From: Hansschlegelia zhihuaiae
GTDB taxonomy: Bacteria; Pseudomonadota; Alphaproteobacteria; Rhizobiales; Methylopilaceae
NCBI RefSeq assembly: GCF_004103825.1
Contig: NZ_RYFI01000006.1
Span: 20,584-61,625 of the forward strand
Length of the DNA stretch: 41,042 nucleotides
Direction of reading: 5' to 3'
Part shown: piece after piece, positions 1 through 41,042 of the stretch
Numbering within the stretch: the first letter of the stretch is position 1
How the letters are laid out: each line of letters begins with the position of its first letter
Notes under the pieces: generated by a model
The model's database searches: none
Seen by the model: the letters and a program-made list of their open reading frames with translations, nothing else
Told to the model about the DNA's origin: nothing
Made by a program: the position numbers and the translations under genes

Positions 1-1
1 C

Positions 2-538
2 GCCGCGATCGAATCCTGCGCCGAGAATTTTTCCGACGGCGTGGTCGCTCCTGCGCTCTGGTGCGTCCTGTTCGGGCTTCCGGGCCTCATGGCCTACAAG
101 GCGATCAACACCGCCGACAGCATGATCGGCCACAAGACCGAGCGGCACCGCGCCTTCGGCTGGGCGGCGGCTCGGCTCGACGACCTCGTCAACCTGCCGG
201 CCTCGCGGCTTTCGGGGGGGATCGTCGCGCTTGCGGCGCTCTTGACCGGCCGGAAGGCGAGGGCGGCGCTGCACGCCATGCGCCGCGACGCCCATCGCCA
301 CGCCTCGCCCAACGCCGGCTGGCCCGAGGCCGCCTTCGGGGGAGCGCTCGGCGTCGCGCTGGGCGGCCCGCGGGTCTATTCGGGCGTCACGCTCGACGAC
401 CCCTGGATGAACGAGGGCGGCCGCCAGGACGCGACGCCGGACGACATCTCGCAGGCGCTGAGGCTGCTGGTCGCGGCCTGCGCGGTGCACGCCGCGCTGG
501 TCGCGGGCGTGCTTGCTGTCGCCTACTCGTTCGCCTGA
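2..538 (+). CDS. cbiB: Adenosylcobinamide-phosphate synthase CbiB/CobD (5' partial)
   Basis: The C-terminal part of the membrane protein that attaches the aminopropanol arm to adenosylcobyric acid, giving adenosylcobinamide (phosphate), late in cobalamin synthesis. The frame is open from base 2 and the start lies outside the window. Family signatures are visible: AIESCAENFSDGVVAP at the visible N-terminus, NTADSMIGHK, a FGWAAARLDDLVN block, then PNAGWPEAAFGGALGVALGG. Hydrophobic stretches near the start and at the C-terminus fit membrane insertion. The gene runs convergently to cobQ and the two stop codons touch (TGA at 536-538; cobQ stop at 539-541), so there is no intergenic space. A GTG at 41 could be miscalled as the start, but homology clearly continues upstream of it. 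Confidence 0.95.
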   Translation, partial: AAIESCAENFSDGVVAPALWCVLFGLPGLMAYKAINTADSMIGHKTERHRAFGWAAARLDDLVNLPASRLSGGIVALAALLTGRKARAALHAMRRDAHRHASPNAGWPEAAFGGALGVALGGPRVYSGVTLDDPWMNEGGRQDATPDDISQALRLLVAACAVHAALVAGVLAVAYSFA

Positions 539-2020
539 TCAGGCGCTGCGGGAGCGCGCGATCCGGATGATCTGGGCGACGTCGAGATGGGCCTCGAGAT
601 GGTCGGCCAGCGCGTCGAGCGTCGCCTCGACCGTCGCCTCATAGGCCAGCGACGATCCGGCGACGCCGAGCGTTGAGAGGAACGCGCGGCGAAACCCGTC
701 GGCTGCGAAGACGCCGTGGAGATAGGCGCCCGACACAAGGCCGTCCGCCGACGCCGCGCCCTCGGCTCGGCCCTCGACCTCGAAGGGCGCGCGGCCGCAG
801 TCCGGCCCGACGGTGCGGCCCATATGGATCTCGTAGCCCGCGACCGCCTGGCCGCTGGCGACGTCGCGGCCCGAAACGCGGGCGAGCCGCTTCTCGCCGT
901 CCAGCGTGGTGTCGACGTCGAGCAACCCGAGGCCCGCCACGGTTTGGGGGAGACCCTCGACGCCGTCGGGATCGGCGATCGAGCGGCCGAGCATCTGATA
1001 GCCGCCGCAGAGTCCCAGCACCCGCCCGCCGCGGCGGACATGGGCGTGGATGTCGTGATCCCAGCCATGCTCCCTGAGCGCCGCGAGATCGGCGATCGTC
1101 GCCTTGGAGCCGGGCAGCAGCACGAGATCGGCGTCGACGGGCAGCGGCGCGCCGGGCGTAAGGAGCTCCAGCGACACGTCGGGCTCGAGCCGGAGCGGAT
1201 CGAGATCGTCGAAATTCGCGATGCGGGGCAAGGCGGGGACGACGACGCGGACGCCCGAATTCGGCGTGGCCTGTCGCGAGAAGAGATCGACCGAATCCTC
1301 GGCCGGAAGTTTGCCGGCTTCCGGAAACCAGGGCGTGACGCCGAGCGACGGCCATCCGGTCCGCTCCGAGATTGTCGCCAAGCCGGCCGAGAACAGGCCG
1401 GGGTCGCCGCGAAACCGGTTGATGAGAAAGCCTCGGATCAGAGCGAGATCGCTCGGCGGAAGCAGCGCGTGAACTCCGACGAGCGTGGCGATCACGCCGC
1501 CGCGGTCGATGTCGCCGATAAGCGCGACAGGAACCTTAGCCGCCTCTGCAAATCCCATGTTCGCGATGTCGTTCTCGCGAAGATTGACCTCGGCCGCCGA
1601 ACCCGCGCCCTCGACGAGCACGATGTCGGCGTCCTTCGCCAGCGCCTCGAAGCTTTCGAGCACCGGCGCCATCAGGCTCCGCTTCAGCGCGCTGTAGGCG
1701 CTGCCCTTGTAGGAGCCGATCCGGCGGCCGCGGAGCACGACCTGGCTTCCGGTCTCGCTCTCGGGTTTCAGCAGCACGGGGTTCATGTCGATGATCGGCT
1801 CGCGCCCGGCCGCGCGAGCCTGCAGCGCCTGCGCCCGGCCGATCTCGCCGCCGTCTGCGGTGACCGCCGCGTTGTTCGACATGTTCTGCGGCTTGAACGG
1901 CCCGACTGACACCCCCCGCCGCGCGAACAGCCGGCAGAGCCCCGCCACGATCAGCGACTTGCCGACATTGGAGCCGGTGCCCTGGAACATGATGGCGGGG
2001 GTGGGGCGCGGTTTCTTCAT
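539..2020 (-). CDS. cobQ: Cobyric acid synthase CobQ
   Basis: Glutamine-dependent amidotransferase that amidates four side chains of adenosylcobyrinic acid a,c-diamide to give cobyric acid. The protein has 493 aa, the usual family length. The N-terminal synthetase domain starts with [12 protein letters not shown] (residues 11-22), followed by FKPQNMSNN and an [11 protein letters not shown] block near 138-147. The C-terminal class I glutamine amidotransferase domain carries the nucleophile Cys338 in [12 protein letters not shown] and a later GAYLHGVF histidine. The start at 2020 puts the P-loop-like motif at the usual distance. It is the last gene of the minus-strand cob operon, 37 bases after cobO. 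Confidence 0.97.
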
Positions 2021-2057
2021 CCAGCGGCGCCGCCGCCATGAGCGTGGAGCCGTCCCG

Positions 2058-2660
2058 TCAAAACTCGATTCCCGCCTGCGCCTTCACGCCGTCGCGGAAC
2101 GGGTGCTTCACCTGCGTCATCTCGGTGACGAGGTCGGCGATCTCGATCAGTTCGTCCTTGGCGTTGCGGCCCGTCACCACGACATGGCAGTCGGCCGGCC
2201 GGCTCTTCAGGACTTCAACAACCTCGCCGAGGTCGAGATAGTCGTAGCGCAGCACGATGTTGAGCTCGTCGAGGATGACGAGCTTCACCTCCGGGTCGGC
2301 GATGAACCTCTTCGACATCTCCCACGCCTCGCGCGCCGCCCGCACGTCCCGCTCGCGGTCCTGCGTCTCCCAGGTGAAGCCCTCGCCCATGGCGTGGACC
2401 TCGACCTGGTCGGGGAACTTGCGCAGCAGGTCACGCTCGCCCGATTCCCACGGCCCCTTGATGAACTGCACGACCCCGACATTCATGCCGTGGGCGATCG
2501 CGCGCATCGCCATGCCGAAGGCGGCGGTCGACTTGCCTTTGCCCTTGCCGGTGTGGACGATGAGCAGGCCCTTCTCGACCTGGCGCGCAGCCACGATCTT
2601 GTCCTGATGCGCCTTGCGCGCCTTCATCTTCTCCGCATGGCGGGCGGCGTCTTCGGTCAT
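2058..2660 (-). CDS. cobO: Cob(I)yrinic acid a,c-diamide adenosyltransferase CobO
   Basis: ATP:corrinoid adenosyltransferase of the CobO/BtuR/CobA family, which adds the 5'-deoxyadenosyl ligand to reduced cobalt in the corrin ring. The 200-aa length is normal. The nucleotide-binding loop [10 protein letters not shown] lies at residues 36-45, followed by [14 protein letters not shown], the [15 protein letters not shown] block and [12 protein letters not shown], all characteristic of the family. The N-terminus is Lys/Arg-rich. Its ATG overlaps the cobN stop by 4 bases (ATGA), which indicates translational coupling. It acts after cobalt chelation by CobN, which precedes it in the operon. Confidence 0.97.
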
Positions 2661-5600
2661 TGCACGGTCTCCGTCGCGAGCGCGGCGAGGTCGTCATGCG
2701 CGCTGTTGCGCTTCGGCCTCCAGAGGCCGCGCCGCTCGGCCTCGAGGAAGGCGCGCGCCATCTCGGCGAGCGCTGCGGGATTTGCGGCGGCGACGAAGCC
2801 GCGCGTGTCGCGGTCCATCAGATAGGCGTCGTAGAGCGCGTCGAACTGGTGCGATCCGACGGCGTCGGTGGTCGCGGCGAAGCCCATCAGATTCCGCACC
2901 GTCGCGAGCATCTCGGCCGCGCCCTTATGGCCGTGGCCGCGCATCGCCGCGATCCATTTCGGGTTCGCGGCGCGGGCGCGGACCACGACCGCGATCTCTT
3001 CGGCAAGCGTGCGGACAGATGGCGTCTCGGTCCGCGACGTGTCGAGATGGTAGATCGCAGGCGCGGCGCCAGTGAGAGCCTCTACGGCCGCCGACAGTCC
3101 GCCTGCGAATTCGTGCACGTCGTCGGAATCGAGCAGGTCGAACTCGCGGGCGTCCTGCGTCTGCACCACGGCGTCGACGCCGTCCGCCATCGCTTCCAAC
3201 GCCTCGCGGGCCGGCGCGCCTTCGGTCCCTTGCGCATAGGCGAAGCCGCTCGCGGCGAGATAGGCCTCGGCGAGGTCTTTGCGGGTCTCCCACGCCCCTT
3301 CATTGAGCAGCGGCGCGAGCCCCGTCCCATAGGCGCCGGGCCGCGCGCCGAAGATCGCGTGCGAGGCGCGGCCTCCGTCGCGCTCCTCCCGCATCCGCGC
3401 GGCGATCGGGTTCGAGTCGGCGTCTTCGTCGAGCGCGCCGACGAGCCTGACCGCCTCGTCGATCAGGTCGATCTGGAACGGGAAGGCGTCGCGGAAGAAG
3501 CCCGAGATGCGGAACAGCACGTCCACGCGGGGGCGCCTGAGCTCGGAAAGCGGCAGGACCTCCAGTCCCACGACCCGCGAAGATCCCGCCTCCCATTGCG
3601 GCGCGACGCCGACGAGCGCCAGCGCCTGCGCGACGTCGTCGCCGCCGGTGCGCATGTTGGCCGTGCCCCAGGCGGAGATCGCGAGCCGCCTCGGCCATTC
3701 GCCATTGTCCTGGAAATGGCGGCGGCAGAGCAGGTCGGCCGCGGCGCAGCCGAGCCGCCAGGCGGCTTCCGTGGGCGCGGAACGCGGGTCGAGCGCGAAG
3801 AAGTTGCGGCCCGTCGGCAGCGCGTCGAGCCGCCCCCGCGTCGGCGCGCCAGAGGGACCGGGGGGCACGAAGCGCCCGTCGAGCGCGCGCAGCAGGCCGT
3901 CGATTTCGGCGGCGCCGGAGGCGTCGACGCGCGGCGCGATGACGGTCGCGATTTCGCGGAGGACGGCGGCGCCAGCGGGGAGGGCTAGGCCGCGTCCATC
4001 GTCATGCCCGGGCTTGACCCGACCAACCATCGGCCTGGACCGATCCTTTTCTGCGCTTGGGATGGATCCCCGGGTCAAGCCCGGGGATGACGGTGAAGAG
4101 GGCGCCGCCTCTTCCACTAACCGCAACGCCAGCGCCTCGAGCCGCTCCACCGTGTCGCCCGCGATCCGCCAGAGCTCGTCCGAAACCTCGGCGAGCGCCT
4201 CCGGCCGCGGACCCTCCCAGCGCGCCGAGAACTCAGCGGCGAGGGGGTCGAAGCCGTCGAGCCCCAGATCAGCCGCCAGCGCGCGGAGCAGCGATGCGTC
4301 CCCGGGACTCGGCCCGCGAGGCGAGCGGGCGAGCGCGACCAGCAGCTCGGCGCGCTTGCGGCCCTCCGGCGAGCGGCCGAAGACATGCAGGCCGTTCCGG
4401 ACCTGCAGCTCCTTCACCTCGCACAGAAACGCGTCGAGCTTGGTCAGCGCGTCGTCCGGGTCGTCGGCGATGGAGAAACCGCAGTCGCGGTCGAGGCCGA
4501 GATCGGCGGCGCGGGCGAGGATCTCCTTGGCCAGCGCTTTCGCGCGGCGCGGGTCGAGCCCCTCGGCCTCGGCGTATTCGTCGACCAGCGTCTCGATCTC
4601 GCGCAGCGCCGCGGCTCCCTCGGCCCGCGCGAGCGGCGGCGTCAGGTGATCGACGATGACGGCGGCGCTCCGGCGCTTTGCGGAGGTGCCTTCGCCGGGG
4701 TCGTTGACGATGAAGGGATAGACATGGGGCAGGGGGCCGAGCGCGATCTCGGGGAAGCATTCTAGGGACAACGCCAGCGCCTTGCCGGGCAGCCATTCGA
4801 GATTGCCGTGCTTGCCGACATGGACGATCGCATGCGCCCCGAAACTTTCCCGGAGCCAGCAGTAGAAGGCGAGGTGGCCATGCGGCGGCGGCAGGTCTGG
4901 ATCGTGATGCGCGGCCTTCGGATCGAGGTCGAAGCCGCGGGAGGGCTGCACGCCGAGGACGAGGTTTCCGTAACGGCGGAGCGCGAGGCGGAAGGCCTGC
5001 GCATCGCGGTCGAAGGTCGGGTCGTCCTCAGGCCCGCCCCAGCGGGCGGCGATCTTTTCGCGGGTCCGGGCGGGGAGGGCGGAGAGAAAGCGCCAATAAG
5101 CGGCGAGCGAGAGCTCCGCGCTCGTGTCCCGGCCGCAGCGAAGCGGAGAGCCGGGACCCATCTGCTCGGCCGCTTCCATGTCGGACGGGACGGCGTCATG
5201 CATCTCCGTCGAGCGCGGCGCGTATAGGTCCCGGCTCTGCGCGGCTGCGCCGCTTCGGTCGGGACATGGTGTTGAGCCTTCCAGCGCTGCCGTCATCGCA
5301 GCCACGACCTCGGCGCCGGTCCGGGGGGCGCCGTCGGCCGCGTAGCCCGCATGCTTCAGCGCATCGAGCATCACGGCTGTGCTTTCCGGCGTGTCGAGGC
5401 CGACGCCGTTGGCGAGTCGCGCAGCGCCGGTCGGGTAGTTGGCGAGGATCAGCGCGACGCGGCGCTCCGGCCGAGCCGTTCGGCGCAGCCGCGCCCAGTT
5501 GGCCGCGAGGTCGGCCGCGAAGGCGATCCGGTCCGGGACCGGCTCGAGCGCGACGATCTCGGTCTCGGTCGCCGGATCGAACCGGCCGGCGGACTTGAAC

Positions 5601-6598
5601 GCCACGGCGCGCGACAGCACCCGCCCATCGATCTCGGGCAGAGCCACCGCCATCGCGAGGTCTCGCGCGCCGAGGCCGCGCGGCGAACCTTCCCAGGTCG
5701 CGCGGTCGGAACCCGCGAAGACGAGCTGGAGGACGGGCGCGTCGGCCGAATCGAGCGGCGAGCCCTCCCAGGTGGCGCCGGGCTTCGAAACCGCGAAGGC
5801 GGTCGAATTCAGCACAACGTCCGGCCGAACGGCGGCGAAGGTCTCGCAGACGAAGGCGGCGGCCGCCGGGTCCTTCAGCGAGGTCACATAGATCGGAAGC
5901 GCGCCGAGCCCTCGTGCGGAAAGCGCGTCGACCATCGCCTCGACGGGCGCGACGTCGCCGGCCTGATATTGCGCCCGGTAGAACACGACCGGCGCGACCG
6001 GCGCGCTTTCCGGCCAGCATTCGCGGATGGCGTCGAGCGTCGGCGCCGCCATGCCCGGCCAGAACAGGCCGGCGGGCGGGGTCGGCGCCGGATCGAGCGC
6101 CGGCGCGCCGCCGTCGAGCCAGGCGCGGCAGGCGCGCAGCGCGGCGGCCAGATTCTCTGGACCGCCTTCGACCAGCATCCGCCACAGCGCCTCGGCCTCG
6201 GCGGCCGGCACGGTGGAGCGGGCGATCAGGTCCGGGTCGGCGTTGCCGCAGCCCGGCATCACGGCGAGCTTCACGCCATGCCGGCGAGCGATCCGCGCGC
6301 TCTCCTCGACGCCGTAGGGCCAGTAGGAGGCGCCGCCGAGCAGACGGAGCACCAGCAGGCGCGAGCGCGCCACGGTCTTCTCCAGGAAGAGGTCGACCGA
6401 CATGTTGTGGCGGAGCTTCTGGAGGCTGGCGAGCCGGAGCGAAGGCGCGGCGGCCCCGAGCGCCGCATGGGCGCGTGCGAGGCCTGCGATCTCCGTGTCG
6501 GCCGCGGAGACGATCACGATCTCGGCCGGCGACAGGTCGAGATCGACCGCCTCCGTCCCGTCGCCGATCGGCTGCCCTTGCGCCTTCAGGAGATGCAT
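2657..6598 (-). CDS. cobN: Cobaltochelatase subunit CobN (with two repeat-derived insertions)
   Basis: Large subunit of the aerobic ATP-dependent cobaltochelatase (CobN with CobS and CobT), which inserts cobalt into hydrogenobyrinic acid a,c-diamide. The 1313-aa protein has the CobN/Mg-chelatase H-type fold; recognisable blocks include GVQPSRGFDLDPKAAHHDPD, VHVGKHGNLEWLPGKA and LPTGRNFFALDPR. Two segments look foreign but stay in frame. Residues about 444-491 correspond to the palindromic repeat at 5124-5267, and about 836-866 to the repeat at 4001-4091. Both fall in linker-like regions, outside the recognised motifs. No stop or frameshift is seen, so the gene is probably functional. CobS and CobT are not in the window. 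The start overlaps the end of cobW by 13 bases. Confidence 0.95.
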   Translation of the reverse strand: MHLLKAQGQPIGDGTEAVDLDLSPAEIVIVSAADTEIAGLARAHAALGAAAPSLRLASLQKLRHNMSVDLFLEKTVARSRLLVLRLLGGASYWPYGVEESARIARRHGVKLAVMPGCGNADPDLIARSTVPAAEAEALWRMLVEGGPENLAAALRACRAWLDGGAPALDPAPTPPAGLFWPGMAAPTLDAIRECWPESAPVAPVVFYRAQYQAGDVAPVEAMVDALSARGLGALPIYVTSLKDPAAAAFVCETFAAVRPDVVLNSTAFAVSKPGATWEGSPLDSADAPVLQLVFAGSDRATWEGSPRGLGARDLAMAVALPEIDGRVLSRAVAFKSAGRFDPATETEIVALEPVPDRIAFAADLAANWARLRRTARPERRVALILANYPTGAARLANGVGLDTPESTAVMLDALKHAGYAADGAPRTGAEVVAAMTAALEGSTPCPDRSGAAAQSRDLYAPRSTEMHDAVPSDMEAAEQMGPGSPLRCGRDTSAELSLAAYWRFLSALPARTREKIAARWGGPEDDPTFDRDAQAFRLALRRYGNLVLGVQPSRGFDLDPKAAHHDPDLPPPHGHLAFYCWLRESFGAHAIVHVGKHGNLEWLPGKALALSLECFPEIALGPLPHVYPFIVNDPGEGTSAKRRSAAVIVDHLTPPLARAEGAAALREIETLVDEYAEAEGLDPRRAKALAKEILARAADLGLDRDCGFSIADDPDDALTKLDAFLCEVKELQVRNGLHVFGRSPEGRKRAELLVALARSPRGPSPGDASLLRALAADLGLDGFDPLAAEFSARWEGPRPEALAEVSDELWRIAGDTVERLEALALRLVEEAAPSSPSSPGLTRGSIPSAEKDRSRPMVGRVKPGHDDGRGLALPAGAAVLREIATVIAPRVDASGAAEIDGLLRALDGRFVPPGPSGAPTRGRLDALPTGRNFFALDPRSAPTEAAWRLGCAAADLLCRRHFQDNGEWPRRLAISAWGTANMRTGGDDVAQALALVGVAPQWEAGSSRVVGLEVLPLSELRRPRVDVLFRISGFFRDAFPFQIDLIDEAVRLVGALDEDADSNPIAARMREERDGGRASHAIFGARPGAYGTGLAPLLNEGAWETRKDLAEAYLAASGFAYAQGTEGAPAREALEAMADGVDAVVQTQDAREFDLLDSDDVHEFAGGLSAAVEALTGAAPAIYHLDTSRTETPSVRTLAEEIAVVVRARAANPKWIAAMRGHGHKGAAEMLATVRNLMGFAATTDAVGSHQFDALYDAYLMDRDTRGFVAAANPAALAEMARAFLEAERRGLWRPKRNSAHDDLAALATETVQ
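4001..4091. repeat. Palindromic repeat (family II) inside cobN
   Basis: Two 31-base arms, 4001-4031 and 4061-4091, form an imperfect inverted repeat around a 29-base centre. The outer ends read GTCAT...ATGAC and the arms contain GGGCTTGACCCG. The same arm type recurs at 14697-14772. It is translated within CobN without a stop, giving residues about 836-866 (a PGLTRGSIPS-like peptide and its mirror VKPGHDD). Confidence 0.85.
5124..5267. repeat. Palindromic repeat (family I) inside cobN
   Basis: The left arm (about 5124-5161) begins GTGTCCCGGCC and ends GCCGGGACCC. The right arm (about 5227-5267) begins GGTCCCGGC and ends GGGACATG. The arms are imperfect inverted copies and share the TGTCCCGG...CCGGGACCC core with the repeats at 6624-6742 and 29512-29632. 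The element is about 144 bases (48 codons) and is read in frame in CobN at residues about 444-491. Confidence 0.8.
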
Positions 6599-7803
6599 CG
6601 GTCTCCGCTCAACTCCGCCCTCGATGTCCCGGCCTTGAGCCGGGACCCATCACCGCCGCCTGCGCCGGACGATCGGCGCCTGATCGCGACGCCCGCTTCG
6701 GAACCGTCGAGCCCAATGGGTCCCGGCTCAAGGCCGGGACATGGGCGCGGCGGCTCTCGCGGGCATCCCCGCAGCGCCGCCGCTATGCCGGCGCGGTCGA
6801 GGCCGGTCTCGCCGATCACCACCAAGCGCCCGGAGCGCGTCTCGCCCTCCCTCCACGGACGGTCGAAATAGCTCTCCACCCGCTGGCCGACCGCCTGAAC
6901 GACCAACCGCGCGGACTTGCTCTTCACCGGCGCGAAGCCCTTCAGCCGCAGCACATCGAACGTCGCGAGCGCACTCCGCACGCGCTCGGCCAGCGCCTCG
7001 GCGTCCTCGGCCTCGCCGATTTCGACCACGAAACTCTCGAACTCGTCATGGTCGTGGTCGTCATGGCCTTCGAGCTCGTGATGCGAGGGCCGCGCGTCGA
7101 TCTTGTCCTCGGCTCCGGAGGCGAGGCCGAGCAACACCTCGGCCGGCAGCGCGCCATTGGCGGCCGACACCACCCGGACGCCCTCGCTCGCATGTTCGAG
7201 CACGCCGGTTCGCACGGCCTCGGCTTCCGCCTCGGACAGCAGGTCGGACTTGTGCACCACCAGAAGGTCGGCGGACCGCACCTGGTCTTCGAACAGTTCC
7301 TCGATCGGATCATCATGGTCGAGGTTCGGATCCGCCGCGCGCTGGGCCGCGACCGCCGCCTCGTCATGGGCGAAGCGGCCGTCGCGGACCGCCGGTCCGT
7401 CGATCACGGTGACGACGCCGTCGACGGTCACGCGGGTCGTGATCTCCGGCCAGCGGAACGCCTTGACCAGCGGCTGCGGCAGGGCGAGGCCGGATGTCTC
7501 GATGACGATGTGGTCGACGGCCTCGGGCCGCGAAAGAATCTTCTCCATCGCGGGGATGAAGTCGTCCGCCACGGTGCAGCAGATGCAGCCATTGGCGAGT
7601 TCGACGATGTCGTCCTCCTGACAGGCCTCGCTCGCGCAGGCCTTCAGCACCTCGCCGTCGATGCCGACGTCGCCGAACTCGTTGACGATCAGCGCGATCC
7701 TCCGGCCGCCGGCGTTCTGCAGGAGGTGGCGGATGATCGTGGTCTTGCCGGCGCCGAGGAAGCCGGTCACGACGGTCGCGGGGATCTTGTGGGGGACGGT
7801 CAT
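6586..7803 (-). CDS. cobW: CobW GTPase, cobalamin-associated metallochaperone, with repeat-derived C-terminal tail
   Basis: COG0523 family GTPase tied to cobalt delivery for cobalamin synthesis. The protein has 405 aa: Walker A GFLGAGKTT at residues 14-22, the GCICC metal-binding motif at 72-76, an IETSGLALP block at 101-109, HKSD at 184-187 in the NKxD position, and a His/Asp-rich loop at about 241-253 (HHELEGHDDHDHD). The recognisable C-terminal domain ends near residue 346 (GLDRAGIAAALRG). The last 59 residues are encoded by the palindromic repeat at 6624-6742 plus flanks and are not typical CobW sequence. The ATG overlaps the cobU stop by 4 bases, and the 3' end overlaps the cobN start by 13 bases, probably a result of repeat insertion at the old gene border. 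Confidence 0.94.
   Translation of the reverse strand: MTVPHKIPATVVTGFLGAGKTTIIRHLLQNAGGRRIALIVNEFGDVGIDGEVLKACASEACQEDDIVELANGCICCTVADDFIPAMEKILSRPEAVDHIVIETSGLALPQPLVKAFRWPEITTRVTVDGVVTVIDGPAVRDGRFAHDEAAVAAQRAADPNLDHDDPIEELFEDQVRSADLLVVHKSDLLSEAEAEAVRTGVLEHASEGVRVVSAANGALPAEVLLGLASGAEDKIDARPSHHELEGHDDHDHDEFESFVVEIGEAEDAEALAERVRSALATFDVLRLKGFAPVKSKSARLVVQAVGQRVESYFDRPWREGETRSGRLVVIGETGLDRAGIAAALRGCPREPPRPCPGLEPGPIGLDGSEAGVAIRRRSSGAGGGDGSRLKAGTSRAELSGDRCIS
6624..6742. repeat. Palindromic repeat (family I) forming the cobW 3' end
   Basis: Perfect 27-base inverted arms at 6624-6650 and 6716-6742 (ATGTCCCGGCC...GGGACCCAT), separated by 65 bases. The arms are identical, so this is the best preserved copy in the window. 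It lies in the last 60 codons of cobW, immediately before cobN. Confidence 0.92.
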
Positions 7804-8348
7804 TCGTTCGGCGCCTTCGGGAGCTTGAGGTCGAGCGGAAGGCCAGCCGCGACCAGCGTCACGCGCGTCGAAAGCGCAGCGACCCGCTGGTTGAGGCGGC
7901 CCTGATGGTCGCGGAAAGCGCGCGCGAGCGCGTTGTCGGGCACGATGCCGTAGCCCACTTCGTTCGACACCGCGATCACGGGTCCGGAGACCCGTGAGAG
8001 CGCCACAAGCAGGGCCTCGATCTCGGCGTCGATATCCGCGCCGGCCAGCATCACGTTCGTCAGCCAGAGCGTCAGGCAGTCGACCAGCACAAGCCTGTCA
8101 GGCTCGGTCTCGGCGTCGAGCGCGCCCGCGAGGTCGAGCAGCACGTCGACGGTTCGCCAGCGGTCGTCGCGGCGGGCGCGATGATGGGCGATGCGCTCGC
8201 GCATCTCGTCGTCATGCGCGCTCGCGGTCGCGACATAGACGAGGCTAAGGCCCGAAGCCGCGGCGAGCTGCTCGGCGAAGCGGCTCTTGCCGGAGCGCGC
8301 GCCGCCGAGGACGAGGGTCACGGCCCCGCGCGCGGTGGGCGCGGGCAT
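7800..8348 (-). CDS. cobU: Bifunctional adenosylcobinamide kinase / guanylyltransferase CobU (CobP)
   Basis: Phosphorylates adenosylcobinamide and transfers GMP to it, giving adenosylcobinamide-GDP for nucleotide loop assembly. I place the start at 8348 (MPAPTARGAVTLVLGG...), giving 182 aa, the usual length. A longer frame back to 8450 would run into cbtA and add sequence unlike the family. The P-loop GGARSGKS is at residues 15-22, followed by YVATASAHDDEM, the HHRARRD segment with the expected guanylyl-acceptor histidine region, VDCLTLWLTN and AVSNEVGYGIVP. The gene begins 4 bases after the cbtA stop and its stop overlaps the cobW ATG. Confidence 0.95.
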   Translation of the reverse strand: MPAPTARGAVTLVLGGARSGKSRFAEQLAAASGLSLVYVATASAHDDEMRERIAHHRARRDDRWRTVDVLLDLAGALDAETEPDRLVLVDCLTLWLTNVMLAGADIDAEIEALLVALSRVSGPVIAVSNEVGYGIVPDNALARAFRDHQGRLNQRVAALSTRVTLVAAGLPLDLKLPKAPNE

Positions 8349-8352
8349 CCCG

Positions 8353-9096
8353 TCAGCCGCTTGCGAAACGACGGCGCAGCAGGCCGGCCAGCGTCCCGAG
8401 CGTCGCCCAGAACACGAAGCCCGTGACGATGACCGCGACCACGAAGTCATGAGCGAGGTCGTGGGGGATGGCCGGCGGCTCCGATGGCTGCGGCGCGCCG
8501 ATGATGTGAGGCGCCGCGATCAGGGCGAGCCCCGCGACCGCCGGCAGCGCCGAGCGCCCATAGGCGATGAGCGCGATGCCGACCGCGGTCGCGACCGCGG
8601 TCGCGACCCACCAGATCTGCCGGTCCATGAGCGGCGCGCCCTCGACGCCCGGCGCCTCGGGCGGCAGTCCGATCGACGGCGCCAGCGTGAAGGCCGCGAA
8701 GCCGGCGAGGCCCCAGAGCAGGCCCTCGCGCCAGGAGCGCAGCCCGCCCTTGAGCTCGCTCGCCGCGACGAGCAGCAGCGCGAAGCCGATTCCCGCCACC
8801 ACATTGGCGACCAGCGTCCAGCCGAAGCGCTCGGCGCCGTCGGCCGGCGCCCACCCCTCGCCGTGGTCGTGCTCGGCTGCGGCCGCCTCCTCCTTGGCGG
8901 TCAGCGCCGCATGGTCGTGCTCGCCGGCGGCGGCGTGGTCATGCGGCTCGGCCGCCTTGGCGGCCTTCGCGTTCTCGAAAATTTCGGCCTTCACGATCAG
9001 CGGCTGGGTGCCGAACTGCTGGACGGCGGTCAGCGTCAGGCCGGCCGCGAGGCCGGCCAGCGCCGCCAGGAAGACGATGCTGCGGAAGATTTGCAT
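8353..9096 (-). CDS. cbtA: CbtA family cobalt transporter subunit
   Basis: Membrane protein of the CbtAB family, predicted to import cobalt and typically under cobalamin riboswitch control. The start at 9096 (MQIFRSIVFLAALAG) gives 247 aa; the upstream extension of the frame crosses cbtB and the riboswitch and is not coding. Several hydrophobic segments are present: residues about 5-25, then about 90-110, 125-145, 165-185, 190-205 and 220-240. A soluble loop after the first segment carries three HDH motifs (His52/54, 60/62, 76/78) that look suited to metal binding. It follows cbtB by 14 bases and precedes cobU. Confidence 0.92.
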   Translation of the reverse strand: MQIFRSIVFLAALAGLAAGLTLTAVQQFGTQPLIVKAEIFENAKAAKAAEPHDHAAAGEHDHAALTAKEEAAAAEHDHGEGWAPADGAERFGWTLVANVVAGIGFALLLVAASELKGGLRSWREGLLWGLAGFAAFTLAPSIGLPPEAPGVEGAPLMDRQIWWVATAVATAVGIALIAYGRSALPAVAGLALIAAPHIIGAPQPSEPPAIPHDLAHDFVVAVIVTGFVFWATLGTLAGLLRRRFASG

Positions 9097-9110
9097 TGGC
9101 TCGCCTCCGC

Positions 9111-9293
9111 TCAGTGGCAGGGGAAGCCGATGGCGTGACGCTGGTCGTGCGCGGCGTTGTGCACCGCCGGGACCGACACGAAACCCGCGCCCGCGATCAC
9201 GAAAATTCCGAGCATGAGGGCTGCGAAGATCGGGGCCGCGCGAGACTGGGTCAGCGCGACGGACGAGGTTTCGGCGTGATGGACGTTCGACAT
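9111..9293 (-). CDS. cbtB: CbtB family cobalt transporter subunit
   Basis: Small single-span partner of CbtA, 60 aa, first gene of the cob operon. One hydrophobic helix covers residues about 20-43 (APIFAALMLGIFVIAGAGFV). The C-terminal tail VHNAAHDQRHAIGFPCH is the conserved histidine-rich CbtB signature and is expected to bind cobalt. The ATG at 9293 follows a purine-rich AAAGG about 10 bases upstream. A cobalamin riboswitch (9336-9529) lies in its leader, so cobalt uptake and the downstream biosynthetic genes should be repressed when B12 is plentiful. Confidence 0.93.
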   Translation of the reverse strand: MSNVHHAETSSVALTQSRAAPIFAALMLGIFVIAGAGFVSVPAVHNAAHDQRHAIGFPCH

Positions 9294-9309
9294 GGATTGA
9301 GCCTTTCGC

Positions 9310-9326
9310 GCCCTCCCTCCGAGGGC
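9310..9326 (-). promoter_or_regulatory. Short hairpin next to the cbtB ribosome-binding region
   Basis: On the minus strand GCCCTC and GAGGGC (6-bp stem) enclose a 5-base GGAGG loop. It lies between the riboswitch aptamer and the cbtB ATG, with its nearer edge 16 bases from the start. It may be part of the riboswitch expression platform. There is no U-run, so translational control is more likely than termination. This is inference from sequence only. Confidence 0.4.
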
Positions 9327-9335
9327 CTTTGGGTT

Positions 9336-9529
9336 GCTCGTTCCGGCAGGTCTCCTGGCTCACGGGTCGAAGCGAAGCGCGCCGGCCTTCCCGGATCACG
9401 AAATCCAGTGGCCAACCATCGGCGCGCCGCTCGCCGCTCACAGTTGCGGGGGCAGCTCCGGACTCGGGACGCGCGAGGCCCCTCACCGGATTCCCTTTTG
9501 ATCCCTTGCGGGAGCCGAAGCGAATGAGC
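9336..9529 (-). ncRNA. Cobalamin riboswitch
   Basis: On the minus strand the conserved landmarks occur in order: GGGAATCCGGTGAG, then CTGCCCCCGCAACTGT, the B12-box region GGCCACTGG, CCGGGAAGGCCGGC, and the 3' signature GAGCCAGGAGACCTGCC. A probable P1 helix pairs GCTCATTC (9522-9529) with the 3' strand at 9336-9344. The element lies 42 bases upstream of cbtB and should control the whole cbtB-to-cobQ operon in response to adenosylcobalamin. Confidence 0.96.
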
Positions 9530-9578
9530 GAGGCGTAGCAGACCGGCGCGCGGCCGACAATCGATACGAATGGGCGCG

Positions 9579-9944
9579 TCAGCGCGTCAGCGCCCAGCCG
9601 ATTTCGAAGGGCCCGGCGAAAGCGCCGCTGCCGATCGCGACCGCCTCCCAGAGAAAAACCGCGAGCCACAGCCCAGCAAGCGCGACGCCGATCCGGCGCG
9701 CCGCCTCGCCGGCGGAGCTTCGCGCCGAGGTGCGCGCAAGGCCTGCGGCGGCGGCCGCGAGGACCGCCGCCGTCAGCGCCACCACGATCCAGTACTGCGC
9801 GTTGGCCGATCCCTCGAGGCTGCGGCTGTGCCCGACGCCGATCACCGAGAGCGCGACCAGCGAGGAGAAGGCCAGCAGCCCGCCCAGGAAGGCGGCGCGG
9901 CCGACGGTCTTCTCCTGAACCGGCGTCGAAGCGTCGTCGCGCAT
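9579..9944 (-). CDS. Small predicted membrane protein, unknown function
   Basis: A 121-aa protein with three hydrophobic segments (residues about 16-38, 51-70 and 88-108) and short charged ends. I do not recognise the family. The start at 9944 is 1 base after the stop of the upstream aminotransferase gene, so the two are probably one transcript. It ends about 50 bases before the cobalamin riboswitch, so it is transcribed towards the cob operon but lies outside riboswitch control. The coding call rests on the frame length, compact spacing and membrane-protein composition. Confidence 0.65.
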   Translation of the reverse strand: MRDDASTPVQEKTVGRAAFLGGLLAFSSLVALSVIGVGHSRSLEGSANAQYWIVVALTAAVLAAAAAGLARTSARSSAGEAARRIGVALAGLWLAVFLWEAVAIGSGAFAGPFEIGWALTR

Positions 9945-9945
9945 G

Positions 9946-11292
9946 TCAGTCGATTGCCTTCAGCACCCTGGCGAGGCGCTCGGCGATCTCGTCGATCTGC
10001 GCCTCGGAGACGATCAGCGGCGGCGACATTGCGATGATGTCGCCTGTCACGCGCAGCATCATGCCGTCCTCATAGGCCTTGACCATCGACTGGAAGGCGC
10101 GGGCGGTCGGCTTTCCTTCCATGGGCTCGAGCTCGACGCCCGCCACGAGGCCGATCGTGCGGATGTCGATGACGTGCGGCAGGCCCTTCAGACCATGAAT
10201 CGCGTCCGCCCATCGGGTCTCGAGCGCCGCGGCCCGCTCGAACAGCCCCTCTTCCTGATAGACGTCGAGCGTCGCGAGCGCGGCCGCGCAGGCGATCGGG
10301 TGGCCCGAATAGGTGTAGCCGTGGAACAGCTCGATCATGTTCTCCGGGCCCTGCATGAAGGCCTCGTAGATGTCCGACGAGGCGAACACCGCGCCCATCG
10401 GGATCGTGCCGTTGGTGACGCCCTTGGCGGTCGTCATGATGTCCGGGGTCACGCCCAGCCGGTCGGCGGCGAAGGCCGAGCCGAGCCGCCCGTAGCCGGT
10501 GATGACCTCGTCGAAGATCAGCAGCAGCCCGTGTCGGTCGCAGATCGCGCGAAGCCGCTCGAGATAGCCCTTCGGCGGCGGCAGCACGCCGGTCGAGCCC
10601 GCGACCGGCTCGACGATGACGGCCGCGATGGTCTCGGCTCCGTGCAGCGCGACGAGGCGCTCGAGATCGTCCGCGAGCTCCGCGCCATGCTCCGGCAGGC
10701 CCCGCGTAAAGCTGTTGCGGGAGAGATCGTGGGTGTGCCGCAGATGGTCGACGCCCGGCAGCCCCGGCCCGAAGGTCTTGCGGTTCGCCACCATGCCGCC
10801 GACCGAGACGCCGCCGAAGCCCACGCCGTGATAGCCGCGCTCGCGGCCGACGAATCGGAACCGCTGCCCCTCGCCGCGGGCGCGGTGATAGGCGAGGGCG
10901 ATCTTGAGCGCGGTGTCGACCGCCTCAGAGCCCGAATTCACGAAGAACACGTGGTCGAGGCCCGTCGGCGCCATTGCGGCGAGGCGGCTCGCGAGCTCGA
11001 AGGGCTTGGGGTGTCCGAACTGGAAGGTCGGGGCGAAATCGAGCTCGGCGGCCTGGGCCTGGATCGCCTCGACGATCTTCGGCCGGCAGTGGCCGGCGTT
11101 GACGCACCAGAGCCCCGAGGTCGCGTCGAGGATCTCGCGGCCGTCCGTCGTGACGTAATGCATGTCGCGCGCGCCGGCGAGCAGGCGAGGGGCCTGCTTG
11201 AACTGACGATTCGCCGTGAACGGCATCCAGAAGGCTTCGAGATTGTTGGTCGGCGCGGGGCGAAGCGCCACGACGGCTGGGCTCGCTGACAT
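9946..11292 (-). CDS. Class III (omega) aminotransferase
   Basis: PLP-dependent fold-type I transaminase of the omega-amino acid:pyruvate / aspartate aminotransferase family, probably moving an amino group from an amine or beta/omega-amino acid to pyruvate or a similar acceptor. With the start at 11292 (MSASPAVVALRP) it has 448 aa, the normal length; the open frame back to 11781 runs into the porin leader and is rejected. Visible features are ATSGLWCVNAGHCRPKI (57-73), VNSGSEAVDTALK (118-130), YHGVGFGGVSVGG, the cofactor Asp261 in IFDEVITGYGRLG, and the PLP Lys290 in TTAKGVTNGTIPMG. The exact substrate cannot be read from sequence. An AAAGG lies upstream of the ATG. Confidence 0.93.
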   Translation of the reverse strand: MSASPAVVALRPAPTNNLEAFWMPFTANRQFKQAPRLLAGARDMHYVTTDGREILDATSGLWCVNAGHCRPKIVEAIQAQAAELDFAPTFQFGHPKPFELASRLAAMAPTGLDHVFFVNSGSEAVDTALKIALAYHRARGEGQRFRFVGRERGYHGVGFGGVSVGGMVANRKTFGPGLPGVDHLRHTHDLSRNSFTRGLPEHGAELADDLERLVALHGAETIAAVIVEPVAGSTGVLPPPKGYLERLRAICDRHGLLLIFDEVITGYGRLGSAFAADRLGVTPDIMTTAKGVTNGTIPMGAVFASSDIYEAFMQGPENMIELFHGYTYSGHPIACAAALATLDVYQEEGLFERAAALETRWADAIHGLKGLPHVIDIRTIGLVAGVELEPMEGKPTARAFQSMVKAYEDGMMLRVTGDIIAMSPPLIVSEAQIDEIAERLARVLKAID

Positions 11293-11767
11293 CTTCCGGT
11301 GGCCTTTCGTTCGGGCTCGCCGCTCGCCGAAGCGGGCCGCTCTTGGAGAAGCCTGAATACGCCCGCCGTCAGTGCAGCGCAAAGCGGCGGCGACTCGCGC
11401 TTCAGGTCGGCCGCCCGCGCTTCGCCTCAATTGGGAGGGGGCCGGCCGCGGCATGAGGCGACGGGCGAGCGCGGGCCCAGCGCGGTGCGACGCGCCCCTG
11501 ATTTGTGCTGCGTTTTGAAAGGTTGCGCGCATTGTTTCGTGGCATTCCAGCCACAGGACGGACCAAAGGCTTCCATGGCGGCCGTCACACTCGTGATCCT
11601 GCTTGCGCACGCCTCCGCCACGAATAAGGTCGTTCTGCGACACGGGGGCTGTGCTCCAGAGTCGGGGGTCGTCGGGGGATCGGCGATCGTATTCAGGATT
11701 TCCGGGGCCGGCGAACGTCGGCGGTGGTCGGGGTTCTACCCGCCGATTTCGGGGTTGGAGGACGAAC
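11293..11767. promoter_or_regulatory. 475-bp gene-free region between divergent aminotransferase and porin genes
   Basis: This region separates two divergent genes and must hold both promoters. I see no convincing coding frame. A GTGGC/GCCAC inverted repeat with a 6-base spacer lies near 11540, next to one of the few AT-richer stretches (about 11498-11540). The porin ribosome-binding site GGAGG is 6 bases before its ATG. I cannot assign -35/-10 boxes with confidence. The long leader (over 200 bases from the AT-rich stretch to the ATG) leaves room for post-transcriptional control of the porin mRNA. Confidence 0.5.
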
Positions 11768-13045
11768 ATGAAACTGGTCAAGAGCCTTGTGCTGGGCTCC
11801 GCTGCCGCCTTCGTAATGACGGCCGGCGCTCAGGCGGCCGACCTGCCGGGCGCCGAGCCCGTGGACTACGTGAAGGTCTGCGACATCAAGGGCAGCACCG
11901 GCTTCTTCTACATTCCGGGCACCGAGACCTGCCTTCAGATCGGCGGCTTCGCCCGTCTCGAGACGACCTACGGCGAAGTGACCAACGACGACGACGCCAA
12001 CAAGGTGGGTTACCGCGTCCGCGCCCGCGTCTGGTTCGACGCCCGCACCGACACCGAATATGGCGCGCTGCGCACCTTCATCCGCCTCCAGTTCCAGCGT
12101 GAGACCGGCGCAGTCGGCACGGCCGGTTCGGCGAACCCGCAGTTCGAAGGCGACGACTTCTTCTACGATCAGGCCTTCGTGCAGTTCGCGGGCCTGACGG
12201 CGGGCGTCACCGACTCGTTCTGGGATTTCAAGCCCTACCCGACCTTCCAGAACCCCTTCATCTCGGACCGCACGGTGCCGGTCCTCGCTTACACCGCCAA
12301 GTTCGGCGACGCGTCGGCGAGCCTCTCGCTGGAAGACAAGACCTACCGCTATCGTGACTCGACCAACGCCACGCCGAACGCGGGCACCGAGGCGCCGGAC
12401 ATCGTCGCCAACATCCGGGTCAAGCAGGGCTGGGGCGAGGCCCAGATCTCGGGCGTCGCGAGCTACATCAACCCGAAGAAGGGCTACGCCGACCAGGTTG
12501 GCGGCATCGCCACGGGCGTCGGCGGCGACAACGAGTGGGGCTGGGGCGTCCAGGGCGGCGTGAAGCTCAACCTGCCGACCGCCAACACCTCGGACGCCAA
12601 GGGCGACTTCATCTGGGGCCAGGCCGGCTATGTCGACGGCGCCGGTCTCTCCTATGTCGGTCTCGGCGACGCCAATGTCGGCTCGGGCCGCACTCAGAAC
12701 ATCACCGCCTTCAACCCGCAGCGCGACTACTACCTCGACGGCGACACGCAGAAGACCAAGGCGTTCAACGCCAACCTCGGCGCGCTGCACTACTGGTCGC
12801 CGCAGTGGCGCTCGGCCCTGCAGGGCACCTATGTCGACGTCAACTATCGCAAGCTGAACGCCGACTGGAGCGCCTGGTCGGTCGCCGGCAACCTGATCTG
12901 GACGCCGGTCAAGAAGCTCGATATCGGCGCCGAGCTGGTCTACGTGAACACCGACTACTCCAACCGGGCGTCGTTCCCGGCCAACGCCAGCCGCAAGGAC
13001 GACGACGCCTTCATCGGCCGTCTCCGCGTCCAGCGCGACTTCTGA
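11768..13045 (+). CDS. Rhizobiales-type outer-membrane porin
   Basis: Trimeric beta-barrel porin of the alphaproteobacterial Porin_2 family, giving passive diffusion of small solutes across the outer membrane. 425 aa from the ATG at 11768, preceded by GGAGG. The signal peptide MKLVKSLVLGSAAAFVMTAGAQA is followed by ADLPGAEPVDYVKVCD, then GFFYIPGTETCLQIGGFARLE, the typical N-terminal strand with two cysteines. The rest consists of alternating aromatic strands and Gly/Asp/Asn turns, ending RLRVQRDF with a C-terminal Phe as needed for BAM recognition. An upstream in-frame extension to 11603 is excluded because the signal peptide begins at 11768. It is followed directly by a strong terminator. 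Confidence 0.95.
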   Translation: MKLVKSLVLGSAAAFVMTAGAQAADLPGAEPVDYVKVCDIKGSTGFFYIPGTETCLQIGGFARLETTYGEVTNDDDANKVGYRVRARVWFDARTDTEYGALRTFIRLQFQRETGAVGTAGSANPQFEGDDFFYDQAFVQFAGLTAGVTDSFWDFKPYPTFQNPFISDRTVPVLAYTAKFGDASASLSLEDKTYRYRDSTNATPNAGTEAPDIVANIRVKQGWGEAQISGVASYINPKKGYADQVGGIATGVGGDNEWGWGVQGGVKLNLPTANTSDAKGDFIWGQAGYVDGAGLSYVGLGDANVGSGRTQNITAFNPQRDYYLDGDTQKTKAFNANLGALHYWSPQWRSALQGTYVDVNYRKLNADWSAWSVAGNLIWTPVKKLDIGAELVYVNTDYSNRASFPANASRKDDDAFIGRLRVQRDF

Positions 13046-13068
13046 TCGAAATCCTCCTCGAGGATGAT

Positions 13069-13101
13069 GGGGCCCCGGCGACGCCGGGGCCCTTTTCTTT
13101 T
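13069..13101 (+). terminator. Rho-independent terminator after the porin
   Basis: A perfect 11-bp GC stem (GGGCCCCGGCG at 13070-13080 with CGCCGGGGCCC at 13082-13092) is followed by TTTTCTTTT at 13093-13101. It lies 24 bases after the porin stop codon. Confidence 0.92.
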
Positions 13102-13141
13102 GCGAAGAAAGCTCTTTTGACGTCGACTGCGGATCGAGCAA

Positions 13142-13171
13142 CTCAAGAGTTAGATTAAATCTAATCTTGAG
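13142..13171. promoter_or_regulatory. AT-rich inverted repeat upstream of oprB
   Basis: CTCAAGA-g-TTAGATT, a single central A, then AATCTAA-TCTTGAG: a 30-base dyad with one unpaired base in the left arm. It is strikingly AT-rich in a GC-rich genome, lies after the porin terminator and 151 bases before the oprB-like gene, and has no downstream T-run. It could be an operator for a dimeric regulator or an RNA hairpin in the oprB leader. The assignment is tentative. Confidence 0.45.
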
Positions 13172-13322
13172 ACGACTGTTGCTCTCAGGAGACCGACTGC
13201 CCGAGACTTCGCTCCCCCGTCATTTATATTTGCCAAACCCATTGCGCGGACGGCTTCTCTGCGGCAGAGAAGAGTCACAGGACCGTGAACGCGCGTCCGG
13301 AGCGGCGCGGATCGAGGGCGAG

Positions 13323-14672
13323 ATGGGCGGAGTCAATTCAGGCTGCGGAATGTCGAAGCGCGTCGTCGCGGCGGCGGCTGTCGCCATCTCATTCGTGGCG
13401 GGCGCCGGAGCGGCGCGCGCGGAGGACGACGCGCCAAGCTATGCCGGAGATCTCCTGACGCGCGACTCGCTGACCGGCGACTGGGGCGGAGCCCGCACCA
13501 AGCTCTATGAGCGCGGCGTCAAGTTCGAGGCGACCTATACGGGCGACGCCTCGACCCTCGTCTCGGGCGGCCTGCGCCGCGACGAAGGGTTCTCCGGTCT
13601 TCTCCAGCTCGGCCTGACGCTCGATCTCGAGAAGCTTGTCGGCTGGACCGGCGGCGAGGTCTACGCCGGCGCCTATTTCATCCGCGGCCACGGCCTGTCG
13701 ACTTACGAGGTCGGCAACCTGCTGACGATCTCCAACATCGAGGCCGACCGCGCCAACCGGCTCGGCGAGGTCTATTTCAAGCAGACCCTGTTCGACGACC
13801 GGTTCTCGATCCGCGTCGGACAGCTTTTGGCCGACAGCGAATTTGTGGTGAGCGACACCGCGGGCCTGTTCGTGAACTCGACCTTCGGCTGGCCCGGCCT
13901 CATGGGAACGAACCTGCCGAGCGGCGGCCCGGCCTATCCGGTGCCGACGCCGGGCGTTCACGTCGCATACGAGTTCAACGACGCCTGGTCCGTGCAGGCG
14001 GCGATCTACAACGGCGATCCGGCGGGCCACAACGTCAACCCGCACAATCTCGACTTCCCGCTGCACGAGGGCGTCTTCGGCATCGGCGAGGTGGCGTACA
14101 AGACCGACGGCGTGTTCGGGAAGCCGGGCGTCATCAAGGCCGGCGGCTGGTTCAACACCGCGAACAAGTTCGACGACGTGCGCCTGTCGGGCGTCACCCA
14201 TGGCGGCGACTATGCGGTCTACGGGGTCATCGACCAGACGGTCGCCGAATGGGGCGGCGGACAGGATCTCAAGGACCCGACGCCGTCGACCTCGAGCCTC
14301 TCGGTCTTCGCCCGCGCGGTGTTCGCGCCGCAGCAGAACCGCAACCTGATCGACTATTATTTCGACGCCGGCTTCAACGTGAAGGGGCTGATCGCCGGGC
14401 GCGCCGACGACGTGTTCGGCATTGCGGGCGCCTATGCGCATATTAGCAGGGACGCCCAGCGCGCCGACCGCGACGACGGGGGAGTGCCGGTGCGCTCGTC
14501 CGAAATGGTGTTCGAGGCGTCCTACAAGGCGCAGCTCGCTCCCTGGCTCGCGCTGCAGCCCTTCGCCCAGTACGTCGTGCGCCCGGGCGGCGGCGATCCA
14601 CGGCCCGCCGACCCGAGCCGGCGCATCAAGAACGCGACGGTGCTGGGCTTCCGAACGCAGGTCGAGTTCTAA
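13323..14672 (+). CDS. OprB-family carbohydrate-selective porin
   Basis: Outer-membrane barrel protein of the OprB family, linked elsewhere to sugar uptake. The chosen start at 13323 gives 449 aa and has GAGGG about 5 bases upstream; ATG 13350 (MSKRVVAAAAVAISF) is an alternative with a cleaner signal peptide but a weaker ribosome site. The signal peptide ends near GAGAARAEDD. Family marks are LTRDSLTGDWGGARTKLYERGVKF near the mature N-terminus, RVGQLLADSEF, FVNSTFGWPGL, AIYNGDPAG and the C-terminal FRTQVEF ending in Phe. The frame is open upstream to 13167, but that part has no coding character. Confidence 0.88.
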   Translation: MGGVNSGCGMSKRVVAAAAVAISFVAGAGAARAEDDAPSYAGDLLTRDSLTGDWGGARTKLYERGVKFEATYTGDASTLVSGGLRRDEGFSGLLQLGLTLDLEKLVGWTGGEVYAGAYFIRGHGLSTYEVGNLLTISNIEADRANRLGEVYFKQTLFDDRFSIRVGQLLADSEFVVSDTAGLFVNSTFGWPGLMGTNLPSGGPAYPVPTPGVHVAYEFNDAWSVQAAIYNGDPAGHNVNPHNLDFPLHEGVFGIGEVAYKTDGVFGKPGVIKAGGWFNTANKFDDVRLSGVTHGGDYAVYGVIDQTVAEWGGGQDLKDPTPSTSSLSVFARAVFAPQQNRNLIDYYFDAGFNVKGLIAGRADDVFGIAGAYAHISRDAQRADRDDGGVPVRSSEMVFEASYKAQLAPWLALQPFAQYVVRPGGGDPRPADPSRRIKNATVLGFRTQVEF

Positions 14673-14696
14673 AGCTTGACGCCACCAGGATAAAAC

Positions 14697-14772
14697 GTCA
14701 TCGCCGGGCCTGACCCGGCGATCCATCCCCTTCGCAAAGACGATGGATGCCCCGATCAAGTCCGGGCATGAC
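14697..14772. repeat. Palindromic repeat (family II) between oprB and slt
   Basis: Imperfect inverted arms at 14697-14727 and 14742-14772 (GTCATCGCCGGG...CGATCCATC and its mirror ending GGGCATGAC), the same 31-base arm type as the copy in cobN at 4001-4091. It sits between two convergent genes, where its hairpin could act as a two-way transcription stop or mRNA 3'-end protector. Confidence 0.85.
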
Positions 14773-14808
14773 GGCGGCGGCTCTTTCGGAAGGCGAGGGG
14801 CGAACCGC

Positions 14809-16938
14809 CTATTGGTTCGCGCCGCGCGCCATGTCGCGGTCGATCATCAGGGCGGTGCGGCCGTTGAGCCGCGTGCGGTAGACCTGCGTGTTCTCCATCA
14901 CGCGCTGCACATAGTTGCGCGTCTCCGCGAACGGGATGCGCTCGACCCAGTCCACCGGATCGACCTCCGCCTTGCGGGGATCGCCGTAGCGCCGGGTCCA
15001 TTCGAGCACCCGGCTCGGCCCGGCGTTGTAGGCCGCGAACACCATGACGTAGGAGCCGTCATATTTCTTCGCGAGCTCGCCGAGATGGGCGGCGCCGAGC
15101 TGGGCGTTGAAGGCGGCGTCGGTGGTCAGGCGCTTGGCGTCGAAGGAGACGCCGGCGGCCTTCGCGGTGCGCGCGGCGGTGCCGGGCAGCAATTGCAGCA
15201 GCCCGCGGGCGTCGGCATGGCTCACCGCCTTCGAGTTGAACGCGCTTTCCTGGCGGCCGATGGCGTGCACCACCGGCGTCTCGATCGCCGGCCCGACGGC
15301 GCGATAGGCCGGGATGCCGCTCGTCGGATAGGCGAGGGCGTCGACCGGAAAGCCGTTCTTCAGCCCGGCCTTGCCGACCGTCAGCGTCGCGCGCGGATCC
15401 TTGTATTTCTGCGTCATCGCGCCGAGCAGCACGATCTCGCCCGGGCTCTTCAGGTCGTCGGCAAGCGCGCCGGCGAGCGGCAGAGCGAGCTCCTTCTGGT
15501 CGGCACGGTAGAGCAGGTCGATGGCCCGCACCGAAAGCCGCGCCCCGAAGGCCGCGCGGTCGGCGGCGGTCGGCGTCGGCAGAGACCGGATCGGCAGGTC
15601 GGTCAGGCCGAGCCGCGCGCGGGAGATCTGGCCGTAATAGCTGGTGACGTAGCGGGCGGCGCGCTCATAAACCGCGCGCGCCGAGCCGGAATCGCCCATC
15701 GCCTCGAGGGCGCGGCCCTGCCAGTAGAGCGCGCGCGACTCGGTGCCCGGGATCGTCGCCTCCTTGTGGACCGCCGCGAAGTGCCGGTAGGCGGTCTTGG
15801 CGTCGCCGAGCGCGCGGAGCGCGATGAAGCCGGCGAGCAGATCCGACTCGATCTTGTCGATGTCCGAGCTCGGCTCGTCGCGCGCCAGCACCTGATAGGC
15901 GCCGCGCGCGTCGCCGACGTCCAGCAGGTCGCGCGCCACGACGCGGCGCTCCACCGACCAGGCGTCCGGGTCGACCAGCGCAGCGCCGCCGCGCGGCGCC
16001 TGGGCCAGCGCCGCGGCCGCCTCGCGCGGCTTGTCCTCGCGGCGCTTGTATTTGGCGAGCGCGAACAAATAGCCCGGATCGGACCGGAGGGCGCTCGGCA
16101 CGGCGGCGAGCGCGGCGCCAGCGCCGGGCTGCTTACGGATCACCGCGACGCGGGCCTTCGCCACCGCGAGGTAGTTTCCGCCGGCGCGGTTCGCGGCGCG
16201 CATGCCGGCCTCGACCTCATCGGCGAGGAAACGCGCCTCGGCGCGGGCGCGGTGATCGGCCGCGGAGAGCATTGGCCCGAAGGTCGCGAGCGCCTGGGCT
16301 TCGAGCGGTCCTTCGAGCTCGTCATGGCGCCAGGCGTCGCGCGCCACCGTGGCGGCCGAGGCTCGATCGCCGCTTGCGAGCAACGCGCGGGCGAGCGCGA
16401 GCTTGCCCTCCGGCCGCTCGGGCTTGCCGTTGGCGGCGAAGAAGCCGCGCACCGTCGGGGCCGGCACGTTTTCGAGCCAGAGCGCCTCCTCGGCGCGGCG
16501 GCGAACCCAATTCGCCATCGGCCAGTCCCGATGTGCGCGATAGAAGGCGTCGAGCCGCGAGAAGCCCGCCTGCCGCGAGGCGAGGCGCACGCCGAGCCAG
16601 TCGAGCAGCGCGACCGCGCCGGGGTCGCTCAGCGACGAGCGCACCGCGAAGGCCCCCGACGTATCGCCGCGCTCGAAGGCCGCGATCGCCGCCTTGATCT
16701 GCGCGACGTCGCTGGTCGAGACGCTCTCGCTCGGCGCGACGCGGGAGGTCGTCGAGATGGTGCCGGTCGTGGTGGCGTCATAGGCCAGCACGATTTCGGC
16801 GGTCTTCATGGTCTCGGCGGACAACTTGTCGGCGTCGCCGACGGGCGCCTCCACGAAGGTCTCGGCCCTCGTCGCGCCGACGGCGCTGCACAAGGCGAGG
16901 GCGGCGACGCCGCGAAGGAGAAAGCTCGGGATACGCAT
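14809..16938 (-). CDS. Soluble-type lytic murein transglycosylase
   Basis: Periplasmic lytic transglycosylase that cleaves the MurNAc-GlcNAc bond of peptidoglycan to give 1,6-anhydro ends. 709 aa. A signal peptide covers MRIPSFLLRGVAALALCSAVGATRA. Residues about 50-500 form an alpha-helical, repeat-rich U-shaped domain like Slt70. The C-terminal SLT domain has the catalytic Glu in HAIGRQESAFNSKAVS, then ARGLLQLLPGTA, LGAAHLGELAKKYDGSY and VFAAYNAGPSRVLEW, ending with the FAETRNYVQRVMEN motif. It is divergent from dapA and convergent with the oprB-like gene. Confidence 0.94.
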   Translation of the reverse strand: MRIPSFLLRGVAALALCSAVGATRAETFVEAPVGDADKLSAETMKTAEIVLAYDATTTGTISTTSRVAPSESVSTSDVAQIKAAIAAFERGDTSGAFAVRSSLSDPGAVALLDWLGVRLASRQAGFSRLDAFYRAHRDWPMANWVRRRAEEALWLENVPAPTVRGFFAANGKPERPEGKLALARALLASGDRASAATVARDAWRHDELEGPLEAQALATFGPMLSAADHRARAEARFLADEVEAGMRAANRAGGNYLAVAKARVAVIRKQPGAGAALAAVPSALRSDPGYLFALAKYKRREDKPREAAAALAQAPRGGAALVDPDAWSVERRVVARDLLDVGDARGAYQVLARDEPSSDIDKIESDLLAGFIALRALGDAKTAYRHFAAVHKEATIPGTESRALYWQGRALEAMGDSGSARAVYERAARYVTSYYGQISRARLGLTDLPIRSLPTPTAADRAAFGARLSVRAIDLLYRADQKELALPLAGALADDLKSPGEIVLLGAMTQKYKDPRATLTVGKAGLKNGFPVDALAYPTSGIPAYRAVGPAIETPVVHAIGRQESAFNSKAVSHADARGLLQLLPGTAARTAKAAGVSFDAKRLTTDAAFNAQLGAAHLGELAKKYDGSYVMVFAAYNAGPSRVLEWTRRYGDPRKAEVDPVDWVERIPFAETRNYVQRVMENTQVYRTRLNGRTALMIDRDMARGANQ

Positions 16939-17206
16939 GGGCTCTCGGCTTCGGGTTCGTGACCGGCCTTAACGGCCGGACTCGCATCAGGGATGAAGCC
17001 GCAGTTTCGCCATGCTCGCTTTACGAAACGCTAACCGAGACTGGCCGCCGCCGCGACCTACGCTTCGTCCCCCGACCTCCGCAAGACGGGCTTCCGCTCG
17101 CGGGCAAGCACGGCTATCAAGGTCGACTGATCTTGACGCCAAGATGGCGCCGCCGACGTCATCCGCCCGACGTTACCCAAGCGCCACAGCCTTGAAGTCC
17201 AACGCC

Positions 17207-18130
17207 ATGACCCAACCGATCTTCCACGGCTCCATCACCGCGCTCGTCACGCCGATGCGCGACGGCAAGCTCGACGAGGCCGCGTTCCGCGGGCTGGTCG
17301 ACTGGCAGATCGCCGAAGGCACGCACGGCCTCGTGCCGGTCGGCACCACGGGCGAAAGCCCGACGCTCAGCCATGACGAACACAATTCCGTGGTCCGCTG
17401 GTGCGTCGAGGAGGCGAGAGGGCGCGTGCCCGTCATCGCCGGCGCGGGCTCGAACTCGACCTCCGAGGCGATCTCGCTCGCCCGTCAGGCCGAGAAGGAC
17501 GGCGCCGACGGCCTGCTCGTCGTGACGCCCTACTACAACAAGCCCACGCAGGACGGGCTCTACGCCCATTTCCGGGCGATCGCCGAGCAGACCTCGCTGC
17601 CGATCCTGATCTACAACATCCCTGGCCGCTCGGTGGTCGACATGTCGGTCGACACCATGGCGAGGCTTTACGAGATCCGGAACATCGTCGGCGTGAAGGA
17701 CGCGACCGCGAACGTCGTCCGCGCGAGCCAGCAGCGCGCCAAGCTCGGGCCGGACTTCATCCAGCTTTCCGGCGAGGACGCGAGCGCGCTCGGCTTCATG
17801 GCGCATGGCGGCCATGGCTGCATCTCGGTCGCGGCGAACGTCGCGCCCGCGCAATGCTCCGCGTTCCAGAAGGCGTGCATGGCTGGCGACTATCGGGCCG
17901 CGCTCGCCTGGCAAGACCGCCTGTTCCCGCTCCACACGGACCTGTTTTGCGAAACCAATCCCGGCCCGGCCAAGGTCGCGCTCGCGATCCTCGGGCGCTG
18001 CTCGGAGGAGATGCGCCTGCCGATGGTGCCGTGCTCCGACGCGACGCGCGCCACGGTCCGCGCCGCGATGGTCCATGCCGGCGTGCTGCCGGCCGAGACG
18101 GGCGCGCCGCGGGTCGTGGCGCGCGCCTGA
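17207..18130 (+). CDS. dapA: 4-hydroxy-tetrahydrodipicolinate synthase DapA
   Basis: Condenses pyruvate with aspartate semialdehyde, the first committed step of lysine and diaminopimelate synthesis. The start at 17207 ([16 protein letters not shown]) gives 307 aa; the open frame back to 17012 is leader sequence. Catalytic features are GTTGES (residues 46-51), [14 protein letters not shown] (109-122) with the shared Tyr119, Tyr136 in ILIYNIPGR with Arg141, and Schiff-base Lys164 in IVGVKDAT. The protein is about 15 residues longer than the E. coli enzyme, mostly at the C-terminus. The 268-bp divergent gap to slt should contain its promoter; I see no clear boxes. It lies 18 bases before smpB. 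Confidence 0.96.
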
Positions 18131-18148
18131 CGACCCCATATATCGCCG

Positions 18149-18625
18149 ATGAACGCCAAGGCGCCCAATCCCCGGTTCAAGATCGTCGCGGACAACCGCA
18201 AGGCCCGCCACAATTACGAGATCGGCGAGACCTTCGAGGCAGGCGTCGCGCTGGTCGGCACCGAGGTGAAATCGCTGCGGCAGGGCAAGGCGACGATCGG
18301 TGAGGCCTATGCCGGCGAATACGGCGGCGAGATCTTCCTCTACAACTCGTACATCCCGGAATATCTGCAGGCGAACCGCTTCAACCACGAGGTCCGCCGG
18401 CCTCGGAAGCTGCTGCTGCACCGGAACGAGATCAACAAGCTGACCGGCGCGGTGACCCGCGAGGGCATGACGGTCGTGCCGCTGAAGATCTATTTCGACG
18501 CCCGCGGCCGCGCGAAGGTCGAGATCGCGCTCGCGCGCGGCAAGAAGCTCCACGACAAGCGGCAGGCCGAGAAGGAAAAGAGCTGGAACCGCGACAAGGC
18601 GCGGATCATGCGCGACCGGGGGTGA
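18149..18625 (+). CDS. smpB: SsrA-binding protein SmpB
   Basis: Binds tmRNA and brings it to stalled ribosomes for trans-translation. The 158-aa length is normal. The N-terminal [39 protein letters not shown] and [12 protein letters not shown] blocks form the OB-fold. The C-terminal tail ([20 protein letters not shown]) is basic and should enter the ribosomal mRNA channel. The dapA-smpB order and the 18-base gap are consistent with co-transcription. Confidence 0.97.
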
Positions 18626-18710
18626 GGGAATCCAGTTGACGTCCGGCTCCAGCGGGAGCGCAATGCGCTCAGGGCGTCCCTAGGCCCGCAATCGACCGCT
18701 GGAGGCGACA

Positions 18711-20132
18711 ATGCGCGTCTTGAGTGAGTCATGCGTCCGCATCGCGATCGTGGCCCTCGGGCTGCTGGGCGCATTCGCCGAACCCGGTCGGGCCAAGGCG
18801 GTCGAGCTCGAGTTCGTCGACAAGAAGGTCTTGCACCGCACCTACTTCGCCGGCGTCCGTGAGCCGGAACAGTTCATTGGCGACCACGACATCGTCGTCG
18901 CGCGCTCGTTCGATGAGCGCTTCACCTATCAGTTTCTGGCGGGCTCGCTAGGCGGCGCGCGCCCCAGCGAGAAGCTCCGGCTCATCCGGTTCTTCGGCGG
19001 GCTGGAGCAGTCCGTCGAGGACTTCCCGGCCTGCGATCCGGACATCGCCGAGACCGGGCGCAACGACCTCGCCGCCGCGAACCTCACCCTGACGGCGGGC
19101 GGCGTGACCGCGACCTATCAGGCGCGCTGTCTGAACGAAAACGGGCTGCACCGCGGCTGGGTCATCGGCTATCTGTCCTGGAACGCATTGAACGGGACTC
19201 TGCGGCGCGGCGTCATCGAGGCCTTCGACGGGCCGAGACGCGACCTCGCTTTCGAATCCTTCGTCCATGACGGGACGCTTTATGTCCTGACCGCCGCCGT
19301 GCGGCTGTTCGATCAGGATGGACGAGTGTTCCTGAGCGCCTTCGAGCTGCCGTCGTTTCGGCAGAAGTGGCAAAGCTGGCTGCCGTTCCGTCTCGAAGCC
19401 GACGAAGCGAGGTCCTTCGCGATCGGCCCGAGGCCGCAGGGCGGCGTCCAGGTCTTCGCGGTCGGCGATTTCGCGCGGCGCATCGACATGGCGCAGATCG
19501 ACGCCGACGGGACGGTCGTGGAGACGAAGCGCGATTTCCGGGTGCGCGTGCCGCCGCCCGACGGCGCCCAGGACCCTGTCCTGTTGCGGTCCGTGACGGC
19601 CGCCGACGTCGCGACCCTCAGGGGCGGCGATCGCGTGCTCGCGGTGCGTCTCCAGCAGACCCCGCGTCGCGACGAGGTGATCCGCGAGGCCTGCCAGCCC
19701 CTGGGCGAGGACGGCCGGTCGCTCGGCCGCGCGACGCCCTATCTCTCGGCGCAGGATCAGGAGGAGTTCTCGTATCAACAGTTCGCGGCGGCCAAGCTCA
19801 GCGTGGACGGGGCGGTCGCGCAGCACATGACGGCGATCCGGATCGGTCCGACGATCGGTGAGCCGCGCCATGACCTGAGGCTTCGCTACATCGAGCTCGA
19901 TTCCGCCTGCGAGATCGTGACGCGCGCCGTGATCGCCGCCGACAATGTCCGGCTTCTCGGCCGAGAGGACGACGCCCTGCGCGGCCCGTTCTACGTCTAT
20001 CCGCGCGACGGCGACCGTCTGCGGGTCGCGGTCCCGACAGAGGGCGTCTCCCGGTCCGAGCTGCTGGAGCTCGAGTTCAGGGTCGTCGGGAAAGAGCAGG
20101 AAATCGCAGCCGATCAGGCGCCGGAGCCTTAG
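18711..20132 (+). CDS. Secreted protein of unknown function
   Basis: A 473-aa protein with an N-terminal signal peptide (hydrophobic residues about 9-22, probable cleavage near GRAKA). I recognise no family. The mature part is rich in predicted beta strands broken by Gly/Asp turns, with repeated stretches of the type LYVLTAAVRLFDQDGRVFLSAFEL and VQVFAVGDFARRIDMAQIDADG, which suggests a propeller-like or beta-sandwich fold; that is inference from pattern only. Cysteines are few and could form disulfides. The gene follows smpB by 85 bases. Its 3' end overlaps the convergent uracil-DNA glycosylase gene by 4 bases, and its codon use looks like the rest of the chromosome. Confidence 0.8.
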   Translation: MRVLSESCVRIAIVALGLLGAFAEPGRAKAVELEFVDKKVLHRTYFAGVREPEQFIGDHDIVVARSFDERFTYQFLAGSLGGARPSEKLRLIRFFGGLEQSVEDFPACDPDIAETGRNDLAAANLTLTAGGVTATYQARCLNENGLHRGWVIGYLSWNALNGTLRRGVIEAFDGPRRDLAFESFVHDGTLYVLTAAVRLFDQDGRVFLSAFELPSFRQKWQSWLPFRLEADEARSFAIGPRPQGGVQVFAVGDFARRIDMAQIDADGTVVETKRDFRVRVPPPDGAQDPVLLRSVTAADVATLRGGDRVLAVRLQQTPRRDEVIREACQPLGEDGRSLGRATPYLSAQDQEEFSYQQFAAAKLSVDGAVAQHMTAIRIGPTIGEPRHDLRLRYIELDSACEIVTRAVIAADNVRLLGREDDALRGPFYVYPRDGDRLRVAVPTEGVSRSELLELEFRVVGKEQEIAADQAPEP

Positions 20133-20779
20133 GTGCCCACGAACGTCCGGATTTCGGCGAACACCGCCTCGAACATCTCGGTCGTCAGCACGCCGGTGTT
20201 CGTGTTGTAGCGGGAGCAGTGGTAGCTGTCGAAGAGCGTCAGCCGTCGTCCCAGCGGATGGCACGCGCCGTGCCCGAAGGGCGCATCCTTGAGCCGGACG
20301 CCGAGGGCGCGGCACAGGCTGTCATGCGCGATGCGGCCGAGCGCGAGCACCGCGGCTCCATCCGACAGCGCTTCAAGTTCCGACGCCAAATATAGCCGGC
20401 AATTGTTGATTTCGGCGCCGTCTGGCTTGTTCTGCGGCGGCACGCAGCGCACCGCGTTGGCGATGCGGGCGTCGACGAGCTCGAGCCCGTCGTCGGGCCG
20501 CTCGTCATAGACGCCGGTCGCGAAGCCGAACTTCAGCAGGGTCGCGTAGAGCAGGTCGCCGGCCCAATCGCCCGTGAAGGGCCGGCCGGTGCGGTTCGCG
20601 CCCTGCAGGCCGGGGGCGAGACCGACGATCAGCAGCCGCGCCGGCGGCCGCCCGAAGGACGGCACCGGCGCGTTGTGCCAGTCGGGATGCTTCGTCCGCT
20701 GCTCCTCCCGGAACGCCACCAGACGCGGACAGCGCTGGCAGTCGCGGGGAGGGGCCTCAGGCGCGGAAACGGTCTCCAC
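20129..20779 (-). CDS. Uracil-DNA glycosylase, family 5 (UDGb type), 4Fe-4S
   Basis: Removes uracil and other deaminated bases from DNA. 216 aa. Motif 1 is GLAPGLQGANRTGRPFTGD (residues 53-71) and motif 2 SYHCSRYNTNTG (185-196), the family-5 pattern; the usual proline after the His is Cys188 here. Four cysteines spaced as in iron-sulfur UDGs are present: Cys14, Cys17, Cys112 and Cys127. The GLAPG motif lacks the polar residue that activates water in families 1 and 4, as expected for family 5. It is separated from the NYN-domain gene upstream by 12 bases, so the two are probably co-transcribed. Confidence 0.92.
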   Translation of the reverse strand: METVSAPEAPPRDCQRCPRLVAFREEQRTKHPDWHNAPVPSFGRPPARLLIVGLAPGLQGANRTGRPFTGDWAGDLLYATLLKFGFATGVYDERPDDGLELVDARIANAVRCVPPQNKPDGAEINNCRLYLASELEALSDGAAVLALGRIAHDSLCRALGVRLKDAPFGHGACHPLGRRLTLFDSYHCSRYNTNTGVLTTEMFEAVFAEIRTFVGT

Positions 20780-20791
20780 GTCGGGCGGTCG

Positions 20792-21379
20792 TCAGGCTTC
20801 CGGCGTGGTGTCGATCGCGGCCTGGCGGCGCGCCTCGCGGGCGGCGCGCTCCGCCGGGTCGCGGCCGATCTTGGCGGCGAGATCGGCGAGGTCGAGGAAA
20901 TGGTCGGCCCGCCGGCGCAGATCGTCGGCGATCATCGCGGGCTGGGTGGTCACGGTCGACACCACAGTCACCCGCACGCCGCGGCGCTGCATCGCGGCGA
21001 CCAGCGGCGTGAAGTCGCCGTCGCCCGAGAACAGCACCATGTGGTCGATGTGTTCGGCCATCTCGAGCGCGTCGATCGCGAGTTCGATGTCGAGATTGCC
21101 CTTCACCTTGCGCCGCCCTTGAGAGTCAGTGAACTCCTTGGTCGGCTTCGTCACCACCGTGTAGCCGTTGTAGTCGAGCCAGTCGATCAGCGGACGGATG
21201 GTCGAGACCTCGAGGTCTTCGACCAGCGCGGTATAGTAATAGGCTCGGATGAGATAGCCGCGGCCCTGAAAATCGCGCAGCAGACGCCGGAAATCGATGT
21301 CGAAGCCGACGCCGCGAGCCGTGGCGTAAAGATTGGCGCCGTCGATGAACAGGCCGAGGCGCTCGTCTGAATAGAACAT
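20792..21379 (-). CDS. NYN domain (LabA/DUF88) protein, putative RNase
   Basis: A PIN-like NYN-domain protein of the LabA/DUF88 group, predicted metal-dependent ribonuclease. The start at 21379 ([18 protein letters not shown]) gives 195 aa; an in-frame extension to 21541 is non-coding leader. The conserved acidic residues are in FIDGANLY, in [14 protein letters not shown] and in [13 protein letters not shown], arranged as in the PIN fold. The tail is Ala/Arg-rich. It diverges from rpoZ with a 195-bp gap that must hold both promoters. The cellular target is unknown. Confidence 0.9.
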
Positions 21380-21574
21380 GGAAGAACGATCTCTCTCGCA
21401 AACGGTGGAACAGTCAGGCTGAGGCGCGCCGCGCCGCGTTTCGTCTCCGGCCAAACGACCGAGTTGCGACGACGCTGGGACGCTATCCGACGGTCCTTGC
21501 CACGAGTTCGGTCCCGCGGTAAAGACCGCGTTCGTTCCCAAGACGCTAAACTCTCACAAGCAGCGGAGGCCCCC

Positions 21575-21964
21575 ATGGCCCGCGTCACCGTCGAGGATTG
21601 CATCGACAAGGTCGAGAACCGTTTCGACCTCGTGCTTCTGGCTGGGCACCGCGCCCGGCTGATCTCCTCCGGACAGCCGATCACGATCGATCGCGACAAC
21701 GACAAGAACCCGGTGGTCGCCCTGCGCGAGATCGCCGAGCAGACCGTCGCGCCCGACGACCTGCGCGAGGACCTGATCCATTCGCTCCAGAAATATGTCG
21801 AGGTCGACGAGCCGGAGGCCGAGACCGTTCCGGCGCTCGCCGGCTCTGCGGGTTCCAGCGCCGACGACGGCGACATCGCCTTCGACCGCATGACGGAGGA
21901 AGACCTCCTGCGCGGCCTCGAGGGGCTGGTTCCGCCGGCAGAGACGGACGACGAGGGCGAGTGA
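21575..21964 (+). CDS. rpoZ: RNA polymerase omega subunit RpoZ
   Basis: Small RNA polymerase subunit that helps fold beta' and takes part in ppGpp binding. The start at 21575 follows GGAGG and gives 129 aa. The N-terminal [20 protein letters not shown] and [19 protein letters not shown] blocks are diagnostic. The alphaproteobacterial C-terminal extension is acidic ([20 protein letters not shown]...DDEGE). It is followed by a terminator and then rsh, whose product makes ppGpp; this pairing is conserved widely. Confidence 0.96.
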
Positions 21965-21995
21965 CGCCTTCGAACGCAGCGATTCCCGCTCGAGA

Positions 21996-22032
21996 CGCCG
22001 CCGCGGAGACCCCGCGGCGGCGTTTTCGTTTC
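21996..22032 (+). terminator. Rho-independent terminator after rpoZ
   Basis: A perfect 11-bp stem (CGCCGCCGCGG at 21996-22006, CCGCGGCGGCG at 22012-22022) with a 5-base loop, followed by TTTTCGTTT. It lies 31 bases after the rpoZ stop. It implies that rsh has its own promoter in 22033-22137. Confidence 0.88.
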
Positions 22033-22137
22033 GGCGCCGATTTCTTGTGCGGCGCGGAAGAGGCCACGATATCTTGATCGAAGGGCAATCTCCGGTCGCG
22101 TGACCGACGGCCCCGAAAGGATCTCGGCCCCCGACCC

Positions 22138-24348
22138 ATGATGAGGCAGTACGAGCTCGTCGAACGCGTCAAGGCGTACAATCCCCACGCCGACGAGGCG
22201 CTGCTCAACCGCGGCTATGTCTACGCCATGAAGGCCCATGGCGCGCAGCTCAGGGCCTCGGGCGACCCCTATTTCTCGCATCCCCTCGAGGTCGCCGCGA
22301 TCCTCACGGATCTGAGGCTCGACGACGCCACCATCGTGGCGGCGCTGCTGCACGACACGATCGAGGACACCGACGCCACCCGCGCCGAGATCGACGCCCT
22401 GTTCGGCGAGCAGATCGGCCAGCTGGTCGAAGGCCTGACCAAGCTCAAGAAGCTCGACCTCGTCACCAAGGAGGCGGCGCAGGCCGAGAACCTCCGTCGC
22501 CTGCTGCTCGCGATCGCGGCCGACGTCCGCGTGCTGCTGGTCAAGCTCGCCGACCGCCTGCACAACATGCGCACGCTGCATTTTGTGCCCGAGGAGAAGC
22601 GCGGCCGCATCGCGCAGGAGACGCTCGACCTCTACGCGCCGCTCGCCGGCCGCATGGGCATGCAGGCGATGCGCGAGGAGCTCGAGGACGCCGCGTTCCG
22701 CACTCTGTTTCCCGACGCCTACAAGTCGATCACTGGACGGCTGAACCGGCTCGCCTCGCGCAGCGCGCAGTCGATCGAGGAGATCAAGCTCGCCTTCGAA
22801 AAGCGCTTCGAGGCGCAGGGCATCGACGCCCAGGTGAGCGGCCGGGCCAAGAAACCCTATGCCATCTGGCGCAAGATGGAGCGCAAGTCGGTGGCCTTCG
22901 AGCAGCTCTCCGACGTTTTCGGCTTCCGGGTCATCGTGAGCGACGTCCCGAACTGCTACCGGGCGCTGGGCGCGCTGCATTCCGGCTGGCCGGTCGTGCC
23001 GGGGCGCTTCAAGGATTACGTCTCGACCCCGAAGGAGAACGACTACCGGTCGATCCACACCACGATCGTCGGTCCCGGCCACCAGCGCGTCGAACTCCAG
23101 ATCCGCACCGACGCGATGCACCGCTTCGCCGAATACGGCATCGCGGCGCATGCGCTCTACAAGGACGGGCTCGGCGGCGACGTCGAGGCGCTGTCGCGCG
23201 AGAGCCGCGCCTATGGGTGGCTTCGGCGGACGGTGGAGCTCCTCGCCGAAGGCGACAACCCGGAGGAATTCCTCGAGCACACCAAGCTCGAGCTGTTCTC
23301 CGACCAGGTGTTCTGCTTCACGCCGAAGGGAAGGCTGATCGCGCTGCCGCGCGGCGCGACGCCGATCGACTTCGCCTATGCGGTCCACACCAATCTCGGC
23401 AATGAATGCGTGGGCGCGAAGGTCAACGGCCGCACCGAATCGCTCGTCCAGCCGCTGCAGAACGGCGACGAGGTTGAGATCATCCGCTCCGACAAGCAGA
23501 CGCCGCCGGCCGCCTGGGAGGCGATCGTCGTCACCGGCAAGGCGCGGGCGGCGATCCGGAAGGCGACGCGCTCGGCGGTGCGCCAGCAATATGCCGGGCT
23601 CGGCCGCCAGATCGTCCAGCGCGCCTTCGACAGGTCGGGCAAGACCTTCGCGGAGGACAAGCTGCGCGCCTCGCTGCACCGGCTCGCCCGGAGTTCCGTC
23701 GAGGACGTGCTGGCCGCAGTCGGCCGCGGCGAGATGCACTCGCTCGACGTGGTGCGGGCGGTCTATCCGGACGTGAAGGACGACCGGTCGCCGACCGTCG
23801 GCGCCTCGGGTCTCGCCAATGGCTGGTTCGGCCTCGAGCACGCCGGATCGCTGCGCTTCAAGGCGCCGGGCGCCGAGGAGGGCGACGGCGACCGTCCCTC
23901 GATCCCGATTCGGGGCCTGCGCGGAGACCTGCCGGTCCGCTTCGCGCCGGATGGCGGCGCGGTGCCGGGAGACCGGATCGTCGGCATCCTCGATCCGGGG
24001 CAGGGGATCACCATCTACCCGATCCAGTCGCCGGCGCTCAAAGCCTTCGACGACCAGCCTGAACGCTGGCTCGACGTGCGCTGGGACGTCGATTTCGGCC
24101 GCCGCGAGCGGTTTCCGGTCCGCGTCACCGTGACGTCGATCAACGAGCCGGGCTCGCTCGCGTTGATCGCGGGCATCATCTCGAATTACGAGGCGAACAT
24201 CGACGACGTCCGCATGGTCTCGCGCTCGCCGGACTTCCACGACATCGTGTTCGACCTCGGCGTGTTCGACGCCAAGCACCTGGGCGCCATCATCGCGGAT
24301 CTGAGGCAGACGCCGGTCGTCAGCAACGCGGAGCGGGTGAACGGGTAG
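22138..24348 (+). CDS. rsh: Bifunctional (p)ppGpp synthetase/hydrolase Rsh (RelA/SpoT)
   Basis: Makes and degrades (p)ppGpp, the stringent response alarmone. 736 aa, the usual length of the single long Rsh of alphaproteobacteria. The N-terminal HD hydrolase domain has HPLEVAAIL and the HDTIEDTDAT motif near residues 79-88, so hydrolase activity is probably kept. The synthetase domain has FGFRVIVSDVPNCYRALG, DYVSTPKENDYRSIHTT and VELQIRTDAMHRFAEYGIAAH. A TGS domain follows (VFCFTPKGRLIALPRGATPIDFAYAVH), with a C-terminal ACT domain (VTVTSINEPGSLALIAGIIS). Tandem ATGs at 22138 and 22141 could both be used. Confidence 0.96.
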   Translation: MMRQYELVERVKAYNPHADEALLNRGYVYAMKAHGAQLRASGDPYFSHPLEVAAILTDLRLDDATIVAALLHDTIEDTDATRAEIDALFGEQIGQLVEGLTKLKKLDLVTKEAAQAENLRRLLLAIAADVRVLLVKLADRLHNMRTLHFVPEEKRGRIAQETLDLYAPLAGRMGMQAMREELEDAAFRTLFPDAYKSITGRLNRLASRSAQSIEEIKLAFEKRFEAQGIDAQVSGRAKKPYAIWRKMERKSVAFEQLSDVFGFRVIVSDVPNCYRALGALHSGWPVVPGRFKDYVSTPKENDYRSIHTTIVGPGHQRVELQIRTDAMHRFAEYGIAAHALYKDGLGGDVEALSRESRAYGWLRRTVELLAEGDNPEEFLEHTKLELFSDQVFCFTPKGRLIALPRGATPIDFAYAVHTNLGNECVGAKVNGRTESLVQPLQNGDEVEIIRSDKQTPPAAWEAIVVTGKARAAIRKATRSAVRQQYAGLGRQIVQRAFDRSGKTFAEDKLRASLHRLARSSVEDVLAAVGRGEMHSLDVVRAVYPDVKDDRSPTVGASGLANGWFGLEHAGSLRFKAPGAEEGDGDRPSIPIRGLRGDLPVRFAPDGGAVPGDRIVGILDPGQGITIYPIQSPALKAFDDQPERWLDVRWDVDFGRRERFPVRVTVTSINEPGSLALIAGIISNYEANIDDVRMVSRSPDFHDIVFDLGVFDAKHLGAIIADLRQTPVVSNAERVNG

Positions 24349-24370
24349 GATAGAAGAACGGAGGCGTGTC

Positions 24371-24480
24371 GCGTGCTTCGAGACGCGCCTTCGGCGCTCC
24401 TCAGCATGAGGAGCGGGGAGGAAACACAAACGGTCCTCATGCTGAGGAGCCGTCCCCTGGGACGGCGTCTCGAAGCACGC
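24371..24480. repeat. Palindromic repeat (family III) between rsh and pdxJ
   Basis: The left arm at 24371-24412 starts GCGTGCTTCGAGACG and ends CTCAGCATGAGGA; the right arm at 24434-24480 is its inverted copy with a few differences (ends CGTCTCGAAGCACGC). The outer 15 bases pair perfectly. Its sequence differs from families I and II. It almost fills the 155-bp gap between rsh and pdxJ. Confidence 0.88.
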
Positions 24481-24503
24481 AGGCCCTTCGTCTAGGCAGG
24501 TTC

Positions 24504-25259
24504 ATGACCGACATCATCAGACTGGGCGTCAATATCGACCACGTGGCGACCGTGCGGAACGCCCGGGACGCCCTCCATCCCGACCCCGTGGCGATCGCGA
24601 AACTCGCGATCGAGGCCGGCGCGGACGGGATCACCGCGCATCTGCGCGAGGACCGGCGGCACATCCGCGACGAGGACGTCGAGCGGCTGATGGCCGAGAT
24701 CGACCGGCCGCTCAATCTCGAAATGGCCGCGACCGACGAGATGCTGGCGATCGCGCTGAGGCTGAAGCCCCACGCCGCCTGCATCGTCCCGGAGAAGCGC
24801 GAGGAACGGACCACCGAGGGCGGGCTCGACGTCGTCGGCCAGAAGGCGCAGGTCGCGCCGGTGGTGAAGGAGCTGGTCGCGGCGGGGATCAGGGTCTCGC
24901 TGTTCGTCGAGCCCCACGACGAGGCGCTCGAACAGGCGGCGCTGATGGACGCGCCGGTCGTGGAGCTGCACACCGGCTCGTGGTGCGAGGCGCTCGCTTC
25001 CGGCGAGACCGAACGCGCCAAGCGGGAGCTTGACCGGCTGGCGGCGGGCGCGATCCGCGCGGCGAAGCTCGGCCTCGAGGTCCATGCCGGCCACGGGCTC
25101 GACTATGACAGCGCCGAGACGATCTCCCGGCTGCCCGAGCTAGCGGAGCTCAACATCGGCCATTATCTCGTGGGCGAGGCGCTCGCCGTCGGCTTCCCCG
25201 AGACCATCCGGCTGATGAAGGCGGCGATGGCGCGCGGCCGCCGGAGGGTGGCGGCGTGA
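24504..25259 (+). CDS. pdxJ: Pyridoxine 5'-phosphate synthase PdxJ
   Basis: Condenses 1-deoxyxylulose 5-phosphate with 3-amino-2-oxopropyl phosphate to give pyridoxine 5'-phosphate (DXP-dependent vitamin B6 route). The start at 24504 gives 251 aa; the frame upstream runs through the palindromic repeat and is not coding. Diagnostic blocks are [16 protein letters not shown] near the N-terminus, [62 protein letters not shown] and [13 protein letters not shown]. Its stop overlaps the acpS GTG start. Confidence 0.97.
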
Positions 25260-25657
25260 TCCTCGGTCTCGGCAACGACCTCTGCGACATCCGCCGCATC
25301 GAGCGGGCGCTCGAACGCTTCGGCGACCGCTTCCTCGACCGGGTCTTCACCGAGATCGAGCGCAAGCGCGCCTTCGCGAGAGGCGATCCGGCCAACACGC
25401 TCGCCAAGCGCTTCGCGGCCAAGGAGGCCTGCTCCAAGGCGCTCGGCACCGGATTCCGCGCCGGGACCTTCATGCGCGACATGGGCGTCGTGAACCTGCC
25501 CTCCGGCCGCCCCACAATGGCGTTGACCGGCGGCGCCAAGGAGCATCTCGACCGCATGGTCCCGGAAGGCTACGAGGCGCGCATCGACGTGACGCTGACC
25601 GACGAGCCGCCGATGGCCGCGGCCGTGGTCATCATCAGCGTGGTGCTGAAGGCGTGA
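25256..25657 (+). CDS. acpS: Holo-[acyl-carrier-protein] synthase AcpS
   Basis: Transfers 4'-phosphopantetheine from CoA to the acyl carrier protein. 133 aa, starting at a GTG that overlaps the pdxJ stop by 4 bases, so translation is coupled. The metal-binding motif [13 protein letters not shown] near residues 4-16 and the [14 protein letters not shown] block are diagnostic (Asp in NDL, Glu in AAKEA). The C-terminus [20 protein letters not shown] completes the fold. The pdxJ-acpS pair is normally followed by lepB in this bacterial group; here lepB is about 4.1 kb further on. Confidence 0.96.
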
Positions 25658-25709
25658 CGCGGGCGCAGGGGGCCGCGTCGAGCGCCGGGTCGCCGCGAAA
25701 GATCCGACC

Positions 25710-26471
25710 GTGAGGCTGCATCTCCTGTCGGGCGGGCGGCTGCGCATGCGCCGCGACGTCTATTATCTCGACGCCGCCGCCGACGAGACCCTCGAGATGC
25801 CGGTCGTCTGCGGGCTGATCAAGCACCGCCAGGGCGTCGTTCTGTTCGACACCGGCTGTCATCCGGACGCGTCCGTGGACGCCGAGGCGCGGTGGGGCGC
25901 GGCGGCGAAATATTGCGAGCCGATCTTCGAACCGGCGTCAGCGGTCGTCGGGCAGCTCGACGTCGCCGGCCTGTCCGCTGGAGACGTCGACGTCGTCGTC
26001 TGCTCCCACCTCCATTTCGACCATTGCGGCTGCAACGCGTTCTTTCCGCGCGCGACCGTCATCTGCCACGCGCGCGAGCTCGCCGCCGCACGCGCCTCGG
26101 ACGCCGTCGCGATGGGCTATCATCGCAACGACTGGGACGTCGGCGCGCCACCCGTCACGATCGAGGGCCAGCACGACGTCTTCGGCGACGGCCGCGTCAC
26201 GCTGATTCCGGTCCCGGGCCATACGCCGGGATCGATCGCCGCCTGCGTCGCGCTCGACCGGGACGGCCTGTTCGTGCTGGCGTCCGACGCCGCGCCGGTC
26301 TCCGCCTGCCTTGCGCGCCGCTACGCGCCGACGAACACCGTCGACGTCGACGACTGCCTCGCCTCGATCGACGAGATCGCGCGCCTCGCTCAGGCCGGCG
26401 CGACGGTCGTCTGCGGTCACGACGACGCGCAATGGAGGGCCCTGCGCACGGGCGCGGCGTATTACGCCTGA
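25710..26471 (+). CDS. Metallo-beta-lactamase-fold hydrolase, N-acyl homoserine lactonase-like
   Basis: A 253-aa MBL-fold protein most like the quorum-quenching lactonase (AiiA/AttM) subgroup. Two-zinc ligands are visible: HLHFDH at residues 100-105, His in VPGHTPGS, Asp in VLASDAAPV, and His in VVCGHDD near the C-terminus. FDTGCHPDA around 47-54 is also typical of the subgroup. The start is a GTG at 25710 without a strong ribosome site, so the N-terminus is somewhat uncertain. It lies between acpS and an IS element. The substrate (lactone, other ester or thioester) cannot be read from sequence. Confidence 0.85.
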   Translation: MRLHLLSGGRLRMRRDVYYLDAAADETLEMPVVCGLIKHRQGVVLFDTGCHPDASVDAEARWGAAAKYCEPIFEPASAVVGQLDVAGLSAGDVDVVVCSHLHFDHCGCNAFFPRATVICHARELAAARASDAVAMGYHRNDWDVGAPPVTIEGQHDVFGDGRVTLIPVPGHTPGSIAACVALDRDGLFVLASDAAPVSACLARRYAPTNTVDVDDCLASIDEIARLAQAGATVVCGHDDAQWRALRTGAAYYA

Positions 26472-26683
26472 GCTCCGACCGGCGGGGGGCGCTTGACGCC
26501 GGCCTGGCGCCATCGCGCATGGCTCCTTTCCGCCGCCGCCACGGAGGAGGATCCGGGACGGTCGGCGCAGCGCTCCTCCCCTGCGAAGCGGAGAGGGGGA
26601 CGGCGCAGCGGTGGAGAGGGCGGACCTAGAACGCCGCGGCCGCATGGCTACGAGTTGACGGGCTCGCGTGCAAGGAATTAATT

Positions 26684-26706
26684 CCTAATTATATACGTGA
26701 CATAGC
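26684..26706 (+). repeat. Left terminal inverted repeat of the IS1595 element
   Basis: CCTAATTATATACGTGACATAGC reads as two blocks, CCTAATTAT and TGACATAGC, separated by 5 bases. It matches the right end at 20 of 23 positions. Confidence 0.85.
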
Positions 26707-26744
26707 TGAGCACCTGAGCTATAAGAGGCTCTAGGAGTTAGCCG

Positions 26745-27728
26745 ATGTCCACTTTGACCGACCCAATTTTTCACGACAACGACAAGGCGCGCGAGCACCT
26801 TGAGGCGATCCGCTGGGAGAACGGCCTGTATTGCCCTCATTGCGGCAACGCGGACGAGACCAGCATTCACAAGCTCCAGGGCAAGTCGCACCGACCGGGT
26901 CTGTTCCAGTGCAACGCCTGTCGCCAGCACTTCACGGTGACTGTCGGCACCGTCATGGAGCGTTCGAAGGTTCCGCTCGCGAAGTGGGTTCTCGGCTTTC
27001 ACCTAATGGCCGCTTCGAAGAAGGGTATGTCGGCCCATCAGCTTCACCGCATGCTCGGCGTCACCTACAAGACGGCTTGGTTCATGGCGCACCGCATCCG
27101 CGAGGCCATGAAGGAAGACGTTGCGTCGTCAGGGCCGCTCGGTGGCGAAGGCAAAATCGTCGAGGCGGACGAAACCTACATCGGCAAGCGCGAGACGCCT
27201 GCTAAGCTGTCGCGTGGTCGCATCGCTACGCCGACCAAGAGCGGCAAGGCTGGCGGCGCTCAGAAGCGCGTCGTGATCGGACTCGTCGAGCGCGGTGGGC
27301 GCACCCGCATGGTCCACATCAATCACGCCACAAGGGACACCGTGCGCGAGGTTCTGGTCCGCAACGTCGACCGCGCTTCGGTGCTCCATACCGATGAAAG
27401 CCGCCTTTACACGATCACCGGCAAAGAGTTCAACGGGCACCGCACCGTGAAGCACTCGGCTGGCGAGTACGTCCGCCGCGATGCCGAAGCTATCGTTCAC
27501 TCCAACACGATCGAGAACGTATTCTCTGTGTTCAAGCGCGGCATGGTTGGCGTCTATCAGCACTGCGGCGAGGCTCACCTGCACCGCTACCTCGCCGAGT
27601 TTGATTTCCGGTACAACCGACGCACCGCCCTGAAGATCAGCGACCGCGAGCGCACTGACGACGCCATTAGAGGCGCGTCAGGCAAGCGCCTTACGTACAA
27701 CCAATTTGAAAATGCCGGTCACGCCTAA
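26745..27728 (+). CDS. IS1595-family transposase
   Basis: A 327-aa DDE-type transposase. The N-terminal zinc ribbon has Cys30/Cys33 and Cys56/Cys59 (CPHC ... CNAC), followed by the SKVPLAKWVLGFHLMAASKKGMSA block typical of the family. The catalytic core shows VEADETYIGKRE, LHTDESRLY and the HSNTIENVFSVFKRGMVGVYQHC segment with the last catalytic positions. The ATG at 26745 has AGGAG 10 bases upstream, inside the element. The frame is complete. The ~20-residue Gly/Ser/Lys-rich insert (KLSRGRIATPTKSGKAGG) before the second strand is common in the family. Confidence 0.95.
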   Translation: MSTLTDPIFHDNDKAREHLEAIRWENGLYCPHCGNADETSIHKLQGKSHRPGLFQCNACRQHFTVTVGTVMERSKVPLAKWVLGFHLMAASKKGMSAHQLHRMLGVTYKTAWFMAHRIREAMKEDVASSGPLGGEGKIVEADETYIGKRETPAKLSRGRIATPTKSGKAGGAQKRVVIGLVERGGRTRMVHINHATRDTVREVLVRNVDRASVLHTDESRLYTITGKEFNGHRTVKHSAGEYVRRDAEAIVHSNTIENVFSVFKRGMVGVYQHCGEAHLHRYLAEFDFRYNRRTALKISDRERTDDAIRGASGKRLTYNQFENAGHA

Positions 27729-27769
27729 ACAGAAAGCGAGGGCCGTTGCCTACTGGCGAAAGCGCCACC

Positions 27770-27931
27770 CTAAGAGCCTGATTTAGGTTCCGCTAGCTTC
27801 GACTTTTGCTCTTTCGACTCCCCCGACTCCCGTATAGGCTTCGGCGGGGTTGAAAGAGCGCGTCTAAGAGCGTTGTCTCTGCGTTTTGAAATATCACTAA
27901 GATCGGATGTATTTTTCTCGTTTTTGGTCAT
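27770..27931 (-). CDS. Small charged protein, IS passenger candidate
   Basis: A 53-aa frame from ATG 27931, preceded on its strand by AGGGA about 10 bases upstream. The product is very polar and rich in Lys, Arg, Ser and Glu. It contains KRRDNALRRALSTPPKP, a pattern I associate with small uncharacterised proteins (KRRDEALKRxLxTPPKP type) seen in many alphaproteobacteria; this is from memory, not from a search. The frame is open further upstream to 28057 inside the divergent ORF, so the start rests on the ribosome site. Function unknown. Confidence 0.5.
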   Translation of the reverse strand: MTKNEKNTSDLSDISKRRDNALRRALSTPPKPIRESGESKEQKSKLAEPKSGS

Positions 27932-27935
27932 GGCA

Positions 27936-28493
27936 ATGTTCCCTGATGAACACATTTTCCTTTTGGATTTTGAAGCTATGTCCTTAGTTCTCGATAACCC
28001 TACAGTGGATGGTCTTTTAACCTGCTCAACTCGTTTAAGAAAGCTGTTGATTGACAAGGACCCACTGCTTCATAAGCTTGCCCGCAAACACCAATTTAAA
28101 CCAAAATTTGAGATTATCGGTGCCGTGTCAACCAAAGAACTTGAATCAAGGATGATAGCTGAAGGCGACATCGTCTATTGGTTTCATAAGATCGTTCCGG
28201 AACCTGGATTGCCTTCACGCCTAGTGGGTTTAGATGAATTTCTGTCTGACATGATTTTCAGCCTCCGCGGAACCAGGATAACCGTGCGAGAGCTTATAAC
28301 ATACGTGTCAAACGTTGGAGGAGGTACGCATCAAGGTAAGCCACGAGTTGGAGAACTTGTACATCAAGTTATACATGAAACTGCACGACAGGGAACTTTC
28401 AACGGTCAGCCATACCCTTTAATAAGCATGATCGCCATTACCTCCGTTACGTTGAATGGTGTCCGTCCGTTATACGAGCAGCTAAAATCCTAA
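27936..28493 (+). CDS. Hypothetical protein, IS1595 passenger gene, low GC
   Basis: About 185 aa from ATG 27936; ATG 27930, TTG 27873 and ATG 27978 are other possible starts and none has a strong ribosome site. The base composition is clearly poorer in GC than both the host genome and the transposase gene. The protein looks genuine: DNPTVDGLLTCSTRLRKLLIDKDPLLHKLARKH, later RITVRELITYVSNVGGGTHQGKP. I do not recognise a characterised family. No signal peptide or membrane span is seen. It lies inside the IS ends, so it moves with the element. Its 3' end overlaps the minus-strand ORF 28447-28722 by 47 bases. Confidence 0.65.
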   Translation: MFPDEHIFLLDFEAMSLVLDNPTVDGLLTCSTRLRKLLIDKDPLLHKLARKHQFKPKFEIIGAVSTKELESRMIAEGDIVYWFHKIVPEPGLPSRLVGLDEFLSDMIFSLRGTRITVRELITYVSNVGGGTHQGKPRVGELVHQVIHETARQGTFNGQPYPLISMIAITSVTLNGVRPLYEQLKS

Positions 28494-28722
28494 GATCGCC
28501 TAGCGGCGTCCATACGGCGTCTGTGCGCCAGTCAGGCGGCAACATCATCGCCCAATCCCCAGCGTAGTCATAGCCGTCTTCAATCTGCCAAAGCGCTTCA
28601 AATCGGCCAATCCGCCCAATGCACCTGCGAACGCTCGGCTTCAGATCGTCTAGCCTGCGAGGGGAATACTCGGCGACGACAAGCGTCCCACGATGCAGAT
28701 CAACCTCTCCGTTCATCGTCAT
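28447..28722 (-). CDS. Hypothetical protein, second IS passenger candidate
   Basis: A 91-aa frame (start ATG 28722 or 28716). The product contains RGTLVVAEYSPRRLDDLKPSVRRCIGRIGRFEALWQIEDG, then PPDWRTDAVWTPLGDLRIL, a soluble mixed alpha/beta composition with several Trp. It resembles small proteins of unknown function rather than a shadow frame, because the plus strand opposite it is closed in most of this interval. It is convergent with the plus-strand passenger gene and overlaps its end by 47 bases. Confidence 0.5.
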   Translation of the reverse strand: MTMNGEVDLHRGTLVVAEYSPRRLDDLKPSVRRCIGRIGRFEALWQIEDGYDYAGDWAMMLPPDWRTDAVWTPLGDLRILAARITDGHHST

Positions 28723-28787
28723 CTAGCAATCCTCCAAAGTTTCCAATGTCTCCCGGAGCCTTAAGAAGGAAGGCTATCACGATTTTG

Positions 28788-28810
28788 GCTATGTCAGCTA
28801 CATAATTAGG
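28788..28810 (-). repeat. Right terminal inverted repeat of the IS1595 element
   Basis: Read on the minus strand, CCTAATTATGTAGCTGACATAGC, matching the left end except at three positions in the centre (10, 13 and 14). Confidence 0.85.
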
Positions 28811-29295
28811 AATTAATTCCTTGACATCCGCTTTTATCCATGCTCCCATTTCGTCACCCTTTCCCGTTTCGGAAGGCGTGTCCGGACCGGCCGGCCATGC
28901 GGGGGAGGGGCGGCGCCTGCGCCCGCGAGCCCCGGAGCCCGCGGTCCCGGGACGCCGGCCGCTGGGGCGGCAGGTCTGAGGCGAGGCGCGAACGCCCCGT
29001 CTTCGGGTCTTGTCGCTCTGAACGCCGCCCGTCCCGCATTATGACGGGGCCGCGCCATCGAGGCGCCTTAAGGGCGGGCGTCGTCTCCCGACCGGGAGCG
29101 ACGTCCGCGCCGGAGCAGCGGCTGAGCGGCCGGTGAAAAGACGCCGCGCGCGGGGCGTCGGGCGACCGGATCGCCGAACAGACTGCGGCATGTGGTGGCC
29201 CGGCGCCCTGCGCCTTCCACTGATGTGAGTGCGTGACCATCGCGGAGCTGAGGCGACGGCGGCTGATCCGGGCCGGCGGACGAGGAGGCGCGCCT

Positions 29296-29322
29296 CTCCC
29301 TCCCCTTTCAAAGGGGAGGGAG
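29296..29322. repeat. Perfect 13-bp hairpin repeat
   Basis: CTCCCTCCCCTTT (29296-29308), one C, then AAAGGGGAGGGAG (29310-29322), a perfect palindrome. Similar but degenerate CTCCCC...GGGGAG sequence appears near 26572-26600 after the MBL gene and at 29643-29668, suggesting a fourth family of intergenic repeat. Confidence 0.75.
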
Positions 29323-29511
29323 GACGGGCGCCGCCCCGCCGGGTGGGGATCGGGCAGGATGGAGCTCTTCGGTCGGCGTGCGCTGCACGCCCCAAGCCCC
29401 CTCCCGGCCCTCGCTGCGCTCGGGTCCATCCTCCCCGCTGCCGCGGGGCAGGGAGGGGCGCGCCCTGCGTTGCAGGACGGTCGGCGACGCTCCCCGGCGA
29501 ACGCTCCACGC

Positions 29512-29632
29512 ATGTCCCGGCCTGGGCCGGGACCCATCCTGCGGGACCGGCGCCGGCGTGGAGAGCGCTGTGCGACGAGGGTCTTTCGGCGCAGGACCGA
29601 GTCGAATGGGTCCGGGCCCAGGGCCGGGACAT
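29512..29632. repeat. Palindromic repeat (family I) upstream of lepB
   Basis: Arms at 29512-29537 (ATGTCCCGGCC...GGGACCCAT) and 29606-29632 (ATGGGTCC...GGGACAT), near-perfect inverted copies with a 68-base centre. Same family as the copies in cobW (6624-6742) and cobN (5124-5267). It lies 128 bases before the lepB start. Confidence 0.88.
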
Positions 29633-29760
29633 CGGCGACGGGACCTCTCTTCCCTCGCGGGAGAGGAGAAGGGCGGCGCGTCGTTTGCCACCGGGCGCGG
29701 GCGGGGCTATCACGCGTCGCCGCCCTTATGACGCGGCGCGGCGCCCCGGACAGGACGGAC

Positions 29761-30525
29761 ATGAGCGTGACGACCGAAAAGAAGGACGCGTCGGAAGGCG
29801 GCTTCGCCGAGGTCGTCAAGATCTGCGCGCAGGCGCTGCTGATCGCCGTCGTCATCCGCACGCTGATCTTCCAGCCCTTCAACATCCCGTCGGGCTCGAT
29901 GGAGGACACGCTACTGGTCGGCGACTATCTGTTCGTCAACAAGTTCTCGTACGGCTACAGCCACCATTCGCTGCCCTTCAGCCCGCCGATCTTCAAGGGC
30001 CGCCTCTTCGAGGGCGTGCCGAAGCGCGGCGACATCGCGGTGTTCAAGGTCTGGGTGCCGGGCGACGGCTGGACCGACTACATCAAGCGCGTGATCGGGC
30101 TGCCGGGCGACCGCATCCAGATGATCGACGGCGTGCTGCACATCAACGAGCGGGCGGTGCCGAAGGTCAGGCTGCCGAACGACTATATCGACGGCGAAGG
30201 CGGGGCGGCCCGCCACATCCCGCGCTACGAGGAGACGCTCGACAACGGCGTCAAATACGAGGTCCTGGACATGGACCGCTCAGGCTTCCTCGACAACACG
30301 CCGGTCTACGAGGTGCCCCCGGGGCATCTCTTCATGATGGGCGACAACCGCGACAACTCGACCGACAGCCGCGTCCAGTCGGCGGTCGGCTACGTGCCGA
30401 TGGAGAACCTCGTCGGACGCGCCGAGCTGCTGTTCTTTTCCGTCGAGCGCGGCGAGGCCGCCTGGGCGTTCTGGAAATGGCCCTGGACGGTGCGCTGGTC
30501 GCGGATCGGGACGGTCCTCGAATGA
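29761..30525 (+). CDS. lepB: Signal peptidase I LepB
   Basis: Membrane serine protease that removes signal peptides from exported proteins. The start at 29761 (MSVTTEKKDASEGG) gives 254 aa; ATG 29728 is an in-frame alternative, and the longer frame to 29233 crosses repeats. One N-terminal membrane span covers residues about 20-38. The catalytic Ser46 is in NIPSGSMEDTL and Lys109 in DYIKRVIGLPGD; the conserved GHLFMMGDNRDNSTDSR block follows. The C-terminus FWKWPWTVRWSRIG is typical of the Rhizobiales proteins. It leads the lepB-rnc-era cluster, 13 bases before rnc. Confidence 0.95.
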   Translation: MSVTTEKKDASEGGFAEVVKICAQALLIAVVIRTLIFQPFNIPSGSMEDTLLVGDYLFVNKFSYGYSHHSLPFSPPIFKGRLFEGVPKRGDIAVFKVWVPGDGWTDYIKRVIGLPGDRIQMIDGVLHINERAVPKVRLPNDYIDGEGGAARHIPRYEETLDNGVKYEVLDMDRSGFLDNTPVYEVPPGHLFMMGDNRDNSTDSRVQSAVGYVPMENLVGRAELLFFSVERGEAAWAFWKWPWTVRWSRIGTVLE

Positions 30526-30538
30526 CGGCCGGAGCGGC

Positions 30539-31243
30539 ATGAAGCGCCGGGCGTCGGCGGATGGCGCGCTCGAGGCGCGGCTCGGCCACGTCTTCGCGGA
30601 CAGGACGCTGCTCGAACGGGCGCTCACCCATATCACCGCGGCGCGCTCCAAGGAGGGCCGGCTCGGCAGCTACCAGCGGCTCGAATTCCTGGGCGACCGC
30701 GTGCTCGGCCTTGCGGTCGCCGACATGCTGATCGGAGCCTATCCGACGGCCGACGAGGGCGAACTGTCGCGCCGGCTCGCCGAGCTCGTGCGCGCCGAGA
30801 CCTGCGCCGAGGTCGCGGAGGCGATGGAGCTCGGGCCCTATATCCGGCTCGGCGCGGGGGAGGCTGGCTCGGGCGGCCGTCGAAAGGCCGCGATCCTGTC
30901 GGACGTCTGCGAGGCGGTGATCGGCGCGACCCATCTCGACGGCGGCTACGCGGCTGCGGCCGCGCTGGTCGAGCGGTTCTGGGGCGAGCGGCTGCTTGCG
31001 CCGAAACGGCCGCTCCGCGACCCCAAGACCGAGCTCCAGGAATGGGCGCAGGGACGCGGCCTCGCGGCGCCGGTCTATCGCGAGGTCGCCCGCTCCGGAC
31101 CCGACCACAATCCGCAGTTCCGGGTCGCCGTGATGGTCGAAGGAGTCGAGGAGGCGCAGGGCGGCGGCCGTTCGAAGCGCGCCGCCGAACAGGCGGCGGC
31201 CGAGGCCCTGCTCGCGCGCGAAGGGGTGGTCAACATTGCCTGA
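30539..31243 (+). CDS. rnc: Ribonuclease III
   Basis: Double-strand-specific RNase that processes rRNA precursors and other structured RNAs. 234 aa from ATG 30539, preceded by GGAG. The endonuclease signature RLEFLGDRVLGL is at residues 47-58, with the second acidic site in SDVCEAVIGATHLDGGYA near 120-137. The C-terminal dsRNA-binding domain begins DPKTELQEWAQ and ends GRSKRAAEQAAAEALL. It overlaps the TTG start of era by 8 bases. Confidence 0.96.
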   Translation: MKRRASADGALEARLGHVFADRTLLERALTHITAARSKEGRLGSYQRLEFLGDRVLGLAVADMLIGAYPTADEGELSRRLAELVRAETCAEVAEAMELGPYIRLGAGEAGSGGRRKAAILSDVCEAVIGATHLDGGYAAAAALVERFWGERLLAPKRPLRDPKTELQEWAQGRGLAAPVYREVARSGPDHNPQFRVAVMVEGVEEAQGGGRSKRAAEQAAAEALLAREGVVNIA

Positions 31244-32165
31244 GGAACCAGCCGAGACCGGCTATGAGGGCGTGACGCGCTGCGGCTTCGTCGCGCTCGT
31301 CGGGGCGCCGAACGCCGGCAAGTCGACGCTGGTGAACCGTCTCGTCGGGGTGAAGGTCTCGATCGTCAGCCACAAGGTCCAGACCACGCGGGCGTTGATC
31401 AGGGGGCTGCTGATCCACGACGGCGCGCAGATCGTGTTCGTCGACACGCCCGGCATCTTCGCGCCGAAGCGCCGGCTCGACCGCGCCATGGTCTCGACAG
31501 CGTGGGGCGGCGCGGCCGACGCCGACGTGATCGCGCTGCTCATCGACGCCAAGAAGGGGCTCGACGACGACAATCTCGCGATCCTCGACAAGCTCGCCGA
31601 AACCCCGCGCCGCAAGCTGCTGATTCTGAACAAGATCGATTCGGTCGCGCGGGAAAAGCTGCTCGGCATGGCGCAGGAGGCGGCCGCCCGCGTGTCTTTC
31701 GACCGCATCTTCATGGTCTCGGCCAAGACCGGCGACGGCGTCTCGGACATCCCGGCCTGGCTCGCCGACGAGATGCCGCTCGGCCCCTGGCTCTACCCGG
31801 CCGACGACGTCTCCGACCTGCCGATGCGCGCGCTCGCGGCCGAGATCACGCGCGAAAAGCTGTTCGCCCGGCTGCACGACGAGCTTCCTTACGCCTCCAC
31901 GGTCGAGACCGAGAAATGGGAGGCGCGCGCCGATGGTTCGGTCAGGGTCGAGCAGACCATCTATGTCGAGCGCGAGAGCCAGAAGCGGATCGTGATCGGC
32001 AAGGGCGGCCAGACCGTGAAGGCGATCTCGACCGAGGCCCGCAAGGAGATCTCCGAGATCGCCGAGGCGACCGTGCATCTCTTCCTGTTCGTGAAGGTCC
32101 GCGAGAACTGGGGCGACGATCCCGAGCGCTATCGCGAGATGGGGCTGGAGTTTCCGCGGAGTTGA
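31236..32165 (+). CDS. era: GTPase Era
   Basis: Ribosome-assembly GTPase that binds the 3' end of 16S rRNA. 309 aa. The likely start is a TTG at 31236 overlapping the end of rnc; the next candidate (GTG 31272) would leave almost no sequence before G1. G1 is GAPNAGKS at residues 23-30, G3 FVDTPG, G4 LNKID, and the C-terminal KH domain has IVIGKGGQTVKAISTEARKEI. The cluster normally continues with recO, which is not here; an antiporter gene follows. Confidence 0.95.
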   Translation: MPEEPAETGYEGVTRCGFVALVGAPNAGKSTLVNRLVGVKVSIVSHKVQTTRALIRGLLIHDGAQIVFVDTPGIFAPKRRLDRAMVSTAWGGAADADVIALLIDAKKGLDDDNLAILDKLAETPRRKLLILNKIDSVAREKLLGMAQEAAARVSFDRIFMVSAKTGDGVSDIPAWLADEMPLGPWLYPADDVSDLPMRALAAEITREKLFARLHDELPYASTVETEKWEARADGSVRVEQTIYVERESQKRIVIGKGGQTVKAISTEARKEISEIAEATVHLFLFVKVRENWGDDPERYREMGLEFPRS

Positions 32166-32305
32166 TCACGGGCGCGTCACGCCGCCTTGATATCGCGCCA
32201 TTTCTCCGTGAAATTCAAAGCCTTCCTTTCTGAGGCTTCGGCGCTCGGAGCACGCCCGACGGCGCCGGGCGCGTCCGCGCCGTCGTGGGGGTCTGTCGGG
32301 CGGAC

Positions 32306-34132
32306 ATGGAAAATATCGCCGTCGTCAACGCGATCCTGCTGTTCGGCGCGGCGCTGATGCTGGTCGGCATCCTGTCCTCGCTAGTGGCCTCGCGATTCGG
32401 CGCCCCGCTGCTCCTCGTCTTCCTCGTGATCGGCATGCTGACCGGCGAGGACGGCCCCGGCGGCGTCGCCTTCGACAATTACCGCGTCACCTATCTGATC
32501 GGTTCGATCGCGCTCGCCATCATCCTGTTCGACGGCGGACTGCGGACGCGCGTCTCTCACCTCGCCGGAGCGTTGTGGCCGGCGGTGACGCTCGCCACCG
32601 CAGGCGTGCTCGCGACCGCGGGCCTGATCGGGATCTTCGCCGCCTGGACGCTCGGGCTGACCTGGCTCGAGGGGCTGCTGATCGGCGCGACCATCGCGTC
32701 GACCGACGCGGCCGCGGTGTTCTTCCTGATCCGCGCGAGCGGCCTCCAGTTGCAGCGGCGAGTCGGCGTCACGATCGAGATGGAGTCGAGCACCAACGAC
32801 CCGGTCGCCGTGTTCCTGACAGTGCTGCTGGTCGGGGTGCTCACCGCGACCGGCGGCGAGTCGGCCGGCGCGATCGTCGGGCACTTCCTCCAGGAGGCGC
32901 TGATCGGCGCCGCGGCCGGCGTCGCGGGAGGCTTCGCGCTCGCCTTCGTGCTGAACCGGGTGGAGCTGCCGTCAGGCCTTCACCCGCTGTTCGCGGTGGC
33001 GTTCGTCGTCGCGCTCTACGCCCTGTCGGGCGCGCTGCACGGCTCCGGCTTCCTCGCCGTCTACCTCGCGGGAATCGTGGTGGGCAACCGGCAGGTGCGA
33101 GCGCTGCCCTCGATCATCACGTTCCACGACACGGTCACCTGGCTTTGCCAGATCGTGATGTTCATCGTGCTCGGCCTGCTGGTGACGCCGTCCACGATGG
33201 GACCCACCATCCTGCCGGCGCTCGCGATCGCGCTCATGCTGATCTTCGTCGCGCGTCCCGTGGCGGTCGCGCTCTGCCTCTATCCGTTCGGCTTCTCGCG
33301 CCGGGAGACCGCCTTCGTCGGCTGGGTCGGGCTGCGCGGCGCGGTGTCGATTTTCCTCGCCGCCATTCCGACGCTCGCCCAGGCGCCGAACGCCGACGTC
33401 TATTTCAACGTCGCCTTCGTGGTGGTGATCGTCTCGCTCATCGTGCAGGGCTGGACCGTGGCGCCGCTCGCCAAGCGGCTGCAGCTCGCCGTCCGCCAGA
33501 CGACGCGCAGCGTTCAGCGCGTCGAGATCGACCTGCCCGGACAGCTCTCGCATGAGATGGTCGGCTATCTGGTCACGCCGCACTGCCCGATCCTCAACCG
33601 CGATTCGATCCCGAAATGGGTGAAGCCGGTCTTCGTGATGCGCGAGGGTGCGATTCTCGACCCGCTGCAGGCCGGCTCGCTGAAGCCCGGCGACTACGGC
33701 TACTTCCTCACCGCCACGGAGAGGGTCGCGGAGCTCGACGGCCTGTTCGCGTCCACCGAGGCGGGCCGCGCGCGCCCGTCGCTCGGCGAGTTCCCGCTGC
33801 GCGGCGAGACGGCGCTGGCCCAACTCTCCGAGCTCTACGGGCTCGCGGTCGCGCCCGAGGACGCTGGGCTCACGGTGGCCGAGCTGTTCGACAACCGCTT
33901 CGAGCACGAGCCGGCGGTCGGCGACACGCTCGGCTTCGGCCCTGCCACGCTCATCGTGCGCGGCGTCGACGAGGGCAGGGTGCTTCGGGCCGGCCTGAGA
34001 CTCGAGGACGAGGGCGACCTCGACGACGAGCGCTCGGTCGCGCTGGAGCAACCGGCCGCGTCCGCGCCGTCGGGCCGCGCGCCGGTCAAGCGCATCGTCG
34101 ACGCGATCAAGTCCCGGCTTCCGGCCTCGTAA
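32306..34132 (+). CDS. Potassium/proton antiporter, CPA1 family (NhaP2/CvrA type)
   Basis: Inner-membrane cation/H+ antiporter. From ATG 32306 it has 608 aa; a GTG at 32285 would add 7 residues. The N-terminal 390 residues are a Na+/H+ exchanger domain with about 12 hydrophobic helices, including FDGGLRTRVSHL, TIASTDAAAVFFLIR, the ESSTNDPVAVFLTV motif with the essential Asp, and VGLRGAVSIFLA. Residues about 395-480 form a TrkA-C domain (VEIDLPGQLSHEMVGY ... GDYGYFLTATERVAELD), and 490-575 a CorC/HlyC-like domain (LGEFPLRGETALAQLSELYG). This domain order matches K+/H+ antiporter CvrA. The ion preference is inferred from that. Confidence 0.9.
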   Translation: MENIAVVNAILLFGAALMLVGILSSLVASRFGAPLLLVFLVIGMLTGEDGPGGVAFDNYRVTYLIGSIALAIILFDGGLRTRVSHLAGALWPAVTLATAGVLATAGLIGIFAAWTLGLTWLEGLLIGATIASTDAAAVFFLIRASGLQLQRRVGVTIEMESSTNDPVAVFLTVLLVGVLTATGGESAGAIVGHFLQEALIGAAAGVAGGFALAFVLNRVELPSGLHPLFAVAFVVALYALSGALHGSGFLAVYLAGIVVGNRQVRALPSIITFHDTVTWLCQIVMFIVLGLLVTPSTMGPTILPALAIALMLIFVARPVAVALCLYPFGFSRRETAFVGWVGLRGAVSIFLAAIPTLAQAPNADVYFNVAFVVVIVSLIVQGWTVAPLAKRLQLAVRQTTRSVQRVEIDLPGQLSHEMVGYLVTPHCPILNRDSIPKWVKPVFVMREGAILDPLQAGSLKPGDYGYFLTATERVAELDGLFASTEAGRARPSLGEFPLRGETALAQLSELYGLAVAPEDAGLTVAELFDNRFEHEPAVGDTLGFGPATLIVRGVDEGRVLRAGLRLEDEGDLDDERSVALEQPAASAPSGRAPVKRIVDAIKSRLPAS

Positions 34133-34169
34133 ACGGTTCGGAAACCATGCGGGTCCCAAGCTTCGCGCC

Positions 34170-34484
34170 ATGATCGTCCGCACCAAATGGCGCATGGCCG
34201 CCGCTCAGGTCACGCTCTGGCTCGTCGCAGGCGGGGCCGTGGCCTATTTCGGCCAGCAGGCCTATGTGGGCGACCATGGGCTGGTCGCGAGCCGCTCCAT
34301 GGAGACGGAGATCGCCCAGCTCGAATCGCGGCTCGCCGCCATCAAGGCCGAGCGCGCCGGCATCGAGCACCGCATCGACCTGCTGAGCGCCGAGCGACTG
34401 GATCCGGACCTGCTCGACGAGCAGGCGCGCTCCGATCTCGGCTGGGTCAGCCCGGCGGACCGGGTCCTCCTCCAGAGCGACTGA
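34170..34484 (+). CDS. ftsB: Septum formation initiator FtsB/DivIC
   Basis: A small division protein, 104 aa. One membrane span at residues about 10-28 (AQVTLWLVAGGAVAYFGQQAYVG) is followed by a coiled coil (METEIAQLESRLAAIKAERAGIEHRIDLL) and a short conserved tail (DLLDEQARSDLGWVSPADRVLL), the standard FtsB/DivIC layout. It lies 38 bases after the antiporter and 187 bases before pdhA. In many alphaproteobacteria an ftsB-like gene precedes pdhA, which supports the call. Confidence 0.9.
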   Translation: MIVRTKWRMAAAQVTLWLVAGGAVAYFGQQAYVGDHGLVASRSMETEIAQLESRLAAIKAERAGIEHRIDLLSAERLDPDLLDEQARSDLGWVSPADRVLLQSD

Positions 34485-34671
34485 GCCCTGCGGGCGCGCG
34501 GCGCCCGTCATGCGTCGGACGCGGCTTGAGCCGCGCTTCGACCTTCGTCTAGGCTTCTGGTCATCGCTCGTCCAAGCTCAAGCTCTCGAGTTCACGGCTT
34601 GGCGTCTCGCCTTCGGGTGGGCGCCGCGTTAGCTTGGGTGAAAAGAAGACGGGAAGCGATCAGGGGACGCC

Positions 34672-35766
34672 ATGGCCAGCACTGCCGCAAAGTCCGCGCT
34701 GTCTAACGCCGCGCCGAAATCATCCGGCCGCGCCGCCGGCAAACGCGCGAGCCCGTCGGGCGCGCGAAGCGGTTCGGGAGCGGCCAAGTCCGCGAATGGC
34801 GCGCTCGACTTCTCCAAGGAGCAGGAGCTCCACGCGCATCGCGAGATGCTGCTGATCCGCCGTTTCGAGGAGAAGGCCGGACAGCTCTACGGCATGGGGC
34901 TCATCGGCGGCTTCTGCCACCTCTATATCGGGCAGGAAGCCGTGGTGATCGGCATGCAGATGGCGCTCGAGCAGGGCGACCAGGTGATCACCGGCTACCG
35001 CGACCACGGCCACATGCTCGCCTGCGAGATGGACCCGAAAGGCGTGATGGCCGAGCTCACCGGGCGCCGCGGCGGCTATTCCAAGGGCAAGGGCGGCTCG
35101 ATGCACATGTTCAGCGTCGAGAAGAACTTCTATGGCGGCCACGGCATCGTCGGCGCCCAGGTCTCGCTCGGCACCGGCCTCGCCTTCGCCAACAAATACC
35201 GCAAGAACGGCAAGGTCGCGCTCGCCTATTTCGGCGACGGCGCCTCGAACCAGGGCCAGGTCTACGAGAGCTTCAACATGGCGAAGCTCTGGAAGCTGCC
35301 CGTGGTCTACGTCGTCGAGAACAACAAATACGGCATGGGGACGTCGCTCGAGCGCGCTTCGTCGACCACCAATCTCAGCCAGCGAGGCGCGAGCTTCGAC
35401 ATTCCGGGCGAACAGGTCGACGGCATGGACGTGCGCGCGGTCAAGGCCGCCGGCGACCGGGCCGTCAAGCACGCCCGCGAGGGCAAGGGGCCCTATATCC
35501 TCGAGATGATCACCTACCGCTATCGCGGCCACTCCATGTCGGACCCGGCGAAATACCGGTCCAAGGAGGAGGTCCAGAAGATGCGCGAGACCCACGACCC
35601 GATCGAGCAGGTGAGGAAACGCCTGATCGAGAAGGGTTGGGCGAGCGAGGACGAGCTCAAGGCGGCGGACAAGGACGTCCGCGACCTCGTCAACGCCGCC
35701 GCCGAATTCGCGACCAACGATCCGGAGCCCGATCCGTCGGAGCTGTGGACCGACATCCTGCGCTGA
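34672..35766 (+). CDS. pdhA: Pyruvate dehydrogenase E1 component, alpha subunit
   Basis: Thiamine-diphosphate-dependent alpha subunit of the E1 heterotetramer, which decarboxylates pyruvate. 364 aa. An Ala/Ser/Lys-rich N-terminal tail of about 45 residues precedes the conserved domain. Motifs: EEKAGQLYGMGLIGGFCHLYIGQEAV, GYRDHGHMLA, KGKGGSMHMFS, and the ThDP-binding GDGASNQGQVYESFNMAKLWKLPVVYVVENN. The C-terminal YRYRGHSMSDPAKYRSKEE contains the phosphorylation-loop region of the family. The ATG follows AGGGGA. First gene of the pdh operon. Confidence 0.97.
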   Translation: MASTAAKSALSNAAPKSSGRAAGKRASPSGARSGSGAAKSANGALDFSKEQELHAHREMLLIRRFEEKAGQLYGMGLIGGFCHLYIGQEAVVIGMQMALEQGDQVITGYRDHGHMLACEMDPKGVMAELTGRRGGYSKGKGGSMHMFSVEKNFYGGHGIVGAQVSLGTGLAFANKYRKNGKVALAYFGDGASNQGQVYESFNMAKLWKLPVVYVVENNKYGMGTSLERASSTTNLSQRGASFDIPGEQVDGMDVRAVKAAGDRAVKHAREGKGPYILEMITYRYRGHSMSDPAKYRSKEEVQKMRETHDPIEQVRKRLIEKGWASEDELKAADKDVRDLVNAAAEFATNDPEPDPSELWTDILR

Positions 35767-35831
35767 CTCGGAAATAAAGCGGACGCCGAAGGGCGCCGGG
35801 CAAGAAGACTGAACCAGAGGGACGTCCCCCC

Positions 35832-37256
35832 ATGCCGATCGAAGTCCTCATGCCGGCGCTTTCGCCGACCATGGAGGCGGGCAAGCTCGCCAAATGGCTC
35901 AAGAAGGAGGGCGACAGCGTCACGTCGGGCGACGTGATCGCCGAGATCGAGACCGACAAGGCGACCATGGAAGTCGAGGCGGTCGACGAGGGCACGCTCG
36001 GAAAGATCCTGGTCGAAGAGGGCGCTGACGACGTCAAGGTCAACACGCCGATCGCGCTCATCCTGGGCGACGGCGAGGACAAGTCCGCGCTGAGCAACGG
36101 CGCCGGAGAAAAGCCCGGCAAGGAGCCCGCGGCCAAGCCCGCCACGCCCGAAAAGGCGGCCAAGGACGACGTCGGCAAGCAGTCGCCGGCCGAGGCCAAG
36201 GCGACCGGCTCCGCCGCCGCCAATCCGCCCCAGCCGAAGGCGCTGCCGGAGCCGGACGTGCCGGAAGGCACGGAGATGGTGTCGCAGACGGTGCGCGAGG
36301 CGCTGCGCGACGCGATGGCCGAGGAGATGCGCGCCGACGACCGGGTGTTCCTGATGGGCGAGGAGGTCGCCGAATATCAGGGCGCCTATAAGGTGAGCCA
36401 GGGCCTGCTCGACGAGTTCGGCAAAGAGCGGGTGGTCGACACGCCGATCACCGAGCACGGGTTCGCAGGTGTGGGAGTAGGGGCTGCCCTTGCGGGTTTG
36501 AAACCGATCGTCGAGTTCATGACGTTCAATTTCGCCATGCAGGCGATCGACCAGATCATCAATTCGGCCGCCAAGACGCTCTACATGTCCGGCGGCCAGA
36601 TGGGCTGTTCGATCGTGTTCCGCGGGGCGAACGGCGCGGCGGCGCGCGTCGCGGCGCAGCACAGCCAGGACTACGCCTCCTGGTATTCGAACGTGCCGGG
36701 CCTGACCGTTATCGCGCCCTACACCGCGGCCGACGCCAAGGGGCTGCTGAAATCCGCGATCCGCGACGAGAACACGGTGATCTTCCTCGAGAACGAGATC
36801 CTCTACGGACAGTCGTTCCCGGTGCCGAAGCTCGACGACTACGTGGTTCCGATCGGCAAGGCCAAGATCGCGCGGCCGGGCGAGCATGTCACGATCGTCG
36901 CCTGGTCGATCGGCATGACCTACGCGCTCAAGGCCGCAGAGAAGCTCGCCGAGGAGGGCATTGAGGCCGAGGTCATCGACCTGCGCACGATCCGCCCGAT
37001 GGACACCGAGACGATCGTCGAGTCAGTCAAGAAGACCGGGCGGATCGTCACGGTCGAGGAGGGCTGGGCGCAGTCCGGCGTCGGCGCCGAGATCGCGGCG
37101 CGCGTCATGGAGCACGCCTTCGACTGGCTCGACGCGCCGGTGACGCGCGTCTCGGGCAAGGACGTGCCGATGCCCTACGCGGCCAATCTCGAGAAGCTCG
37201 CCCTGCCGAGCGTCGCCGAGGTGGTCGAGGCGGCCAAGGCGGTGTGCTACCGGTGA
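35832..37256 (+). CDS. pdhB: Pyruvate dehydrogenase E1 component, beta subunit, with N-terminal lipoyl domain
   Basis: Beta subunit of E1. 474 aa, longer than the E1-beta core because residues 1-80 form a lipoyl domain ([21 protein letters not shown] ... [17 protein letters not shown], lipoyl-lysine in DKA). An Ala/Pro/Lys linker (about 85-140) follows, then the E1-beta catalytic domain ([71 protein letters not shown]) and the transketolase C-terminal domain. The lipoyl-E1-beta fusion is the usual alphaproteobacterial form. It overlaps the next gene's GTG start by 4 bases. Confidence 0.97.
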
Positions 37257-37546
37257 CGAAGCCCGCCGAACTCGCCATCCCGTTCGCCGCGCACGAGGCG
37301 GACCAGGCGGCCGAGGTGCTGCGAGCCTGGATCGTCGACAACGGGCTGCACGTCTCGCTGCAGCGCGGCTTCGACGATCCGGCGGTTTGGGGCGTGCTGC
37401 TGACCGACGTCGCCCGGCACGTCTCCCGCATCTTCGACACCGAGGGCGTCTGTTCGCAGGACGCCGCACTCGCCGCCATAAAGTCGGCGCTCGACGCGGA
37501 ATGGGACGGCGCGACCGACGTCGGGACGACGAGCGCCATCCAGTAG
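37253..37546 (+). CDS. DUF5076-type small protein
   Basis: A 97-aa protein with the GTG start overlapping the pdhB stop (a GTG at 37244 is also in frame). The sequence [45 protein letters not shown] matches my recollection of the DUF5076 family, which is often found between pdhB and pdhC in alphaproteobacteria. No membrane span or known catalytic motif is visible. The tight overlap argues for co-expression with the pyruvate dehydrogenase complex; its role is unknown. Confidence 0.8.
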
Positions 37547-37555
37547 GAGAGCTCC

Positions 37556-37723
37556 ATGATCGGCCGCATCATCAAGACCGTCGCGAATGAATTCCTCCGC
37601 CGCCGCCATGCGCAGACCGGGACCGGCCCCCGCCGCCTGCCGCCGACCTCGATGCGCGAGGCCCAGCACCGGGCGGCGCATCACGTGATCCGCAAGGTCC
37701 TCGAGCGTTTCATGAGGCGCTGA
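37556..37723 (+). CDS. Small basic protein, 55 aa
   Basis: A short frame with a good ribosome site (AGGAGAG, 4 bases before the ATG), 9 bases after the DUF5076 gene and 4 bases before the GTG of the next gene. The product begins MIGRIIKTVANEFLRRRHAQ and ends VIRKVLERFMRR, with many Arg/His and little acid, and helix-forming ends. I do not recognise it. The spacing and ribosome site favour a real gene in the pdh operon. Confidence 0.65.
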   Translation: MIGRIIKTVANEFLRRRHAQTGTGPRRLPPTSMREAQHRAAHHVIRKVLERFMRR

Positions 37724-37727
37724 CCGC

Positions 37728-38324
37728 GTGACCGCCGACCCGGCCATTCGAAAGGCGACCTACGCCGATCTCGAGGCGGTCCCGCCGCATCTCGTGGCGG
37801 AGATCATCGACGGCCGGCTGGAGACGCATCCGCGGCCGCGGCCCAGCCATGGCGGGGCGGCGAACGAACTCGGTTACGAACTCACCGGCCCTTATGGTCG
37901 CGGGCGAGGCGGGCCCGGAGGCTGGTTGTTTCTGCCCGAGCCGGAACTCCATCTTGGTCTCGATGTCGTGGTGCCCGATTTTGCAGGGTGGCGACGCGAG
38001 CGACTGCCTGCCGAACCTCAGACGACCTATATCGAAACGCCGCCCGACTGGGTTTGCGAGATTCTATCGCCATCGACAGAGCGGCTCGACCGTGGGTCGA
38101 AGCGCCGGATCTATGCGGAGGCCGGGGTCGGCTTTCTCTGGCTGCTTGATCCCTCGGCGCGCATTCTCGAAGCGTTTGCTTTGGCCGCGGGCCGATGGCT
38201 GCTCCAAGCGACGTTCGAAATGGGCGACGAGGTGCGCGTCGCGCCTTTCGACGCCGTCGGTTTTCCGATGGACGCGTTGTTTCCGTTCGACACGCCCTCC
38301 CAGAAGCCTTCCGAAGAGGCCTGA
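37728..38324 (+). CDS. Uma2-family (DUF820) putative endonuclease
   Basis: A 198-aa PD-(D/E)XK-fold protein of the Uma2 family, starting at GTG 37728. Family features are AEIIDGRLETHPRPRPSHGGAANELG, LDVVVPDFAGWRRERLP with the motif Asp, and DWVCEILSPSTERLDRGSKRRIYAEAGVGFLWLLDP, containing the Glu and Lys expected for the nuclease site. The family is abundant in cyanobacteria and scattered elsewhere, with nuclease activity predicted but little tested. Its place inside the pdh operon, 4 bases before the pdhC ATG, is unusual. The middle (about 37910-38230) looks slightly less GC-rich than its neighbours, consistent with transfer. Confidence 0.88.
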   Translation: MTADPAIRKATYADLEAVPPHLVAEIIDGRLETHPRPRPSHGGAANELGYELTGPYGRGRGGPGGWLFLPEPELHLGLDVVVPDFAGWRRERLPAEPQTTYIETPPDWVCEILSPSTERLDRGSKRRIYAEAGVGFLWLLDPSARILEAFALAAGRWLLQATFEMGDEVRVAPFDAVGFPMDALFPFDTPSQKPSEEA

Positions 38325-38328
38325 GACG

Positions 38329-39690
38329 ATGCCCACCAACATCCTGATGCCCGCGCTGTCGCCCACCATGGAGAAGGGCAACCTCGCAAAGTGGCTCGTG
38401 AAGGAAGGCGACGCGGTGAAGTCCGGCGACGTCATCGCAGAGATCGAGACCGACAAGGCCACGATGGAGGTCGAGGCAGTCGACGAGGGGACGGTCGGCA
38501 AGATCGTGGTGGCGGAAGGCACGTCCGACGTTCCCGTCAACGAGCTGATCGCGATCCTGCTGGAGGAGGGCGAGGACAAGTCCGCGCTCGACGCCGCGCC
38601 AAAGCCGTCGCCGAAGACCGCGCCTGAGCCGGCCAAGTCCGAAGCGCCGAAGACCGAGGCGTCCGCGCCGCGGCCGAGCGAGGCCAGGCACGACGAGGCG
38701 CCGAAATCGGAGCCCGCGCCGAAGCCCGCCGCGAACGGCCATGACAAGGGATCGCGCGTCTTTGCCTCGCCGCTCGCCCGCCGCCTCGCCAAGGAGGCCG
38801 GCATCGAAATCGGCGCCATCCAGGGCTCCGGTCCGCATGGCCGGGTGATCAAGGCCGACGTCGAGCAGGCAAAGGCCTCGGGCGGCGCCAAGCCCGCGCC
38901 GGCCGCGAAGGCTCCCGATGGAGCGCCTGCCGCCAAGGCGCCGCCTGCGCCGGCGGACGAGGCGACCAAGAAGCTGTTCCCCGAAGGCTCGTTCGAGGAA
39001 GTCCCGCATGACGGCATGCGCAAGACGATCGCGCGGCGCCTCACCGAGGCCCGCCAGACCGTCCCGCAGTTCTACGTCACGGTCGACTGCGAGATCGACG
39101 ACCTGCTGAAGCTCCGCGGAGAGATCAACGCCTCGGCGCCTGAGCAGGACGGCAAGCCTGCCTGGAAGGTCTCGGTCAACGACATGGTGATCAAGGCGCT
39201 CGGCGTCGCGCTCGCCCAGGTGCCGGACGCCAACGTGACCTGGACCGAGGGCGCGATGCTCCGCCACAAGCATGCGGACGTCGGCGTCGCGGTCGCGCTG
39301 CCCGGCAACGGCCTGATCACGCCGATCATAAGGGCCGTCGAGACCAAGACGCTGTCGGCGATCGCGAAGGAGATGAAGGACTTCGCCGCCCGAGCCAAGG
39401 ACCGGAAGCTGAAGCCCGAGGAGTATCAGGGCGGCACTACGGCGGTCTCGAACCTCGGCATGTTCGGCGTCAAGGACTTCACGGCGGTGATCAACCCGCC
39501 GCATTCGACGATCCTCGCGGTCGGCGGCGGCGAGAAGCGCGCGGTGGTGAAGGGCGGCGAGATCAAGATCGCGACCGTGATGAGCCTCACGCTCTCCTGC
39601 GACCACCGCGCCGTCGACGGCGCGCTCGGCGCCACGCTGATTTCGGTCGTGAAGCGTTTGATCGAGAAACCGATGGGGATGCTTGTATAA
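38329..39690 (+). CDS. pdhC: Pyruvate dehydrogenase E2, dihydrolipoamide acetyltransferase
   Basis: Core enzyme of the complex; moves the acetyl group from lipoyl to CoA. The start at 38329 gives 453 aa. Residues 1-78 form the lipoyl domain ([17 protein letters not shown] with the lipoylated Lys). An Ala/Pro/Lys linker (about 85-140) leads to the peripheral subunit-binding domain (FASPLARRLAKEAGIEIGAIQGSGPHGRV). A second linker (about 185-215) leads to the catalytic domain with the active-site SCDHRAVDGA near residue 425. The first 75 residues are close to those of PdhB. The E3 gene lpd, which usually follows, is not seen before the window end. Confidence 0.97.
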   Translation: MPTNILMPALSPTMEKGNLAKWLVKEGDAVKSGDVIAEIETDKATMEVEAVDEGTVGKIVVAEGTSDVPVNELIAILLEEGEDKSALDAAPKPSPKTAPEPAKSEAPKTEASAPRPSEARHDEAPKSEPAPKPAANGHDKGSRVFASPLARRLAKEAGIEIGAIQGSGPHGRVIKADVEQAKASGGAKPAPAAKAPDGAPAAKAPPAPADEATKKLFPEGSFEEVPHDGMRKTIARRLTEARQTVPQFYVTVDCEIDDLLKLRGEINASAPEQDGKPAWKVSVNDMVIKALGVALAQVPDANVTWTEGAMLRHKHADVGVAVALPGNGLITPIIRAVETKTLSAIAKEMKDFAARAKDRKLKPEEYQGGTTAVSNLGMFGVKDFTAVINPPHSTILAVGGGEKRAVVKGGEIKIATVMSLTLSCDHRAVDGALGATLISVVKRLIEKPMGMLV

Positions 39691-39718
39691 TATTGTTTGT
39701 TCTTGATATACATGTGAC

Positions 39719-40105
39719 ATGATGCGAAAAATTGCCGCTGTATTGTTACTTGTTGCCGTACTGGTGGCTGGATACAGCGCTTCAGACGGTGGTTTTCGGC
39801 TTGACTTAGAAACGGAGTTTGGATTTCTCGCGCTTTGGTTGATTATGTTTGCACCACTTTGTATTTGCTTTGCACTTCTGATAGTGGCGATCGTCGATAA
39901 TTTGTTAGTAAGGCTGCTCATAACGTCGATATTTTGCTTTTTGTTCTATAGTGTATTGTATCGTCTCGATAAGACGGGCAATGTCATGGAAATAATGACT
40001 CCCATGTTGGCGGTGGGTTTGTTTCAATTTGTTTGGCCTACGTCGCCACGTAATAATAACATGCAGTTGCGAGGTGACGCGCCAAGCGACGAGGAGGCAG
40101 GCTGA
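39719..40105 (+). CDS. Small AT-rich membrane protein, unknown
   Basis: A 128-aa protein from ATG 39719 (a second ATG follows at 39722). Three or four hydrophobic stretches: residues 4-19 (IAAVLLLVAVLVAGYS), 35-62, 66-78, and a weaker one near 92-104. The C-terminal tail is polar. The DNA here (about 39691-40060) is conspicuously AT-rich, with codons such as TTA, ATA and TTT that are rare in the neighbours, which points to recent transfer. Its stop overlaps the ATG of the tautomerase gene by 1 base. The family is not recognised. Confidence 0.65.
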   Translation: MMRKIAAVLLLVAVLVAGYSASDGGFRLDLETEFGFLALWLIMFAPLCICFALLIVAIVDNLLVRLLITSIFCFLFYSVLYRLDKTGNVMEIMTPMLAVGLFQFVWPTSPRNNNMQLRGDAPSDEEAG

Positions 40106-40485
40106 TGCCCCTCGTCCGCATCTCGCTCCTGAAAGGCCGCAACGAGGCCCACAAGCACGCCATGTGCGAGGCCGCCTATGAGGCGCTGCGCGAGGCCTTC
40201 GGCATTCCCGAGAACGACAAGTTCGTCGTGCTGCACGAGCACGACCGGGCGGGCTTCGTCTACGCCGCGAGCTATCTCGACGTGGCCCATGACGACGACC
40301 TCGTGATCGTCCAGATCACCGCCAATGAAGGCCGCACGCTCGACCAGAAGAAGGCGCTCTACAAGGCGATCGTCGGGCGTTTCGAGAAGGCCGCCGGCGT
40401 GAAGCCCAACAACGTCCTGATCAACCTCGTCGAGGTGAAGAAGGAGAACTGGTCCTTCGGCGACGGCGTGGCGCAATATGCGTGA
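40105..40485 (+). CDS. Tautomerase-superfamily protein
   Basis: A 126-aa protein with Pro directly after Met (MPLVRISLLKGR), so Pro becomes the catalytic N-terminus after Met removal, as in the 4-oxalocrotonate tautomerase superfamily. The length is about twice that of 4-OT and fits the malonate semialdehyde decarboxylase-like or two-domain group. Asp38 (37 in the mature protein) in PENDKF matches the position of a catalytic Asp in MSAD; I cannot confirm the arginines. The substrate is unknown. The ATG overlaps the upstream stop by one base, and the GC content returns to normal here. Confidence 0.85.
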   Translation: MPLVRISLLKGRNEAHKHAMCEAAYEALREAFGIPENDKFVVLHEHDRAGFVYAASYLDVAHDDDLVIVQITANEGRTLDQKKALYKAIVGRFEKAAGVKPNNVLINLVEVKKENWSFGDGVAQYA

Positions 40486-40503
40486 CGCGACCGGCTCGCG
40501 CTC

Positions 40504-41042
40504 ATGAAAGCCTATCTCGCCGGGCCGGACGTATTCCGCGCGGACGCCGCGGCGATCGGGGCGCGCAAGAAGGCGGCGTGCCGGGCCTACGGGATCGAGC
40601 CGCTCTATCCGTTCGACCAGGCGCTCGAAGGGTTCGCTCCCGGCGCGGTCTCTCCTGCAATCTTCGCCGGAAATATCGCGATGATGCGCGCGGCCGACGT
40701 CGTGATCGCCAACCTCACCCCATTCCGCAGCCCGAGCGCCGATCCCGGGACCGCCTTCGAACTCGGTTTCATGTTCGCGCTCGGCAAGCCGGTGTTCGGC
40801 TACTCCGAGCACGCGCTCCCGCTGTTCGAGCGCATGACGGACGGCGTCGGCAGGGAGGCGCTGGTCGTTCTCGCCGATGGCCGGTCGCTTCATTTTGACG
40901 GGCTCGTGGTCGAGGATTTCGACCTCCACGACAATCTGATGCTGATCGAGGCAATCATGGCCTCCGGCGGCTCGCTCCACACGGCGGCCGACGCCGCCGA
41001 TCCATTCGAGGCCTGCCTCGCCGCGGCCTCCCGGCTCCCCGG
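40504..41042 (+). CDS. Nucleoside 2-deoxyribosyltransferase (3' partial)
   Basis: The frame is open from ATG 40504 to the end of the window (179 codons seen). It starts MKAYLAGPDVF, then has ARKKAACRAYGIEPLYPFD, MMRAADVVIANLTPFR and DPGTAFELGFMFALGKPVFGY. These are the typical motifs of the nucleoside 2-deoxyribosyltransferase family, with the nucleophilic Glu in AFELGF and the substrate-binding Asp in DPGT. It exchanges or hydrolyses the base of deoxynucleosides or their phosphates; the precise substrate is unknown. It lies 18 bases after the tautomerase gene. Confidence 0.9.
   Translation, partial: MKAYLAGPDVFRADAAAIGARKKAACRAYGIEPLYPFDQALEGFAPGAVSPAIFAGNIAMMRAADVVIANLTPFRSPSADPGTAFELGFMFALGKPVFGYSEHALPLFERMTDGVGREALVVLADGRSLHFDGLVVEDFDLHDNLMLIEAIMASGGSLHTAADAADPFEACLAAASRLP

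Follow-up and report, generated by a model that had tools for sequence, protein, structure and literature searches.

CobN, the large subunit of cobaltochelatase, contains in Hansschlegelia zhihuaiae a translated palindromic repeat. This repeat is very probably a non-autonomous REP-like element that is tolerated in flexible linkers of CobN, with selection on the enzyme keeping those copies that are in frame and free of stop codons. It was found in a stretch of 41,042 nucleotides (the window) on contig C56 of a 61-contig draft genome, designated G000. The following features of the window are referred to below; the repeats are given without a strand.

2657–6598, minus strand: cobN, large subunit of cobaltochelatase, 1313 aa, match to PF02514; host of two translated repeats
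5125–5266: palindromic dimer of family I in cobN, 142 nt, CobN residues 444–491 (approximately), linker 1
5111–5280: possible full extent of the family I element in cobN, with deduced boundaries that include 15-nt outer termini
3997–4095: CGTC-type REP dimer in cobN, in frame, approximately residues 835–868, linker 2
6586–7803, minus strand: cobW, 405 aa; the CobW_C domain match ends at residue 347
6624–6742: dimer of family I at the cobW-cobN junction, 3' end of cobW
29513–29631: dimer of family I upstream of the lepB signal-peptidase domain

The cobN product matches PF02514 over residues 139–1298 (1156 bits), and cobN matches were found in all 13 genus genomes, some of them in pieces. A sequence-only reading had proposed an inverted repeat within this frame. 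The repeat is real; it occupies 5125–5266 and corresponds to the proposed residues 444–491. It is read in frame and without a stop, adds the expected number of approximately 48 residues, and lies between two conserved blocks. Its architecture is that of a dimer, with an arm TGTCCCGG-loop-CCGGGACCCA, a variable middle of 67 nt and an inverted arm; the cobN copy is a variant with long-loop arms. The calculated RNA fold of 5125–5266 has an energy of -81.4 kcal/mol, compared to a mean of -65.8 kcal/mol for shuffled sequences (z -4.0; 0 of 200 shuffles were as good). Because conservation in family I extends 15 nt past each arm, the cobN element may span approximately 5111–5280; its right outer end is degenerate. 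The inserted segment would be one copy of a dispersed palindromic element, in which two REP-like hairpins face each other with a variable middle between them.

The arm pattern of family I has 98 exact matches in G000 (46 forward, 52 reverse), and the reversed control pattern has none. The earlier view that the segment is dispersed, and no domain of CobN, was supported. The pattern is present in 13 of 41 genomes (G000 and 40 relatives), these 13 belonging to two genera only, and is absent from three of the 12 other genus members. A survey of 61 stretches comprising 736,339 bases, mostly selected around family I arms, yielded 77 elements, of which 64 are dimers; head-to-head dimers predominate. 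Measured from arm to arm, most dimers (49 of 63) are 110–119 nt long. Their arms hardly vary, and their middles do; for comparisons of middles, 50 of the 64 dimers were used, those with unclear arm borders being dropped. In 113 outer flanks, sequence conservation reaches 15 nt past the arms and no further, so that the element is a discrete unit ending there. The possibility that the two outer 15-nt stretches of a copy correct each other was rejected, as the two termini of the same copy are identical at a fraction of 0.52 and shuffled pairs at 0.53. In the genome of G007, clusters of TGTCCCGG arms were observed at C1:1269110-1269911 and 3303111-3303852, the first with a spacing of 191–197 nt, which suggests that the element was multiplied locally in tandem.

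The 64 dimers were assigned to placement classes by means of a codon model trained from cobN and cobW. Coding stretches of the same strand without a common open frame lie on both sides of 26 dimers; 15 are convergent, one is divergent, 17 have coding sequence on one side, two on neither side, and three are in frame. Most dimers are therefore located beside or between coding stretches, which resembles the placement of REPs. The same-strand class could hide genes broken by a copy. The three in-frame dimers lie upstream of a SurE domain, in a frame of 55 codons, and in cobN. Accordingly, the cobN copy is internal to its gene, and it is the only convincing internal copy among the 64 dimers. The copies that had been reported in cobW and upstream of lepB both exist; the former is located at the 3' end of cobW and not inside it. 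Family I was not built to be readable: 188 of 378 dimer frames are open (0.497), compared to a mean of 0.455 and a maximum of 0.505 for shuffled sequences, and this idea was rejected. Of 63 dimers, 21 have a length that is a multiple of three. Together with about half of the frames being open, perhaps one sixth of the copies would cross genes harmlessly.

A general scan for hairpin dimers in the G000 stretches yielded 74 dimers, six of them in frame. Both cobN repeats were missed, and the scan therefore undercounts. The in-frame dimers lie upstream of an ABC-permease domain (L118), upstream of SurE (L090), in frames of 55 and 41 codons (L102 and L107), and in a frame of 196 aa that has no Pfam match (L076); the sixth, L082, has arms outside these repeat families. 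In G012, a further genus member, five of 48 dimers are in frame, dimers closer than 320 nt to the end of a stretch having been dropped. Three of the five are internal, namely in a hydantoinase gene (L234, CCCCTCCCC type), in CobN linker 1, and in a sulphur-transport gene (PF04143; L253, CCTCTCC type). One lies before an apparent start codon, as judged by eye (L265), and one is a 40-codon frame (L268). CobN is therefore not unique in hosting such dimers.

Two other structures were observed in the window. Positions 26671–28823 are likely an IS1595-type insertion with terminal inverted repeats of 36 nt (92% complementary), an ISXO2-like transposase at 26745–27728 and a second frame at 27873–28493 that has no Pfam match; it lies in a stretch with a G+C content down to 0.45. 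Furthermore, positions 35832–36091 and 38329–38588 form a direct repeat of 79% identity, which covers the biotin/lipoyl domains of a transketolase-type gene and of a 2-oxoacid dehydrogenase acyltransferase gene.

A second translated repeat of cobN, at 3997–4095, was absent from the earlier reading and belongs to another family. Its right arm reads, when reversed, CGTC-ATCCCCGGG-CTTGA-CCCGGGGAT-CCA; the left arm is partly degenerate. It has the CGTC tag, an AT-starting stem of 9 bp, a loop of 5 nt and the CCA tail of CGTC REPs. A related arm pattern has 37 matches in the genome.

The closest named CobN records are from Methylopila, Hansschlegelia and Chenggangzhangella, with a partial match from Chelatococcus sambhunathii. 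Eight named records and eight genus genomes agree fully in sequence at one or both linkers; the type strain Hansschlegelia plantiphila, which has inserts, agrees with G005 at both. Linker 1, located between ...MTAAL and LSLAAY..., comprises 11–16 residues in the empty orthologues of G001, G002, G003 and G009, so that the alignment has the predicted gap at the insert in four of the 12 readable genus genomes. In the other eight, linker 1 is filled by repeats from at least three families: family I in G000 and G007, a hairpin remnant of family I in G006, CGTC-type dimers in G010, G012, G004 and G011, and a CTCTCCCC-type dimer in G005. Linker 1 of G008 is cut by a contig end, and this genome is not among the 12. 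Linker 2 is filled in 10 of the 12 genomes and free of repeats in G001 and G002. CGTC-type dimers are found there in G000, G003, G004, G005, G007, G010, G011 and G012, with an additional CTCTCCC-type piece in G007, and another family is found in G006 and G009. The truncated contig of G008 contains part of a repeat in linker 2. An arm exchange in place in G005 and G011 was considered and dropped, as a dimer with two arm types exists elsewhere in G000 (C9:4423).

Among the genus CobN genes, 11 have an intact frame, and all of their inserts are in frame, which fits selection on the enzyme; in G007, the frame breaks elsewhere in cobN. For 19 of 23 inserts from nine genus members, none of 60 control stretches taken from the same gene has a perfect inverted repeat as long as that of the insert. 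The remaining four do not exceed the controls, which counts against our preferred reading. This test was based on insert coordinates set by hand, left out the inserts of G007 and G008, and included the C-terminal tails that CobN has in six genus members, four of which beat the controls. The family of an insert often matches repeats that are common in its own genome. For example, family I occupies linker 1 in the two genomes richest in family I (a result reached by one of 66 pairs), and linker 1 has the TGCCCCGG type in G004, G011 and G012 (reached by four of 220 triples); the types in these rank tests were chosen after the inserts had been seen, and G008 was left out. The CCTCCGG type found at linker 1 of G010 is scarce in that genome, with six arms, and nine of 13 genomes have more. 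Inserts therefore do not always mirror the genome.

Repeats of changing families also occupy the cobW-cobN junction in 11 of 12 readable genomes, as read by eye, G002 being the exception. Orthologues of cobW have a stop codon immediately ahead of the repeat; the G000 gene lacks it, and its frame runs through the repeat, resulting in a tail of 59 residues. Upstream of cobW and cobN, a cobalamin riboswitch (RF00174, 116.9 bits) is located on the same, minus strand at 9328–9534.

An order-wide sample of 91 genomes, three of which are genus members including G000, gave a CobN match in 77. Of the CobN loci, 42 were read and 38 of them aligned automatically; L305, L308, L310 and L311 were not parsed, and L305 was then read by eye and the other three left out. 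In the 29 best non-genus loci, the linkers comprise 10–20 and 14–26 residues, and there is no insert of at least 12 residues. Twelve further loci were picked mainly for gaps in the match tables, and their insert rate is therefore not a frequency. Nine of these 12 genes contain altogether 12 inserts, 10 of which are recognisable palindromic repeats. The inserts are located in linker 1 (L303, L304, L305, L307), in linker 2 (L301, L302, L303), near residue 190 (L306, L312), near residue 424 (L306, L309) and near residue 758 (L306). Perfect inverted repeats of 14–26 bp are present in L301, linker 2 of L303, L304, L306 near 424, and L312, as measured against controls drawn from whole genes with the inserts included. 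In linker 1 of L303, in L305, in L306 near 190, in L307 and in L309, the longest perfect repeats have only 6–9 bp, and these five were recognised visually by known arm motifs. L302 and L306 near 758 show no clear palindrome, which again counts against the preferred reading. Repeat inserts in CobN thus occur in other families of the order too.

In an AlphaFold model of CobN residues 1–1190 (mean pLDDT 77.3), both inserts (447–491 and 837–869) have values below 50 and lie between ordered elements; they are thus predicted to be disordered. Nine other short stretches have likewise a pLDDT below 50, and such values are expected for any segment that has no homologues. Alignments with solved CobN chains are interrupted near the insert sites. 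The insertion site would code for a short flexible linker, and for this reason an in-frame and stop-free copy would leave the enzyme undamaged, so that selection would keep only such copies. As CobN would offer few tolerant places of this kind, the same sites would come to hold different repeat families in different species. The enzyme is presumably made and functional with the insert in it, and the linker presumably selectively neutral.

The differing families at the linkers probably result from insertion and not from replacement in place. A possible but doubtful alternative is that each linker received one ancestral insertion, whose repeat was later rewritten in place, either through gene conversion by genomic copies or by new repeats landing in the old palindrome; occupancy would then be old and only the family would change. 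This would account for the hairpin remnant of G006, which has the right junction (CCGGGACACGAGCGCGG) of G000 though it belongs to another clade (support 100), for the long-loop right arm common to G000 and G007, and for the linker 2 middles of the pairs G000/G010 and G005/G011 (z 4.0). However, the linker 1 middles of G000 and G007 have a z of 0.4, which is below the paralogue mean of 3.0. Moreover, G006 and G009 contain an unrelated family at linker 2 where the sister G011 has the CGTC type, and long inserts are missing from the linkers of G001, G002 and the 29 best-matching non-genus loci. Middles at the same site are clearly homologous in one pair only (G004/G011, z 7.2), a point against the preferred reading.

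Recognition of these CobN stretches at the DNA level, by the element or by its mobiliser, is unlikely; recurrence would then reflect target choice and not survival. In the 11 intact genus genes, all interior inserts of at least 6 aa but one (G011) do lie in the two linkers. Yet unrelated repeat families use the same sites, the position of the insert within the linker varies, and the non-genus inserts near residues 190, 424 and 758 lie outside both. Furthermore, no target duplication was convincing, and the flanks showed no preference once the ends of the element itself were passed. The tests for target duplication and for mutual correction of the termini used 55 of the 64 dimers. The best of 800 target-duplication tests was a 2-nt match, full in eight of 55 copies (z 4.5, 20 shuffles), and longer matches did not stand out. 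A function of the inserts, for example in tuning CobN interactions or mRNA folding, is very improbable: the RNA structure is strong and the inserts are in frame in many species, but sequence and family vary between species, four readable genus members lack the linker 1 insert, and the inserts are predicted to be disordered. An artefact of assembly or annotation can practically be dismissed, since comparable inserts stand in an open frame in other assemblies, even if G000 is a draft.

CGTC REPs were described by Di Nocera et al. in 2013 (PMC3733652), mainly in alphaproteobacteria. They have a stem of 8–9 bp, a loop of 5 nt and a CCA tail, are mostly head-to-head dimers and lie mainly between co-directional or convergent genes, some being intragenic; they have no associated transposase. 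The cobN repeat at 3997–4095 fits this class. Family I shares with it a loop of 4–5 nt, with CTTGA within CCTTGAG in 76 of 109 arms (five arms have a much longer loop, CCGCAGCGAAGCG..), the CCA tail, whose second C and A are conserved at 0.91 and 0.96 over 113 ends with the first C fixed by the search pattern, and the predominance of dimers. In contrast, family I has no unpaired CGTC, TGTC or CCTC tag; in its outer flank YCAT precedes GTCCCGG, whose GTC is able to pair with GAC. The family I stem GTCCCGGC/GCCGGGAC has 8 bp and does not start with AT, as is the criterion for CGTC REPs, and the conserved 15-nt outer termini are a further difference.

The same article reports intragenic REPs from free-living bacteria, in which dimers or groups code for 20–30 residues, and suggests that a REP landing in a flexible linker or loop may be neutral. 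The presence of REPs within genes is thus already known from free-living bacteria, and the earlier impression that they would be unfamiliar there does not hold. Nor is there any sign that the insert is a new functional segment, given its predicted disorder and dimer frames that are barely more open than shuffled ones. The sequence-only reading was therefore partly supported, namely on dispersal, in-frame reading and absence from some orthologues, and was not supported as stated on novelty. RPE-4 and RPE-6 of Rickettsia were assigned to the CGTC REPs (PMC3733652). Like the cobN repeats, RPEs are palindromic inserts read in frame inside unrelated genes; they belong to another genus and are likened here by description and not by sequence. 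Whereas cobN is the only convincing in-gene case of family I found in G000, intragenic CGTC repeats are reported to be most numerous in R. conorii (PMC3733652). Known REP-related work also includes RepRanger (PMC12306157).

The PF01797 profile of Y1 (RAYT) transposases had no match in G000 (97.5% complete) and one partial match over the cut-off among the 13 genus genomes (G007); mobilisation by a RAYT in G000 was therefore rejected. A classic MITE of a DDE transposon is likewise unsupported, as no convincing target duplication was found. REPINs consist of two inverted REPs around a variable middle and are dispersed and non-autonomous; family I, with its inverted REP-like arms, resembles them in all these respects. 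Enterobacterial RU elements, which are reported to keep open reading frames within annotated genes (PMC2759123), and Coxiella MITEs (PMC5896051) are small mobile repeats like family I. They come from other bacterial groups, and the likeness is one of description and not of sequence.

What is added here is an arm family related to but distinct from CGTC REPs, and the recurrence of repeats at fixed CobN linkers in the genus and beyond. A recurrent filling of the same CobN linkers was not found in the open PMC literature, taken exclusive of the supplementary table of intragenic REPs of PMC3733652. We see an even chance that CobN of the Hyphomicrobiales is a standing acceptor of palindromes. Several unrelated families would then have entered both linkers, the sites near 190 and 424 and the C-terminus independently in many species, most large length differences would be translated mobile palindromes, and the mobiliser would possibly prefer such sites. 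PMC3733652 lists in-gene REPs gene by gene, and the single same-site case is that of recB, where differing REPs lie at about the same site in two Xanthomonas species. CobN displays the process across a genus and beyond, with empty linkers, intact dimers of various families, a single-hairpin remnant and read-through at a gene end. This series is natural material for testing the neutrality and frequency of insertion. It also bears on what moves REPs that have no known transposase, a question that PMC3733652 did not settle.
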